A DNA stretch of 64,000 nucleotides from Aquimarina aggregata (lineage in GTDB: Bacteria; Bacteroidota; Bacteroidia; Flavobacteriales; Flavobacteriaceae), in NCBI RefSeq assembly GCF_001632745.1, contig NZ_LQRT01000013.1, positions 620,001 through 684,000 of the forward strand, written 5' to 3'. Numbering within the stretch: the stretch's first letter is position 1; every line of letters starts with the position of its first letter. Below are positions 1 through 64,000 of this stretch, piece after piece. The position numbers were made by a program, and so were the translations under genes. Under the pieces are notes generated by a model that did not search any database, had not been told where the DNA came from, and saw nothing but the letters and a program-made list of their open reading frames with translations.

Positions 1-272
1 GGTCTATCCCCTACTTTAGGAGCAACATCTCTAAATAATTCAGTAACTGCATATTTATTACGTAGTTTACTAAATACAATACGACGGTTATGTGTTGTAT
101 CTTCTTTAGATTTTGTTACTAATGGCTCTACGAATTGCTTAAGCGCTTTTGCTTTTGCAACAGTAGTATTAATTCTTTTGTGTTCTATTAAAGAACAAGC
201 CATATTAGCAAGCATCGACTTGCGATGTGCAGTCTTTCTTCCTAAGTGATTTACTTTTTTTCCGTGTCTCAT
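1..272 (-). CDS. rplQ: 50S ribosomal protein L17 (partial, C-terminus outside window)
   Basis: Reading the minus strand from the ATG at 272 gives a protein opening [13 protein letters not shown], the L17 start. About 90 residues are present and the frame is open to base 1, so the C-terminus lies outside. L17 binds 23S rRNA near the peptide exit. It follows rpoA by 60 bases, the usual last position of the alpha operon. The call is firm; only the missing end is unknown. Confidence 0.96.
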
Positions 273-332
273 GACATTTTAATTTAATCATCATCTTGCT
301 ACAACCCATTTTGAGGAGCAAATTATGATGGA

Positions 333-1325
333 TTAGTCTTTATCTAATTTATATTTTGAAAGATCCATTCCGAAGTTAAGACCTTTAACATTTACTAATT
401 CTTCTAGTTCTGTTAATGATTTTTTACCGAAATTACGGAACTTCATTAAGTCATTCTTATTGTATGATACTAGATCACCCAAAGTATCAACTTCTGCAGC
501 TTTTAAACAGTTTAATGCTCTTACTGAAAGATCCATATCGATTAATTTGGTCTTCAATAACTGTCTCATATGAAGTGATTCTTCATCATAAGTTTCAGTT
601 TGAGCTATCTCATCAGCTTCTAATGTTATACGCTCATCAGAGAACAACATAAAGTGATGGATTAATATTTTAGCCGCTTCAGTTAATGCATCTTTTGGAT
701 GTATAGATCCATCTGTAACAATTTCGAAAACTAATTTTTCGTAATCTGTTTTTTGCTCTACACGATAGTTCTCAATGCTATATTTCACATTTTTTATCGG
801 AGTATAAATAGAATCCGTAAAAATTGTTCCTATAGGAGCATTAGCTTTCTTATTTTCTTCAGCAGGCACATAACCTCTACCTTTTTCAATGGTAATTTCA
901 AGATTAAGTGCTACTTTTTTATCCATATTACAGATAACCAAGTCAGGATTCAGTACTTGAAATCCAGAAATAAATTTCTGAAAATCTCCAGCTACTAATT
1001 GTTCATGTCCAGAAATAGATATAGTCACAGATTCATTATCTATATCTTCAATCTGACGCTTGAAACGTACCTGCTTAAGATTTAGAATAATTTCTGTAAC
1101 ATCTTCTACTACTCCAGAAATAGTTGAAAACTCATGATCTACACCCTCTACTCTAAGAGAAGTTATAGCGAATCCCTCTAAAGAAGATAGCAAAACTCTT
1201 CGTAAAGCGTTACCAACCGTTAATCCATACCCTGGCTCTAATGGTCTAAACTCAAATTTACCATCGAACTCAGTAGAGTCGATCATGATAACTTTATCGG
1301 GCTTCTGAAAATTTAATATTGCCAT
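333..1325 (-). CDS. rpoA: DNA-directed RNA polymerase subunit alpha
   Basis: 330 residues, the normal length for alpha. The N-terminal dimerisation domain occupies roughly residues 15-235 and includes [14 protein letters not shown], the classic motif that docks the beta subunits. The C-terminal domain (about 250-325) keeps the helix-hairpin-helix signature [20 protein letters not shown] and contacts upstream DNA and activators. It lies between rpsD (24 bases) and rplQ (60 bases) as in other alpha operons. Co-transcription with ribosomal genes ties polymerase supply to ribosome supply. Confidence 0.99.
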
Positions 1326-1349
1326 GTTAGTTTTTCTTCTTTAGCGTTA

Positions 1350-1955
1350 TTACTTAGAGTATAATTCGACGATGAATTGTTCGTTGATATTTTCCGGAAT
1401 TTGGATTCTTGCCGGAACAGATACAAAAGTACCTTGTTTAGTATCGTTGTTGAAGGTAATCCACTCATAGACTTTGCTATTATTAGCTAGTGAATTTTGG
1501 ATAACTTCTAATGATTTTGATTTTTCTCTTACACCAACAACATCTCCAGCTTTTAATTGATAAGATGGAATATTTACTTGTTGTCCGTTTACAGTAATGT
1601 GTCTATGAGATACTAGTTGTCTTGCTCCTCTACGAGAATTTGCAAGCCCCATTCTAAAGACTACATTATCTAAACGAGATTCACATAATTGAAGTAAAAC
1701 CTCACCCGTAATACCCTGAGAACGTGTTGCCTTCTCAAACATATTACGAAACTGACGTTCTAAAACACCATATGTATATTTAGCTTTTTGCTTCTCCATT
1801 AACTGGATAGCATATTCACTTTTTTTACCTCTACGTCTGTTGTTTCCGTGTTGCCCAGGAGGGTAATTTCTTCTTTCGAATGACTTATCGTCTCCGAAGA
1901 TCGCTTCACCAAATTTACGAGCGATTTTAGTTTTTGGACCAGTATATCTTGCCAT
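1350..1955 (-). CDS. rpsD: 30S ribosomal protein S4
   Basis: 201 residues. It begins [17 protein letters not shown] and carries the S4 RNA-binding domain around residues 90-155 ([11 protein letters not shown], then [13 protein letters not shown]). S4 starts assembly of the 16S 5' domain and lines the mRNA entry channel with S3 and S5. No zinc-knuckle cysteines are present near the N-terminus, so this is the zinc-free form. The 133-base gap upstream holds a predicted hairpin (1979-2014), a candidate S4 feedback site. Confidence 0.99.
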
Positions 1956-1978
1956 TATTAATAATTTAGTTATTGAGG

Positions 1979-2014
1979 TGATTATGAATTAAGGTCTCTT
2001 TCCTTCGATAATCA
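1979..2014 (-). promoter_or_regulatory. Predicted hairpin in rpsK-rpsD gap
   Basis: Bases 1979-1985 and 2008-2014 are perfect 7-base complements. Inside them 1991-1994 and 2002-2005 form a second 4-base stem (AAGG/CCTT), giving a two-storey hairpin in the RNA. It ends 24 bases before the rpsD start, in one of the few wide gaps of the superoperon. S4 represses its own operon in several bacteria, so a feedback site is plausible. That role is inference. Confidence 0.5.
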
Positions 2015-2088
2015 TAGTTCCCCATTTCGATTTACTTATATATACTAGAAATACATATTCTGAACTTTATTCAGAAAACGGTTTCTAA

Positions 2089-2472
2089 TTATACTCTACG
2101 TCTTTTAGGAGGACGACATCCGTTATGAGGCATTGGCGTTACATCGATAATCTCTGAAACTTCAATTCCTACATTATGTAGTGAACGTATTGCTGATTCT
2201 CTTCCATTACCTGGACCTTTTACGTACACTTTAACTTTCTTAAGTCCTGCTTCGATAGCTACTTTAGAAGCATCTTCTGCTGCTAATTGTGCTGCATAGG
2301 GAGTATTCTTTTTAGAACCTCTAAATCCCATTTTACCCGCTGAAGACCAAGAAATAACGTCTCCTTTTTTATTCGTTAACGAAATAATAATGTTGTTAAA
2401 AGAAGCGGTAACATGTGCCTCCCCTACTGATTCAACTATTACTTTACGTTTTTTTGAAGTTGACTTTGCCAT
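2089..2472 (-). CDS. rpsK: 30S ribosomal protein S11
   Basis: 127 residues. S11 sits on the 30S platform with S6, S18 and S21 and touches mRNA near the E site. The sequence shows the family core ([16 protein letters not shown]) and the invariant basic tail [17 protein letters not shown]. It lies 8 bases after rpsM and 133 bases before rpsD, in standard alpha-operon order. Length and start are typical. Confidence 0.99.
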
Positions 2473-2480
2473 ACTACTTA

Positions 2481-2855
2481 TTATTTAGTTGCTTTTTTCT
2501 TGTTAGCAACTGTTTTTCTTCTTCCTTTACGTGTTCTAGAATTATTCTTAGTACGTTGTCCTCTAAGCGGTAAACCAGCTCTGTGACGAATACCTCTATA
2601 ACATCCTATATCCATAAGACGTTTGATATTCAATTGCACTTCAGAACGTAATTCTCCTTCAATGGTGTAGGTTCCTACAGCTTCACGGATTCGACCAATT
2701 TGATCGTCATCCCAATCAGAAACTTTTATACTCTCATCTACTTTGGCAGTATCTAAAATTTCTTTAGCTCTACTTCTACCAATTCCGAAGATATAGGTTA
2801 ATGCTATAACTCCTCGCTTTTGTTTAGGTATATCTACCCCTGCAATTCTTGCCAT
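2481..2855 (-). CDS. rpsM: 30S ribosomal protein S13
   Basis: 124 residues opening [16 protein letters not shown]13 lies in the 30S head, bridges to the 50S subunit and contacts the P-site tRNA with its basic tail (here [21 protein letters not shown]). The helix-turn-helix core ([14 protein letters not shown]) and the [16 protein letters not shown] segment are intact. It starts 2 bases after rpmJ, suggesting coupled translation. Confidence 0.99.
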
Positions 2856-2857
2856 AA

Positions 2858-2974
2858 TTACCCTTGTCTTTGTTTAAATCTAGGATTCTTTTTATTAATC
2901 ACGTAAAGTCGGCCTTTTCTACGCACAATCTTGCACTCGGCACTTCTCTTTTTTATTGATGCTCTAACTTTCAT
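2858..2974 (-). CDS. rpmJ: 50S ribosomal protein L36, zinc-free type
   Basis: A 38-residue protein read from the ATG at 2974, starting [20 protein letters not shown] and ending [10 protein letters not shown]. That is the full length of L36. It has only one cysteine, so the four-ligand zinc ribbon of classical L36 is absent and this is the C-minus form common in Bacteroidota. L36 binds 23S rRNA close to L6 and L16. It sits between infA and rpsM, its usual place. The RNA upstream has its own predicted promoter and hairpin. Confidence 0.97.
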
Positions 2975-2991
2975 CGGTTTTTGTTTAATTC

Positions 2992-3016
2992 CTGAAAGTA
3001 CAATATACACTTTCAG
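2992..3016 (-). promoter_or_regulatory. Predicted hairpin in rpmJ leader
   Basis: Bases 2992-2999 and 3009-3016 are perfect 8-base complements around a 9-base loop. The hairpin lies 17 bases before the rpmJ start and just after the predicted start of a transcript from the promoter at 3047-3054. There is no U tract, so it does not look like a terminator. A feedback site or a 5' stabilising hairpin is more likely; this is inference. Confidence 0.45.
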
Positions 3017-3046
3017 AAGATATCTTTAACAAGATTTTTCAGCCTG

Positions 3047-3054
3047 CAAAATTA
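3047..3054 (-). promoter_or_regulatory. Candidate internal promoter for the alpha operon (-7 box)
   Basis: On the minus strand the bases read TAATTTTG, an exact match to the flavobacterial -7 consensus TAnnTTTG. No TTG -33 element was found at the usual distance. It lies in the 117-base infA-rpmJ gap and would let rpmJ to rplQ be transcribed apart from the upstream ribosomal genes. Confidence 0.45.
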
Positions 3055-3091
3055 CACAAAAAATCTTAATTATCTAATATTCTTAAAATTA

Positions 3092-3307
3092 TTAGTATCT
3101 ATATGTTATACGAGCCTTTGATAAATCATAAGGACTCATCTCTAACTTTACCTTATCACCTGGTAACAACTTAATATAATGCATTCTCATTTTACCTGAG
3201 ATATGAGCTGTTACAACATGACCATTTTCAAGTTCTACTCGGAACATTGCGTTTGACAATGCTTCGATGATACTTCCGTCTTGTTCAATTGCTGGTTGCT
3301 TTGCCAT
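3092..3307 (-). CDS. infA: Translation initiation factor IF-1
   Basis: 71 residues forming a single OB fold, the normal size. IF-1 blocks the A site of the 30S subunit during initiation and helps IF-2 and IF-3. The family motif [18 protein letters not shown] and the ending [10 protein letters not shown] are clear. Its ATG overlaps the secY stop by one base (TAATG), so translation is probably coupled. In some Bacteroidota a map gene lies between secY and infA; here it does not. Confidence 0.99.
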
Positions 3308-4644
3308 TATGCTACTGCTTTTCTATTTTTACCAGATTTCATTAATCCATCGTAATGTCTATTTAACAAATAAGAATTAACTTGTTGCATTGTATCTATT
3401 GCTACACCTACCATAATCAGTAACGATGTACCACCAAAAAACAATGCCCATCCTTGTTGAACATTTAACAACTTAACTGCAATTGCTGGAAATACAGCTA
3501 TTAGTGCTAAGAAAACAGATCCTGGTAAAGTTATTTGTGACATTATTCTATCCAAATATTCTGAAGTTTCACTTCCTGGTCGAATCCCTGGAATAAAACC
3601 ACCACTTCTTTTTAAATCATCTGCCATTTTATTTGTTGGTACCGTAATTGCCGTATAGAAAAAAGTAAATACTATAATCAACAATGCGAATACAACATTA
3701 TACCAAAGTCCAAAAATATCACTAAATGCAGCTTTGATACTTTGTGACATATCAGAATCAGATAATCCTGCAACTGCCGAAGGAACAAACATAATAGCCT
3801 GAGCAAAAATTATTGGCATTACTCCAGAAGCATTTAATTTTAATGGAATATACTGGCGTGAACCAAAAACATTCTTCTCATATCCGCCACCAGCTGTTCT
3901 TCTTGCATACTGAACCGGTATTTGACGTACAGCCATTACAAGCAATACTGATGCTAAAATAATAACAAACCAGATTACCAATTCAATTAGTACCATGATC
4001 ATACCCCCACCATCTCCAGAAACTCTAGAAACAAAGTTTTGTACAAATGATTGAGGAAGTGTTGCAATAATACCTACCATAATTAATAAGGAAATACCAT
4101 TACCAATACCTTTATCTGTAATTTTCTCACCTAACCACATTGCAAAAATACAACCAGTAGATATGATAATTACTGAAGACACAACAAAAACTGTCTGATT
4201 AGAAATTACAAAAGCTTCAGGAGGTAATATTGAGAATAAGTTATAGATATAACCTGGTCCCTGCACAAGTGTAATAGCTATTGTTAACCAACGTGTTATT
4301 TGGTTAATTTTTTTCCTACCACTTTCTCCCTCTTTTTGTAGTTTTTGCAAATATGGTATCGCTATACCCATTAACTGCACTACAATTGATGCAGAAATAT
4401 AAGGCATAATTCCTAATGCAAATATAGAAGCATTCGAAAATGCCCCTCCTGTAAATGCATTTAACAGACCAAGTATTCCTTGATCTGCTTGTGATGCCAA
4501 ACTTGCTAATTGAGAAGCATCAACTCCAGGAAGCACAACTTGCGCTCCGAAGCGATATACTAAAAGTAAACCTAGAGTAACTAGGATTCTATTTTTTAGT
4601 TCTTCAATTTTCCAAATGTTTTTTATTGTATCAATAAATTTCAT
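3307..4644 (-). CDS. secY: Preprotein translocase channel subunit SecY
   Basis: 445 residues with about ten hydrophobic membrane segments. It is the pore of the SecYEG channel in the inner membrane, through which signal-peptide proteins such as the SusC and SusD proteins of this window leave the cytoplasm. The start [20 protein letters not shown], the loop with [13 protein letters not shown] near residue 235 and the [16 protein letters not shown] region are diagnostic. It sits 10 bases after rplO and overlaps infA by one base. Confidence 0.99.
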
Positions 4645-4654
4645 GAGTTGTCTA

Positions 4655-5107
4655 TTATAAGGTTACTGCTTCGCCACCCGCAGCTTCGATAGCTGCTTTT
4701 GCTGTGGCCGTAAATTTGTGAGCTGAGACTTTCAATTTCGCCTTCAATTCACCTCTTCCCAGTATCTTAATCAAATCATTTTTCCCCGCTAATCGAGTTG
4801 CTAAGATCACTTCCAAATCTACAGCATCCTTGATTTTCCCATCATCTACTAATTTTTGTAGTGTGTCTAGGTTAATCCCTTGATACTCTTTTCTGTTAAT
4901 GTTCTTAAAACCGAATTTAGGCACACGTCTCTGAAGTGGCATTTGTCCACCTTCAAAACCAATCTTTCTAGAATAACCAGAACGTGATTTCGCACCTTTA
5001 TGTCCACGTGTTGCAGTTCCGCCCTTACCAGAACCTTGACCACGACCAACTCGTTTACTATTATTTTTTACCGAACCTGCAGCAGGTTTTAAATTACTTA
5101 AATCCAT
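4655..5107 (-). CDS. rplO: 50S ribosomal protein L15
   Basis: 150 residues. The glycine- and lysine-rich N-terminal tail (GRGQGSGKGGTATRGHKG) threads into 23S rRNA, and the globular C-terminal half ends AAAIEAAGGEAVTL. L15 is a late assembly protein of the 50S central region. It lies 9 bases after rpmD and 10 before secY, the usual spc-operon arrangement. Confidence 0.99.
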   Translation of the reverse strand: MDLSNLKPAAGSVKNNSKRVGRGQGSGKGGTATRGHKGAKSRSGYSRKIGFEGGQMPLQRRVPKFGFKNINRKEYQGINLDTLQKLVDDGKIKDAVDLEVILATRLAGKNDLIKILGRGELKAKLKVSAHKFTATAKAAIEAAGGEAVTL

Positions 5108-5116
5108 TTGCTTATA

Positions 5117-5296
5117 TTATTTTGTTTCTACCGAAACTAAATGTTTAACTTTATTTACCATCCCAAGGATATTAGGAGTATCATCATGCTCCACAACCTG
5201 GCCGATTTTCTTAAGACCGAGAGCTTCTAAAGTTCTCTTTTGTCTTTGAGTGCGGTTAATTGCACTTTTTACTTTAGTGATTTTAATCTTTGCCAT
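5117..5296 (-). CDS. rpmD: 50S ribosomal protein L30
   Basis: A 59-residue protein read from the ATG at 5296, starting MAKIKITKVKSAINRTQRQK and containing LEALGLKKIGQVVEHDDTP, the L30 signature. It lies 10 bases after rpsE and 9 before rplO. L30 is a small protein of the 50S surface. Length, position and sequence all agree. Confidence 0.97.
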   Translation of the reverse strand: MAKIKITKVKSAINRTQRQKRTLEALGLKKIGQVVEHDDTPNILGMVNKVKHLVSVETK

Positions 5297-5306
5297 CGTT
5301 CTGTTT

Positions 5307-5831
5307 TTATCCTTTAAACACTTTTTCTAGTGAAACACCACGTTGTTTTGCTACTTGCTGTGCACTACGCATTTGCAATAAAGCATCAAATGTTGCTTTC
5401 ACCACGTTGTGTGGGTTAGAAGATCCTTGGTTTTTAGAAAGTACGTCGTGTACACCTACTGCTTCCAATACAGCACGTATAGCACCACCTGCTATTACTC
5501 CGGTACCTGTTGCTGCTGGTTTAAGAAATATTCTCGCTCCACCATACTTACCTTTTTGTTCATGAGGTAAAGTTCCTTTATGCAACGGAATACGAACTAA
5601 ATTCTTTTTTGCATCTTCTACTGCTTTAGCAATAGCTTCAGCTACTTCCTTAGATTTACCTAAACCGTGACCTACAACTCCGTTTTCATCACCCACAACA
5701 ACGATTGCAGAGAATCCAAATGCTCTACCACCTTTTGTTACCTTAGTAACACGTTGCACACCAACTAAACGATCTTTTAGTTCAAGTCCACTTGGTTTTA
5801 CTAATTCTGCGTTTTTATATTTTTGATACAT
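5307..5831 (-). CDS. rpsE: 30S ribosomal protein S5
   Basis: 174 residues. S5 lies at the mRNA entry and helps decoding accuracy with S4. The N-terminal double-stranded-RNA-binding fold (about 20-85: [20 protein letters not shown], then [16 protein letters not shown]) and the C-terminal fold with [19 protein letters not shown] are intact. The glycine-rich loop altered in spectinomycin-resistant mutants looks normal. Confidence 0.99.
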
Positions 5832-5837
5832 AATTTC

Positions 5838-6194
5838 TTAGAATTTTAGTCCTGCTTCTCTAGCACCATCTGCTAATGATTTTACTCTACCATGATACAA
5901 ATAACCTCCTCTATCAAAGGATACTGTTTCAATACCAGCTTTCTTTGCTTTTTCAGCAAGTGCTTTACCTACTAGGTTTGCTCTATCAATTTTATTTCCA
6001 GATGCCGAAGCAATATCTTTATCTCTTGATGAAGCAGCACTAATAGTTTTACCAGTAACATCATCTATGATTTGAGCATAGATTTCTTTATTACTTCTAA
6101 AAACAGATAATCTAGGACGTTGTTCTGTTCCGCTCACATTTCCACGGATTCGCTTTCTTATCTTTAATCTTCTTAAGTCTTTTGAGAATGCCAT
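5838..6194 (-). CDS. rplR: 50S ribosomal protein L18
   Basis: 118 residues. L18 binds 5S rRNA and, with L5, anchors it to the 50S central protuberance. The sequence shows [20 protein letters not shown] near residue 27 and the terminal [20 protein letters not shown], both family hallmarks. It lies 10 bases after rplF and 6 before rpsE. Confidence 0.99.
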
Positions 6195-6204
6195 AACTTG
6201 GTTA

Positions 6205-6747
6205 TTATGCAGATTTACCTGCTTTTCTTCTTAATTGTTCTCCTACGAATTTAATTCCCTTTCCTTTGTAAGGCTCTGGTTTACGGAAGCCTCTAATTTT
6301 AGCTGCAACCTGACCCACCAACTGCTTATCATGAGAAGTTAATTTTACGATAGGGTTTTTACCTTTTTCAGAAATAGTTTCGATTTTCACTTCGGGAGCT
6401 AAATCTAAAACTATGTTATGAGAGAATCCTAGAGCCAAATCTAATTTTTGACCTTGATTAGAGGCTCTGTAACCAACTCCTACCAATTCTAGCTCTTTAG
6501 TAAACCCTTCAGAAACACCTTGAACCATATTCTGAATCAAAGCTCTATATAAACCGTGCTTCGCCTTATGATCTTTTGCTTCTGTTGGTCTTTCTAAAAC
6601 CACTTTACCTTCTTCAACTTTTAGAGTGATACTATCAATCTCTTGAGAAAGTTCTCCTAATTTTCCTTTAACAGTAACAACATTTCCTGTCACTTCAACA
6701 GTGACACCAGACGGTATAATTACTGGATTTTTTCCTATTCTTGACAT
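6205..6747 (-). CDS. rplF: 50S ribosomal protein L6
   Basis: 180 residues from the ATG at 6747 ([15 protein letters not shown]). An in-frame ATG exists 36 bases upstream, but it lies inside the end of rpsH and the extra residues do not match L6. L6 has two similar domains and sits near the factor-binding site of the 50S. The C-terminal signature [14 protein letters not shown] is present. It follows rpsH by 20 bases. Confidence 0.98.
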
Positions 6748-6767
6748 TTCTTTTGTCTTTTTCTCTG

Positions 6768-7166
6768 TTAATATACGTAGCAAAGTACCTCACCACCTAC
6801 ATTCTCTTGTCTTGCCTGTTTACCAGTCATAACACCGTGAGAAGTAGAAACTATCGCAACACCTAAACCATTAAGAATTCTTGGAATTTCTCCAGAACCG
6901 GCATACTTACGAAGACCAGGCTTACTGATTCTTTGTAATTGCTTTATTACAGGTTCTTTTGTAAACTTATCGTATTTAAGTGCAATTTTAATAGTACCTT
7001 GAGTAGTATTATCTTCAAATTTATAACTTAAAATATATCCTTGATCGAATAATATTTTAGTGATCTCTTTCTTAACCTTAGATGCAGGTATCTCAACAAC
7101 TCTATGTTGTGCACTGTTTGCATTTCTAATTCTGGTTAAATAATCTGCTATAGGATCTGTATTCAT
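6768..7166 (-). CDS. rpsH: 30S ribosomal protein S8
   Basis: 132 residues opening [17 protein letters not shown]8 binds the 16S central domain and in E. coli also represses the spc operon by binding its mRNA. The C-terminal core ([27 protein letters not shown]) is complete. The 69-base gap to rpsN is much wider than the neighbouring gaps and holds a hairpin ending 13 bases before this start. Confidence 0.99.
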
Positions 7167-7179
7167 TGTATCTAATTTA

Positions 7180-7218
7180 TGATCTTGGTTTTCAATAAAA
7201 GTATCGAACCTTAGATCA
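7180..7218 (-). promoter_or_regulatory. Predicted hairpin before rpsH, candidate S8 site
   Basis: Bases 7180-7185 pair perfectly with 7213-7218 (TGATCT/AGATCA), and 7187-7190 pair with 7207-7210 (GGTT/AACC), leaving a short internal loop. The fold lies in an unusually wide gap directly ahead of rpsH. S8 binding to spc mRNA is established in E. coli; use of this fold for it is inference. Confidence 0.5.
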
Positions 7219-7235
7219 ATTAATTTACTTTATTA

Positions 7236-7505
7236 TTACCAACTAGCTTTAGTTACTCCAGGAATTAATCCTTTGTTAGCCATCTCTCTAAACGTTACAC
7301 GAGAAATTCCAAATTGACGCATATATCCTTTTGGTCTTCCGGTAAGCTTACAACGATTATGCTTACGAATTGGTGAAGCATTTTTTGGTAACTTTTGCAA
7401 TGCTTCATAATCACCAGCTTCTTTTAAAGCTTTGCGTTTTTCTGCATATTTTGCTACTGTCTTAGCTCTCTTCACCTCACGGGCTTTCATTGATTCTTTA
7501 GCCAT
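7236..7505 (-). CDS. rpsN: 30S ribosomal protein S14, zinc-free type
   Basis: 89 residues, the long S14 form without the CxxC zinc ribbon of the short form. The segment [20 protein letters not shown] and the ending [11 protein letters not shown] are diagnostic. S14 assembles late into the 30S head. It starts 2 bases after rplE. Confidence 0.99.
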
Positions 7506-7507
7506 AA

Positions 7508-8059
7508 TTAATTCTTTTTAAAAGGTAAACCTAGTTCGGTTAACAATGATTTTGCTTCTTTATCAGTTTTAGCAGAAGTTTCGAATGTGATATTCATTCC
7601 TGAAATTTTATTTACCTTATCGATATTAATTTCAGGGAAGATAATTTGTTCTAAAACTCCTAAAGAGTAATTACCTCTACCATCAAAACCTGTTGCTTTT
7701 ATACCATTGAAATCTCTAACACGTGGTAGTGCTGTAGTTATCAAACGATCTAAAAATTCATACATTCTTTCGCCTCTTAACGTAACCTTAGCACCAATTG
7801 GCATTCCTTTACGTAATTTGAAAGTAGCGACATCTTTTTTAGATATTGTTGGTATAGCCTTTTGACCAGTTATTGTTGTTAACTCGTCTACAGCATAATC
7901 AATTAACTTTTTGTCAGCTACGGCTGCTCCAACTCCTCTACTTAAAACTATTTTTTTAAGTTTCGGTACTTGCATTACATTATCATAGCTGAATTCTTCT
8001 GTAAGAGCAGACATTACTCTGTCTTTATACTCTTGTTTTAGTCTCGGGATATAAGCCAT
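7508..8059 (-). CDS. rplE: 50S ribosomal protein L5
   Basis: 183 residues. L5 binds 5S rRNA and contacts the P-site tRNA from the central protuberance. The motifs [14 protein letters not shown], the [13 protein letters not shown] block and [20 protein letters not shown] are typical. It is flanked by 2-base gaps to rplX and rpsN, so translation is probably coupled. Confidence 0.99.
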
Positions 8060-8061
8060 AA

Positions 8062-8373
8062 CTATATTACTTCATTAGATTTTTTAGAAAATCTCACTTT
8101 CTTATCTCCTTCTACTCTATATCCAACTCTTGTTGTTTCTCCTTTCGAAGTTAATAAAGTTAAGTTAGAGATATGAATAGGTGCTTCTTGTTTTACTATA
8201 CCACCTTGTGGATTAGCTGCACTAGGCTTCTGGTGTTTTGAAACTAAGTTCACACCTTCTACAATCGCCTTATTCTTTTCTTTCAATACTTTTTGCACTG
8301 TACCCTCTTGACCTTTATTGTCTCCAGCGATAACACGTACTGTATCTCCTGATTTAATTTTTAGCTTTGTCAT
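8062..8373 (-). CDS. rplX: 50S ribosomal protein L24
   Basis: 103 residues with an N-terminal KOW motif ([18 protein letters not shown], about residues 7-25). L24 is one of the two proteins that start 50S assembly. The segment [12 protein letters not shown] and the [16 protein letters not shown] stretch match the family. It lies 13 bases after rplN and 2 before rplE. Confidence 0.99.
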
Positions 8374-8386
8374 CTTTTCAAATGTT

Positions 8387-8755
8387 TTAAAGCACTTCTG
8401 GCGCTAGTGATACAATCTTCATGAACTGCTTATCACGAAGTTCTCTTGCTACAGGACCAAAAACACGAGTTCCTCTCATTTCTCCAGCAGGGTTTAATAA
8501 AACACATGCATTATCATCGAAACGGATATACGAACCATCTGGTCTGCGCACTTCTTTTTTGGTACGAACTACAACTGCAGTAGAAACGGCTCCTTTCTTA
8601 ATGTTTCCATTTGGAGTTGCTTCTTTTACACTGACAACGATCTTGTCTCCTACAGAGGCGTATCTTCTTTTTGTACCACCTAGAACACGAATGACTAAAA
8701 CTTCTTTACCACCTGTGTTATCTGCTACTTTTAATCTAGACTCTTGTTGTACCAT
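8387..8755 (-). CDS. rplN: 50S ribosomal protein L14
   Basis: 122 residues. L14 lies on the 50S interface and forms a bridge with 16S rRNA. The start [20 protein letters not shown] and the C-terminal [13 protein letters not shown] are strongly conserved. It starts 2 bases after rpsQ. An opposite-strand open frame here is a shadow. Confidence 0.99.
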
Positions 8756-8757
8756 AA

Positions 8758-9015
8758 TTACTTCGCTCTTTCAATTACTTCTACTAATCTCCAGCACTTG
8801 GTTCTACTCATAGGTCTTGTTTCCATGATCTTTACAGTATCACCAATATTGCAGTCGTTCTTTTCGTCGTGTGCAACGTATTTTTTCGTTTTTAACACGA
8901 ACTTTCCGTACATTGGGTGTTTTACTTTTTTAACTTCAGAAACCACGATTGATTTCTGCATTTTGTTACTAGTAACAACACCTATACGTTCTTTTCTTAA
9001 GTTTCTTTTTTCCAT
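8758..9015 (-). CDS. rpsQ: 30S ribosomal protein S17
   Basis: 85 residues with an OB fold. S17 binds the 16S 5' domain early in assembly. It begins [20 protein letters not shown] and carries [19 protein letters not shown] and the [16 protein letters not shown] motif. Gaps are 12 bases to rpmC and 2 to rplN. Confidence 0.99.
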
Positions 9016-9027
9016 CTTTCAGCAGAA

Positions 9028-9222
9028 TTAACCGTTTAATTCTCTTTTTGTTAGCTCTGTAGCCATTCTCGCTATAGATCTTCTTACTTTACGCAATTGC
9101 AAAGGATTCTCTAATGGAGACATCGCATGAGCCATTCTTAAATCTGAATACGCTTTTTGAGATTTACCAAGTTCCTCTTGTAATTCAGCTGTCGATAATC
9201 CTTTAACTTCTGATTGTTTCAT
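9028..9222 (-). CDS. rpmC: 50S ribosomal protein L29
   Basis: 64 residues, an all-helical hairpin. L29 lies at the peptide exit beside L23 and helps dock nascent-chain factors. The sequence MKQSEVKGLSTAELQEEL and NPLQLRKVRRSIARM match the family. It sits between rplP (13 bases) and rpsQ (12 bases), its invariable place in the S10 block. Confidence 0.98.
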   Translation of the reverse strand: MKQSEVKGLSTAELQEELGKSQKAYSDLRMAHAMSPLENPLQLRKVRRSIARMATELTKRELNG

Positions 9223-9235
9223 AGTTTCTCAAATA

Positions 9236-9655
9236 TTAAGCTCGATAATCTCTAGCTACAATAAACTTAGTTTTAACAGGAAGTTTTTGTGCGGCCAAAC
9301 GCAATGCTTCTTTAGCTACATCATATGGCACTCCACTTATTTCAAATAATATTCTTCCTGGTTTTACAACTGCTGCCCAATATTCTACAGCACCTTTACC
9401 TTTACCCATACGTACTTCAAGAGGTTTCTTTGTAATAGGCTTGTCTGGGAAAATCTTAATCCACAGAGAACCTTCTCTTTTCATATAACGAGTAGCAGAT
9501 ATACGAGCTGCTTCTATTTGTCTAGCAGTAATAAAACTTGAATCCAATGATTTAATTCCGAAGGTTCCGTTTGAAAGCGTATGTCCTCTTTGAGACAAAC
9601 CTTTCATACGTCCTTTTTGTTGTTTACGGAATTTTGTTCTTTTAGGCTGTAACAT
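9236..9655 (-). CDS. rplP: 50S ribosomal protein L16
   Basis: 139 residues. L16 lies near the A site and peptidyl-transferase centre. It starts [19 protein letters not shown] and contains [19 protein letters not shown] and [18 protein letters not shown]. It follows rpsC by 20 bases. Confidence 0.99.
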
Positions 9656-9675
9656 TGTTAATTTACTTTAAAAAA

Positions 9676-10404
9676 TTACTTTCTACGACGAGATTTGTTA
9701 TTACCTCCTCGTCCACCTCCACGGTTGTCACCTTTTCCTTGTTTCTTGGATAAACCAACTAAAGGAGAAAGTTCTCTTTTACCATATACTTCACCTTTCA
9801 TAATCCATACTTTAATACCCAGTCTACCATAAGTAGTATGAGCTTCTACTAAAGCATAATCTATGTCAGCTCTAAATGTTGATAAAGGAATACGACCTTC
9901 TTTATAAGACTCAGAACGTGCCATTTCTGCACCATTCAAACGCCCTGAAATCTGGATCTTAATACCTTCTGCATTCATTCGAATTGCAGCAGCAATAGCC
10001 ATTTTAATAGCACGTCTGTACGAAATACGACTTTCTATTTGTCTTGCTACACTAGATCCAACCAAAAACGCATCAAGTTCTGGTCTTTTAATCTCAAAAA
10101 TATTGATCTGTACTTCTTTTTCAGTAATCTTTTTAAGCTCTTCTTTTAACTTGTCTACCTCTTGACCACCTTTTCCGATAATTATACCAGGTCTAGCAGT
10201 AGTGATAGTAACGGTTACAAGTTTAAGCGTACGCTCAATTATTACTCTAGATACACTAGCTTTAGATAAACGTGCGTGTACATACTTTCTAATCTTATCG
10301 TCTTCGGCAAGTTTGTCACCGTAGTCATTACCTCCGTACCAGTTGGATTCCCACCCTCTGATAATACCAAGGCGATTTCCGATTGGATTTGTCTTCTGTC
10401 CCAT
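9676..10404 (-). CDS. rpsC: 30S ribosomal protein S3
   Basis: 242 residues. The N-terminal type II KH domain shows the RNA-binding loop [14 protein letters not shown] near residue 75, and the C-terminal domain includes [15 protein letters not shown]3 forms part of the mRNA entry helicase with S4 and S5. The last 20 residues are a glycine, arginine and lysine-rich tail beyond the conserved core. Both flanking gaps are short. Confidence 0.99.
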
Positions 10405-10412
10405 AGTCTATA

Positions 10413-10820
10413 TTAGCTTTGTGTATTATTGTTTGCTGCTACCACGATTGTAACGTGATTAGAGCGTTTTCTTATTCTGTGCGCGCGACCCTGTGGAGCA
10501 GGACGTAGTCTTTTTAACATACTTCCTCCATCTACACGAATTTCTTTTACAAAAAGGTCAGCATCTTCGATACTAGCGTCTTCATTTTTCGCTTGCCAGT
10601 TAGCTATTGCAGAAAGCAATAACTTTTCTAAACGTCGCGATGCTTCTTTAGGACTAAATCTAAGAATATGAATCGCTTTTTCAACTTTCTCACCACGAAC
10701 CAAATCTGCAACTAAGCGCATTTTACGAGGTGACGTAGGGCAGTTATTAAGCTTAGCAAAAGCAACTTGCTTTTTCTCTTCCTTAATTCTATCTGCCATT
10801 TCTCTTTTACGAACTCCCAT
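10413..10820 (-). CDS. rplV: 50S ribosomal protein L22
   Basis: 135 residues. L22 lines the exit tunnel with a long hairpin; erythromycin resistance changes map to that loop in other bacteria. The core [20 protein letters not shown] and the hairpin [20 protein letters not shown] are normal. The first 20 residues are a charged extension beyond the E. coli form. I kept the first ATG because it lies 8 bases after rpsS; the ATG at residue 8 is an alternative. Confidence 0.98.
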
Positions 10821-10828
10821 GACTTAAA

Positions 10829-11107
10829 TTATTTTTTACCTTTATTTTTAGCACCAGCGTGTCCTCTAAACGAACGTGTTGGCGAAAACTCTCCTAGTTT
10901 ATGACCTACCATATTTTCTGTAACATATACAGGTACAAATTGGCGACCATTATGAACTGCAATTGTTTGTCCTACAAAATCCGGAGTAATCATAGAGGCT
11001 CTTGACCAAGTTTTGATTACAGATTTCTTATTAGCCTCAACATTTGCTGCTACTTTCTTTTCTAACTTATAGTGAACGTAAGGTCCTTTTTTTAATGAAC
11101 GTGCCAT
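10829..11107 (-). CDS. rpsS: 30S ribosomal protein S19
   Basis: 92 residues. S19 lies in the 30S head with S13 and contacts A-site elements. It opens [19 protein letters not shown] and carries the signature [19 protein letters not shown]. It starts 6 bases after rplB. Confidence 0.99.
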
Positions 11108-11113
11108 ATCTTA

Positions 11114-11938
<825 letters not shown>

Positions 11939-11947
11939 TTTTTAGTC

Positions 11948-12238
11948 TTAAAGATTACTATATAAATCAATTACTTCACCTTCCGCCACCTGTACAATTG
12001 CTTTTTTATAAGCGCTTGTTTTACCAGTTACCATACCCGTTTTTGTATAACGAGTTTTACGGTCTGGACGGACATTTATTGTACGAACTTTAGTAACAGA
12101 AACACCATAAACAGCCTCGACTGCTTTTTTGATCTCTACCTTATTCGCTTTTTTCTCTACCACAAAACCATAGCGGTTATATACCTCACTATCAGCGGTA
12201 GCCTTTTCTGTAATAATAGGTTTTATTAAGATACTCAT
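11948..12238 (-). CDS. rplW: 50S ribosomal protein L23
   Basis: 96 residues. L23 at the tunnel exit is the docking site for trigger factor and SRP. The start MSILIKPIITEKATADSE and the motif VEIKKAVEAVYGVSVTKVRT are family hallmarks. It follows rplD by 5 bases. Confidence 0.98.
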   Translation of the reverse strand: MSILIKPIITEKATADSEVYNRYGFVVEKKANKVEIKKAVEAVYGVSVTKVRTINVRPDRKTRYTKTGMVTGKTSAYKKAIVQVAEGEVIDLYSNL

Positions 12239-12243
12239 GGCTT

Positions 12244-12873
12244 CTATTTACTTAAATTCGTTTCAATTCCTTTCAAAGAACCTTCCAGAAGAACAATACT
12301 TTCTGCATTAAGTATTTTGTAAGTACTTAATTCTGAGGAGGTTATAACTTCTGAATCTTTCAAATTGCGTGACGACAAATATACATTTTTATTTGACTCA
12401 GCCAACACAAACAAAGATTTTTTGTTTTCAAGTCCTAAAGACTTCAAAACAGCAGTAAAATTCTTTGTTTTAACAGTATCAAAACTAAAGTCTTCTACAA
12501 CTGTTATTGCCTTATCTCCAGCTTTAATACTTAATGCTGATTTACGCGCTAATTTCTTAAGATTCTTATTTAATTTAAAAGAGTAGTTACGTGGTCTTGG
12601 ACCAAACACTCTACCTCCACCTTTAAAAACTGGAGACTTAATACTACCAGCTCTAGCCGTACCAGTACCCTTTTGTTTTTTGATTTTTCTTGTACTACCA
12701 ACAATCTCTGCACGCTCCTTTGCTTTGTGAGTACCTTGACGTTGATTAGCCAAATACTGCTTCACATCTAGATACACAGCATGATTATTTGGTTCAATAC
12801 CAAAAACAGCATCCGAAAGGTCTGCCTTTCTACCTGTTTCTTTTCCGTTTATATCAATTACCGTTACTTTCAT
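12244..12873 (-). CDS. rplD: 50S ribosomal protein L4
   Basis: 209 residues from the ATG at 12873 ([14 protein letters not shown]). The frame is open 45 bases further upstream, but that part lies inside rplC and does not look like L4. The internal tunnel loop (about 45-100) includes [20 protein letters not shown] and [14 protein letters not shown]4 regulates the S10 operon in E. coli. Its ATG overlaps the rplC stop by one base (TAATG). Confidence 0.98.
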
Positions 12874-13490
12874 TACTTCTGAATCGTTACGTATGCATTT
12901 TTGTGCCCAGGGACACAACCTTTAACCACAAGTAAGTTCTTTTCAGGAACTACTTTTAGCACTCTCAAGTTTTGAACTTTTATTTGATCTCCACCCATTC
13001 TTCCAGCCATCTTCATACCTTTGAATACTCTCGCAGGATATGAAGCCGCACCAATTGAACCCGGAGCTCTTAATCGGTTATGCTGACCGTGAGTCGCTTG
13101 ACCAACCCCACCGAAGTTGTGTCTTTTAACAACACCTTGAAAACCTTTACCTTTAGAAGTTGCTGAAACATCAACAAACTCTCCTTCAGCAAAGTGCTCT
13201 ACTGTTACCGTATCACCTAATTTGTACTCCTCATCAAAACTTTTGAATTCGACAACTTTACGTTTAGCAACAGTTCCTGCTTTTTTAAAGTGACCTAAAG
13301 CCGCTTTTGTAGCATTTTTGTCTGCTTTGTCATCGAAACCTAGCTGAATAGCTTCATAACCATCAACCTCATTAGTTCTGACTTGGGTAACCACACATGG
13401 TCCAGCTTCGATCACAGTACATGGAATATTTTTTCCATTCTCATCGAAAATGCTGGTCATGCCGATCTTTTTTCCTATTAACCCAGACAT
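12873..13490 (-). CDS. rplC: 50S ribosomal protein L3
   Basis: 205 residues. L3 starts 50S assembly together with L24, and its long loop reaches the peptidyl-transferase centre. The start [19 protein letters not shown] and the loop [20 protein letters not shown], with [10 protein letters not shown] next to it, are typical. It is preceded by a 195-base leader with a terminator-like hairpin, the widest gap of the superoperon. Confidence 0.99.
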
Positions 13491-13524
13491 ATTTAAATTA
13501 TTTATTAATTATTCTTATTTATAT

Positions 13525-13540
13525 TTGAAATCGCTTTCAA
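13525..13540 (-). promoter_or_regulatory. GNRA-capped hairpin in rplC leader
   Basis: In the minus-strand RNA, TTGAAA and TTTCAA form a 6-base stem closed by the tetraloop GCGA, a stable GNRA type. It lies between the terminator-like hairpin (13549-13579) and the rplC start, 34 bases upstream of the ATG. Such loops often make tertiary or protein contacts. A role is not established. Confidence 0.4.
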
Positions 13541-13548
13541 TCTCTTGC

Positions 13549-13579
13549 AAAAAAACAGGGTCAAAATACTTCAACCCTG
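13549..13579 (-). terminator. Terminator-like hairpin between rpsJ and rplC (possible attenuator)
   Basis: On the minus strand CAGGGT (13579-13574) pairs with ACCCTG (13561-13556), and two wobble plus two A-U pairs extend the stem inward to a 4-base loop. Seven U residues follow directly (13555-13549). That is the layout of an intrinsic terminator, yet the S10 operon continues beyond it, so it probably reads through in part or is controlled. Confidence 0.6.
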
Positions 13580-13685
13580 AATGTACTTTTTGCCGTTTTT
13601 CCCTTGCACGCAGCTCGGGACATTTTCATATCTCTTGTAGAGATCTCTTATCTATTTATCAGAAATTAGAAATTAAAGTTTCTTA

Positions 13686-13991
13686 TCACACTTTAATTTC
13701 CACTTCTACTCCACTCGGTAACTCTAGTTTCATCAAAGCATCAATTGTTTTTGATGACGAGCTATATATATCCAATAGTCTTTTGTAAGAACTTAATTGG
13801 AACTGCTCTCTTGATTTTTTGTTCACGTGTGGAGAACGAAGCACTGTAAATATCTTTTTATGTGTTGGTAAAGGAATTGGCCCAGTTACTACAGCTCCTG
13901 TGCTCTTTACCGTCTTTACAATTTTTTCAGCAGACTTATCTACTAAATTATGATCGTAAGATTTCAGTTTTATTCTAATTTTTTGACTCAT
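13686..13991 (-). CDS. rpsJ: 30S ribosomal protein S10
   Basis: 101 residues. S10 is a 30S head protein that also serves as NusE in transcription antitermination. The start [20 protein letters not shown] and motif [20 protein letters not shown] are diagnostic. It follows fusA by 12 bases, joining the str and S10 blocks. The next gene, rplC, is 195 bases away past an attenuator-like hairpin. Confidence 0.99.
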
Positions 13992-14003
13992 TTCTGTAAT
14001 AAA

Positions 14004-16130
14004 TTAAGCGTTAACTCCTTTTGCTGCTGCTATTACCTCTTCAGATATATTAGAAGGTGTTTCAGCATAGTGAGAAAATTCCATTGTAGATGTTGCTCTA
14101 CCAGACGACAATGTTCTTAATGTTGTTACATATCCAAACATTTCTGAAAGTGGAACGGTAGCTTTTACAGTTTTCGCACCTGCACGATCTCCCATATCAC
14201 TAACTTGTCCTCTACGACGGTTAAGATCACCAACGATATCACCCATATTTTCTTCTGGAGTAATAACTTCTAATTTCATAATTGGCTCCATAATTACGGC
14301 TTTTGCAGCTTTTGCTGAATTCTTAAAACCTAATTTTGCAGCTAATTCGAAAGATAATTGATCAGAATCGACATCATGATAAGATCCATCCTTAAGGGTT
14401 ACTTTAACAGCATCAACCTCGTAACCTGCTAAAGGACCATTTACCATCGCCATTTTGAATCCTTTTTCAATAGAAGGTATAAATTCTTTAGGAACATTTC
14501 CTCCCTTAATTATAGATTCAAACTGAAGTCCTACTTGTCCTTCATCAGCAGGCTCAATAGTAAAGACTATATCAGCAAATTTACCTCGACCACCAGATTG
14601 TTTCTTATAAACCTCTCTATGATCTGCAGATTGCGTTATAGCCTCCTTATATTCTACCTGAGGTTGACCTTGATTAACCTCTACTTTGAATTCTCGCTTT
14701 AAACGATCAACAATAATATCCAAATGCAGCTCACCCATACCAGAAATAATAGTCTGACCTGAAGCCTCATCTGTTCTTACTGTGAATGTAGGATCTTCTT
14801 CAGCTAATTTAGCTAATGACATTCCTAATTTATCAACATCTGCCTTAGTCTTAGGCTCAACCGCGATACCAATTACTGGATCAGGAAAGTCCATAGATTC
14901 TAGAACTATTGGATTCTTTTCATCAGTCATGGTATCACCAGTCTTGATATCTTTGAATCCAACCGCAGCTCCAATATCTCCAGCCTCTATATACTCTATA
15001 GCATTCTGCTTATTAGAGTGCATCTGATATATCCTAGATATTCTTTCTTTCTTACCTGAACGATTATTCAGAATATATGACCCTGCATCCAAACGACCTG
15101 AATACGCTCTAAAGAATGCTAAACGACCTACAAAAGGATCAGTTGCGATTTTAAAAGCTAAAGCCGAAAATGGCTCCTTCACATCTGGTTTACGGATTTC
15201 TTCTTGATCTGTGTTTGGATTCACACCTACAATACCCTCCTTATCGGTTGGAGAAGGTAAATAACGACATACAGCATCTAATAAAAACTGAACTCCTTTA
15301 TTTTTAAATGCAGAACCACAAATCATTGGAATTATTGACATATCCATTACCGCAGCACGAAGAGCAGCATGCACCTCGTCTTCTGTAATTGAATCTTCGT
15401 CTTCCATAAATTTTTCCAAAAGATTCTCGTCATAAGCAGCTACTTCTTCAATAAGTTTACCTCTTAATTCTGCAGCTTCCGCTTTTAATTCTTCTGGAAT
15501 ATCTACTATATCGAATGTAGAACCTTGTGTCTCATCATGCCATACAATAGCGCGATTTTTTACTAAATCTACAATACCTTTAAAATCAGCTTCGTCACCA
15601 ATATTCATAACTATTGGAACAGCATTTGACCCTAACATATCTTTAACCTGCTGACAAACTGCCATAAAGTTAGATCCTTGACGGTCCATTTTGTTTACAA
15701 AACCAATACGTGGCACTTTATAATTATCAGCAAGTCTCCAGTTAGTTTCAGACTGAGGCTCAACACCATCAACTGCACTAAACAAAAACACTAAACCATC
15801 AAGAACACGAAGAGAACGGTTAACTTCTACCGTAAAATCAACGTGACCTGGTGTATCTATAATATTAAAATGATAACCTTTTGTATCCGCAATTGGCTGC
15901 CCATTTTCAGTAGGGAATTTCCATTCACAGGTAGTAGCAGCTGAAGTAATCGTGATACCACGCTCTTGCTCTTGCTCCATCCAGTCCATAGTTGCTGCAC
16001 CATCATGCACCTCACCTATCTTGTGACTAACACCTGTATAATAAAGTATACGTTCTGTAGTTGTAGTTTTTCCTGCGTCAATATGCGCAGCAATTCCTAT
16101 ATTTCTTGTGTATTTTAAATCTCTAGCCAT
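14004..16130 (-). CDS. fusA: Elongation factor G
   Basis: 708 residues, normal for EF-G. It hydrolyses GTP to move tRNA and mRNA through the ribosome and helps recycle ribosomes with RRF. G1 is AHIDAGKTT at residues 15-23, G3 DTPGHVDF and G4 NKMD follow, and domain IV ends near the signature [13 protein letters not shown]. It sits between rpsG (10 bases) and rpsJ (12 bases), the classic str location of the housekeeping copy. Confidence 0.99.
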
Positions 16131-16140
16131 TTCTTAATGA

Positions 16141-16617
16141 TTAAAATCTAAAGTGTGAGAATGCTTTATTTGCTTCAGCCATTTTATGAGTATCTACTCG
16201 CTTTTTAACAGCTGCTCCTTCTTCTTTTTCTGCAGCTATAATCTCTGCAGCAAGTTTTTGAGCCATAGATTTTTCATTTCTTTTACGCGAAAATTGGATC
16301 AACCACTTCATAGCAGTAGAAATTTTTCGGTCTGGTCTGATTGGGTTTGGAATCTGAAAAGTAGCTCCACCAACTCGTCGGCTTCTTACCTCTACGTGTG
16401 GCATAACATTTGACAATGCGTCTTTCCAAATCTCTAATGATGTCTTTTCATCATTTTGTTTTTTCTCTTCTACGATATCAATAGCATCATAGAAAATTTT
16501 AAAAGCAGTTGACTTTTTACCATCCCACATCATCATATTTACAAAACGAGTCACTAATTGATCGTTAAAACGTGGATCCGGTAAAATAGGTCTTTTTTTA
16601 GCCTTTCTTTTTCTCAT
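16141..16617 (-). CDS. rpsG: 30S ribosomal protein S7
   Basis: 158 residues. S7 starts assembly of the 16S 3' domain and lies at the E site. The sequence starts [20 protein letters not shown] and contains [19 protein letters not shown] and the terminal [15 protein letters not shown]. In E. coli it represses the str operon. It lies 22 bases after rpsL. Confidence 0.99.
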
Positions 16618-16639
16618 GTCTTCTTCTTAAAGTTTTTAA

Positions 16640-17014
16640 TTACTTCTTAGGGCGTTTTGCACCATACTTAGATCTACGTTGAGTTCTACCTTCAACACCT
16701 GCGGTATCTAAAGCTCCTCTAACGATATGATATCTAACTCCTGGTAAATCTTTTACCCTTCCACCTCTAACTAATACTATCGAGTGCTCCTGGAGATTGT
16801 GACCTTCACCACCGATGTACGCATTTACTTCCTTACCATTAGTTAACCTAACACGAGCTACTTTACGCATAGCTGAATTTGGTTTTTTAGGTGTAGTAGT
16901 ATAAACACGTGTACAAACACCGCGGCGTTGCGGGCACGAATCCAAAGCAGCCGATTTACTCTTCTTAGTTATTTTGGCTCTACCTTTTCGTACTAATTGT
17001 GAAATTGTTGGCAT
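16640..17014 (-). CDS. rpsL: 30S ribosomal protein S12
   Basis: 124 residues. S12 lies at the decoding centre. It starts [12 protein letters not shown] and keeps [13 protein letters not shown] and [14 protein letters not shown]. The lysines at positions 43 and 88, changed in streptomycin-resistant mutants of other bacteria, are wild type. It is the first gene of the superoperon, 53 bases from the predicted transcription start. Confidence 0.99.
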
Positions 17015-17052
17015 AATTTGCTTTACACTATTTTTAAATAATTTTATAATAT

Positions 17053-17066
17053 CCCTTTTTAAAGGG
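17053..17066 (-). promoter_or_regulatory. 5'-terminal hairpin of the superoperon mRNA
   Basis: The minus-strand RNA reads CCCTTTAAAAAGGG, a self-complementary run that folds with 5 to 6 pairs. The predicted transcription start is only about one base upstream, so the hairpin would sit at the very 5' end. Such 5' hairpins protect mRNA from decay in other bacteria; the role here is inference. Confidence 0.4.
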
Positions 17067-17069
17067 CTG

Positions 17070-17099
17070 CAAAGGTAGAAATATTTTTCAGCAAATCAA
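17070..17099 (-). promoter_or_regulatory. Promoter of the str-S10-spc-alpha superoperon
   Basis: On the minus strand TTG (17099-17097) is followed after 19 bases by TACCTTTG (17077-17070). This is a full match to the Bacteroidota primary-sigma consensus TTG, N17-23, TAnnTTTG. It would start transcription near 17067, about 53 bases before rpsL. Confidence 0.8.
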
Positions 17100-17487
17100 A
17101 TCCTAAGGGATTAATTTTCAAATAGATTTAAAAAGCAACAAAATAAGTACACAAGAACTACTGTTTTTCCGTATGGCAAAAAATCGCATTGCTAAAACTC
17201 AATTCCTACATTTCAAACATAGACTACTACAAGATTTTAGAGACACTTCCAAGCTACGCTTATTTAACAGAAACATAATTTAATCTTTTGAAAAACAGCA
17301 TATTACGTGTAAAAATTAAAATATCATACGCTAAAAAAAGAAAAGAAAAAAACCTACTACTCTAGTCTCAATTACCCCTAATTACGAAAAAACAAAAAGA
17401 TTATTAAATTATTATAAATTAACAAACCTACACGTTAATAAACGTTAAAATATTCAAAAAAAAACCATTTTTATCGCTTTTTATTAT

Positions 17488-17507
17488 CAATTTTGTAAAG
17501 GCTAATT
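17488..17507 (+). promoter_or_regulatory. Promoter and 5' box of first susC unit
   Basis: The -7 element is CAATTTTG (17488-17495), one base off TAnnTTTG, inside the block ATTATCAATTTTG shared with the other two susC promoters. No TTG is present 20 bases upstream. GGCTAATT (17500-17507) follows at about position +3 of the predicted mRNA and is identical in all three units. Confidence 0.6.
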
Positions 17508-17525
17508 AAAATAAACACACAAATA

Positions 17526-20500
17526 ATGAATTTAACTAGGAGGCAAATTCTAATGCTTTTCATGGCATTAGTCGTGCAATTTTCTTTTGCACAAGAAACA
17601 ACCATAACTGGTAAAGTAACAGATGATAACGGTTCTCCCTTACCCGGAGTAAACATCATTATCAAAAACACAAACAATGGAACCCAATCAGATTTTGATG
17701 GATTATACTCTATTGAAACTTCTGCAGGAAACGTTCTGGTTTTTAGTTTTGTCGGCTTCACTAATAAAGAAGTTACCGTAGGAGCTAGCACTACTATTAA
17801 TGTACAACTTGATGCTTCAACTTCTCAATTAGAAGAAGTTATTGTAACAGCGCAGGGTATTAAAAGAGAGAAACAAGCTCTTGGATACGCTGTTGCAGAG
17901 GTAAAAAACGAACAATTAGAACAACGAGCAGAAGGTGATATTGGTCGAGTTTTACTAGGTAAAGCTTCAGGTGTTAACATTACACAGCAGAACGGATTAT
18001 CTGGTTCTGGAACAAACATCGTGATTAGAGGACTCAGCTCATTTAGTGGTAGTAATCAGCCTCTATTTATTGTTGATGGTGTTCCATTTAGTAGTGACAC
18101 AAACTCACAGGGTGGAAATGATGGCAATGGTCAAAATGACTTTATCGATGGAAACTCAGGATCTAGTAGGTTCTTAGATTTAGATCCTAATAGTATCGAG
18201 AGTGTTAATGTATTAAAAGGTTTAGCAGCAGCTACACTTTATGGAACTGCAGGAAGAAATGGGGTAATTCTAATTACCACAAAAAACGGATCTGCAGGCA
18301 ATGCCGTTAAGAAAAATGAGGTAACCATTACCTCATCGTTTTTCTTTAATGAAATAGCATCTTTACCTGATTACCAAGATAGCTTTGGTAACGGTTTTGA
18401 TCAAGCCTTTGGATGGTTTTTTAGTAACTGGGGACCAAGTTTTGAAAGAGATGGTGTAGCTGGTTGGGGTAATGGTATAAACGATGACCCAAATAGAGGA
18501 TTTAATCCAGACGGGACACTTGCACATCCATATAGCACAGCATCATCTGCCACTGGAATCCCAGCCGCTTTTCCAGAATTTGCAGGAGCTCGATATGATT
18601 GGAGACCTTATGACAGTGTAGATAATTTCTTCAAAACAGGTGCAGTATCTAATACCGCTATAAATTTTAGAGGCACTACAGCAGACAACACATTAAGTTA
18701 CAATGCAAACTACAGTTATCTTGAAGATGAAGGTTTTACACCTGGAAACAAGCTAAGAAGAAACACTCTAGGGTTTGGTGGAAGAGCTAAACTATCAAAT
18801 AAATTTACACTTTCAAATACTTTAAATTATTCTAAAACAGACTTTAGAACTCCACCCGTTGCAGCAAGTCAAGGTAATGGAGCTTTTGGTACTGGTTCTT
18901 CTGTTTTTGGAGAGTTATTTTTCACTCCTCGTAGTGTTGATTTAATTGGATTACCTTTTCAAAATCCAATTGATGGATCAAGTACTTATTACAGACAGAA
19001 TAATAGTATACAACATCCCTTATGGACAGTAAACAATGCTCAAAATAGACAAATCACAAATCGTGTTTTTGGTAATGGAACTTTGCAATACGACCTTTCT
19101 GAAAATTTAAATTTAGTGTACCGATTTGGACTAGATAACTATACCGAATCTAACACGAATCAACAAAACCGAGGAGGAGTTAGTGATGATGCAGGTTTAC
19201 GAAGCGGTGTTTACCAAACGTGGACGAACATTAACACAATATTCGATCATAACTTTATCATAAATGGAGATTACTCTTTAAATGATGATGTTGGGATGAC
19301 ATTCAACGTAGGTGCTACATCAAGAAGAGAAATTTTTGAACGAAATGGTGTCGCTAGTACAAACCAACAAGTTTTTAATGTATTCCAACACAAAAATTTT
19401 GCTGTACAAGATGAGATAGAATTCCAACAAGAAAGAAATATTGTTGGTCTTTATGGTCAAGCAGATTTCGATTATCGAAGAATGTTATATGTAACTGTAG
19501 CAGGACGAAATGACTGGGTGTCAAATTTAAGTACAGAGAATAGATCTATATTCTACCCTAGTGCAAGTATGTCTTTTCTTCCAACTACAGCTTTTAAGGG
19601 GATAAAAAGTGAGAACGGTATCAATTACTTAAAAGTGAGAGCTGGATACGGAACCTCTGCAAACTTCCCTACAGGTTTTCCTATTGCAACAACCTTACTT
19701 ATAGATACACAAAACTTTAGAGATTCAGGAAGAGATATCGTAACAAACTCTGCAGCACCAAGATTAGGTAATCCAGATTTAAAACCAGAACGATTAAACG
19801 AAATCGAATTTGGTATCGAATCCCGTTTCTTCAAAAACAGAATCAGCTTAAACACTTCATACTACAGTAGAATCACAAAAGATTTAATCATTGATCGACC
19901 TCTTGACAATTCAACAGGAGCAACTATACGAAGTGAGAATATTGGAGAAATTAAAAGTACAGGTTTCGAAGCAGATCTTGGAGTTGATATTGTTACATCA
20001 CCAGATAATGGTTTTACATGGAATACAAACATCAATTTTACCACATCAGAAACAACTGTTGAGGATCTAGGAGCAGATACAGATATCATTGTATATTCAG
20101 GTTTTTCAAACTTAGGAAATGCAGCTATCGAAGGAGAACCTCTTGGTGTTATCGTAGGAAGCAGAATTCAAAGAGACGACGATGGGAATTTCTTGGTAAA
20201 TAGTGCTGGAAATTATGTTGAAGAAGAAGGGACTTTTGTTATTGGAGATCCGAATCCAGATTACTTATTGAATGTTTCAAATTCTTTTTCTTATAAAAAT
20301 TTCAATCTTAGTTTTCTTTTCGCTTTTGTAAAAGGTGGAGATATTTATTCTAGAACCGTATCTACATTATTAGGTAGAGGACTTACAACAGACACAGAAG
20401 ATCGTATAAATACTTTTATTCTTCCTGGTGTGCAAGAAGACGGTTCACCAAACAATGTTCAAATTAACAACTCAACATTTTACTTTTCAAATGTATTATT

Positions 20501-20783
20501 TGGACCTGATGAATTAGGTGTATTTGACGGAACAGTTCTTAGACTACAGGAACTTTCTTTAGGTTATAGTCTACCTACTAAATTTTTAGATAACACTCCT
20601 TTTGGAGCTGTTAGTATGAACTTAACGGGATATAACCTATGGTTTAATGCCTTTAATATCCCTGATGGAACTAATTTCGACCCTAATGTAGCAGGGCTAG
20701 GTGTAGGAAATGGTCGAGGTTTTGACTTTTTAAATGGACCTAGTTCTAGAAGATATGGTGTAAGTATCAAAGCTTCATTCTAA
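17526..20783 (+). CDS. SusC-family TonB-dependent outer-membrane transporter (first unit)
   Basis: 1085 residues. A signal peptide of about 22 residues ends FSFAQ. A carboxypeptidase-like regulatory domain (TITGKVTDDNGSPLPGVNI, about 25-105), a TonB plug (about 115-250, with LFIVDGVPF and NGVILITTKN) and a 22-strand-type barrel ending in an aromatic residue (SIKASF) follow. It imports a bound nutrient across the outer membrane using TonB energy, with its SusD partner 16 bases downstream as the lid. The substrate cannot be told from sequence, and no degradative enzyme is nearby. Two inverted repeats lie in the signal-peptide codons. Confidence 0.96.
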   Translation: MNLTRRQILMLFMALVVQFSFAQETTITGKVTDDNGSPLPGVNIIIKNTNNGTQSDFDGLYSIETSAGNVLVFSFVGFTNKEVTVGASTTINVQLDASTSQLEEVIVTAQGIKREKQALGYAVAEVKNEQLEQRAEGDIGRVLLGKASGVNITQQNGLSGSGTNIVIRGLSSFSGSNQPLFIVDGVPFSSDTNSQGGNDGNGQNDFIDGNSGSSRFLDLDPNSIESVNVLKGLAAATLYGTAGRNGVILITTKNGSAGNAVKKNEVTITSSFFFNEIASLPDYQDSFGNGFDQAFGWFFSNWGPSFERDGVAGWGNGINDDPNRGFNPDGTLAHPYSTASSATGIPAAFPEFAGARYDWRPYDSVDNFFKTGAVSNTAINFRGTTADNTLSYNANYSYLEDEGFTPGNKLRRNTLGFGGRAKLSNKFTLSNTLNYSKTDFRTPPVAASQGNGAFGTGSSVFGELFFTPRSVDLIGLPFQNPIDGSSTYYRQNNSIQHPLWTVNNAQNRQITNRVFGNGTLQYDLSENLNLVYRFGLDNYTESNTNQQNRGGVSDDAGLRSGVYQTWTNINTIFDHNFIINGDYSLNDDVGMTFNVGATSRREIFERNGVASTNQQVFNVFQHKNFAVQDEIEFQQERNIVGLYGQADFDYRRMLYVTVAGRNDWVSNLSTENRSIFYPSASMSFLPTTAFKGIKSENGINYLKVRAGYGTSANFPTGFPIATTLLIDTQNFRDSGRDIVTNSAAPRLGNPDLKPERLNEIEFGIESRFFKNRISLNTSYYSRITKDLIIDRPLDNSTGATIRSENIGEIKSTGFEADLGVDIVTSPDNGFTWNTNINFTTSETTVEDLGADTDIIVYSGFSNLGNAAIEGEPLGVIVGSRIQRDDDGNFLVNSAGNYVEEEGTFVIGDPNPDYLLNVSNSFSYKNFNLSFLFAFVKGGDIYSRTVSTLLGRGLTTDTEDRINTFILPGVQEDGSPNNVQINNSTFYFSNVLFGPDELGVFDGTVLRLQELSLGYSLPTKFLDNTPFGAVSMNLTGYNLWFNAFNIPDGTNFDPNVAGLGVGNGRGFDFLNGPSSRRYGVSIKASF
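17550..17592 (+). promoter_or_regulatory. Two adjacent inverted repeats in signal-peptide codons of first susC
   Basis: CTAATGC (17550-17556) pairs with GCATTAG (17565-17571) across 8 bases, and GTGCAA (17574-17579) pairs with TTGCAC (17587-17592) across 7 bases. The same two hairpins occur at exactly the same distance from the start codon in the other two susC genes, with compensating base changes. They are visible directly; function is unknown. Confidence 0.55.
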
Positions 20784-20799
20784 CAAAAAACATAAAATC

Positions 20800-22518
20800 A
20801 TGATTAAATTAAGATTATCATATAAAATTTCAATAGTAACGACCTTAATACTAGGATTACTATTCATATCATGCGAAAGTACTGAGTTGGATTTAGCAAA
20901 TGACCCAAACCAGTTAACCCCTGAACAATCTAATCCCGATCTATTTTTGAATTCTATTCAAGTGGATTTTGGAAAAGTAGTTGAACGTTTTGGGGCGATC
21001 GCAGGTCAAGTAACTCGAATCGATTATATGAATGGTAGGGATTACCCTAACACATATTCTCCTGCAGACTTTAATGACGTATGGAGTGGTTCTTATCAAT
21101 CTACCGGTGTTTCTTTCAACGATCAATTTGGTCATAGCCAAACATTTAATGGCATACTAGCAGATATTAGAGCGTTAACTCCCCTAGCAGAAGAAGGAGA
21201 ACTATACAGACATACCGCCATAAGCCAAGTGATCGAAGCATATACTATAGTAACATTAGTAGATTTTTTTGGTGACATCCCTTATACTGAAGCATTACAA
21301 GCTAATATCGGAAATTTCAATCCTGAACCTGATGCAGGTAATGTTGTTTACCAAGCTGCATTAAACCTATTAGAAGATGCAATTGTAAATTTTGGTCGTA
21401 CTCCACAAAATGATCCTATTAATGATTTCTTTTATGATGGAGATTGGGATAAATGGATTAAAGCTGCCAATACATTAAGAATGAAAATTTACCTACAACA
21501 AAGGCTTGTTGATAGTGATGCCATTTCTAGTTTTAATGCTATTGTTACAGCAGGGAATTATATTCAAACAGTTGACGAAGATTTTCAATTTACTTGGGGA
21601 ACAAATGTTATACAACCAGACAACCGTCATCCTAGATATGCGAACAATTACGAAGGAGATGGTGCCGATGAATATATGTCTAATTGGCTAATGAATTTAA
21701 TGCTCACGACGGATGACCCAAGAATTAGATACTACTATTACAGACAAACTAACGCTGTACCAGGTGCCGAAATTGCACCAAATGAAGAAACACTAAGTTG
21801 TTCTTTAGAAAGTGCACCCCAACATTATATTGACGGAGGGTTTACTTTTTGCTTCTTGAATAGCGGTTACTGGGGTAGAGATCATGGTGACGATGATGGT
21901 ATTCCACCAGACGGGTTCTTAAGAACTAATTTTGGAGTATATCCAGCAGGAGGAAGATTCGACGACAGTAGTTTTGAAGGAACTTCTCAAGGAGATGGAG
22001 GTCAAGGAGCTGGTATTACTCCTATCATGTTATCATCTTGGGTAGATTTTATGATTGCAGAAGTTGCCATGGAAGAAATGAATATAATGGCTGCTAGAAC
22101 TGCTTTAAGTAATGGAATTACTAAATCTATTACAAAAGTTCAGACTTTCAGTAGTCTAGACCCTTCAGCAAATTTATCTTTCGAACCAGATGCAACTGCC
22201 GTATCGAACTTTGTTAATGAAAGAACAAGTAGTTTCGATTCCGCAACAACAGATCAAGAACGCTGGAATGCTATCGCTCAGCAATATTGGGTTGCTTTAT
22301 TTGGGAACGGTGTTGATGCTTATAATTTTTACAGAAGAACAGGTTATCCAAATACATTACAACCTAATGTAGAACCAAATCCAGGAAACTTTATTAGGTC
22401 TTTTCCTTACCCGGCAGATTTAACAACTAACAATTCATCTGTTAGTCCTAAAGACACTAATCAAAAAGTATTCTGGGACAATAACCCAGACTCTCCAACA
22501 TTTCCTAGCTCAAATTAA
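20800..22518 (+). CDS. SusD/RagB-family outer-membrane lipoprotein (first unit)
   Basis: 572 residues. The lipobox cysteine is at residue 25 (LLFISC), followed by ESTELDL; acidic residues after the cysteine fit the surface-export signal described for Bacteroidota lipoproteins. The body resembles the SusD-like group that starts with DPNQLTPEQSNPDLFLNSIQ, and has the helical repeat with LVDFFGDIPYTEAL and a C-terminal WVALFGNGVDAYNFYRRTG. SusD proteins cap SusC and capture the ligand. It is 16 bases after its SusC and ends at the start of the next reading frame. Confidence 0.95.
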   Translation: MIKLRLSYKISIVTTLILGLLFISCESTELDLANDPNQLTPEQSNPDLFLNSIQVDFGKVVERFGAIAGQVTRIDYMNGRDYPNTYSPADFNDVWSGSYQSTGVSFNDQFGHSQTFNGILADIRALTPLAEEGELYRHTAISQVIEAYTIVTLVDFFGDIPYTEALQANIGNFNPEPDAGNVVYQAALNLLEDAIVNFGRTPQNDPINDFFYDGDWDKWIKAANTLRMKIYLQQRLVDSDAISSFNAIVTAGNYIQTVDEDFQFTWGTNVIQPDNRHPRYANNYEGDGADEYMSNWLMNLMLTTDDPRIRYYYYRQTNAVPGAEIAPNEETLSCSLESAPQHYIDGGFTFCFLNSGYWGRDHGDDDGIPPDGFLRTNFGVYPAGGRFDDSSFEGTSQGDGGQGAGITPIMLSSWVDFMIAEVAMEEMNIMAARTALSNGITKSITKVQTFSSLDPSANLSFEPDATAVSNFVNERTSSFDSATTDQERWNAIAQQYWVALFGNGVDAYNFYRRTGYPNTLQPNVEPNPGNFIRSFPYPADLTTNNSSVSPKDTNQKVFWDNNPDSPTFPSSN

Positions 22519-22553
22519 TGCTAAGAATAAATAATATTGGATTTACCAAAAAC

Positions 22554-23612
22554 ATGAAAAACATGAAAAACATAACAAAATATTTAAGTCTTACATTACT
22601 CAGCATACTTACTTTAGGATGTAGCGGAGATGATAAGATTGTAGATAGAATTCTAGACGATGTGACCAGTGGAGCAGTATTACGTACGAGAGACACTGAC
22701 AATAATATGGTTTACAATAATCTTACAGGAGAATTTACTGCGACATCAAATTACATCCTTACACTCGAAGAACAGGACGCTAGTAATGGGGATTTACTTG
22801 ATAACATTGAAATTTTTGCTCGGTTTGTTGAAAACACAAAAGATGACGCAAATAGCGATGGCACTATTGACGATGATAACCTTACTACAACCGAAGGGTT
22901 AATTAGAACTTTGACAATAGCAGATTTCACGACAGGACCAAGAAACTTACCAGAATCTGTAGTGACATTCACTGCAGATGAACTTGTAGCTTTTACTGGT
23001 GTTGACGAAAGTAAGATTCAAGGAAGTGATGATTTCGCACTTAGGTTTAAAATAAACTTAACAGACGGTAGATCTTTTTCTGAAGATGATGTAAATGGTA
23101 ATGTATCAGGTGGATCGTATTTCTCATCCCCTTTTGCATATAGAAGCAGCATTAGTTGTGATATTACAGAAAGTCTTGCAGACACCTACACGTATACAGT
23201 AACCTCTTTACAATCAGCCCCAGGTGGAAGAAGCCAGTGCCAAACAGATCCGGGAGATCTCCCAAGCGGTACTGTAACTTGGTCCGAAACCGATACTCCA
23301 GGTGAATATTCAACATCAGATATTAGTTTTGGTCAATTTGACAACTGTTACGTTGATACTTTTAGTAAAATCGAATTTGATGAAATTTTAATCACGTGGG
23401 ATTGCACCAACTTAAAAGCAGGTGGAACTATCGAGACAGTAGAAAACGATACTAACAAAGAGATAGATTTTACATACGTATATACTATCAAAGAAACTTC
23501 AGGATCAGATATGACTATTGACTTTAGTAATTCTGAAGGAGATCGAGGTACAGTCGTACTTACAAGACCAGCAGGCAAAGTATGGCCAATACTTCTTAGA
23601 AGAATGGAATAA
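22554..23612 (+). CDS. Surface lipoprotein in SusE-like position, unknown family
   Basis: About 352 residues from the ATG at 22554 (MKNMKNITKYLSLTLLSILT, lipobox cysteine at 23, then SGDD). The frame opens at 22518 with an ATG overlapping the susD stop, but that gives a poor signal peptide. I do not recognise the family. The mature protein is rich in Asp, Thr and Ser, looks all-beta, and has four more cysteines in the second half (SCD, SQCQ, DNCY, WDC) that could form two disulfides. As third gene of a SusC/SusD unit it may help bind ligand at the surface; this is inference. A strong terminator follows. Confidence 0.8.
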   Translation: MKNMKNITKYLSLTLLSILTLGCSGDDKIVDRILDDVTSGAVLRTRDTDNNMVYNNLTGEFTATSNYILTLEEQDASNGDLLDNIEIFARFVENTKDDANSDGTIDDDNLTTTEGLIRTLTIADFTTGPRNLPESVVTFTADELVAFTGVDESKIQGSDDFALRFKINLTDGRSFSEDDVNGNVSGGSYFSSPFAYRSSISCDITESLADTYTYTVTSLQSAPGGRSQCQTDPGDLPSGTVTWSETDTPGEYSTSDISFGQFDNCYVDTFSKIEFDEILITWDCTNLKAGGTIETVENDTNKEIDFTYVYTIKETSGSDMTIDFSNSEGDRGTVVLTRPAGKVWPILLRRME

Positions 23613-23643
23613 CATATCTTATTCACAAATTTAAATTAGCTAG

Positions 23644-23675
23644 AAAAGGTTTCTCATTTTGAGAAACCTTTTTTT
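23644..23675 (+). terminator. Intrinsic terminator of first SusC/SusD unit
   Basis: AAAAGGTTTCTC (23644-23655) and GAGAAACCTTTT (23661-23672) form a perfect 12-base stem around ATTTT, with the T run continuing to 23675. It lies 31 bases after the lipoprotein stop. Confidence 0.9.
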
Positions 23676-23858
23676 ATTTTAAATTATCACTTCGAATACT
23701 CAAATTCTTACCAAAATTATCATAGCACCCACACACCCAACACCTTAAATCCAAACACACTACTCACAACTTCAACTCAATACATTTTCTTTAGGAAAAC
23801 AATAACATTTCTTGTAGATAATTTTATCATAAAAAGGCATTTTTAGTCGGAAAAAAAA

Positions 23859-23902
23859 TTGTCTACTTACATAATTATCATCAATTTTGGCTCAGGCTAA
23901 TT
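23859..23902 (+). promoter_or_regulatory. Promoter and 5' box of second susC unit
   Basis: TTG (23859-23861), 20 bases, then CAATTTTG (23882-23889), one base off the flavobacterial consensus. GGCTAATT (23895-23902) follows at about +4 of the predicted mRNA. Sequence and spacing match the other two susC promoters. Confidence 0.65.
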
Positions 23903-23916
23903 CTAACAATTAACAA

Positions 23917-26900
23917 ATGAAAACAAACTGTAAAGCAATTTTAGCGCTGCTTATGGCGCTAATTGTGCATTTTAGTTATGCACAAGAAAAAACTGTAACC
24001 GGAAAAGTTACAGATGATAGCGGACTTCCTCTTCCTGGAGTGAATATCGTTATCAGAGGAACAAACAATGGAGCACAATCTGATTTCGACGGACTCTACA
24101 GCATTCAGGCCTCTGAAGGCAACATCTTAGTATTTAGTTATCTTGGATTTGCTAGTCAAGAGGTAACTGTAGGTGCTAGCAACACAATCGATATGCAGTT
24201 ACAGGCTTCAACTGCAGAGCTAGACGAAGTTGTAGTCACTGCTCTTGGAATTTCAAGGGAAAAAAAATCTCTTGGGTATGCAGTACAAGAAGTAGATGGT
24301 AACGCCATTGCCCAAACCAGAAGCACTAATGCACTTGGAGCATTAACTGGTCAAGTTGCTGGGGTACAAATCAACAATGCTGCTGGTAACATTGGAGGTT
24401 CTACAAGAATCCTTATTAGAGGTGCAGGTTCAATAACACAAGAAAACAGACCTTTAATTGTAGTTGACGGAACACCTCTTGACAATTCGAATTACAACGA
24501 CGAAGACACTCAAGATGGTGGAGGTGGTAGAGACTTTGGTGATACAGGTTTCGACATTAACCCTGATGATATAGAAAATATATCAGTACTTAAAGGAGGT
24601 GCAGCAGCAGCTCTTTATGGTAACCGTGCCAATAATGGAGTTATTATTATCACGACCAAAACAGCTAAAGATGGTAAAGCAGAAATAGTTGTAAACTCTG
24701 GTGTTTCGTTTGAAAGCATTAATATTTTCCCTAAAGTACAAAAACTATATGGTGGAGGTGCTGGAGATCCAGGAACAATTGGCCAAAGTAATTTTGCTAC
24801 TCAAAATATTAATGGAACTACATTTAATTTAGTAGACTATGCAACAGATGAATCTTGGGGTCCTAGATATGATCCTAACATATCTGTATTAGGATGGGAC
24901 GCCTTTGACCCTGAATTCCCTAATGAATTTCTTAACCCAAGACCATGGGTATATCCAAATGCTGATGCAGAAAGCTTCTACGATGTTGGAGTATCCCTAA
25001 ACAATAGTATTTCTTTTTCTAAATCTTTTGAAGATTCTAAACTAAGACTTTCTTTTTCTAATGTAAGAACTACAGGGATTATTCCTAATAGTGAGCTTGA
25101 AAAAACAACTATTAGTTTCAGTGGGTCGACTAAACTTTCTAAAAAATTCAGAGTAGATGCTGGTATTAACTATGTTATTACTGATGGTTTTAACCGACCA
25201 GAATCTGGATATGGCGATAATAGTTTAATACAAAAGTTCTACCAATTTGGTCAAACTTCTTTGGACTATGACAGATTAAGAAACTATCTTCTTCCAAACG
25301 GAAATCAGAGAACATGGAACAGAAGAGCATTTGATGATCCCACGCCAAGATTCTCGGACAACCCATATTGGACAATATTTGAAAACACCTCTGCTGATAG
25401 AAGAAACAGATGGTTTGGAAACACAAAATTCAAATATGATTTCACTGATAAAATCTCTGCATTAGGAAGTATCTTTTTAGATAGCTACGATTCTAAAATA
25501 AGCACTAGAGTTGCATCAGGGTCTCAAGCTCAATCAAGATATGACGAGGATATCAGAACTTTTCAGGAATTAAATTATGAACTACGTCTTCAGTACAACG
25601 AAAGTCTTTTTGAAGACAAAGTTAGTCTTAATGCTATTGTTGGAGCCAATAGAAGAAATTCTATTTTCTCTAGTCTTGAAGGAAACACAAGAGGTGGTTT
25701 AGCTGTTCCAGGTATTTACAACCTAAACAACTCAAACGAAGACCCTAGAATTATTGACACTGACGAAGAAAGAAGAACAAACAGTATCTTCGCCTCTGTA
25801 TCTTTAGGGTACAAAAACTTTCTTTATTTAGATGTTACAGGTAGAAATGACTGGTCTTCTACTTTACCTCCAGAAAACAATTCTTATTTCTATCCAGCAG
25901 TAACTGGTAGTTTTCTTTTCTCTCAATTAGTAGATGCTGGTTGGCTTTCGTATGGTAAAGTAAGAGGAAGTTGGGCAAGTGTAGGTAACGATACCGATCC
26001 CTATAGCTTAAGAAATGTATTCAATAACAGAACTGCTTTTTTTGGTAATATAAGATACACACAACCAGATGAGAATAGGAACCCAGATCTACGACCAGAA
26101 GAAAAGACAACTTGGGAAGTTGGTCTAGAAATGGCGCTCTTCAAAAATAGAGTACGTCTTGACGTCACCTATTACGACGAACTTACAGAGGACTTGATCA
26201 CACCAGTACAAATAGATCCATCTACCGGATACAGTTCTACATTTGTAAATGCTGGTAAACTATCAAATAAAGGTGTTGAAGCTCTTGTAACAGTTACACC
26301 TGTTCAAAACGAAAATTTTAGCTGGGACGTTACATGGAATTTCTCTAAAAATGTAAATGAATTAGAAGAATTAATTCCTGGAGTAGAAACTCTTGAAATA
26401 GCAAGGTTCCCATTTAATGGAGTAACACTTAATGCTGTTGTTGGTGAGCCGTATGGAGTTATACGAGGTACTAATTTTGTTTTTGACGACCAAGGAAATC
26501 GTGTCGTTGATGCTGATGGTAGATTTCTTGAATCTAGAAATGTTGAAAACCTAGGTAGTGTTTTACCTGACTATAACATGGGTATACGAAATACACTTAC
26601 TTATAAAAACATAAACTTTGGTTTCTTAATTGACATACAAGAGGGTGGTGTTTACAGATCATTAACCAATATTTGGGGTAACTATTCTGGTATTTTAGAA
26701 GAGACAGCGGCAAATAATATTCGTGAACAAGGTATTATTTTAGATGGTGTGACCGGAGATGTAACATTTAATGCCGATGGCACTTATACTGTAGCAAATA
26801 CCGCGCCCAATACAACTGTACTTTCTGCTCAACAATACGGGCAAGATCATTTCTTTAGAGCTGATGCTCAAAATGTATTTGATGCAAGTTATGTAAAATT

Positions 26901-27123
26901 AAGAGAAGTTACTCTTGGGTACTCATTACCAGCTAAATGGAGAGGACCTTTAAATACAATAAAATTATCATTGTTTGCAAGAAACCTATTTGTTTGGGGA
27001 TTAGCAAATGATAATTTTGACCCCGAAGTAGCAACTTCTGGAAGTGGAAACATTCAAGGTTCTGAGGGAGGTTCTTTACCATCTACAAGAAACTATGGTT
27101 TTAATCTTCAATTAAAATTCTAA
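23917..27123 (+). CDS. SusC-family TonB-dependent outer-membrane transporter (second unit)
   Basis: 1068 residues. The signal peptide ends HFSYAQ near residue 23. The regulatory domain (TVTGKVTDDSGLPLPGVNI) is close to that of the first unit, then comes the plug (ILIRGAGSITQENRPLIVVDG, NNGVIIITTK) and a long barrel ending NLQLKF. It should import a SusD-bound nutrient through the outer membrane with TonB energy. The barrel differs strongly from the first unit, so the ligands probably differ. SusD follows after 5 bases. Confidence 0.96.
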   Translation: MKTNCKAILALLMALIVHFSYAQEKTVTGKVTDDSGLPLPGVNIVIRGTNNGAQSDFDGLYSIQASEGNILVFSYLGFASQEVTVGASNTIDMQLQASTAELDEVVVTALGISREKKSLGYAVQEVDGNAIAQTRSTNALGALTGQVAGVQINNAAGNIGGSTRILIRGAGSITQENRPLIVVDGTPLDNSNYNDEDTQDGGGGRDFGDTGFDINPDDIENISVLKGGAAAALYGNRANNGVIIITTKTAKDGKAEIVVNSGVSFESINIFPKVQKLYGGGAGDPGTIGQSNFATQNINGTTFNLVDYATDESWGPRYDPNISVLGWDAFDPEFPNEFLNPRPWVYPNADAESFYDVGVSLNNSISFSKSFEDSKLRLSFSNVRTTGIIPNSELEKTTISFSGSTKLSKKFRVDAGINYVITDGFNRPESGYGDNSLIQKFYQFGQTSLDYDRLRNYLLPNGNQRTWNRRAFDDPTPRFSDNPYWTIFENTSADRRNRWFGNTKFKYDFTDKISALGSIFLDSYDSKISTRVASGSQAQSRYDEDIRTFQELNYELRLQYNESLFEDKVSLNAIVGANRRNSIFSSLEGNTRGGLAVPGIYNLNNSNEDPRIIDTDEERRTNSIFASVSLGYKNFLYLDVTGRNDWSSTLPPENNSYFYPAVTGSFLFSQLVDAGWLSYGKVRGSWASVGNDTDPYSLRNVFNNRTAFFGNIRYTQPDENRNPDLRPEEKTTWEVGLEMALFKNRVRLDVTYYDELTEDLITPVQIDPSTGYSSTFVNAGKLSNKGVEALVTVTPVQNENFSWDVTWNFSKNVNELEELIPGVETLEIARFPFNGVTLNAVVGEPYGVIRGTNFVFDDQGNRVVDADGRFLESRNVENLGSVLPDYNMGIRNTLTYKNINFGFLIDIQEGGVYRSLTNIWGNYSGILEETAANNIREQGIILDGVTGDVTFNADGTYTVANTAPNTTVLSAQQYGQDHFFRADAQNVFDASYVKLREVTLGYSLPAKWRGPLNTIKLSLFARNLFVWGLANDNFDPEVATSGSGNIQGSEGGSLPSTRNYGFNLQLKF
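23941..23983 (+). promoter_or_regulatory. Two adjacent inverted repeats in signal-peptide codons of second susC
   Basis: TTAGCGC (23941-23947) pairs with GCGCTAA (23956-23962) across 8 bases, and GTGCAT (23965-23970) pairs with ATGCAC (23978-23983) across 7. Both sit at the same codon positions as in the first susC, but three pairs are changed on both sides so that pairing is kept. Confidence 0.55.
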
Positions 27124-27128
27124 GAAAA

Positions 27129-28721
27129 ATGAAAAACACATATATAATATTATTTGTAGCAACAGTTATTACACTGTTGTCTACCTCATGTTCGGATGAT
27201 CTTGAGAATATAAACTCTAATCCCAACAACCCAGAGGTTGTGCTCACCAATACAATTTTTAACAGTGCAACTAAAGAATTGACAGATATTTCAAGAGGTG
27301 CCTTCTCTTCTGGACGAGCAGCCTTACCATGGATGCAGTATTGGGGGCAAAACAGTTATGCAGATGAAGATCGTTACTTGTATCGCGAATCTACTGCAGA
27401 AGATTTATGGGCTAATTATTATAGAGTTGGAACAGATCTAAAGAAAATAATAGAGCTTAACACCAATGCTGAAACTAGAGAACAAATGTCCTCTGTTGGA
27501 AATAATGATAATCAAATTGCTGCAAGTAGAATTATGCTATCATATATTTTTCATCAGTTAACAGATACATTTGGTGATGTACCTTACTACTCTTTTGGAA
27601 ACAATGATCCAAATTTTCAGGCATTAAATGTGGATAATGTATTATCCCCTGTTTTTGTAACACAACAAGAAATATATGCCGACATACTTTCTGAATTAAG
27701 AGCTTCCGTAAACATGCTTACTACTACAGAATCTGTATTTACTAGTGGGGATAATATTTTTGGCGGAAATGCAGAAAAATGGAGAAAATTTGCAAACTCT
27801 TTAATTTTAAGAGTTGCAAACCGATTAAGAAGCGTCGATGCCGCTGCAGCAAATGCAGCAATCGATGAAGCCATAGCTTCGGGAGTTTTTACATCTAATG
27901 CAGACAATGCTATTCAAGCTTATGAAAATACAGATGCTACCGGATCTCCTTTATACAGAGCCTATTTTGTTAATAACAGAACAGATTTTGGTGTAGCGGC
28001 TCCTTTTATTAATTTATTGAAGAATCGCACAGGAAACTTTGGTCCTGACCCAAGATTATTTCAATTTGCAGCACCAATTACAGTATCAATTGAGGACATT
28101 AGAGATCAAAATTACACAGTCTCTACTAATTTTGATGATTATGAAGGTGTTCCTTATGCGTTTGAAAGTGTAAATTTCATCAAGTTCACAAACTACTCAT
28201 TTCCTAGCGACCAAGTATTACGTGCCGATTATGGCGAAGTTTTAATGGAGTATGCCGAAGTATCTTTTATTATATCAGAACGTAATGGGTGGAGTCAAGC
28301 AGAATATGAGCAAGGAGTAAGAGCTTCTATGGAGCGTTGGGGTGTTGCGGATACAGACATCACAACATATATAGGTACTTTACCAGCTGCCTCAGAAGAA
28401 AACGTACTTACTCAAAAATATATTGCTTTATACATGCAGCCATATGAAGCCTGGGCAGAATACAGGAGAACAGGCTTTCCTCAGACATTACTGTTACCAG
28501 GACAAATGGCCAATTTAACTACAGCTCAAGCTGCTGATTTACCTACAGGATCTGCATCTACTTATACTTTTGTTCCTAGAGTATCAATTACAGATTTACC
28601 CACAAGATTGCGTTACCCAGTTACATTACAGTCTCTTAACGGAACCAATAGAGCTACAGCGGTTTCAAGATTAAGTGATGGTGATGTCATAACAAGTAAA
28701 CTGTTCTGGGATCAGAATTAA
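27129..28721 (+). CDS. SusD/RagB-family outer-membrane lipoprotein (second unit)
   Basis: 530 residues with a lipobox cysteine at residue 21 (LLSTSC) followed by the acidic stretch SDDLEN. Motifs match the SusD-like group: NSNPNNPEVVLTNTIFNSA, LTDTFGDVPYYSF, and the C-terminal YEAWAEYRRTGFP seen in these proteins. It should form the ligand-capturing lid on the SusC encoded 5 bases upstream. A terminator follows within 60 bases, so the unit has only two genes. Confidence 0.95.
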   Translation: MKNTYIILFVATVITLLSTSCSDDLENINSNPNNPEVVLTNTIFNSATKELTDISRGAFSSGRAALPWMQYWGQNSYADEDRYLYRESTAEDLWANYYRVGTDLKKIIELNTNAETREQMSSVGNNDNQIAASRIMLSYIFHQLTDTFGDVPYYSFGNNDPNFQALNVDNVLSPVFVTQQEIYADILSELRASVNMLTTTESVFTSGDNIFGGNAEKWRKFANSLILRVANRLRSVDAAAANAAIDEAIASGVFTSNADNAIQAYENTDATGSPLYRAYFVNNRTDFGVAAPFINLLKNRTGNFGPDPRLFQFAAPITVSIEDIRDQNYTVSTNFDDYEGVPYAFESVNFIKFTNYSFPSDQVLRADYGEVLMEYAEVSFIISERNGWSQAEYEQGVRASMERWGVADTDITTYIGTLPAASEENVLTQKYIALYMQPYEAWAEYRRTGFPQTLLLPGQMANLTTAQAADLPTGSASTYTFVPRVSITDLPTRLRYPVTLQSLNGTNRATAVSRLSDGDVITSKLFWDQN

Positions 28722-28748
28722 TTAGATTGTCATCTAAAAAATAAAATT

Positions 28749-28777
28749 AAAAAGAGTCTGATTTTCAGGCTCTTTTT
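28749..28777 (+). terminator. Intrinsic terminator of second SusC/SusD unit
   Basis: AAAAAGAGTCTGA (28749-28761) pairs with TCAGGCTCTTTTT (28765-28777) with one U-G wobble and a 3-base loop, and the T run closes it. It lies 27 bases after the susD stop. Confidence 0.85.
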
Positions 28778-28922
28778 GTTTTAAAACACTCTTCAAATGC
28801 CAATCAAACCCCAAATAAAATATTACACAAATCTCTCAAAAACCCCTACTATAACGTTATAGTAAGATTTTAATAAGTCACGTTCCCTATTACTCAATAA
28901 TTCAAATTTTAATACTAAAAAG

Positions 28923-28966
28923 TTGTTTTATAAAGATATTATTATCATTTTTGGAACTGGCTAATT
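28923..28966 (+). promoter_or_regulatory. Promoter and 5' box of third susC unit
   Basis: TTG (28923-28925), 20 bases, then CATTTTTG (28946-28953), one base off consensus. GGCTAATT (28959-28966) follows at about +4 of the predicted mRNA. Layout is the same as in the second unit, to the base. Confidence 0.65.
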
Positions 28967-28981
28967 CAAATAAATTGTAAA

Positions 28982-31798
28982 ATGAGAACAAAGTTTAGTG
29001 GAATTTTAACGCTATTTCTAGCGTTTATTGTGCAATTCACTTTTGCACAAGAAAAAACAGTTTCAGGTACTGTAACCGACGATAAAGGTTTACCTCTACC
29101 TGGAGTTAATGTAATTATTAAAAACACTGCGAACGGTACACAAACCGACTTTGATGGTAACTATTCCATCACTGCGAATAAAGGTGCTGTATTATCCTTT
29201 AGTTATGTAGGATTTCAGGTTATTGACAAAGTAGTAGGCGATGGGGATACTGTTAATGCCCAATTAGCGCCATCTGCCGCAGAACTTGAAGAGGTAGTAA
29301 TTACAGGTCAAGGTTCGGGAATTTCTAGAAGAAAACTTTCAACTACTGTAGATTTTCTTACAGCAGACGAAGTTGATAAGCTTCCTTCAAACCAAATCGA
29401 CCAATTATTACAATCTACAACGCCAAGTGCGCAGATTAGGTTAAGTTCTGGACAACCAGGTACTGCTGCTATTATTAGAACAAGGGGTGCTATTTCAGCT
29501 TCTTCTTCTGCTACTCCAGTAGTTATCATTGATGGTGTTCGTGTAGATAACCTTAACTCAAACCCACAACTTGGTCTTGCAACAGGTGGTGCAGATGTAT
29601 CAGCTCTTGCAGATATCCCTGTTGAATCTATTGAAAAAATAGAATATATAAAGGGTGGTGCTGCAACTACATTATATGGTGCCGATGCGGCAAATGGTGT
29701 TATCCAGATTATCACTAAAAAAGGTACTTCAGGAAAAGCTCGTTTTTCATATGAAGCAAGAGTAGGTGTTATCAAAGCTACTGATGATTATTTATGGTAT
29801 GAAAGAACTGGTGAAGCATTATTTAAGCCAGGACTTTCCATAGAACATAAAATAGGAATCAATGGTGGTAATGAAAAAGTAACATACAACTTTGCTGGTA
29901 GTTTATATGCTGATGATTCATTTAACTTATTAAATGAGCAAGTACGAAGAAACCTTTCTTTCGGTCTAGGTGCTCAGGTTAATGACAAGTTAAGATATCA
30001 AGGTTCTTTTTCTTATGTAGGATTTGAATCAAATCTTGATTATAATGCCAATACTAGTCTTTCAAGATTTTCTGCATTTGAAGGTGGTGGTCGTGGAAAT
30101 CTAGATGAATTAACCGATGCTCAGTGGCAAGCTGAATTAGCTCGTTCTAATGCTATCGGTGAGGAAGTATCTATAAACAATACCGTAAATCGTCTTACGA
30201 ATTCAAATAAATTTATCTACGATTTTACAGACAATATCCAGGCAAACGCTACAATTGGTGTTGATACAAGAACTCAGGTTCAAGAAGAAAACCAAACAAA
30301 TGCCTTTCAAATAGCAACTGGATCCATTGCAGCTGGTACAGCAGATCAAGCAGTGCTTAATAGATTAATAAGAAATGCTTTTACCGTAACAGGGGATCTT
30401 AACTTTACACACAGAGGAAGAATAGATAATTTTGAATTTGTTACAGTTTTAGGTGGTCAATTTTTTAGATCAACAGACAGACAATACCAAACCAGTGGTT
30501 CTGGTGGTGTTGATGGTACTAATGACCTTGGTTTATTTCCAACCCAGACAACAGATGATTTCTTCTTAGAAAATGCAAACTACGGTATATATTTCTTAGA
30601 GAATATCGGTATCTATGATGTAGCGTTCCTTGAATTTGGAGCTCGTTTAGATCAAAATACACAAGCTGGTGATGATACAGATCCATTATTATTACCTAAG
30701 ATAGGTATTACTTATAATATATCAGATCATGATTTTTATTATGATAGCGGTATAAGTAAAGTATTATCTACCGTTAAACTTAGAGCTAACTATGGTGAAG
30801 CAACAAACTTTGCTCAAGCATTCTCAGAAGATAGAACATTCGCTCTTAATCCATTTTTAGGAGGACCTTCATTTACATTTAATAATCCAGGAAATCCAGA
30901 TCTTGTATCGGAAACAGTAATCACCACTGAATATGGTATAGAGTTAGGGTTTTTTCAGGATAGAATTAACTTAAGTGGTACTCGTTATGTAGCTACAACT
31001 GAAGATGCATTATTTACTCCTCCTGCATTACCATCATCTGGTCAATTAGATCAAATAAAGAATATTGGAGAAATTAAAAATGAAGGATGGGAATTTGCTC
31101 TAAGCGCAGATGTAATTAAAACTGAAAAACATGCTTTAAACATAAATGCTTCATACAACATTAACGATAACATAGTAGTTAGTACTGGTGGAGCTCCTGC
31201 ATTTAACGTAGGTGGATTTAATGTAATTGGTGCATGGGTTGAAGAAGGGCAGAGTCTTGGATATCTAAGAGGTACAAGTTCTGTAAGACAAGCTGATGGA
31301 ACATTTGCTCAAACTGCAAATGCAGCATTAGGTGATACTTTTGCTCCTAACTTTGGATCATTTGGTTTTAATTATACTTGGAACAACAAGTTAAATATAT
31401 TCATGACTGGTGATTATCAATTTGGTGGTAAGATTGTAGATTTAAGTTTCTTATTAAGACACTTAAGAGGTGTAGATGACACAGGTATTCCTGCAGATCT
31501 TATTGGAACTACTAGCCCTTTTAATTATGTAAACTTCTTTACTTTTGACAACGATTTTATAAAAATTAGAAATATTGGAGCAAGTTATTCTTTCGGAGAC
31601 GCTTTAGGTTTATTTAATGATTTAAAAGTTGGATTTACAGTAACTAATCCTTTCAATTTTGGAATAGATGGTCAATTTGATCCAGAAACAACTGGTTCAG
31701 GTATTGGTAACCAAAATGGATTTGGTAGTGGTGGATTTGCTTATGGTACAGAATCTGCTCCAAGAATATATATGACGTCTCTTAGATTCCAATTTTAA
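28982..31798 (+). CDS. SusC-family TonB-dependent outer-membrane transporter (third unit)
   Basis: 938 residues, shorter than the other two. The signal peptide ends QFTFAQ; the regulatory domain (TVSGTVTDDKGLPLPGVNV) and plug (PVVIIDGVRVDNLNSNP, ANGVIQIITKK) are intact, and the barrel ends SLRFQF. After the regulatory domain it has GSGISRRKLSTTVDFL, so it belongs to a different SusC subgroup. Its SusD partner starts 23 bases downstream and is also divergent. The substrate is unknown. Confidence 0.95.
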   Translation: MRTKFSGILTLFLAFIVQFTFAQEKTVSGTVTDDKGLPLPGVNVIIKNTANGTQTDFDGNYSITANKGAVLSFSYVGFQVIDKVVGDGDTVNAQLAPSAAELEEVVITGQGSGISRRKLSTTVDFLTADEVDKLPSNQIDQLLQSTTPSAQIRLSSGQPGTAAIIRTRGAISASSSATPVVIIDGVRVDNLNSNPQLGLATGGADVSALADIPVESIEKIEYIKGGAATTLYGADAANGVIQIITKKGTSGKARFSYEARVGVIKATDDYLWYERTGEALFKPGLSIEHKIGINGGNEKVTYNFAGSLYADDSFNLLNEQVRRNLSFGLGAQVNDKLRYQGSFSYVGFESNLDYNANTSLSRFSAFEGGGRGNLDELTDAQWQAELARSNAIGEEVSINNTVNRLTNSNKFIYDFTDNIQANATIGVDTRTQVQEENQTNAFQIATGSIAAGTADQAVLNRLIRNAFTVTGDLNFTHRGRIDNFEFVTVLGGQFFRSTDRQYQTSGSGGVDGTNDLGLFPTQTTDDFFLENANYGIYFLENIGIYDVAFLEFGARLDQNTQAGDDTDPLLLPKIGITYNISDHDFYYDSGISKVLSTVKLRANYGEATNFAQAFSEDRTFALNPFLGGPSFTFNNPGNPDLVSETVITTEYGIELGFFQDRINLSGTRYVATTEDALFTPPALPSSGQLDQIKNIGEIKNEGWEFALSADVIKTEKHALNINASYNINDNIVVSTGGAPAFNVGGFNVIGAWVEEGQSLGYLRGTSSVRQADGTFAQTANAALGDTFAPNFGSFGFNYTWNNKLNIFMTGDYQFGGKIVDLSFLLRHLRGVDDTGIPADLIGTTSPFNYVNFFTFDNDFIKIRNIGASYSFGDALGLFNDLKVGFTVTNPFNFGIDGQFDPETTGSGIGNQNGFGSGGFAYGTESAPRIYMTSLRFQF
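29008..29048 (+). promoter_or_regulatory. Two adjacent inverted repeats in signal-peptide codons of third susC
   Basis: AACGC (29008-29012) pairs with GCGTT (29021-29025), with two more inner pairs possible (to 29014/29019). GTGCAA (29030-29035) pairs with TTGCAC (29043-29048) across 7 bases. Registers relative to the start codon are the same as in the first and second susC. Confidence 0.55.
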
Positions 31799-31821
31799 GA
31801 TAATTTAAAAATATAATTAAA

Positions 31822-33252
31822 ATGAAAAAAATATCAATATATATCTTAGCAATCGGTCTATTGATAGGTTGTACAGATAACCTAAAGGATGCTACAGATT
31901 TCACATCAGTAACTAATCCAAACTTAGATGAAGCCGCAATTCTTGGAAAAGAAAATTCTGCTACAATATGGCTAACAGGATTGCAACGTCAGACAGCAAA
32001 TGTGCTAAATGAAGCTGTAATGCTAGCTGAACTTGGATCTGACAACTATGTTAACACTCAGACATTTTTTGATCAATTCTTAGACGCTCTAGAAATAAGA
32101 ACAGATGATCCTGAAATAGAAGATGTACAATTTCAAATTGCAAGATTAAGAGTAATGGCTAAATTTGGTCTTGAATCAGTTGGACCAGCAGATCCAGCTT
32201 ATGATGCCGCTACTGAGGCTTCTTTTAATTTCTTTGAAGGGCTATCTTATTTATATGCTGCAATGTACTTTTCTGCATTACCACAGGAAGAGGGAGGTGC
32301 TGTAGTATCTGATATTGATAACTATGCTAGTGCAATCGCATCATTTGATGCAGCAATTGCTGCTGATCCTCAACCGCAATATCATCTTGCCAAAGCCCGA
32401 GCTAATTATTATTTAGGTAATCAAGCTGAGGCGGTTGCTGAAGCAACTGCTGCCATAGGCCTTGATGATGATTTCTTATTCTCTATTGAATTTGATGAAT
32501 TAAATCTTCCTGCTAATACGTTTGAAAGTGCATTATATGAAAGAGCTACATTTGATGACCTTCAACCACTACCAACATTAGACTTTTTAGATCCTAAATA
32601 TTCTTTTGTTGATCCAAATGTAGATCCTTCTATACACATATTCAAAGCGGAAGAAGCATATTTAATACTTGCTGAAGCTGCTCTAGCAGACAACAATGTA
32701 GCTGGAGCACGAACTAACCTCACTAGTTTATTAACAGTTGTAGGGACAAGAGAAGTAAGAGAAGTTGATGATTCTATTGAAGGTAGACCTGATGCAAGTT
32801 CTGCTTTTGCCTCTCGCCCTAAAACAGCAGATGTAGTTGTAAATGGAAGACCTGGATTAGTTCTAGATCGTCAAGCTGGTGACGTTATGATACCTTCTGT
32901 ATCTGGAACATCACTTGTACAAGGAGATGTTGATGCTATCACAGCTGCTAATGATGCTGCTTTAATTTTATTACATAGAACAAGACAAGAAATTTTTATT
33001 GCTGAAGGACTTCGTTTTGCAGATATGGGTGTTAAGTTAGTTGTACACCAAAATGAATTTAATCAAAATCCTAACATATCTGAAGGAGACCCTAGCACAA
33101 TAGCAGTAATACCTTCTTTCATTGATGCTGTTAAAGAAGATTTAGATGAAATCACCTATACAGAAGGAGCTACTACTGCAAGCACTACAGTAGATTTAAA
33201 TGTTCTTTTAGTACAAAATAAAACTTCAAGTCAAGTTTTACCTTTCCACTAA
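31822..33252 (+). CDS. Divergent SusD/RagB-like lipoprotein (third unit)
   Basis: 476 residues with a lipobox cysteine at residue 17 (LLIGC). The overall plan is SusD-like: an N-terminal helical part, a TPR-like stretch (YASAIASFDAAIAADPQPQY, about 165-215) and a C-terminal helix HRTRQEIFIAEGLRFADMGV that corresponds to the conserved end of SusD. The usual DPN start is changed to VTNPNLDEAAI and it is shorter than most SusD proteins. Position 23 bases after a SusC supports the call. A perfect terminator follows. Confidence 0.88.
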   Translation: MKKISIYILAIGLLIGCTDNLKDATDFTSVTNPNLDEAAILGKENSATIWLTGLQRQTANVLNEAVMLAELGSDNYVNTQTFFDQFLDALEIRTDDPEIEDVQFQIARLRVMAKFGLESVGPADPAYDAATEASFNFFEGLSYLYAAMYFSALPQEEGGAVVSDIDNYASAIASFDAAIAADPQPQYHLAKARANYYLGNQAEAVAEATAAIGLDDDFLFSIEFDELNLPANTFESALYERATFDDLQPLPTLDFLDPKYSFVDPNVDPSIHIFKAEEAYLILAEAALADNNVAGARTNLTSLLTVVGTREVREVDDSIEGRPDASSAFASRPKTADVVVNGRPGLVLDRQAGDVMIPSVSGTSLVQGDVDAITAANDAALILLHRTRQEIFIAEGLRFADMGVKLVVHQNEFNQNPNISEGDPSTIAVIPSFIDAVKEDLDEITYTEGATTASTTVDLNVLLVQNKTSSQVLPFH

Positions 33253-33278
33253 GAAAGAGATTTACTCAAAATAATTCA

Positions 33279-33313
33279 CAACCCTCTGAAAATATTCAGA
33301 GGGTTGTTTTTTT
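33279..33313 (+). terminator. Intrinsic terminator of third SusC/SusD unit
   Basis: CAACCCTCTGAA (33279-33290) and TTCAGAGGGTTG (33295-33306) form a perfect 12-base stem with loop AATA, followed by seven T residues. It lies 26 bases after the stop. Confidence 0.93.
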
Positions 33314-33317
33314 ATAG

Positions 33318-33325
33318 TATATTTG
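33318..33325 (+). promoter_or_regulatory. Candidate promoter of rlmB (-7 box)
   Basis: TATATTTG matches TAnnTTTG exactly. It lies directly after the terminator and gives a leader of about 83 bases. No TTG is found at the usual -33 spacing, where the terminator stem lies. Confidence 0.5.
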
Positions 33326-33410
33326 CGCCCTATTCAATAGATTCAAGCTTTACAGAGTTCAGATATATAATCAATTACTCTATAGCATAGAAAGTGATAA
33401 AAGTTAACAA

Positions 33411-34145
33411 ATGAAAAGCGAAACATTAATTTTTGGTATTCGAGCTATTCTTGAAGCTATACATTCTGGTAAGACCGTAGACAAGCTTTTTATTCAGAAA
33501 GGACTGCAAGGAGATTTAGCTAAAGAATTAATGCAAATTGTTAGGAAACAAAACATTACTTTTACTTATGTACCCATAGAAAAGCTAAACCGATTAACTA
33601 GAAGTAACCATCAAGGTGTTGTAGCTAACATATCCCCTATTGACTTTCACAATTTAGAAGATCTTGTCATGAATGTTGTGGAATCGGGACAAACTCCTCT
33701 GTTTTTAGTTTTAGACCAATTATCTGATGTTCGAAATTTTGGTGCTATCATCAGAACAGCAGAATGCACTGGAGTGCATGGTATTATTATACAAAAAAAA
33801 GGTGGAGCACCTGTAAATGCAGACACTATTAAAACTTCTGCAGGAGCAGTGTTTAAGATCCCAATATGTAAAGTTGACCATATTAAAGATGCAATTTTTT
33901 ATCTACAAGGATCAGGGATACAGACAGTAGCTGCTACAGAGAAAGCAGAGACTACTATCTATGATGTAGATCTTACTATGCCTACAGCAATTATTATGGG
34001 AAGTGAAGGTAAAGGAATAGCATCTTCTGTATTAAAACTTGTTGACCATAAAGCTAAATTACCAATGTATGGAGAAATTGGTTCTCTTAATGTTTCTGTT
34101 GCTTGTGGTGTAATTGTTTACGAAACTGTAAGACAGCGACTATAA
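33411..34145 (+). CDS. rlmB: 23S rRNA (guanosine-2'-O-)-methyltransferase, SpoU/TrmH family
   Basis: 244 residues. An N-terminal substrate-binding domain (about 1-80) precedes the SPOUT knot domain. Motif 1 has LDQLSDVRNFGAIIRTAECT (101-120) with the conserved Asn and Arg, motif 2 IIMGSEGKGI, and motif 3 SLNVSVACGVIVYE. RlmB methylates G2251 in the peptidyl-transferase loop using S-adenosylmethionine. A related TrmH-type enzyme with another target is possible. Its stop overlaps that of the rhomboid gene on the other strand by 6 bases. Confidence 0.9.
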   Translation: MKSETLIFGIRAILEAIHSGKTVDKLFIQKGLQGDLAKELMQIVRKQNITFTYVPIEKLNRLTRSNHQGVVANISPIDFHNLEDLVMNVVESGQTPLFLVLDQLSDVRNFGAIIRTAECTGVHGIIIQKKGGAPVNADTIKTSAGAVFKIPICKVDHIKDAIFYLQGSGIQTVAATEKAETTIYDVDLTMPTAIIMGSEGKGIASSVLKLVDHKAKLPMYGEIGSLNVSVACGVIVYETVRQRL

Positions 34146-34901
34146 AGGACTATCTTTATCATACCCTTTCTGACTATTACTTTTATCCGTATAGTCGTAA
34201 GTAATGGTAATATCTACTTCAGGAAAGTCTTCGGGAATGTTTTCGATAAAATTACCATCTTCATCAAAATGCTTTAAAAATTCATCTTCTTCAGGGTCAT
34301 AGGTTTCTGACTGCCATGTATACAGTTTAGGCTTTACTATCCCCTTTTTTATAAAAAATGCCAAACCTGCACCAGACACTAAACCTGATAAATGTCCCTC
34401 CCAAGAAATTTTTGGATCTATAGGCAATACATACATTACCATACTTCCATAAATAAAAACAACAATTAATGATAACGCTATGAGCCTAAAATGCTTGGCC
34501 ACAATCCCTTTAAAAAACAGAAAGCCAAAAAGCATATAAATCACCCCGCTTGCACCAATATGATTAGCGGGTCGACCAAGTAACCAAGTAAAGACACCTG
34601 TTAACAGAAGCCCTACAAGCATTACTTTCCAAGCATTGCTTTGGTAAAAATAAAAAAGCGCTGATGATAAGATAAGTAGTGGCAATGTATTGTGCCATAA
34701 ATGAGTGATATCTGCATGAATAAATGGAGAAAGAAAGATTCCTCTAAGTCCTAAAAAAGTTCTTGGATTAACACCCAGATAATTGAAATCAAAACCAAAA
34801 CGAATCTCAAACCAAAAAACTATCCAAATAATTAGCACAAATAATAAGGGATACCCTATTACACCAGTATTAAACTTAAAAACATCTTGTTCTTCACTCA
34901 T
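34140..34901 (-). CDS. Rhomboid-family intramembrane serine protease
   Basis: About 253 residues from the ATG at 34901 (MSEEQDVFKF); the frame opens 10 codons earlier, but those residues look non-coding. About six membrane segments are visible. The catalytic serine is in GASG (S118) and the histidine in SWEGHLSG (H170); HNTLP in the second helix supplies the usual conserved His and Asn. Rhomboids cut membrane proteins within or near the bilayer. The last 60 residues form an acidic soluble tail. The substrate is unknown. The 3' end overlaps rlmB by 6 bases, tail to tail. Confidence 0.9.
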   Translation of the reverse strand: MSEEQDVFKFNTGVIGYPLLFVLIIWIVFWFEIRFGFDFNYLGVNPRTFLGLRGIFLSPFIHADITHLWHNTLPLLILSSALFYFYQSNAWKVMLVGLLLTGVFTWLLGRPANHIGASGVIYMLFGFLFFKGIVAKHFRLIALSLIVVFIYGSMVMYVLPIDPKISWEGHLSGLVSGAGLAFFIKKGIVKPKLYTWQSETYDPEEDEFLKHFDEDGNFIENIPEDFPEVDITITYDYTDKSNSQKGYDKDSPL

Positions 34902-35035
34902 AATGATTTTATATATCAAAAAAAATTCCAAACCAATATGAACCGCTAAAATGGCAGGTTTTTATTAAATCATCATAAGCTGTTAAATAATTCTTCAAGA
35001 AATATTATTTATATCTTAGATTATATAAAGCTTTG

Positions 35036-35043
35036 TAACTTTG
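35036..35043 (+). promoter_or_regulatory. Candidate promoter of rarA (-7 box), nearly leaderless
   Basis: TAACTTTG matches TAnnTTTG exactly and ends 5 bases before the rarA ATG. A start a few bases after the box would leave a leader of about three bases or none. Confidence 0.5.
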
Positions 35044-35048
35044 CAGAT

Positions 35049-36332
35049 ATGGATATAAATAAGCCTTTGGCAGAAAGAATACGCCCTAAAACACTATCAT
35101 CATACCTTAGTCAAGAACACTTGGTTGGAGATAAAGGTTCTCTTACCCAACAGATTAAAAAAGGTATAATCCCATCATTAATTCTTTGGGGACCTCCTGG
35201 TGTAGGAAAAACAACTCTTGCCAATATTATTGCTAAAGAATCAGGCAGACCTTTTTACTCACTCAGTGCGATAAATAGTGGTGTAAAAGAAGTTAGAGAC
35301 GTTATCGAGAAGGCTAAACAAAGTGGTGGCTTATTCACGTCAAAAAATCCTATTTTATTTATTGATGAAATTCATAGGTTTAGTAAATCACAGCAAGATT
35401 CACTGTTAGGTGCTGTAGAAAAAGGATGGATAACTCTTATTGGAGCTACTACGGAAAACCCCAGCTTCGAAGTTATTCCTGCACTTTTATCAAGATGTCA
35501 AGTTTATGTCTTAAATGCTTTTGGCAAAGAAGAACTGGAAGCACTGCTAGATCGTGCTATGCGTGAGGATGAGTATTTAAAATTAAAAAAAATTGAGCTT
35601 AAAGAAACCTCTTCATTACTAAGATTGAGCGGAGGAGATGCCCGAAAACTACTCAATATATTTGAACTTATTATATCCAGTCAAGACCAAGAGAATATTA
35701 TTATCACGAATGACTTAGTAACAAAATTAATTCAACAAAACACAGTGCGTTATGATAAAACAGGCGAACAGCACTATGACATTATATCTGCATTTATTAA
35801 ATCGGTTAGAGGTAGTGACCCCAATGCTGCTGTTTATTGGCTTGCAAGAATGATTGAAGGTGGTGAAGATCTTAAATTTATTGCTCGCAGAATGATTATT
35901 TTGGCTTCTGAAGATATTGGAAATGCAAATCCTACAGCATTGATTATGGCCAACAATACTTTTCAAGCGGTAACTACTATCGGATATCCAGAATCAAGAA
36001 TTATTTTGAGTCAATGCGCTGTTTATCTGGCTACTTCTGCGAAAAGCAATGCATCATATATGGCAATAAACCAAGCACAGCAATTAGTAAAACAAACAGG
36101 AGATTTATCTGTTCCTTTACATATTAGAAATGCACCTACAAAATTAATGAAAGAACTAGGTTATGGTGAAGATTACAAGTATGCTCATAATCACAAAGAT
36201 AATTTTATAAGTCAAGAGTTTTTACCTCAAGAAATTGTAAACACAAAACTTTACGAACCAGGAAACAATCAAAGAGAAAACTCTTTTAGAGCATTTTTAA
36301 AATCCCGGTGGGGTGATAAGTATAATTATTAA
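35049..36332 (+). CDS. rarA: Replication-associated recombination protein RarA (MgsA), AAA+ ATPase
   Basis: 427 residues. The start [20 protein letters not shown] is typical. Walker A is GPPGVGKTT (48-56) and Walker [10 protein letters not shown] (103-111); sensor motif [10 protein letters not shown] follows. The C-terminal domain includes [21 protein letters not shown]. RarA acts at stalled replication forks and binds SSB. It is transcribed alone, probably from the box just upstream, and converges on the next gene. Confidence 0.95.
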
Positions 36333-36356
36333 ATATTTACAGGAAATGTAACGTAT

Positions 36357-37217
36357 CTACTGCCTTGCAAAAATATCAGATATTAACTTATTGGTTATAG
36401 GATTGACTCTTTCTAGTATAAAGTTTCCATAGCTATCAAAATGTCCTGCACCACTTAAATCTCCAGCTTTAACTAAATAAGTATTACTTCTTTTTAACAC
36501 ATAAATTTTACCCACAAGAGCAGCCTTATCTTTGTCGCCTTTTAGCAGTTCATATCCGTATTCTTCCTTTTTAAACTCAAAAGCATCTTCATTTAAAAGA
36601 TATCTTAATGTTTTTACTGACTGAGGTTTATCAGCAGGAATTTCTTTTGAGGAAATTTCTGTTTTGGGCTGTTCTACTGCTACAGTTGTCGAAATAGTAT
36701 TTTTTTCTTCTACTTTAGACACTTTAGGCTTAGCCCCAATATCTTTGGATGCTATATTGTTACTTTCTAATTGTTGTTCTCTTCCTCCATTATAAACATA
36801 GTTGAGTGCCTGAACATCCTTAAAAGCTTTGCGAATTGCTTCATGGTACCCTTTTTTAAACTCTTTTTCTCTACTCGCACCTTCAGACGAAGTAAAAACA
36901 ATATTATTTCCACAATCAGTCAACCTAATAGCTACTTTTGTAATAAAAAGTCCTGAACCTTTAACCAAATTAGCTTTTAAAGCTTTACAACCATCTTTTG
37001 CCAGGTCCTCAGGAATATTTTCTCCTTGAATAAAAGCCTTATACCCATGCTTATTAAACAAAAATTTTGTCAAAGAATTCAATTGATATGCATCATTCTC
37101 TTTAAGAAAATCAAACTTTTGTGGAATTAACACATATTTATAATCATTGACATTTTTTTGCGAAAAAGAATTAAAACTTGACATTAAGATAATCCCCAAA
37201 AATAAAAAGCGTAACAT
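36357..37217 (-). CDS. Secreted or periplasmic protein of unknown function
   Basis: About 286 residues from the ATG at 37217 (MLRFLFLGIILMSSFNSFSQ); a GTG at 37226 overlapping the upstream stop is an alternative start. After the signal peptide, residues 22-130 include YKYVLIPQKFDFLKEND and a part with two cysteines (DGCKAL, LTDCGN). A Ser/Lys/Glu-rich linker (about 150-200) leads to a C-terminal domain with KEEYGYELLKGDKDKAALVG. I do not recognise a named family. It is last in a five-gene cluster with outer-membrane proteins. Confidence 0.8.
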   Translation of the reverse strand: MLRFLFLGIILMSSFNSFSQKNVNDYKYVLIPQKFDFLKENDAYQLNSLTKFLFNKHGYKAFIQGENIPEDLAKDGCKALKANLVKGSGLFITKVAIRLTDCGNNIVFTSSEGASREKEFKKGYHEAIRKAFKDVQALNYVYNGGREQQLESNNIASKDIGAKPKVSKVEEKNTISTTVAVEQPKTEISSKEIPADKPQSVKTLRYLLNEDAFEFKKEEYGYELLKGDKDKAALVGKIYVLKRSNTYLVKAGDLSGAGHFDSYGNFILERVNPITNKLISDIFARQ

Positions 37218-37222
37218 ACCTA

Positions 37223-38620
37223 TCACATTATAAAATTAAACCCAAATTGCATAGAAACTGATCTTGCTTTTGCAAGATTAGAATATTCTAATACATTATT
37301 AGCCGAAATATAAAAATTAATTTTGTCAATATGGGTAGATAACAAAAAACCTATGTTATTATATGAATAATCATCTATTGTATAAGTCACTTTAGCTCTT
37401 AAAAAATTAAAAATCCTTTTATAGTAGAATAAAGATGCTGCATACTGTGGCCTTTTGGGTCTAAATTGTGAGAACACTTGTAAGCCAAAAGCATCTCGAT
37501 AAACAGGACTATCCCCATAAAGTGAACAATTACAACTCTCGTCCTCATAAGGGTTAAATGAATATTTAATAGATCCATTGAGTTTTAAAGGACGCATAGT
37601 TAAGTACGTTGTAGACAAAGTATCTAAAGGAACTGCCGCCTCTAATTCATCTAGAAAATCCTGATCCCCATTACCTGAAAATTGAACTGGTGTTTCAAAA
37701 CCCTCAAAAACAAAATTACCTCTTGCCCTATAGGTTTCTACATCTTTGGCATATAAAATTGCTCCAAAATCATTAATACTACCTGTTAAAGACCATTGTT
37801 CATCTATATGATGAGTAAAACCTACATCAACACCTAAACCTAAGTTTCCTCCAAGAAGTGCTCTTCCTACCAATTTACTAACAACTTCTTTTCCGCTATT
37901 TTCACCTTCTAACTCTCTAAGAGATGCAAGGCCAGAAGTTCGCAAAGTAACATCAGCATTACTAATTATATGTTGATAAAAATTATTTCCTTGAGGAGTT
38001 TCTACAGTTGTAAACGTACCACTATTTCTTGCGCTACGTACATGAAGCATACTTGAATATAATTTTGCTCTTGCACCAAAAGTTAATTTTTTGCTTACCT
38101 TTTTGTTATATCCAAAATGATATACCATAAGCAATTCGCCCGATCCATTTATTGTCGAAAAACGGAAAGGTCGATTAATAAAATCTCGATTTCCTTGATA
38201 AGCCAAAACTGCAAAATCTTTTGGAAAATACCCTATTAGATCTAACTCTTGATATACACCACCCGAAAAATAAACATTAGGATCTTTTTTGCTTTGCCAC
38301 CCAAAATTAAACAATTCTAATTGTTGGGTCAAAGTCACAAAATCATTACTCGTAAGTTTATTTAATGTTTGTTCGATTTTCTCATTAATATTTCTACCAT
38401 CATCACCAAAAACATCGAAAAGAGACGCACCTCTTAATCCTGCATTTACATGAAACTGCGACAAAAATGGAACTCCAGCATGAAATTTAAAGTTAGTTTC
38501 TGCTCCTGGGTTTAATAACAGTGCCTGAGGAATGTCTGTAAAATCATATAGAGTTTCTTTATTTTGAGAACACACAGAAATACTCCATATACCTATAAAA
38601 ACGAATATAAAAACTCTCAT
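37223..38620 (-). CDS. Outer-membrane beta-barrel protein, DUF5723-like
   Basis: 465 residues with a signal peptide (MRVFIFVFIGIWSISVCSQ). The body resembles the DUF5723 outer-membrane family of Bacteroidota: an early IPQALLLNPGAETNFKFHAG motif, alternating beta strands with aromatic ends, and the terminal phenylalanine-rich SVSMQFGFNFIM. Function of the family is unknown. Its start overlaps the preceding lipoprotein stop by four bases, so the two are probably made together and may interact. Confidence 0.8.
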   Translation of the reverse strand: MRVFIFVFIGIWSISVCSQNKETLYDFTDIPQALLLNPGAETNFKFHAGVPFLSQFHVNAGLRGASLFDVFGDDGRNINEKIEQTLNKLTSNDFVTLTQQLELFNFGWQSKKDPNVYFSGGVYQELDLIGYFPKDFAVLAYQGNRDFINRPFRFSTINGSGELLMVYHFGYNKKVSKKLTFGARAKLYSSMLHVRSARNSGTFTTVETPQGNNFYQHIISNADVTLRTSGLASLRELEGENSGKEVVSKLVGRALLGGNLGLGVDVGFTHHIDEQWSLTGSINDFGAILYAKDVETYRARGNFVFEGFETPVQFSGNGDQDFLDELEAAVPLDTLSTTYLTMRPLKLNGSIKYSFNPYEDESCNCSLYGDSPVYRDAFGLQVFSQFRPKRPQYAASLFYYKRIFNFLRAKVTYTIDDYSYNNIGFLLSTHIDKINFYISANNVLEYSNLAKARSVSMQFGFNFIM

Positions 38621-39192
38621 AAGTCATAATTAATGAAGTAAGTACCTTTGGATCTCACATCTAGAATCCCTCTTAAACCACTATTTACATTCTGCACTCG
38701 AATGATTGAGAAAAGTCTCTTTGTAGGGGCTAAAGTTCTAATGGTTGCATTGTCTAAGACAATTGTTTCGGCAGTAACGACAGGGGTTGTTCCTTCTCCC
38801 CTACCTGCATTAGCAGTAAGTGTAAAAAATGGGCCAATACGTTGATCTGCTTCATTTAAGAATCCAAACTCAAAAACAAAATCTCTCTCAATAGTATTTC
38901 TAAATTCAAAAGAAAGCTCAATTCTTTCTAGGTTATCAACAGCAAAACTTGAACCTAATAAATCGTAATTTAAAGTATCATCAACTTCAACCTCTGGTAC
39001 CGTAATAGCAGGGTCGATACTAGGGTCCACAAATTGATTGGTATCAAACTTAGAAAAAATAAAATCTAGTTCTACAATTGGTGTTAGAACGATATCCTCG
39101 CTTTGATCAAAATCTAGATCTTTGACACAGGAAGCCATTAATAATGCTGTGCAAATAATGCTTAGCATTACGCATATTTTTTTTGTTTTCAT
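38617..39192 (-). CDS. Lipoprotein of unknown function
   Basis: 191 residues from the ATG at 39192; the frame opens 16 codons earlier but the lipoprotein signal MKTKKICVMLSIICTALLMA with cysteine 22 fixes this start. The mature part is acidic after the cysteine (VKDLDFDQSED) and predicted beta-rich, with RIELSFEFRNTIERDFVFEF. No family is recognised. It overlaps the DUF5723-like gene by four bases and follows the phosphatase by about 48 bases. Confidence 0.82.
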   Translation of the reverse strand: MKTKKICVMLSIICTALLMASCVKDLDFDQSEDIVLTPIVELDFIFSKFDTNQFVDPSIDPAITVPEVEVDDTLNYDLLGSSFAVDNLERIELSFEFRNTIERDFVFEFGFLNEADQRIGPFFTLTANAGRGEGTTPVVTAETIVLDNATIRTLAPTKRLFSIIRVQNVNSGLRGILDVRSKGTYFINYDL

Positions 39193-39240
39193 CTTGGGGC
39201 ATAATAGGTTATAGCCTCCTAAAATACGAATTTTTATCAC

Positions 39241-39930
39241 TTATAAGTAATTTTTAATGTGTATTAGCTTTGAAACTTCTACATTGTCTTTGGGTAATTT
39301 CTCTTTATGATAGTTAAAACATATCGTATTTAATCCAAATAACTCAGCACCTAAAATATCTGCTTCATAATTATCACCAATCATAACACTATCAAACACT
39401 TGTGCCCCAGAAACCTTTAAAGCATGCTCAAAAATTAACGGATTTGGTTTCTTTACCCCTACTTCTTCGCTGTTTGTAACCGTTTTAAAATATTTTTTTA
39501 TACCAGCATTATTTAACTTAGTGTTTTGCACTTCTTTAAAACCATTTGTTATAATATGCATGTGATATTTCGGTCTAAGATATTCGAGCAGTTCTAGTGT
39601 ACCTTCAATCAAATAGTTATTAAGTGGAAGAAAGGCTATATAATCATGAGATATTTCATCAATTACTTGTAACGAATACTTCTTTTCTAGTTTAGTAAAC
39701 GTATCTACTAACCGGCCTCTTCTTAATTCTTCTTTACTTACTCTTTCTTCTCGATATAATTTCCAATACTTCAAATTAACGGGTTGATATTGGCTTAAGA
39801 AAACATCAACTTCAAGATTGATATTGAACTTCTCAAAAATCATTTCGAAAGCCAAAGATGAATTCTTATCGAAATCCCAAAGCGTGTGATCTAAATCAAA
39901 AAAAACATGTTTTATATTTTTATTCATCAT
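39241..39930 (-). CDS. yjjG: HAD-family noncanonical pyrimidine nucleotidase, YjjG-like
   Basis: 229 residues. The HAD motif I FFDLDHTLWDF gives catalytic Asp12 and Asp14; motif II is IITNGF, motif III lysine is in VGVKKPNP and motif IV is MIGDNYEADILGA. The YjjG group dephosphorylates pyrimidine nucleotides, including unusual ones, in the cytoplasm. The start overlaps the stop of the deacetylase-like gene by 11 bases. A different small phosphate ester as substrate remains possible. Confidence 0.88.
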   Translation of the reverse strand: MMNKNIKHVFFDLDHTLWDFDKNSSLAFEMIFEKFNINLEVDVFLSQYQPVNLKYWKLYREERVSKEELRRGRLVDTFTKLEKKYSLQVIDEISHDYIAFLPLNNYLIEGTLELLEYLRPKYHMHIITNGFKEVQNTKLNNAGIKKYFKTVTNSEEVGVKKPNPLIFEHALKVSGAQVFDSVMIGDNYEADILGAELFGLNTICFNYHKEKLPKDNVEVSKLIHIKNYL

Positions 39931-41224
39931 CTATATTCCAAATATCTTCAAGGATTGACTTCCAGTAGGGTTGTTCTTGTAAATCGCTAAACAAGGTGTT
40001 ACCGAAAACTGGAATAAAACATCCCTTTACCTTTTTAATTTTTTCTATATATGCAACTACTTCATTTCGGGCAAATGTTTCATTTTTAACAAATTCTTCT
40101 CCTCCTAAATTAGCCAGGCAAAAAGAATATATTACTAATGGAGTTTGTACTTCATAATCCAAATCATAAAACATAAAAGGAGTACATGTACCTGCTCTAA
40201 ACCCAGGATATCCAGAATACCCCATAGAGTAATCTTCTTCTACCTCCAATTCAATAAAATTGCGATACGCTTCTGGCAGCTTAATCTTAAAAAAACCGCA
40301 AATCACATATTTAAGTCTTCTGTTAAGAATATTTTCGCTTCGTTCTTTTTCTTTGGTTAGCATAGACAAATTACTTATCGCTTCATATGATACTTTTAAA
40401 CCTACATCAAGATAATCAGCAATATGCTTAATTAATGTCCTATGTTTTAAATGGTTAAAACCAATATTTTTCTCATAATTAGAATAATCACCTAAGCCAA
40501 ATAAAACTTTAGCTTTTCTCTTCTTTTGCTTTTGTAAATCAATTATAAAGTCGAAAGTATCATAGGGATCTTTTTTAAAACCTAATGAAACTTTTATTCT
40601 ATCTGTTAATTCATCTAATTTTAATCCCCATAAATCTCGAAAACCACCTCCTATAGACCTTAGAAAGCCTTTGTTTTTATATGCAAATGCCTGAGATACT
40701 GAAACAACAGGTATAATATTAAATTTTTTCTCCTCTAATTCAAGATTGGCGTACTTTTCTAAAAGGATTTTTTTGAATTTGTATGCCCAAATATCTATTA
40801 CAGGATCTTTTAAAAAGTCATGTATGTATGCAATACTTTCGGTAGCAGGAAAACGTCCTAGGTTATCTTTTACATGCGGCAGATACTCCTCATAACGGGT
40901 TAAAAGATAGAATGTCGCCGCAAAAATATCAAAAGGCAATGCTGCATTTTCATGTTGCACTTGAAAAAAACACTTCGTCTCTTCCCAATCCTGAACATGA
41001 ATATCTACATCATTTAATCCATGTTCAAATAACAACTCTACACTTTGAAAATATAACTCTTTCCCTAATGGTTGTTTTCCGTATGAAAATTTAGGCCCAT
41101 CATGTGCTATAAAAGTTTCTATTTTGGCTGTAAAATCAACATCCAATTTTAAAATTCGTCTACAAATATGTTTAAATGTATAAGAAACTCTTGGTGTAAC
41201 CTTTTGTACATGGATTAATACCAT
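39920..41224 (-). CDS. Polysaccharide-deacetylase-like protein, possibly inactive
   Basis: 434 residues. The opening MVLIHVQKVTPRVSYTFKHI, the block LPFDIFAATFYLLTRYEEYL and the ending with GFRAGTCTPFMFYDLDYEV match a Bacteroidota family annotated as polysaccharide deacetylase (DUF7033 N-terminus plus a NodB-like part). No signal peptide is visible. Where I expect metal-binding Asp residues of the NodB fold the sequence reads PVVSVSQAFAY, and the late His position reads PVFGNTLF. From memory of relatives, both ligands look lost. It heads a five-gene minus-strand cluster. Confidence 0.75.
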   Translation of the reverse strand: MVLIHVQKVTPRVSYTFKHICRRILKLDVDFTAKIETFIAHDGPKFSYGKQPLGKELYFQSVELLFEHGLNDVDIHVQDWEETKCFFQVQHENAALPFDIFAATFYLLTRYEEYLPHVKDNLGRFPATESIAYIHDFLKDPVIDIWAYKFKKILLEKYANLELEEKKFNIIPVVSVSQAFAYKNKGFLRSIGGGFRDLWGLKLDELTDRIKVSLGFKKDPYDTFDFIIDLQKQKKRKAKVLFGLGDYSNYEKNIGFNHLKHRTLIKHIADYLDVGLKVSYEAISNLSMLTKEKERSENILNRRLKYVICGFFKIKLPEAYRNFIELEVEEDYSMGYSGYPGFRAGTCTPFMFYDLDYEVQTPLVIYSFCLANLGGEEFVKNETFARNEVVAYIEKIKKVKGCFIPVFGNTLFSDLQEQPYWKSILEDIWNIDDE

Positions 41225-41467
41225 ATTTTAATTTTATCCCTAATTATGATTATCTTCTTGACTATTCGAACGATATTTCTATATAAAGTTCTATTAGTTC
41301 TTCTATCTAAATACTCCTTTTTTTGTAATCATGTTACATATAAAACAAACTAACTTTGAAACACCCTACTCCTAAAATTGAAAAAGAATAGATTTTAACT
41401 TTTCTCAATTCTTAAGAATAATTCAAATCTACACGTAAAGTATTGCTTCTTTTAGCTTAATAAATTT

Positions 41468-42166
41468 TCAGATCATTGCTTCATCCGCAAAGCTAAAGTA
41501 GGTTTTTTCTGTAATAATTAAATGATCTAGCACATTGATATCTAAACTAGCTCCTCCGGTTTTTAGTTTTTTAGTTAAATCTTTATCAGATTGGCTTGGG
41601 GATAATTTCCCACTAGGGTGATTATGCGCGAGTATAATTGCAGTGGCTCCTGATTCTAAAGCTGCTCTAAAAACGATACGCGCATCTACTAACGTTCCTG
41701 TCTTTCCTCCAATACTAATTTGTCTTTTGTACAGAACTTTATTGGCATTATTTAAAAACAACACCCAAAACTCTTCATGATCAAGATCACCAATAATAGG
41801 TTGTAAAAGAGCAAAAGCATCTTTACTACTGGTTATTTTAGGTTTAATTTCTACTTCCTCTTTTTTTCTTCTTCGCCCTAGTTCTAAACCTGCAATTATC
41901 GTAATTGCTTTAGCCTCACCAATACCCTTAAATTTTGTTAACTGTTTTATAGATAATGCACCCAAAGTATTAATTTTATGATCCACACTAGCTAATATTC
42001 GTTTACTTAAAGCAACTGCACTTTCTTCACGATTACCGGAACCGATTAAAATTGCCATTAATTCTGAATCAGACAAAGAATTCTTCCCTTTAGCGATCAA
42101 TTTCTCTCTTGGACGATCATTTTCACTCCATTTCTTGATAGAAAATGAAGAATTTAACTCACTCAT
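41468..42166 (-). CDS. radC: RadC-family JAB1/MPN domain protein
   Basis: 232 residues. An N-terminal helix-hairpin-helix part (ENDRPREKLIAKGKNSLSDS and LTKFKGIGEAKAI) precedes the MPN domain with the metal motif AHNHPSGKLSPSQSD and ending LDHLIITEKTYFSFAD. Despite the name, a role in DNA repair is disputed; the metalloprotease fold is clear. It stands alone between two wide gaps. Confidence 0.92.
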   Translation of the reverse strand: MSELNSSFSIKKWSENDRPREKLIAKGKNSLSDSELMAILIGSGNREESAVALSKRILASVDHKINTLGALSIKQLTKFKGIGEAKAITIIAGLELGRRRKKEEVEIKPKITSSKDAFALLQPIIGDLDHEEFWVLFLNNANKVLYKRQISIGGKTGTLVDARIVFRAALESGATAIILAHNHPSGKLSPSQSDKDLTKKLKTGGASLDINVLDHLIITEKTYFSFADEAMI

Positions 42167-42312
42167 TTGCTTAATTTATATATAATAATACAATATTTTT
42201 TTATCCTCTAAAGTATAAACTATTTCCCTCAATAACAACACATTATTACCTCAATCAAGCAGGGATTTAACATTTAATTTTATACTTTTTTAACATTAAT
42301 TTACATATATAT

Positions 42313-42343
42313 TTGTTTGAAAATGAAAGTTTTACTATATTTG
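42313..42343 (+). promoter_or_regulatory. Promoter of small secreted protein gene
   Basis: TTG (42313-42315), 20 bases, TATATTTG (42336-42343): a full match to the flavobacterial consensus. The predicted leader is about 50 bases. Confidence 0.75.
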
Positions 42344-42395
42344 GGCACCCGAAATCCCAAAATGAACAAATTAACAACTTCAAATTAACCTATTT

Positions 42396-42845
42396 ATGAA
42401 GAATATTTTTACTTTCGTTTTACTATTTACAGCGTTAAGTTTTTACGGTCAAGACAAGAAGGTTTCCTTTTTAAATTTAGTAGGAAATAACATACAAGTT
42501 CCTAGAGGATGCGAAGCTACATCAGAGTATGAATTGCAAGCCTGTGATGGAACATCAATTAGATGGGATTACTATAGTGCAGACATGTTAAAAGATGTTT
42601 TTTATGCAACAATCACTGCCTTTACTGAAGGAAAAAGTGATGATGCAGCAACTGAAGTAACTTTTACTTCTTTTGGTAGTCAATTGAAAGGATATAAATT
42701 TAAAATGGGAACTACATTTCAGTATTTTCTACAAGGAACAATAAAAGATCAACCGCTTATGATGAATTTAGGTACACCTAAAGATATTAATACCAGTGAT
42801 GATCTTGAAGGGTTTTTAGGTTTATTTTTTGACGAAGCAAGTTAA
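42396..42845 (+). CDS. Small secreted protein of unknown function
   Basis: 149 residues with a signal peptide (MKNIFTFVLLFTALSFYGQ). The mature part has two cysteines (PRGCEATSEYELQACDG) close together, probably a disulfide, and later SFGSQLKGYKFKMGTTFQYF. No family recognised. It has its own consensus promoter and a strong terminator, so it is a single-gene unit. Confidence 0.8.
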   Translation: MKNIFTFVLLFTALSFYGQDKKVSFLNLVGNNIQVPRGCEATSEYELQACDGTSIRWDYYSADMLKDVFYATITAFTEGKSDDAATEVTFTSFGSQLKGYKFKMGTTFQYFLQGTIKDQPLMMNLGTPKDINTSDDLEGFLGLFFDEAS

Positions 42846-42865
42846 TCAGAACAACATATAAATAG

Positions 42866-42899
42866 AAATAAAGGCAAATCATATGATTTGCCTTTATTT
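42866..42899 (+). terminator. Terminator after the small secreted protein gene
   Basis: A perfect 34-base palindrome: 17 bases (42866-42882) mirror 42883-42899, followed by T-rich sequence. It lies 20 bases after the stop and could work on both strands. Confidence 0.85.
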
Positions 42900-42920
42900 G
42901 TTTCTATAGTTTTAATGCAG

Positions 42921-42928
42921 TATTTTTG
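42921..42928 (+). promoter_or_regulatory. Candidate promoter of DUF1569 gene (-7 box)
   Basis: TATTTTTG matches TAnnTTTG exactly. The alternative TTG start at 42926 lies inside this box, which favours the ATG at 42959. Confidence 0.5.
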
Positions 42929-42958
42929 GATATAGCTATTCACTATAATTTTTTAGTT

Positions 42959-43402
42959 ATGAAGTCTTTGTTTGAAAAGTCTACCTTGGATGAAATAGAA
43001 AATAGAATTAAACAATTATCTGATGACGAAAAACCTTTGTGGGGAAAAATGACCACATCACAAATGCTTAATCATTGCCAATTTCCATTAAAAATAGCAC
43101 TTCAAAAAAACCATCCACATCTTAAGCCTAACGTATTGGCTAAAATATTTTTCAAGAAAAGTTTATATAATGATAAACCTTGGAGAAAAAGCTTACCTAC
43201 ACATGCTAAATTAAAAGTAACAGACCAGAAAGAATTTATTAAGGAAAAAGATGAGCTATTGTCTCTTGTGTCTGAATTCGCTAACCAGAGAAATAAAAAA
43301 GAATGGGACCCACATCCTATGTTTGGGAAATTCACTAACGAGCAATGGGGCCAAATGCAATACAAACATTTAGATCATCATCTTCAACAATTTAACGTTT
43401 AA
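42959..43402 (+). CDS. DUF1569 / DinB-like helical protein
   Basis: 147 residues from the ATG at 42959 (MKSLFEKSTLDEIENRIKQL). A TTG start 11 codons earlier falls inside the predicted promoter. Motifs are WGKMTTSQMLNHCQFPL near residue 35, HPMFGKFTNEQWGQMQYKHL and the terminal LDHHLQQF, typical of DUF1569, a four-helix relative of DinB with histidines that may bind metal. Function is unknown. The PaiB-like gene follows after 3 bases. Confidence 0.87.
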   Translation: MKSLFEKSTLDEIENRIKQLSDDEKPLWGKMTTSQMLNHCQFPLKIALQKNHPHLKPNVLAKIFFKKSLYNDKPWRKSLPTHAKLKVTDQKEFIKEKDELLSLVSEFANQRNKKEWDPHPMFGKFTNEQWGQMQYKHLDHHLQQFNV

Positions 43403-43405
43403 ACT

Positions 43406-44005
43406 GTGTATCCACCTAAACATCACCAAGATTACAACCCCGAAAATAGTAAAGAAGTTGCTAAATCTTATCCGTTCTCGGTATTAGTATCCGCAGAAAA
43501 TAAGACTCCCTTTATCACCCATGCTCCACTAGTATTTCATGGCGAAAAATTAATTGGACATATTGATAAAAACAATCCACATATTAGATTACTAAAGGAC
43601 GGTTATCCTATTACGGCTATTTTTCAAGGCCCTCAAACCTATATCTCCCCTTCGATATATACTACGAAACAATTACCTACCTGGAACTACATCATTGCCC
43701 ATGCTACAGGAACGGTAACAGAGCTAAGAGATACAGATGCGATCAAAAAATCAATAGTCACTATGACAGAATTTCTTGAAGCTCCCCATCAAAAATTTAT
43801 ACTAGATCTTGATGATACAAGAATGGATCGACTAGTTCCCTATATTCATTGTTTTGAGATTGAGGTAGAACATTGGGAAGGAAAGTTTAAGCTAAGTCAA
43901 GACAAAGTGCCTTCAGATATTGAAAACGCAAAACAAGAATTGATTTTAAACAACCAAAAGGATGTTGCTAATTTCGTCAACAAATTATTTGAACAACATT
44001 TTTAA
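43406..44005 (+). CDS. PaiB-like FMN-binding split-barrel protein
   Basis: 199 residues with a GTG start. The opening YPPKHHQDYNPE, the core ITHAPLVFHGEKLIGHIDK and the TWNYIIAHATGTV block match the PaiB (FMN-binding negative regulator) family. PaiB of Bacillus affects sporulation and protease genes; most relatives are uncharacterised and may be flavin enzymes rather than regulators. It starts 3 bases after DUF1569, so the two form an operon. It ends 6 bases from mpl, tail to tail. Confidence 0.88.
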   Translation: MYPPKHHQDYNPENSKEVAKSYPFSVLVSAENKTPFITHAPLVFHGEKLIGHIDKNNPHIRLLKDGYPITAIFQGPQTYISPSIYTTKQLPTWNYIIAHATGTVTELRDTDAIKKSIVTMTEFLEAPHQKFILDLDDTRMDRLVPYIHCFEIEVEHWEGKFKLSQDKVPSDIENAKQELILNNQKDVANFVNKLFEQHF

Positions 44006-44011
44006 AATCTC

Positions 44012-45364
44012 TTAAAACCAAGTTTTCACTTCATCAAAATTTAACCCACCATAGTTGCCACTACTCATTAAAACTAAGGCAGTATCAGAAAAATCTTTTT
44101 GTTTTAAATATTCTTGAAAATCCTCTGGATTGGTATAAATAATTAAGTCTTTTCTATTAAATGATTCACCTATTTGATTTGCAGTAACCTCTTCTAATTG
44201 TTTAATTTTAACTGCTTTTGGAGAATAAAAAACAACTGCTTCATCGGCTGCATCAAGAGCTCCTTCGTATTCTTTAAGGAATTCGGCATTTAAACTACTA
44301 TATGTATGTAACTCCAAACAAGCAATCACTTTTCTATTTGCATACTGTTCTTTTACAGCATTAGTTGTAGCTTTTACTTTTGAAGGACTATGTGCAAAGT
44401 CTTTATAAGCTATACCTGTAGCGTTTTCTGCTATCTTTTCTAATCGTTTCGAAGCTCCTTTAAACGACGCTATAGCTTCATAAAAATCTTCTTCATCAAT
44501 ACCCATATGCTGGCATATCCATTTCGCTCCTGCAAGATTACTTAGATTATGTGCCCCAAATACCTCAACAGGCATTTCACCATCTGGAGTATCTAAGAGG
44601 GTTTCACCATTTACTACACTATATTTTGGCGTCACATATGGGAATTTACGAATAGGGGCTTCTGTAGCTTCTGCCAATTTTCTGACTTCTGTATCTTCTT
44701 CATTATATACCAATGCTCCACCATTAACAATAGCGCTCATAAATATTCTAAATTGATCAACATAATTCTCAAAAGTTGGAAATACATTAATATGATCCCA
44801 TGCAATACCACTGACTAAAGCAATATTTGGTTGGTATAAATGAAATTTTGGCCTACGATCTATAGGAGACGACAAATATTCATCTCCTTCTAAAACCATA
44901 AAATCATTATCTTCTGTAAGATGTACCATAGTATCAAATCCCTCTAATTGGGCACCTACCATATAATCTACTTCTTTATCGTGATAATGTAACACATGTA
45001 AAATCATAGAAGTAATGGTTGTTTTACCATGAGACCCCCCGATTACTACTCGCGTTTTATTTTTGGACTGTTCATACAAAAACTCTGGGTAGGAATAAAT
45101 CTTTAAACCAAGCTCCTTTGCTTTTTGTAATTCTAGATTATCTTCTTTAGCATGCATCCCTAGAATAATCGCATCAAGATCAGAAGTCACCTTATCCGAA
45201 AACCAACCAAATGCAGCAGGCAGTAACCCGTACTTATCTAATCTTGATTTCGAAGGTTCAAAAATAGTATCATCACTTCCTGTTACTTTATATCCTTTTT
45301 GATGTAATGCAATAGCGAGGTTATGCATTGCGCTTCCTCCAATTGCTATAAAATGTACACGCAT
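44012..45364 (-). CDS. mpl: UDP-N-acetylmuramate:tripeptide ligase (murein peptide recycling)
   Basis: 450 residues from the ATG at 45364 (MRVHFIAIGGSAMHNLAIAL); an ATG six codons upstream is also in frame but does not fit the family. The Mur-ligase ATP loop is GGSHGKTTITS (109-119), with the central domain VLEGDEYLSSPIDRRPKF and the C-terminal SYSSLN part. Mpl joins recovered L-Ala-D-Glu-meso-diaminopimelate to UDP-MurNAc in the cytoplasm. It is distinguished from MurC by the MHNLA start and the DEYLSSP region. Confidence 0.93.
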   Translation of the reverse strand: MRVHFIAIGGSAMHNLAIALHQKGYKVTGSDDTIFEPSKSRLDKYGLLPAAFGWFSDKVTSDLDAIILGMHAKEDNLELQKAKELGLKIYSYPEFLYEQSKNKTRVVIGGSHGKTTITSMILHVLHYHDKEVDYMVGAQLEGFDTMVHLTEDNDFMVLEGDEYLSSPIDRRPKFHLYQPNIALVSGIAWDHINVFPTFENYVDQFRIFMSAIVNGGALVYNEEDTEVRKLAEATEAPIRKFPYVTPKYSVVNGETLLDTPDGEMPVEVFGAHNLSNLAGAKWICQHMGIDEEDFYEAIASFKGASKRLEKIAENATGIAYKDFAHSPSKVKATTNAVKEQYANRKVIACLELHTYSSLNAEFLKEYEGALDAADEAVVFYSPKAVKIKQLEEVTANQIGESFNRKDLIIYTNPEDFQEYLKQKDFSDTALVLMSSGNYGGLNFDEVKTWF

Positions 45365-45382
45365 AATTGTAATAATCTTCAA

Positions 45383-45768
45383 ATCCGAAACTGATTGAAT
45401 ACTAACAAAAGTATAACAACAAAGTCCGAATGATTTTATATAAAGAAGTAAAGATACAACCTACAATGAATAATAAAAGCACCAGAGAACAAAAAAGAAA
45501 TAAACCTAGTTTATATGCATCTCTCTTGATTATTTAAGAAAACTTATTCACTAAACTAATAGTGTGTTAGAATAATTGAAATCAGGGTTTCCCTCAATAT
45601 TACTTCGCTATTATTCATTTTAGTATTTTATTAGTAATGTTTTATCAAAACAAAATTGTTAGGGTTCAATACAAATACTTAGCTTTATCATGTTATTTAA
45701 AAGATATATAAAAGAGCATTAATTTGGTACATCTCTTGCTTATGTTAATTTAACAACTTAAAATCTTT
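45383..45768. other. Divergent intergenic region between mpl and the macroglobulin gene
   Basis: 386 bases. The mpl side carries a -7 box (45406-45413). A 35-codon open frame at 45430-45537 is the only coding possibility and has no recognisable product. The rest is AT-rich; I see no clear promoter for the macroglobulin gene. Confidence 0.5.
45406..45413 (-). promoter_or_regulatory. Candidate promoter of mpl (-7 box)
   Basis: On the minus strand the bases read TACTTTTG, an exact TAnnTTTG match, about 40 bases before the preferred mpl start. No clear TTG at -33. Confidence 0.45.
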
Positions 45769-48700
45769 ATGATGAAAAAATTTATCATCCTTATTATATT
45801 ATGTATATCAAATCAATATACTATGAAAGGTCAAAATGAATACCAAGCTAATTGGAAAAAAGTTGAAGTTTTTAACCAACAAGGGCTTCCTAAATCTGCA
45901 TTAGAGGTAGTCCAGACCATATATACCAGTGCTAAAAAGGAAAATAACGATAATCAGATCATAAAAGCGCTTCTTCACAAAGCTAAATATATGCTTACCC
46001 TTGAAGAAGATGCACAGCTTAATATTATAAAAGACTTTAAAAGAGAAATTGATGAAAGTAAATTTCCCAAAAGAAATATTCTTGAAAGCATTCTTGCCAA
46101 TATGTATTGGCAATATTTCCAACAAAATAGATGGAAATTTTATAACAGGACTCAAACTTCAGAAAAATCTGACCAAGAAGATTTTAGAACCTGGGATTTA
46201 GAAACTTTGTTTACAGAAGTACATCTATACTATCAAAAGTCTATACAAAATGGGGTTTTGGCACAGCAAACCGATCTTTCTATTTTTAATCAAATACTAG
46301 ACGAAGAAGAAGGCTCTAAAAAATACCGCCCTACGCTATATGATTTTCTAGTCCATAATGCCTTGTCCTTCTATAAAACTTCAGAAACTAATATTACCAA
46401 ACCAGCTTATGCATTTACCATAAATAGCTCAGACTACCTTAAAGAGCATAAACAGTTTTCTACCTTAGTTATAATCCCAAAAGATTCATTATCCCTACAA
46501 GGAAATGCATTAAAGCTATATCAAAATTTAATACGATTTCATAGTAAGGATAATTCTCCAGAAGCGCTAACAGAGGTAAATATTGAGCGTTTGAACTTTG
46601 TTTATCAAAATGCTAATTTTTCGAACAAACAAGACATTTTACTAAAAACACTATCCGAAGAACAAGAAAAAATAGGCACAAACAAAACATCTGCTTTATA
46701 TGCATATGAAATAGCTAATCAATATAAACATCAAGGAGAAACATATATTCCTAAAGAAAACAAAACACACAGATGGAAACTAAAAGAAGCTTTAGAGTTA
46801 TGTGATAGTATCATAAAAAAATTTCCTGATTCAAGAGGTGCTAATAAATGTAAGTCTCTAAAAAGTCAGATACTGCATATCGAACTTTCTTTAAAGACTG
46901 AGAAATATGTTCCGATCAACAAATCTGGGCGATTACTCGTTAACTATAAGAATTTAAATAAATTATACTTTAAAGCCTTAAAAATAAATCAAAATCAACT
47001 AGTAGCTTTAAGAAAATTATATCAACCTGCAGATCAAATTAAATTTCTAAACAATCTTAAAGCAAGTAAAGTTTGGGAATCTGAAATTTGCGACGAACAT
47101 GATTTTCAATCACACTCAACCGAAGTCCTACTTCCGCCTTTAGAAAATGGCAACTATCTTATCGTTAGTACAATCACAAAAGATCTTTCACAAAAAAACT
47201 TATTCTCGTATGGTACTGTGCAAGTAAGCAATTTAGCACTTATTGAAAATAAGACTCCTGAAAAGACTATTTTTCAAGTCCTTGATCGAATTACAGGTAC
47301 GCCTATTGCTAATGCAAAAATGCACCTTAAAGCGAATGACCGAAGAGGATATGGTAAAAACTTAGATAAAACCCTAATGACTGATAAAAATGGTCAGGCA
47401 AGTCTTATCGTAAATACACATTATTACGATGTTACTATTACTATTTCTTACGAAAAAGATAACGCATATTTTAGTGGTTATTACTTAAATCAATCGTACC
47501 AGCCACAACATAATAATCAGAGTAGACAACAAACATTTTTGTTTACAGACAGAAGTATTTACAGACCTGGCCAAACAGTATATTATAAAGGAATTGTAAT
47601 GCAATCTGATGGAAAAGATGATTTTAAAGTTTCACCGCAACAACCTGCATACATTACACTTAGAGATGTAAATGGTCAAGAAGTCAAGGTTGCCAATCAC
47701 ACCACAAATGATTATGGGTCTTTTAATGGTGAATTTATTCTTCCAACATCTGGACTTACAGGTACCTATACCATACAAACTAATGACTATCATAGCGTTT
47801 CTTTTTCTGTAGAAGAATACAAAAGACCAAAATTTGAAACAAAATTTGATCCTGTAATGCAAACGTATAAAGTAAATGACACCATCAAGTTAAAAGCTAT
47901 TGCAGCTGCCTACGCGGGCAGTACGATAACAGACGCCAAAGTGGTATATCGAGTATATCGAAAAGTACAATATCCTAGATGGTGCTATTGGTATCCAAGG
48001 TACAATGTTGAACCACAAGAAATCACACATGGTGAAACTAAAACCAATGATCAAGGAGAATATTTCATCGATTTTCAAGCAATTCCTGACCTTAGTGCAA
48101 ACAAAGATGATTTACCCATATTTACATATGAAGTCACAGCAGATGTTACAGATATAAATGGTGAAACTAGAAGTACAACTACCACAGTTCGTGTGGGATA
48201 TCATGCTATGATTGCTAGTATCGAATTAAAAGATAAGATTGACAAAACCCAAAAAGGAAGTTCACTTAAGGTAAGCACTCTAAACCTGAACAATGAAGCA
48301 ATTGCAGCTTCTGGGAAAATAAAAATATTCAAACTAAAAGCTCACAACAAACCAATACGTATACGCCCATGGAAAGCACCCGATTATGAAGGCTTTAAAA
48401 AAGAAGAGTTTGAAAAATTATTCCCTCATGACGCTTTTGAAAACGAACATGATTATAGAACTTGGAAAAAAGGGACATTAGTTTTTGAAAAAGCTTTTAA
48501 TACTGCCAAAACGAAAGACAACACAAAAGGAATACAAGAAATTGTCTTAAACAACACTAAAAAGTGGGAATCCGGTAAGTATGTCATAGAACTAACTACC
48601 AAAGATCGTTTTGGACAATCTGTAAAGGACATACGTTACACAACAATGTATAGTCAAAAGGATACTAACATAAGTGACAAACAATTATTTGAAGTTACTA

Positions 48701-51700
48701 CGAACAAAAACTCATATATCATTGGTGATGAAGCTATTGTCAAACTAAGTTCTGCATCAAATGATATTACAATTACTGTTGATATCGAAAAAAACCATAA
48801 GGTTATAGAAACGAGATTCATCAAGCTTTCTAACAACAGTAAAATCATAAAAATCCCAGTCACCAAAGAAGACTTAGGTGGTTTTGCAATACGTTATAGC
48901 TTTGTGAATTATAATGGATATCAAAATGGTTCGGTTTTGATAGCCGTGCCATATGCTCCAACATCACTTAGTATCGAAACTAAGACATTTAGAGACAAAT
49001 TAAAACCTGGTCAACAAGAAACTTGGAGTTTCACTATCAAAGGCCCTAAAGGAGATCGTGTAAGTGCAGAACTTCTTGCAAGCATGTATGACATTTCTTT
49101 AGATCAGTTTTCTCCGCATCAATGGTATTTTGACCCAATTAATCGTCCTGAATATTATTCTCAAAACAAAAGGACTGCTACACAAAGTTTTGGTAGTATA
49201 TCTTTTAATCTACAAAACCACAGTGGGTCTGGGTACTATTATTCAAATCAAGAATATGATCGATTAAATTGGTTTGGATTGTATTTTGGCCAACAACAAT
49301 ATTTTAGAAGTAGACGAATGATGAAATCTTCTCCTGCTCCTATGGCTGCAATGGAAATGGCTGATGATGCAGAATTAGAAGAGATAACCGTAGAAAACTT
49401 TGCTCTAAACAAGAAAGAATCTGTAGAAGGAGATAGTATTGCTCTGGCATCTTCTGAAAAAACTAAAGAAGATAAGTCTCAAAAAGAAACTTCTTTAGAA
49501 GGTGTAAAAATCCGGAAAAATCTTCAAGAAACTGCTTTTTTCTTTCCAAAACTTACAACAGATAAAGAGGGTAATGTGAGTTTTAATTTTACGGCTCCAG
49601 AAGCCTTAACAAAATGGAAACTACAACTACTAGCGCATACTAAAACACTAAACTCTGCGACCACCACATTAGAAACTGTTACTCAAAAAGAATTGATGAT
49701 TCTTCCGAATCCTCCAAGGTTTCTTAGAGAAGGTGATAAAATTGTAATAAGCTCTAAAATATCTAATTTAGCTATCAAAGATCTAAATGGTATAGTAGAA
49801 TTGCAATTATTTGATGCTTTAACAAATAAAGCAATTGATACTCAGTTACAAAATACTACTGCACGTCAAAATTTCGAAGTAAAAAGCAAAGGAAATACAA
49901 ATATCTCTTGGGAGCTATCAATCCCTGATAACGTACAAACAGTACAATACAAAATCGTTGCAAAAGCAGGGGATTTTTCTGATGGAGAACAAAATGTTTT
50001 ACCTGTGTTAAGTAATAGAATGTTAGTAACCGAAACACTGCCTATGTGGATTCGTTCTGATCAAACTAAAACATTTACGCTTACTAAACTAAGAGATAAC
50101 AATTCTACCACTTTAGAACACCATAAGCTAACTCTAGAAATGACCTCTAATCCTGCATGGTACGCCGTACAGGCACTTCCGTATCTTATGGAATATCCTT
50201 ATGAGTGTTCAGAACAAACATTCTCAAGGTATTATGCCAACGCACTAGCTAGTCATATTGCAAACAGCAACCCTAGAATTCAGGAAGTTTTTAATCAATG
50301 GAAATCTAGTGATGCTTTAGTAAGTAATCTTGAAAAGAATCAAGAACTTAAATCTTTAATAATACAAGAGACTCCGTGGCTACGTGATGCACAAAGTGAA
50401 ACAGAACAAAAGAAGAGAATTGCTTTATTATTTGACTTAAACAAAATGAATAATGAGCTACAATCTGCATTGCTAAAACTACAGCAAATGCAATATGGTT
50501 CGGGTGGTTTTCCTTGGTTTAAAGGAGGACTAGAAAATCGATTTATTACACAACATATAGCTACTGGATTTGGGCATCTTAAAAAACTTGGTGTAACGCA
50601 ATTTGATAGCAACACTAAGAATATGTTACAAAATGCAATTCGTTTTTTAGATACCGAATTTGTTAAAGAGTATACCGATTTAAAACGATATTGTGCAAAA
50701 AATAAGATAGATATCAATAAGAATCACTTAAGCTACACACAAGTGCATTATCTATATATGCGTAGTTTCTTTGAAGACATTGCTAGGCCGAAAAAAACGA
50801 ATGAAGCTTGGGACTATTATTTAGGTCAATCAAAAAAATATTGGTTAAAGCAAAGTCTATATACTCAAGGCTTACTAGCTCTTGTTTTGCACCGAAATAA
50901 TAATCCAGACATTGCTACAAAAATCATTAGATCATTAGATGAGAAAAGTATTACGAGTGAAGAATTAGGAATGTATTGGAAATCTAACACTTCTAGTTGG
51001 TATTGGTATCAAGCGCCTATAGAAACCCAATCTTTAATGATCGAAGTATTTTCTGAAATTGAAAAAGAACCGCTAAAAACGAAGATTGTAGATAATCTAA
51101 AGGTTTGGTTATTAAAAAACAAACAAACTAATCGTTGGAAAACAACTAAAGCAACAGCTGATGCTGTATATGCTTTGTTGCTACAAGGAAATGATTGGTT
51201 ATCTGTTACAGATATGGTATCAATTGTACTTGGAAATCAAACTATTGATCCAAATCAATTAGAAGATGTAAAGGTAGAAGCAGGTACGGGCTACTTTAAA
51301 ACATCCTGGAACGGAAACGATATCAAACCTGAAATGGGAACTGCTAAAATTTCAAAAAAAGGAAAAGGTATTGCTTGGGGAGCTTTATACTGGCAATATT
51401 TTGAAAATCTAGATAAGATTACACCTGCAAAAACCCCATTATCCCTTAAGAAAAAACTATACTTAAAAAAGAATACGGATACTGGTGAAAAAATTACAGA
51501 GATTACCGATAAAACCAAATTAGCACTAGGAGATCTGGTTCGAGTGCGTATCGAATTAAGATCTGATCGTGCAATGCAGTTTGTACATATGAAAGACATG
51601 CGTGCTTCTGGACTTGAACCTATCAATGTAATTTCACAATACAAATGGCAGGATAATCTAGGATACTATGAAAGCACTAAAGATGCATCAACTAACTTTT

Positions 51701-51855
51701 TCTTCGATTATTTACCAAAAGGAGTATTCGTTTTTGAATATGACTTACGCGTAAATAATCAAGGAGATTTTTCTAACGGTATTACAACAATCCAAAGTAT
51801 GTATGCTCCCGAATTTTCTAGTCATTCTGAAGGTGTAAGAATTAAAGTAAATTAG
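45769..51855 (+). CDS. Large alpha-2-macroglobulin family protein
   Basis: 2028 residues. A short hydrophobic leader (MMKKFIILIILCISNQY) suggests export; no lipobox is seen. About 500 residues of helical N-terminal sequence come first, then macroglobulin domains with the MG2 motif FTDRSIYRPGQTVYYKGIV (near 600). A methionine-, proline- and acid-rich stretch (about 1180-1250) looks like the bait region. The thioester motif CSEQ lies at C1480-Q1483 within YPYECSEQTFSRYY. Such proteins trap attacking proteases by covalent linkage in the periplasm or on the surface. The penicillin-binding partner seen in proteobacteria is absent here. Confidence 0.93.
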   Translation: MMKKFIILIILCISNQYTMKGQNEYQANWKKVEVFNQQGLPKSALEVVQTIYTSAKKENNDNQIIKALLHKAKYMLTLEEDAQLNIIKDFKREIDESKFPKRNILESILANMYWQYFQQNRWKFYNRTQTSEKSDQEDFRTWDLETLFTEVHLYYQKSIQNGVLAQQTDLSIFNQILDEEEGSKKYRPTLYDFLVHNALSFYKTSETNITKPAYAFTINSSDYLKEHKQFSTLVIIPKDSLSLQGNALKLYQNLIRFHSKDNSPEALTEVNIERLNFVYQNANFSNKQDILLKTLSEEQEKIGTNKTSALYAYEIANQYKHQGETYIPKENKTHRWKLKEALELCDSIIKKFPDSRGANKCKSLKSQILHIELSLKTEKYVPINKSGRLLVNYKNLNKLYFKALKINQNQLVALRKLYQPADQIKFLNNLKASKVWESEICDEHDFQSHSTEVLLPPLENGNYLIVSTITKDLSQKNLFSYGTVQVSNLALIENKTPEKTIFQVLDRITGTPIANAKMHLKANDRRGYGKNLDKTLMTDKNGQASLIVNTHYYDVTITISYEKDNAYFSGYYLNQSYQPQHNNQSRQQTFLFTDRSIYRPGQTVYYKGIVMQSDGKDDFKVSPQQPAYITLRDVNGQEVKVANHTTNDYGSFNGEFILPTSGLTGTYTIQTNDYHSVSFSVEEYKRPKFETKFDPVMQTYKVNDTIKLKAIAAAYAGSTITDAKVVYRVYRKVQYPRWCYWYPRYNVEPQEITHGETKTNDQGEYFIDFQAIPDLSANKDDLPIFTYEVTADVTDINGETRSTTTTVRVGYHAMIASIELKDKIDKTQKGSSLKVSTLNLNNEAIAASGKIKIFKLKAHNKPIRIRPWKAPDYEGFKKEEFEKLFPHDAFENEHDYRTWKKGTLVFEKAFNTAKTKDNTKGIQEIVLNNTKKWESGKYVIELTTKDRFGQSVKDIRYTTMYSQKDTNISDKQLFEVTTNKNSYIIGDEAIVKLSSASNDITITVDIEKNHKVIETRFIKLSNNSKIIKIPVTKEDLGGFAIRYSFVNYNGYQNGSVLIAVPYAPTSLSIETKTFRDKLKPGQQETWSFTIKGPKGDRVSAELLASMYDISLDQFSPHQWYFDPINRPEYYSQNKRTATQSFGSISFNLQNHSGSGYYYSNQEYDRLNWFGLYFGQQQYFRSRRMMKSSPAPMAAMEMADDAELEEITVENFALNKKESVEGDSIALASSEKTKEDKSQKETSLEGVKIRKNLQETAFFFPKLTTDKEGNVSFNFTAPEALTKWKLQLLAHTKTLNSATTTLETVTQKELMILPNPPRFLREGDKIVISSKISNLAIKDLNGIVELQLFDALTNKAIDTQLQNTTARQNFEVKSKGNTNISWELSIPDNVQTVQYKIVAKAGDFSDGEQNVLPVLSNRMLVTETLPMWIRSDQTKTFTLTKLRDNNSTTLEHHKLTLEMTSNPAWYAVQALPYLMEYPYECSEQTFSRYYANALASHIANSNPRIQEVFNQWKSSDALVSNLEKNQELKSLIIQETPWLRDAQSETEQKKRIALLFDLNKMNNELQSALLKLQQMQYGSGGFPWFKGGLENRFITQHIATGFGHLKKLGVTQFDSNTKNMLQNAIRFLDTEFVKEYTDLKRYCAKNKIDINKNHLSYTQVHYLYMRSFFEDIARPKKTNEAWDYYLGQSKKYWLKQSLYTQGLLALVLHRNNNPDIATKIIRSLDEKSITSEELGMYWKSNTSSWYWYQAPIETQSLMIEVFSEIEKEPLKTKIVDNLKVWLLKNKQTNRWKTTKATADAVYALLLQGNDWLSVTDMVSIVLGNQTIDPNQLEDVKVEAGTGYFKTSWNGNDIKPEMGTAKISKKGKGIAWGALYWQYFENLDKITPAKTPLSLKKKLYLKKNTDTGEKITEITDKTKLALGDLVRVRIELRSDRAMQFVHMKDMRASGLEPINVISQYKWQDNLGYYESTKDASTNFFFDYLPKGVFVFEYDLRVNNQGDFSNGITTIQSMYAPEFSSHSEGVRIKVN

Positions 51856-51866
51856 ATATTAGCAAT

Positions 51867-51902
51867 AAAAAAAGGAGCGCTATAAATAGCGCTCCTTTTT
51901 TT
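51867..51902. terminator. Bidirectional terminator between macroglobulin and fasciclin genes
   Basis: A perfect inverted repeat with GGAGCGCTA (51874-51882) pairing TAGCGCTCC (51887-51895) across TAAA, flanked by seven A and seven T. The two converging genes can both use it. Confidence 0.95.
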
Positions 51903-51933
51903 CAATTATATATTGGGACTTAAAAATAAAGTC

Positions 51934-52554
51934 TTATTTCTTAGGCATCATAACAGCATCCACTGTGTGTATAAATCCGTTAGATGCTTCAACATCAGTT
52001 GTAATCAATCGACCTCCGTTACCACTTTCGTCTATCAAATATACAGTATCCCCTTTTAGAGAGGCTGTTATACGAGACCCCTCAAGAGTTTTTAAAGGAA
52101 TACTTCCTCCACCTTCTCTTATCGCTTTTACAATATCTCCTTTAGATATTACACTTGGAATGATATGGTATTTTAATACTGTTGCTAATTGCTCCTTATT
52201 TTCAGGATTCAGCAACTTTTCTTTTGATTTTGGCGGAAATTTATCAAATGCATTATTGATGGGAGCAAAAATAGTAAAACCTCCTTCTTGCGTGAATGTT
52301 TCTGTAACTTCTGCTGTTTTAATAGCATCAGAAAGAACCGAAAAACCCTTATCAACAGAAGTAAACTCTATAATGGTTGGTAATTTTTCTTCCAGCTCCT
52401 TATTTGCATTAATTTCAGGTAAATCTGATATTTTTTGAGCTATTAACTTTCCGTTTTCATCTTTTGTGACTATATATTTTTCAGAGTCACTACATGCAGT
52501 GGTTAATAATAAAATAGCACCTACAAAAACAGGAAATAAATTTCTAATATTCAT
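51934..52554 (-). CDS. Fasciclin-domain (FAS1) lipoprotein
   Basis: 206 residues. The signal MNIRNLFPVFVGAILLLTTA ends at lipobox cysteine 21, followed by SDSEK. One FAS1 domain occupies about residues 60-205, with the H1 motif FTIFAPINNAFDKFP and the H2 motif GFIHTVDAVMMP. FAS1 domains mediate adhesion or bind small ligands; the exact role is unknown. It is a single gene sharing a terminator with the macroglobulin gene. Confidence 0.93.
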   Translation of the reverse strand: MNIRNLFPVFVGAILLLTTACSDSEKYIVTKDENGKLIAQKISDLPEINANKELEEKLPTIIEFTSVDKGFSVLSDAIKTAEVTETFTQEGGFTIFAPINNAFDKFPPKSKEKLLNPENKEQLATVLKYHIIPSVISKGDIVKAIREGGGSIPLKTLEGSRITASLKGDTVYLIDESGNGGRLITTDVEASNGFIHTVDAVMMPKK

Positions 52555-52952
52555 TATGACGGGTTTGATTTTAGTTTAATTTAATCTAGCTTTTTTTAAA
52601 CGTTGAAAAATTATTTAGCTTTGGTAATCTTAGGTTAAATAACTCTTAACAGAATCTTAAATTCGTTCTATCACATAGAATATAAAAGACGTAAATAATA
52701 CAGTAATAATAAAGGATAAATATAGTATCATGATCAGCACATACGTGATGTAAAATTATTATCTGTAGCCATTCTTTTAGAATTCGTTTTTACTTTCCTT
52801 ATCATTCAATTTAATGTGCTATTATCGTTTACTGTTACTATAAATAACCTTCATGTGCTTTAACATACCTTAAAATATATAGTTTTTAGGTATCTTAGAT
52901 TGCATTAAAAAGTAACGCTATCTTAATCGATGTAATCTGAAAAAATTAATTC
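52555..52952. other. Divergent intergenic region between fasciclin and lactonase genes
   Basis: 398 AT-rich bases. I found no consensus promoter, no structured RNA and no open frame worth naming on either strand. Confidence 0.5.
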
Positions 52953-53999
52953 ATGAGTTTTTTTAAAAAAATTATCTTAGCACTCTCTCTAATCGTTATA
53001 AGTTTTGTAGCATACACCTTAATATCTACTGGTTATTTCAGAACCATTGAACCTCATTTTAATGGTGAAATCTTGAAAAAAATACCTTTAGTAGGTGCAG
53101 AAGATATTACAGTGAGTCATATAGATGGATTTGCCTTAATCTCGTCAACAGATAGAAAGATTTATCCTCCTACAAAAGAAGAACATGGAGGCTTATATAG
53201 CATGGACCTAACATCTGGTAATTTTAATCTTACACATCTTACTTCGTCTTTCTCTAAGTCTTTTGCTCCACATGGAATATCTATACTTAAAAAAGATAGC
53301 ACCTATATCGTTATGGCGGTCAATCACACTCCAAAAGGACATTCAATAGAGGTGTTTACGAAAAATAAAGAGCAACTTATTTTCGAAAAATCATTAATCG
53401 ATTCAACTATGATTAGTCCTAATGATATTGTTTTGGTAGACGAAAATAGATTCTACTTCACTAATGATCATGGTTATAATGAAGGCTTCGGAAAATTCAT
53501 GGAAGAATATGGTGGGCTTTCTGTTGCTAACGTGATCTACTTTGACGGCAAAAACTATAGAGAAGTAGCAAATGGTATCGCATATGCTAACGGAATAAAT
53601 CATGACCCTAAACGACAATTACTCTATGTAGCCTCTCCTCGTGGTTTCTTAATTAAGGTCTATAGCATCAAACAAAATGGAGATCTAGAATTCATAGAAG
53701 ATATTCCCTGCGGTACAGGCGTGGATAATATTGAAATCGATCCGCAAGGCAACCTTTGGGTAGGGGCTCATCCTAACTTATTACGATTTAAAGCATATGC
53801 CCAAGGAAAAAAGGAAACCTCTCCCTCAGAAATTTTAAAAATTAGTTATCGTGAAAAAAATGATTATTCTGTAGAAAAAATTTATGTAGAAGATGGCAGT
53901 ACAATGTCTGGCTCGACAGTTGCCACACCTTATGAAGATTTAATCATTACCGGAAATGTCATGGATAAGGACTTTTTAATTTTAAAACCTAAAAAGTAA
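52953..53999 (+). CDS. Paraoxonase-like lactonase/arylesterase, membrane anchored
   Basis: 348 residues with an uncleaved-looking N-terminal membrane anchor (about 5-27). The six-bladed propeller shows every paraoxonase site I can check: calcium ligands E50 and D51 (GAEDI), N157 (SPNDI), N213 (YANGI), D258 and N259 (GVDNIEID), and the histidine pair H107 (PHGIS) and H125 (VNHTP). Family members hydrolyse lactones and aryl esters, including quorum-sensing lactones in some cases. The Crp/Fnr gene follows on the same strand with its own promoter. Confidence 0.87.
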   Translation: MSFFKKIILALSLIVISFVAYTLISTGYFRTIEPHFNGEILKKIPLVGAEDITVSHIDGFALISSTDRKIYPPTKEEHGGLYSMDLTSGNFNLTHLTSSFSKSFAPHGISILKKDSTYIVMAVNHTPKGHSIEVFTKNKEQLIFEKSLIDSTMISPNDIVLVDENRFYFTNDHGYNEGFGKFMEEYGGLSVANVIYFDGKNYREVANGIAYANGINHDPKRQLLYVASPRGFLIKVYSIKQNGDLEFIEDIPCGTGVDNIEIDPQGNLWVGAHPNLLRFKAYAQGKKETSPSEILKISYREKNDYSVEKIYVEDGSTMSGSTVATPYEDLIITGNVMDKDFLILKPKK

Positions 54000-54050
54000 T
54001 ATCAATACTTATCTACCATATTAGCATTTCTTTACATAGAATTCTTACCA

Positions 54051-54058
54051 TAATTTTG
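54051..54058 (+). promoter_or_regulatory. Candidate promoter of Crp/Fnr gene (-7 box)
   Basis: TAATTTTG matches TAnnTTTG exactly. It overlaps the upstream in-frame start at 54056, so translation should begin at the downstream ATG (54107). Confidence 0.5.
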
Positions 54059-54106
54059 ATACAATGTATTATTTTTATAGTACAAAACCTTTACGCTATT
54101 CTTATC

Positions 54107-54694
54107 ATGGTAGAACCATTAAAAAATCACATATTAAGGTTTGTCACCCCACCTAGTAATGAACTCTCCTTATTCTTAAGAGCGTTAGAATATCAAGATG
54201 TCAACAACAAAGAATACCTTTTAAAAGAAGGACAATACTGCAAACATGTATATTTTATAATAAAAGGCTGTTTTAGATCTTATTTCTTAAACAGTAAAGG
54301 TGTCGAAAAAGTGATTAATTTTGGAATCGAAGATTGGTGGTACACCAATTTTGATAGTTTTATTAATCAAACTCCTTCAGAATTTAGTATCCAAGCCGCA
54401 GAAGATTCATTGATATTAAAAATTAGTAAAGAAAAATTAGATTGTATTCTAAAGGACTCTCTTTCCTTAAATCAATATTTTAGAATCATACATGAAAAAG
54501 TACGTATAGCAGATCAACGTAGAATTCAATTTATGTATAAATTATCAGGTGAAGAGCTGTATACTGTTTTTTGTAAATATAATCCTGATTTCGTTCAACG
54601 TGTACCTCAATATATGCTTGCCTCATATCTAGGATTTACTCCTGAATTTTTAAGTAAAATAAGAGCTCGTAAAAAACCAAGAACTCTTTTTTAA
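54107..54694 (+). CDS. Crp/Fnr-family transcriptional regulator
   Basis: 195 residues from the ATG at 54107 (MVEPLKNHILRFVTPPSNEL). The frame runs 17 codons further upstream, but that start lies in the promoter box. The cyclic-nucleotide-binding fold spans about residues 15-130 (LLKEGQYCKHVYFIIKGCFR). The C-terminal part includes VPQYMLASYLGFTPEFLSKI, the helix-turn-helix typical of this Bacteroidota subgroup, whose ligand is unknown. It may control the lactonase gene upstream. Confidence 0.9.
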   Translation: MVEPLKNHILRFVTPPSNELSLFLRALEYQDVNNKEYLLKEGQYCKHVYFIIKGCFRSYFLNSKGVEKVINFGIEDWWYTNFDSFINQTPSEFSIQAAEDSLILKISKEKLDCILKDSLSLNQYFRIIHEKVRIADQRRIQFMYKLSGEELYTVFCKYNPDFVQRVPQYMLASYLGFTPEFLSKIRARKKPRTLF

Positions 54695-54928
54695 TTTAAT
54701 TCCTTTTTTAAGTCTAAAACTTCATAAAGTAGAACTATTTTGATTTTTTCTTTTTAATCAAAATAAGATATAAATTATACAGATTAAACACTTTGTGCAC
54801 AGCATAGAAGAGTCGAGAATAAAAAAAAACGAATCAGTTTTATCCATTTTTTTAGGAAATATAAAAATCAAGGCAAGTTCTATATCTATTAAAGCAAACC
54901 TAATGAGGAAAAAGCATTAAATACATAT

Positions 54929-54955
54929 TAAACCACCCTGAAACAGGGTGGTTTA
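54929..54955 (-). terminator. Hairpin after the leucine-rich-repeat gene
   Basis: Twelve bases (54929-54940) pair perfectly with 54944-54955 around AAA. It lies 8 bases past the stop of the minus-strand gene. The T run after it is poor, so termination may be partial or the hairpin may protect the mRNA end. Confidence 0.65.
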
Positions 54956-54963
54956 GTTATAAT

Positions 54964-57900
54964 TTATTGTTTAATAATTTTTCTTACTAAGAAGCCTTTA
55001 TCTGTTCTAAATTTTAAAAAATAAACACCTGATGGAAGTTGACTTGTATTAAATACTTGTTTATTATTTTCTGTAATATAACCTACAGAAAAATGTTTCC
55101 CTGTTATAGAATAAAAGTCCACCTGAAATATCTTCTCATTTGTTATGCCATTCACAATAAGTTCATCATTAAATGGCATCGGAAATATTTTATATGAATT
55201 GTTCGCAATAAACTTATCGTTATAAACCACATCAGCCTTTATCGTATTAGAATTACATGTATTACCATTACAATTTTGAGTAAAAGTTGTGATACTGCTA
55301 TCGATTCTTTTAAATTTTACAGTTGCAACATCAACATTATCAACACATATAAATTGCAACAAAGGAGCACCAGTAGCTACAAAATAGAATATATTACTTG
55401 TATTACCATTTTTAATATTTAAAGATTCTAAAAATGCGTTATTACTAACATCTAAACTAGTCAATGAATTTACACATGATAAATCTAAATTGATAAATTT
55501 ATTATTTTTCACATTCAACGACTGCAACATCTTATTATTTGAAAGATCAAGTTCAGTAAACTTTGCATTCGCAATATCTAATCGCTCTAAGGCTACATTA
55601 TTTAAAAGATTTAATATTGAGAGTTCAGTATTTGCAATCGAAAGAATTTTTAATTTTACATTATTTGTTACATCTAAAGTTTTCAGGTTTTTATTATTTC
55701 CTATGTACAAACTTTCCAGATTAATATTATTAGATATATTAAAATCGGAAAAATTAGTGCCGTAACCTGCAAAACTTTTTAAATTAATATTAGAAGATAA
55801 ATCAATCTCGTTATATAAATCAGATTGCCATTCTAATTTTTCTAACTTAGTATTAGCACTTAAATCTATAGTATTTATTTTAGAACCTCCCAGAGAAAGA
55901 TCTTTCAATTCTATATTGGTTGATAAATCAAGAGAGGTTAAATCACTTGCAAATGCTTCTAATTTCACTAAAACAGTGTTTTTAGATATATCGATAGCAG
56001 AAAACTCTGTATGTCTTATGTTAAGCTCTTCTAAGTTAATATTTGCCCTTACATCAAGATTAGATAAATAATAATTACCCGAAACATCTAGTATTTTTAA
56101 TGATAGATTTTTAGACAGATTTATATTTGAAATCTCATTTCCGCCAATATTTATTTCTATAAGAGATGTATTGGCAGAAAAATCTAAATCTTGATTTACC
56201 GATTGTTCTGAACAATCAAAGCCCTTAAGATTTACAAAAGTTTCAATACCCGTAAGATCTTCTATTAAGTTTTCATAACTAAAATTATAATTTCCTACTT
56301 TCAAAAAACCATCAAATTTTTCTGCTTCAGAAACCTGAATTTCTCCATCTGCGTTACTATCTATTATAGGATCATGACTTAATATTCGATTTTTGAAGTT
56401 AACATCTGGAATGTAAACAATAGAACATTGATTTGTAAATACCGTAGAGCTATCAATATTTGTAAACTGCTCATTAGCATACGCCACATCATCAACACAA
56501 ATTTTGGCTGTTGGAGCTATACTTCTTAAGTACAAAGTAGTCATATTTATATTGTTACCATTTTTAACATTCACTGAAGATAATTTGCGACTAAACCCTG
56601 CAGAAAGATGGGTCAATCCTTTTTGAGTAGAAACGTCCAATTCGGTAATCACATTATTATTACCACAAGTTATAGATTTCAAACTTGAGATCTCAGACAA
56701 ATCTAATGATGGAACAGGATTACTAGAACATGTTAAAACTTCTAAATTTGGAAAAGGACTAACATCTATTGATTCTAATAAATTATTATTACATGCAAAG
56801 CGCTTTAGAGAAGTAGATGACGATGGTAATATTAAAGTGGTCATATCATTATATCCGCATATAAAAGTCTCAAGCTTATCATTACCAGAAATATCTAAAC
56901 TCGATAGTTGATTCTGATCACATAGCAAATACGTCAAATTAACATTAGTGGACAAATCTAGACTTGACAGTGAATTTTTTGTACATACTAAATTAGTTAA
57001 ATTCAATAAATTTGAGACATCTAAACTATCTAATTGATTTTTACTAATACTTAAATACTTTAAAAGAGTATTAGAAGAAAGGTCAATACTAGAAATATTA
57101 TTGTCCTCGACAAATAATGCTTTAATATTTACAAAAGCCTCAATACCTGTCATATCGATAATATTCTTACTAAACAAATTTAGATTTCCTGTATAAGCCT
57201 CTGCTTCTGTAACCTGTATTTCTGTATCTGCATTCGTATTAATAACTAAGTTATCGACTAATGCTTGCTTTAAATTAACATCCGGAATATAAACAACCGA
57301 ACATTGATTTGTAAATATAGTAGAGCTATCAATATCGGTAAACTGCTCACTAGCATACGCTACATCATCAACACAAATTTTAGCTGTTGGAGCTATATTT
57401 CTTAAATACAAAGTGGTCATATTTGTATTGTTCCCATTGTTAACATTTACTGAAGATAATTTACGACTAAACCCTGCAGAAAGATAGGTCAACCCTTTTT
57501 GAGTAGAAACGTCCAATTCGGTAATCACATTATTATTACCACAAGTAATAGACTTCAAACTTGAGATCTCAGACAAATCTAATGATGGAATAGGGTTACT
57601 AGAACATGTTAAAACTTCTAAATTTGGAAAAGGACTAACATCTATTGATTCTAATAAATTATTATTACATGAAAAACTCCTTAGAGAAGTAGATAACGAT
57701 GGTAACAATAAAGTGGTCATATCATTATATCCACATGCAAAAATCTCAAGCTTATCGTTACCGGAAACATCTAAATGTGATATTTGATTTTGATCGCAAA
57801 GCAAATACGTCAAATTAACATTAGTGGACAAATCTAGACTAGACAATGAATTTTTTGTACAAACTAATGTATCTAAATACAATAAATTAGAGACATCTAG

Positions 57901-58536
57901 AACACTTATCTCGTTATACGAAACAATCAAAAATTCTAACAATATATTTTTAGAAAAATCCAATGACCGTAACGCATTATCATTACAATAAAATGTTCTA
58001 AGAAATGTGTTTTTTGATATATCAATACTTTTTAAATCATTTTCTCCAACTCCTAATGATACTAGTTTTGTATTCTTGGTAACATCTAGTTCAGCAATGT
58101 TATTCCTATTTAATGCTAAACTAGCAAGCATTATATTTTTAGACACATCTACAGTATACAAATTATTACTCGATAAATTTAATCCCTTAATATTTACAAA
58201 AGCTTCAATACCTGTTGCATCTCCAATATTCTTATTAAACAAATTTAAATATCCTGTATAGGCATTCGCTTCGGTTACCTGTATTTCAGTATCCGCATTT
58301 GTATTGATACTTAAATTGTTAATTAATGTGTTTTTAAGGTTGGCATCAGGAATTGTAACTGTTTGAGCATAAAAAATAGTAGAAAAAAGTAATAAAATTA
58401 CTACAAGAACACTTTGTTTATTAAAGTTTTTATCTGAAGTTTTGAATTTATAAAAGGCAAAATTTAAATCTGCAATTTTTATCTGAGAATACTCAAGTAT
58501 TGCTGAATTGGTTAATAATAAGGTTTTAAGTTTCAT
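54964..58536 (-). CDS. Leucine-rich-repeat protein exported by type IX secretion
   Basis: 1190 residues. A hydrophobic signal (VLVVILLLFSTIFYAQ) is preceded by an unusually long n-region of about 41 residues with no internal ATG. Three modules follow, each opening like IPDANLKNTLINNLSINTNA and containing short repeats of the type SLDLSTNVNLTYLLCDQN; modules one and two are nearly identical. Each ends with APTAKICVDDVAYA or a related form. The C-terminal 75 residues, from YKIFPMPFNDELIVNG to VRKIIKQ, are a T9SS type A sorting domain. The protein should be surface-bound or released; the binding partner is unknown. Confidence 0.93.
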   Translation of the reverse strand: MKLKTLLLTNSAILEYSQIKIADLNFAFYKFKTSDKNFNKQSVLVVILLLFSTIFYAQTVTIPDANLKNTLINNLSINTNADTEIQVTEANAYTGYLNLFNKNIGDATGIEAFVNIKGLNLSSNNLYTVDVSKNIMLASLALNRNNIAELDVTKNTKLVSLGVGENDLKSIDISKNTFLRTFYCNDNALRSLDFSKNILLEFLIVSYNEISVLDVSNLLYLDTLVCTKNSLSSLDLSTNVNLTYLLCDQNQISHLDVSGNDKLEIFACGYNDMTTLLLPSLSTSLRSFSCNNNLLESIDVSPFPNLEVLTCSSNPIPSLDLSEISSLKSITCGNNNVITELDVSTQKGLTYLSAGFSRKLSSVNVNNGNNTNMTTLYLRNIAPTAKICVDDVAYASEQFTDIDSSTIFTNQCSVVYIPDVNLKQALVDNLVINTNADTEIQVTEAEAYTGNLNLFSKNIIDMTGIEAFVNIKALFVEDNNISSIDLSSNTLLKYLSISKNQLDSLDVSNLLNLTNLVCTKNSLSSLDLSTNVNLTYLLCDQNQLSSLDISGNDKLETFICGYNDMTTLILPSSSTSLKRFACNNNLLESIDVSPFPNLEVLTCSSNPVPSLDLSEISSLKSITCGNNNVITELDVSTQKGLTHLSAGFSRKLSSVNVKNGNNINMTTLYLRSIAPTAKICVDDVAYANEQFTNIDSSTVFTNQCSIVYIPDVNFKNRILSHDPIIDSNADGEIQVSEAEKFDGFLKVGNYNFSYENLIEDLTGIETFVNLKGFDCSEQSVNQDLDFSANTSLIEINIGGNEISNINLSKNLSLKILDVSGNYYLSNLDVRANINLEELNIRHTEFSAIDISKNTVLVKLEAFASDLTSLDLSTNIELKDLSLGGSKINTIDLSANTKLEKLEWQSDLYNEIDLSSNINLKSFAGYGTNFSDFNISNNINLESLYIGNNKNLKTLDVTNNVKLKILSIANTELSILNLLNNVALERLDIANAKFTELDLSNNKMLQSLNVKNNKFINLDLSCVNSLTSLDVSNNAFLESLNIKNGNTSNIFYFVATGAPLLQFICVDNVDVATVKFKRIDSSITTFTQNCNGNTCNSNTIKADVVYNDKFIANNSYKIFPMPFNDELIVNGITNEKIFQVDFYSITGKHFSVGYITENNKQVFNTSQLPSGVYFLKFRTDKGFLVRKIIKQ
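56400..57020. repeat. Direct repeat copy A inside the leucine-rich-repeat gene
   Basis: This stretch matches 57276-57896 at a constant offset of 876 bases (292 codons) with no insertion or deletion that I can find, and most bases identical by eye. It is a tandem, in-frame duplication of one repeat module. Confidence 0.85.
57276..57896. repeat. Direct repeat copy B inside the leucine-rich-repeat gene
   Basis: Partner of 56400-57020, offset 876 bases. Outside these limits the modules still resemble each other in protein but diverge in DNA. Confidence 0.85.
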
Positions 58537-58729
58537 TTTGTTTTTTTATAGTTTTGATTAATATCAATGGTAGGTGTCTTAATCAAACAAAATGTTACCC
58601 CGTTATCATTTAATTTCAAATGCTAAATAAAATCTCCAGATGTAATAATCACGAACTATTTCTTAATCTAGATTAATTTTTTGACCATCCCTTATTCGGA
58701 TTTTTGTATTGTACTATAAAAACAAAGAC

Positions 58730-59182
58730 ATGAATACCGAAAGAATCAACATCAATGAAGTTAATCCTAACGCATATCAACCTCTATATAAATTATATGA
58801 CGACATAAAAAAAAGTTCATTAACAGCATCAGAATTTTTATTAATCCAGATTAGAGCATCCCAAATTAATGGGTGCGCATATTGTATACAAATGCATATT
58901 AAAGAAGCTGTTGAACAAGGAGAAAAACAATTTCGAATTCATGCCCTAGCAAACTGGAAAGAATCTCCTTTTTTTAGTACAGAAGAGCAAATTATTCTTG
59001 AAATGACAGAGCAAATAACCAACATTTCTATTGATGGATTACAGGATGCCCTATATCAAAATGCAATTACTGTTTTTGGCAAAGAAAAAGTAGCCGATAT
59101 CATCATGGGCATATGCTGTATTAACACATGGAACAGAATTGGTAGAGCTACATTAATGACACCTATTCCATCGCAAAACTAG
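58730..59182 (+). CDS. Carboxymuconolactone decarboxylase / AhpD-like protein
   Basis: 150 residues from the ATG at 58730 (MNTERININEVNPNAYQPLY); a TTG seven codons upstream is less likely. The active-site motif CAYCIQMHIKEA gives C49, C52 and H56, the CxxC-xxx-H of AhpD-like peroxidase-linked proteins. The fold is all-helical. Such proteins reduce peroxides or partner disulfides. It heads a three-gene plus-strand cluster with DoxX and a flavin monooxygenase. Confidence 0.93.
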   Translation: MNTERININEVNPNAYQPLYKLYDDIKKSSLTASEFLLIQIRASQINGCAYCIQMHIKEAVEQGEKQFRIHALANWKESPFFSTEEQIILEMTEQITNISIDGLQDALYQNAITVFGKEKVADIIMGICCINTWNRIGRATLMTPIPSQN

Positions 59183-59196
59183 GCAAATATAAAACT

Positions 59197-59619
59197 ATGT
59201 ACATCAAACTGTTTTTAAGACTAACCTTAGCTATAGGTTTTTTATCTGCCATAGCTGATAGGTTTGGAATGTGGTCACAAGAAAAATCTGCATGGGGAAA
59301 TTGGGATAACTTTTTAGAGTACACACAACTACTTAATCCCTGGTTTCCAGATGCTGTTATAAATCCAATTGCCATAGCGGTTACAATAGCAGAATTGTTA
59401 CTTGCAATATTCTTAATTATAGGCTTCAAAACTACATTTGTAGCCAAATTGAGTGGTGTAATACTACTTACTTTTGCATTGGCAATGACTATTTCAACAG
59501 GTATAAAAGCGCCTCTAGATTATTCTGTTTTTACAGCCGCTGCAGCTGCATTTGGTTTAAGTCTCATTAAAGAGAAATTCTTTGAAATAGACACACTAAT
59601 ACATACAGAAAAACAATAG
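59197..59619 (+). CDS. DoxX-family membrane protein
   Basis: 140 residues with four membrane helices. It starts MYIKLFLRLTLAIGFLSAIA and shows WFPDAVINPIAIAVTIAELL and GFKTTFVAKLSGVILLTFAL, typical of small DoxX proteins. Members are linked to quinone-dependent oxidation or redox defence, but the biochemical role of this subgroup is unclear. It begins 14 bases after the AhpD-like gene. Confidence 0.88.
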   Translation: MYIKLFLRLTLAIGFLSAIADRFGMWSQEKSAWGNWDNFLEYTQLLNPWFPDAVINPIAIAVTIAELLLAIFLIIGFKTTFVAKLSGVILLTFALAMTISTGIKAPLDYSVFTAAAAAFGLSLIKEKFFEIDTLIHTEKQ

Positions 59620-59656
59620 TTTACTTTAATTTTAAGCTAAATAAAATACGCATACT

Positions 59657-60697
59657 ATGATTACAATTATAGGGGGAGGAATAGGAGGGCTGACAACTGC
59701 TTTAGCTTTCGAAAAACACGGAATTGATTATCATATTTTTGAAAAAGCACCTTCTTTAAAAACGGCAGGGGCTGGTATATGGCTTGCCCCCAATGCTTTG
59801 CAGGTACTAGATTGGCTTGGTATCTTAGATAAAATAGCAGAAAAAGGAAATACTATTGACAGAATATCTGTCACTAATCAAGACTTGTCACCTCTTTCTG
59901 ACACACACCAAGGATTCGTAGTTGATACATTTGGATTTTCTACAATAGCAATTCATCGTGCCGAACTTCAAGAAATACTATTAAAGTCCATCCCGAAACA
60001 TAAAATCACTTTGGGCAAGGCTTTTCATAAATTCGAAAAAGCAACTCCTCAAAAAATAAAAGTGATTTTTGAAGACAATTCTTCTACGGTAACAGACACT
60101 TTAATTGGTGCCGATGGTATTCATTCTAAAATTAGAAAACAGTTATTTCCAAAAAGCAAAATTCGTTACTCTGGTCAGACCTGCTGGAGAGGAGTTGCAG
60201 ATATCAAAATTGACTCAGATTTTGAACATAGAGGTATTGAAATGTGGGGAAATCAAATTAGATTTGGAATCTCGAGAATATCTGACCAAAAAGTATATTG
60301 GTTTGCAGTAGTAACTAGTAAACCAAATCAAAAAGATAATACAACACATCTTAAGAACAAACTTTTAGAAATCTTTTCAAAATTTCATCCTATTGTACAT
60401 CAACTCATCTCCAATACAATGAATGATAAAATTATTAGAGGTGATATTAATGATATAACTCCTTTACAACAATGGCATACAGATACTATTTGTTTGATTG
60501 GCGATGCTTGCCATAGTGCTACTCCAGATATGGGACAAGGAGGTGCTCAAGCAATTGAAGATGCGTATTACCTGTCTCATTTTATCAATAATGAAGAAAA
60601 TACGGAAATAGCATTTTCTAAATTTCAAAAGAAAAGATACAGTAAAGTAAATACTATTGTTAAATTATCGAGACGTACCGAAAAAATAGCACATTAG
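59657..60697 (+). CDS. FAD-dependent aromatic-type monooxygenase
   Basis: 346 residues. The Rossmann motif GGGIGG (6-11) binds FAD, the DG motif is GADGIHSKIR (near 150) and the GD motif IGDACHSATPDMGQGG (near 280). This is the single-component class A flavoprotein monooxygenase plan, related to 3-hydroxybenzoate, urate and TetX-type enzymes. The substrate cannot be told. It follows DoxX by 37 bases, suggesting a redox-related operon with AhpD. Confidence 0.92.
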   Translation: MITIIGGGIGGLTTALAFEKHGIDYHIFEKAPSLKTAGAGIWLAPNALQVLDWLGILDKIAEKGNTIDRISVTNQDLSPLSDTHQGFVVDTFGFSTIAIHRAELQEILLKSIPKHKITLGKAFHKFEKATPQKIKVIFEDNSSTVTDTLIGADGIHSKIRKQLFPKSKIRYSGQTCWRGVADIKIDSDFEHRGIEMWGNQIRFGISRISDQKVYWFAVVTSKPNQKDNTTHLKNKLLEIFSKFHPIVHQLISNTMNDKIIRGDINDITPLQQWHTDTICLIGDACHSATPDMGQGGAQAIEDAYYLSHFINNEENTEIAFSKFQKKRYSKVNTIVKLSRRTEKIAH

Positions 60698-60888
60698 AAA
60701 TACGGACAGAGCTTTCGAAATTTTATACTAAAAAGTACTCCAAATAAAATTTTAGAAAAGAAAATGATTAAAATGTATCAGATTGAAAAAATGAATTGAG
60801 TAAAAATTCAAGTCCAAAACACTATAGATTTTTAAAATAAATCAACTTTTCAAACTCTATCTCTAGTTAATGATTGAAGTAAGATAAA

Positions 60889-61887
60889 CTATGCATTAAG
60901 CATTTGCCAAAGCTTGTCTTTTAATTCCTGTAAACCTTGTTGTGCGACAGATGATATAAATAAATATGGAACCTTAAGTTGACTATCAAGTTCTACTTTT
61001 AATTCTTCTTGAAGCTCATCGTCTAGCATATCACATTTAGAAATCGCAACGAGTCTTTCTTTATCTAATAAATCGGGATTATAGCGCCTTAATTCGTCCA
61101 GTAAAATCTCATATTGTTCAGTAATATTAGGAGCGTCTGCCGGTACTAAAAATAAAAGTGTTGAGTTACGTTCTATATGTCGTAAGAAACGATGACCAAT
61201 CCCTTTACCCTCTGCAGCTCCTTCTATAATACCCGGGATATCTGCCATAACAAAAGTTTGAAAATCCCGATACTCTACAATCCCTAAATTAGGTTTAAGT
61301 GTGGTAAACTCATAATCTGCAATTTTAGGCTTTGCTGATGTAATTACAGACAATAAGGTTGATTTTCCTGCATTTGGAAATCCTACTAATCCCACATCTG
61401 CTAATATCTTAAGTTCAAGAGTAATATCATGTTCTTGTCCTTCGACTCCAGGTTGCGCATACCTAGGTGTTTGATTTGTAGAGCTTTTAAAATGCCAGTT
61501 TCCTCTACCTCCCATACCGCCTTCCGCAGCAATATATTCTTGGCCACTCTCAGTGATTTCGGAAATAATATTTTGAGTCTCTGTATCGCGTATTACAGTT
61601 CCCAGCGGTACATCAACATAAACATCTGTTCCATCTGCTCCAGTACTTCTACTTTTACTTCCATGCCCACCATGTTCAGCTCTTAAATGTCGTTTAAATT
61701 TAAGATGATGAAGTGTCCACATATTGGGATTACCACGAAGGATAACATGACCACCTCGTCCTCCATCACCTCCATCCGGGCCTCCTTTAGTAATATATTT
61801 TTCTCGATGTAAATGCACAGATCCCTTCCCTCCGTTTCCGGAAGTCACATGTAACTTTACATAATCTACAAAATTTCCTTCTGTCAT
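60889..61887 (-). CDS. obgE: GTPase Obg/CgtA
   Basis: 332 residues. The glycine-rich Obg domain (1-158) starts with [20 protein letters not shown]. The G domain has G1 GFPNAGKST (169-177), G3 DIPGIIEGA and G4 near AISKCDM. There is no long C-terminal extension. ObgE helps late 50S assembly and responds to ppGpp. It follows the hpt-adk gene by 56 bases on the same strand. Confidence 0.97.
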
Positions 61888-61943
61888 AACTCAGTGCATG
61901 TTATCCCCGATAAATTGCGGAGAACTGGTAATAAATAAAACAA

Positions 61944-63050
61944 TTAAAGTTTATCGATAGTAGAACTTAAACGTTCTGTAATCTCTTCAATAGCTCCTAC
62001 TCCATCTACCCCAAAATATTTATCATGTTTTTGGTAGTAATTTTTTAAGATAGCCGTCTCGTCATAATATACTTTGATACGGTTACGAATTACTCCTTCA
62101 TCAGCATCATCAGCACGTCCAGAGGTTTTTCCTCTTTCAAGTAAGCGTTGCACCAATACCTCATCATCCACCTCTAATGCCACCATAGCACTTACCTCTG
62201 TTCCTTTAGAAGTTAATAATTCGGATAATGAATCCGCTTGTGCTTCGGTTCTTGGAAAACCATCGAATATAAAACCTTTAGCATTTGGGTTTTTATCAAC
62301 TTCGGCATTAAGCATATTAATAGTAACCTCATCAGGCACTAATTGTCCCTTATCGATATAAGATTTTGCTAAAGTACCTAAATCTGTTGCATTTTTTATA
62401 TTATATCTAAACACATCTCCTGTCGAGATATGTACTAGATCATATTTTTGTTTTAAAACTTCTGCTTGTGTTCCTTTTCCAGCTCCTGGAGGGCCGAATA
62501 ACACCAAATTTGTCATGTTATTTGATTTTAGTTGATAAACTTGAGTAAGATTGCGACCTAGTCCATCATAGTCTAAACCGTATCCTACTATAAATTTATT
62601 CGGAATTTCAAATCCGATATAATCTATATTAATCTCTTTTGTATATGCTTCTGGCTTGAAAAACAAAGTAGCTATCTTCACATCACTACACCCTTTATCC
62701 TTTAAAGTTTCGGATAATAAAGCAATAGTATTTCCCGTATCAATTATATCTTCTAGAACAACAACGGTTCTTCCTGTCAATTTTTCATTGAGGCCAATTA
62801 ACTCTTTAACTTCATGAGTTGTTTTGGTACCTTCATACGAAGAAAATTTCACAAAGCTTACCTCACAATCATAGTTAAAACGTTTAACTACTTCTGAAAC
62901 AAACATAAATGCACCATTCAACACCCCAATGAATAAGGGTTTTTTATCCGATAGCTCTTTATTTAACTGATCAGAAACCCTATCAATTGCTGTAGCTATT
63001 TCATCCTCTGCAATGAATGGAACAAATTGTAAATCGTGCAGTTTTATCAT
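61944..63050 (-). CDS. adk: Bifunctional hypoxanthine phosphoribosyltransferase-adenylate kinase fusion
   Basis: 368 residues joining two complete enzymes. Residues 1-178 are a hypoxanthine phosphoribosyltransferase with the PRPP loop VVVLEDIIDTGNTI (96-109). Residues 179-368 are adenylate kinase starting MTNLVLFGPPGAGKGTQ (P loop 186-193), with DGFPRTEAQ and RGKTSGRADD; the lid is the short zinc-free type. One part makes IMP or GMP from bases, the other balances AMP, ADP and ATP. M179 (62516) could also act as an internal start and give free kinase. Upstream lies a -7 box. Confidence 0.95.
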   Translation of the reverse strand: MIKLHDLQFVPFIAEDEIATAIDRVSDQLNKELSDKKPLFIGVLNGAFMFVSEVVKRFNYDCEVSFVKFSSYEGTKTTHEVKELIGLNEKLTGRTVVVLEDIIDTGNTIALLSETLKDKGCSDVKIATLFFKPEAYTKEINIDYIGFEIPNKFIVGYGLDYDGLGRNLTQVYQLKSNNMTNLVLFGPPGAGKGTQAEVLKQKYDLVHISTGDVFRYNIKNATDLGTLAKSYIDKGQLVPDEVTINMLNAEVDKNPNAKGFIFDGFPRTEAQADSLSELLTSKGTEVSAMVALEVDDEVLVQRLLERGKTSGRADDADEGVIRNRIKVYYDETAILKNYYQKHDKYFGVDGVGAIEEITERLSSTIDKL

Positions 63051-63093
63051 GCCTTCGTTTACTTACTCTCTACTGGTTTTCAATTTAAAGCGG

Positions 63094-63101
63094 CAAAGAT
63101 A
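63094..63101 (-). promoter_or_regulatory. Candidate promoter of hpt-adk (-7 box)
   Basis: The minus strand reads TATCTTTG, an exact TAnnTTTG match, with a leader of about 41 bases. No TTG at the normal -33 spacing. Confidence 0.45.
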
Positions 63102-63166
63102 GTGATTATAAAAGTTTGACTATAGCATTTACTTCGTATTATTATGGTTATTCTTTATGAAAAATT

Positions 63167-63174
63167 TATTTTTG
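63167..63174 (+). promoter_or_regulatory. Candidate promoter of purK (-7 box)
   Basis: TATTTTTG matches TAnnTTTG exactly, 30 bases before the purK ATG. No TTG at the normal -33 spacing. Confidence 0.45.
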
Positions 63175-63204
63175 CTCACAGTAGGTTAATTTCAAATCCC
63201 CGTA

Positions 63205-64000
63205 ATGATAAACTTTTTTTCATCAAATTTTAAATTAGGAATTTTAGGAGGTGGTCAATTAGGCAAAATGATGCTTTATGAAACCCGTAAATATGATATT
63301 CAAACATATGTTTTGGATCCAAATCCTGATGCTCCATGTAAGATCGCTTGTAATCATTTTGAACAAGGTAGTTTAATGGATTATGAGACCGTCTACAATT
63401 TTGGGAAAAAAGTCGATGTATTAACTTTTGAAATTGAAACCGTTAATATTAAAGCACTTGCTGATCTAGAAAAAGAAGGCAAAAAGGTTTTTCCTAGTGC
63501 CAAAACCTTAGAAAAAATACAAAATAAAGGAAAGCAAAAGCTCTTTTATGAAGATCATAATATTCCCACAGCTAAATTTAGAAGGTTCTCTAATAAAGCG
63601 CATCTCACAGAAGGAATAACCGACAACAAGGTTAAACTTCCCTTTGTATGGAAAAGTACACAAGGTGGATATGATGGAAAAGGAGTTTCTATTGTGAAAT
63701 CAGGAGCAGATCTAGTAAAATTACCTGATGTAGAATGCATTGCTGAAGAAATGATCAATTTTAAAAATGAAATTGCTGTAATTGTTGTTCGTAATCCGCA
63801 AGAAGAAATCAAAACTTATCCTGTAGTAGAGATGGAATTTCATCCTGAAGCTAATCAAGTAGAATATGTAATTTGTCCAGCAAGAATTGATGAAAAAATT
63901 GCTTTAAAAGCGATAGAAGTGGCTAAAAATGTATCAACTGCATTTGAGCATGTGGGTATATTAGCTGTAGAAATGTTTTTAACGCAAAATGATGAAATTT
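63205..64000 (+). CDS. purK: N5-carboxyaminoimidazole ribonucleotide synthase (partial, C-terminus outside window)
   Basis: The ATG at 63205 opens a frame that runs to the end of the window, 265 codons. It starts MINFFSSNFKLGILGGGQLG and continues KMMLYETRKYDIQTYVLDPN, the PurK N-terminal nucleotide-binding fold. The ATP-grasp part follows, with LPFVWKSTQGGYDGKGVSIV near residue 150. PurK makes N5-CAIR from AIR, bicarbonate and ATP in purine synthesis. It diverges from hpt-adk, also a purine gene. About a third of the protein is missing. Confidence 0.95.
   Translation, partial: MINFFSSNFKLGILGGGQLGKMMLYETRKYDIQTYVLDPNPDAPCKIACNHFEQGSLMDYETVYNFGKKVDVLTFEIETVNIKALADLEKEGKKVFPSAKTLEKIQNKGKQKLFYEDHNIPTAKFRRFSNKAHLTEGITDNKVKLPFVWKSTQGGYDGKGVSIVKSGADLVKLPDVECIAEEMINFKNEIAVIVVRNPQEEIKTYPVVEMEFHPEANQVEYVICPARIDEKIALKAIEVAKNVSTAFEHVGILAVEMFLTQNDEI

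Follow-up and report, generated by a model that had tools for sequence, protein, structure and literature searches.

A hairpin conserved within the signal-peptide codons of flavobacterial susC genes, and a candidate small RNA complementary to their leader

Three susC genes with a common 5′ end

The window analyzed here, a 64,000 nt stretch of the Aquimarina aggregata genome, contains a susCD cluster (window 11114-36332) located between minus-strand ribosomal genes (L2, L3, EF-G, S7) and RlmB/RarA. Three susC genes are present in this cluster; their positions and those of the features at their 5′ ends are given in Table 1. The 364-aa protein encoded after susD 1 (22518-23612) has no Pfam/NCBIfam match; for the gene that partners susC 3 (31822-33252), only a weak TPR match and no SusD family was obtained. 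The three SusC proteins are old paralogues, with 33-43% identity in their best local alignments and 23-26% in their C-terminal parts. Their first 63 residues are far more conserved, those of genes 1 and 2 being 67% and 63% identical, respectively, to those of gene 3.

Table 1. Positions of the susC genes in the window and of the features at their 5′ ends
Feature	Position	Strand	Remark
Leader of susC 1 (GGCTAATTAAAATAAAC...), predicted small-RNA target	17500..17525	+	box differs from the consensus GGCTAATTCAAAT at one base; predicted duplex −27.0 kcal/mol
susC 1, SusC/RagA family, 1085 aa	17526..20783	+	
Hairpin 1 of susC 1, signal-peptide codons, ATGC/GCAT core	17552..17569	+	
Hairpin 2 of susC 1, GTGCA..TGCAC	17572..17594	+	weaker support
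Leader of susC 2 (GGCTAATTCTAAC...)	23895..23916	+	predicted duplex −19.5 kcal/mol, rank 7 of 102 open ATGs
susC 2, SusC/RagA family, 1068 aa	23917..27123	+	
Hairpin 1 of susC 2, GCGC/GCGC core	23943..23960	+	
Hairpin 2 of susC 2	23963..23985	+	
Leader of susC 3 (GGCTAATTCAAATAAATTGTAAA)	28959..28981	+	16-nt perfect small-RNA complement; predicted duplex −29.1 kcal/mol
susC 3, SusC-like, 938 aa	28982..31798	+	scores 337.9 bits with TIGR04056 (curated cut-off 368.25)
Hairpin 1 of susC 3, ACGC/GCGT core (commonest form)	29008..29025	+	
Hairpin 2 of susC 3	29028..29050	+	

An earlier, sequence-only reading of this DNA had placed a short stem in the signal-peptide codons of each gene, and the stem is present as described. 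Its arms are AATGC/GCATT (17552-17556/17565-17569), AGCGC/GCGCT (23943-23947/23956-23960) and AACGC/GCGTT (29008-29012/29021-29025), coding base 31 is the last base of the first arm in every gene, and two pairs differ by double changes (T-A to C-G and A-T to G-C). Folding confirmed that the stem extends to seven pairs in genes 1 and 2, but gene 3, for which this had been overlooked, likewise reaches seven pairs (AACGCTA/TAGCGTT). Folding also recovered hairpin 1 in all three genes, together with a second hairpin, TTGTGCA..TGCACAA, located directly 3′ of it in each. Neither this second hairpin nor the leader box GGCTAATT that the three genes have in common (at 17500, 23895 and 28959) had been mentioned in the earlier reading. 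The two hairpins span coding bases ~26-70, inside the signal peptide. Folding by itself is weak evidence for the stems, as the difference between single sequences and their shuffles was modest (z scores of −1.66, −2.11 and −1.63, with 11, 3 and 14 of 200 shuffles equalling the native sequence).

In the A. aggregata genome SusC-like sequences were matched at 62 places and, among the 30 that were read, only the three window genes have this signal peptide. An Rfam scan of window positions 17000-30000 gave two matches at E up to 5, both far below gathering, and no known cis-regulatory RNA. A crossover site for a tyrosine recombinase was dropped as a candidate, because the spacers differ among the three genes, which are all encoded on one strand.

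Pairing and codon choice across relatives

Using model R1 (E up to 1e-4), the element was found in 170 of 199 sampled genomes of the family, corresponding to 169 of 198 genera, in one to five copies each that are often in tandem. All 22 R1 matches above 30 bits in 19 relatives coincided with SusC-like starts. When a class-wide sample of 149 genomes was searched, matches above 50 bits were obtained in four genomes, all of them Flavobacteriaceae. The remaining matches, of 20-31 bits, were rejected as noise outside the family; two of the first three were located at unrelated signal peptides ending in QLSFAQD and QFSFAQD. In six of six hand-picked genomes of other genera, S7/EF-G and RlmB/RarA flank the element, as they do in the window, and the SusC proteins encoded at this site are 27-46% identical to the window proteins over the aligned parts.

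Relatives were collected by a protein-pattern scan, which gave 80 loci, most of them labelled Flavobacteriaceae, and by a profile search, which gave paralogues from the genus. The aligned sequences share the leader R-CTAATTCAAAT, followed by ATG, then ACGCT..AGCGT, then GTGCA..TGCAC. In 62 distinct sequences (alignment A2, 62 of the 69 loci listed; L049-L053, L157 and L159 were left out), 91.2% of the cells of the two-hairpin structure are paired (94.5% for helix 1 and 88.3% for helix 2), and double changes occur in 6 of the 15 pairs. None of 500 shuffles reached the covariation score or the percentage paired; on two other measures, the number of double-change pairs was matched by 6 and that of pair types by 93 of the 500. 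A control structure slid by −2 contained 27 double-change cells versus 26, yet only 45.7% of its cells were paired versus 91.2%. The core of the stem exists as ACGC/GCGT, ATGC/GCAT, GCGC/GCGC, ATAC/GTAT, GTAC/GTAC, GTGC/GCAC and ACAC/GTGT, the last form occurring in three genera (L153 from G008, L273 from G283 and L307 from G209). Stem bases change freely while pairing is kept, the loops of the hairpins vary, and the distance from the start codon to the stem is constant among anchored genes.

Such a pattern could also be incidental, arising from signal-peptide conservation, codon bias or recent gene conversion, and the high conservation of the first 63 residues relative to the rest of the proteins (see above) would fit this explanation. 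We assessed it with two codon-preserving nulls, synonymous resampling and the exchange of codons between genes having the same residue (codon swap). Anchoring was possible for 213 of 219 loci (the exceptions being L127, L237, L246, L250, L259 and L282) and yielded 185 unique segments; L157, L159 and L187, which have a codon shift or no element, were excluded from the resulting 182-segment codon test and from the tree. In the 182 segments 96.2% of helix 1 cells are paired, compared with 57.2% after resampling and 94.2% after swapping (0/1000 each). Part of these loci had come from the structure model, and the test was therefore repeated on 107 unique protein-retrieved segments (L157 and L159 excluded), which provide the fairer test. 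The result was the same, with 95.7% of cells paired versus 57.0% resampled and 93.4% swapped (0/1000 each), and with all four core pairs being Watson-Crick in 96.3% of the 107 segments versus 1.6% and 72.4%, respectively.

The codons themselves tell against a by-product. At the stem Thr is encoded by ACG in 89 of 90 cases and Ala by GCG in 89 of 100, while each makes up 12% of such codons downstream, and all 11 GCA codons at the stem are opposite a U. Synonymous sites are strongly conserved from codon 2 to the end of the signal peptide, and most of this conservation is lost past the cleavage site. In addition, in a tree-based simulation that kept the number of changes in each column, discordance as low as that observed was found in 0 of 5000 replicates for each of the pairs 10-25, 11-24 and 12-23; the tree used (FastTree, downstream protein region, 193 rows) is weakly resolved, and strict independent-pair sign tests on it had too few supported pairs. 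As both codon nulls and the tree simulation fall short of the data, a coding by-product was rejected, and we regard it as barely conceivable. Thus, the stems exceed chance once many genes are compared, and the two nulls and the tree-aware simulation support the proposal of the sequence-only reading that selection acts on nucleic-acid structure and not on the signal peptide alone. Nor do other susC genes with the motif generally lose the pairing: 202 of the 213 anchored genes keep the six tested pairs of helix 1, although part of these loci were found via the structure model and the 107 protein-retrieved segments are the fairer test. Locus L159 is without the stem. The divergent susC gene L187 (G003), which has a leader box, fails the fixed-register test and by eye contains a different stem, TAACGTT/AACGTTA, near the same place.

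Two inverted repeats might also constitute DNA operator sites of a transcription regulator, and both dyads indeed follow the putative transcription start at a nearly constant distance. However, a DNA dyad should take G.T and A.C equally, whereas hairpin 1 contains 74 G.U and 2 A.C cells in the 107 segments (97 and 93 after resampling, 89 and 20 after swapping). Moreover, the half-sites differ from one A. aggregata paralogue to the next. Tolerance of G.U but not of A.C points to selection in the sense RNA strand, which favors the mRNA over a DNA operator; the operator was rejected on this unequal tolerance, and we consider it very improbable. Hairpin 2 alone would be compatible with an operator, having 53 G.U versus 41 A.C cells (57 and 85 resampled, 58 and 46 swapped). 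Its pairing in these segments, 90.1% versus 69.7% resampled and 89.5% swapped (1/1000), is hardly above the swap null. RNAalifold did not recover hairpin 2 either: on 45 sequences it drew hairpin 1 alone, and a fold of the leader together with the hairpins was rejected on the same result. Together, these comparisons across genomes demonstrate that hairpin 1 is a structure kept as sense-strand RNA by compensatory and synonymous choice; hairpin 2 is probably real.

The leader and a candidate small RNA

The sequence TAA[AT]TC is matched by 196 of the 213 leaders, and the commonest forms of the box are GGCTAATTCAAAT (64), GACTAATTCAAAT (53) and AGCTAATTCAAAT (31). According to passages of a study on Flavobacterium psychrophilum (PMC9723704), the median 5′ UTR of this species is 24 bp, and its sigma-A boxes, TAnnTTTG, lie at −12 to −5. 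These values indicate that the conserved leader block probably starts near the 5′ end of the transcript. When the 213 genes are scored for both features (box by regex), helix 1 and the box are found together in 184, intact helix 1 alone in 18, the box with an incomplete helix 1 in 9 and neither in 2. The genus paralogues L155, L156, L158, L160 and L185 have retained helix 1 and lost the box. This indicates that the hairpin and the putative small-RNA site are separable, and that the stems have a role of their own.

A search of 11 genomes for the box in front of an ATG revealed a second recurrent site in five of seven genomes of the genus, between a fabH-like gene and a gene for a TonB-dependent receptor. 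In eight aligned copies, the opposite strand of this site contains a TGTAAC..CGT(C/T)TA promoter motif, the invariant sequence ATTTGAATTAGCCTT and a terminator, and it constitutes a candidate small RNA. The A. aggregata locus is G000:C58:36131-36266, on the minus strand. Judged by its sequence, the promoter motif is of the ECF type, with a TGTAAC/TGCAAC/TGAAAC-like box ~16 nt before CGTC or AGTC, and some copies deviate (G348, G280). The predicted transcript ends at a Rho-independent terminator, detected by script, in 17 of 19 loci. Copies with other flanks were found in other genera; in loci of ~3 kb, FabH is present in 24 of 30 and the receptor in 20 of 30. Locus L438 (G211, minus strand) contains two tandem copies, each with its own terminator, and in G222 two matches lie close together.

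Model R3, built from the promoter and seed of 17 copies, matched 35 of the 199 family genomes at E up to 2e-5, 12 of these 35 having fed the model. On reading, the small RNA was convincing in 34 genomes, compared with 170 that contain the element; the match in G191 was unconvincing. The R3 model is probably too narrow, which would explain this gap, and the small RNA may also be absent in many genomes. At E up to 0.01, 113 of 199 genomes gave matches, which were not counted because some are partial and some correspond to the leader itself, read on the other strand. Among the small-RNA candidates, G323 was left out, the first ones for G370 and G375 were replaced by R3 matches, and the R3 match of G191 was not used. 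Within the genus, 18 of 21 Aquimarina genomes contain the small RNA, with one R3 match each (six are represented in the model; G011 by a partial match). The other three are G005 and G007, in which the R1 search detected no strong element, and G013, which is 78% complete and was judged from its best SusC start, which lacks the element. None of 15 genomes from other families of the order gave an R3 match.

Three other searches for the small RNA were abandoned. The first, with the leader complement ATTTGAATTAGC, gave scattered matches only somewhat above control; model R2, made from genus copies, mostly retrieved terminators in other genera; and the loose pattern CGTYTA..TTTGAATTAG matched 67 of 199 genomes, a number comparable to that of its control, and many of these matches fell inside open frames. 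An Rfam scan of four small-RNA loci gave eight matches, all below gathering, VrrA being far below and none being FopS or GibS (the Rfam copy may not include FopS). Among the open-access journal articles searched, we found no report of susC coding hairpins or of this small RNA.

The leader and the small RNA of the same genome match each other. In 29 genomes, the longest perfect duplex between them has a mean length of 18.7 nt, versus 15.1 (sd 0.55) for permuted combinations (0/20000; the permutation ignores kinship). A GGC leader occurs with a GCC small RNA in 17 genomes and a GAC leader with GTC in 7, and mismatches were found in G334 (GAC with GCC), G239 (AGC with GCG) and, by eye, G299 (AGC with GCA). 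Genomes G194, which by eye is GGC/GCC, and G299 were misparsed in the scripted comparison. The flanks co-change as well: CAAATTAAT occurs with ATTAATTTG (G211) and CAAATAAAATA with TATTTTATTTG (G273), and in G296 the perfect duplex reaches 26 nt and includes the AUG. Among the 102 open ATGs of the window, the predicted duplex ranks best at gene 3, followed by gene 1, and seventh at gene 2 (Table 1). Together, these alignments demonstrate that, as far as can be judged by comparing genomes, the primary sequence of the leader is conserved, and the leader and the small-RNA seed co-vary.

A possible control module at the 5′ end of susC mRNA

We think it rather probable that the first ~100 nt of the susC mRNA form a single RNA control module, in which an ECF-dependent small RNA would repress at the leader and the hairpins would keep the leader open. 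Such a module would consist of an unstructured leader of ~24 nt (RCUAAUUCAAAU..AUG) followed by two hairpins that the signal-peptide codons form. Production of the small RNA would depend on an ECF sigma factor, probably one that responds to envelope stress; by pairing with the leader, and in some genomes also across the AUG, the small RNA would stop translation of the outer-membrane protein. By locking the signal-peptide codons into local structure the hairpins might leave the leader and the start codon open for the ribosome and the small RNA, a step of which we are less sure. By analogy with known systems, the small RNA most likely blocks initiation at the leader: sigma-E small RNAs block initiation on porin mRNAs, as described in passages of PMC1804206 and PMC2628432, and FopS-10 of Bacteroides thetaiotaomicron blocks translation of susC at the start of the mRNA, according to part of PMC11697453. 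For the hairpins we favor a role in insulation, although the gain in accessibility would be small: predicted openness of leader plus start was 0.728 for native codons versus 0.670 for synonymous variants (60 of 193 box-bearing genes). Of the roles that the earlier reading had offered for the stem, that of a translation control element is still the best guess for the hairpins, that of a regulatory RNA target fits the upstream leader rather than the hairpin, and that of a protein operator is disfavored, G.U being tolerated and A.C not.

With the sigma-E-dependent porin repressors RybB, MicA and VrrA, as described in those passages of PMC1804206 and PMC2628432, the candidate shares an ECF-type promoter motif, one terminator and complementarity to the 5′ end of the mRNA of a major outer-membrane protein. 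It differs from them in its Bacteroidota host, its SusC target, its unrelated sequence and the conserved coding hairpins of the target, and it is known here from sequence alone. Pairing at the start of susC mRNAs is shared with FopS and GibS of B. thetaiotaomicron (PMC11697453, in part). According to the same passages, however, the 14 paralogues of FopS have canonical sigma-ABfr promoters, whereas the candidate is usually present in one copy and has an ECF-type promoter and a different seed. The combination of a primary-sigma promoter and many paralogues seen in FopS/GibS was not found here: the −10 motif is of the CGTC type, and each of the 18 genus genomes has a single R3 match. Rfp11 of F. 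psychrophilum is likewise described, in parts of PMC9723704, as a putative regulatory RNA that is strongly structured, conserved in other species and preceded by an ECF-type (SM6) promoter. Those parts name no susC target for Rfp11, which, compared by description only, may be the same gene as the fabH-linked small RNA.

A different role for the hairpins, which we regard as unlikely, is that of a tandem site for a nuclease such as RNase III, or for an RNA-binding protein such as an RRM protein similar to Bacteroides RbpB, that would set the life or translation of the susC mRNA. The conservation of the stems in genes without the leader box and their fixed distance from the start in anchored genes are in agreement with such a site, and passages of PMC11697453 report that RbpB binds a Bacteroides susC mRNA and alters its 5′ structure. 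However, the variable loops and the freely changing paired bases leave little sequence for a specific protein to recognize.

Alternatively, and in our view distinctly unlikely, the hairpins might act as a ramp or pause that slows early elongation, which would help to space the ribosomes or to direct the product to Sec when an outer-membrane protein is strongly expressed. The hairpins do lie inside the signal peptide. However, ribosomes pausing at codons 8-24 would do so before the signal peptide has left them, and slowed elongation would not explain the conservation of the leader. In agreement with strong expression, the SUS complex Fjoh_0403-0405 and OmpA are the two most abundant outer-membrane components of Flavobacterium johnsoniae according to part of PMC12611786, and our guess is that Fjoh_0403-0405 is the same locus as the element-bearing susC.

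Returning to a small RNA that acts at the leader, it is possible, and we suggest tentatively, that Flavobacteriaceae have a two-part circuit in which the ECF-sigma small RNA shuts off the mRNA of a main SusC transporter at its leader, and in which the tandem hairpins serve specifically as an insulator or gate so that the landing site stays accessible. If so, Bacteroidota would have an equivalent of the sigma-E/RybB circuit that targets SusC, a main type of outer-membrane transporter of marine polymer degraders. Part of the conservation of the signal peptide would then reflect the need to spell the hairpins, and the bases of a bacterial signal peptide, not its amino acids alone, would be under selection. 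Of 27 other SusC-like starts, one reaches a predicted duplex of −23.7 kcal/mol with the small RNA; it is located on another contig of the A. aggregata genome (L024, contig C2), is without the signal-peptide element and may be a further target.
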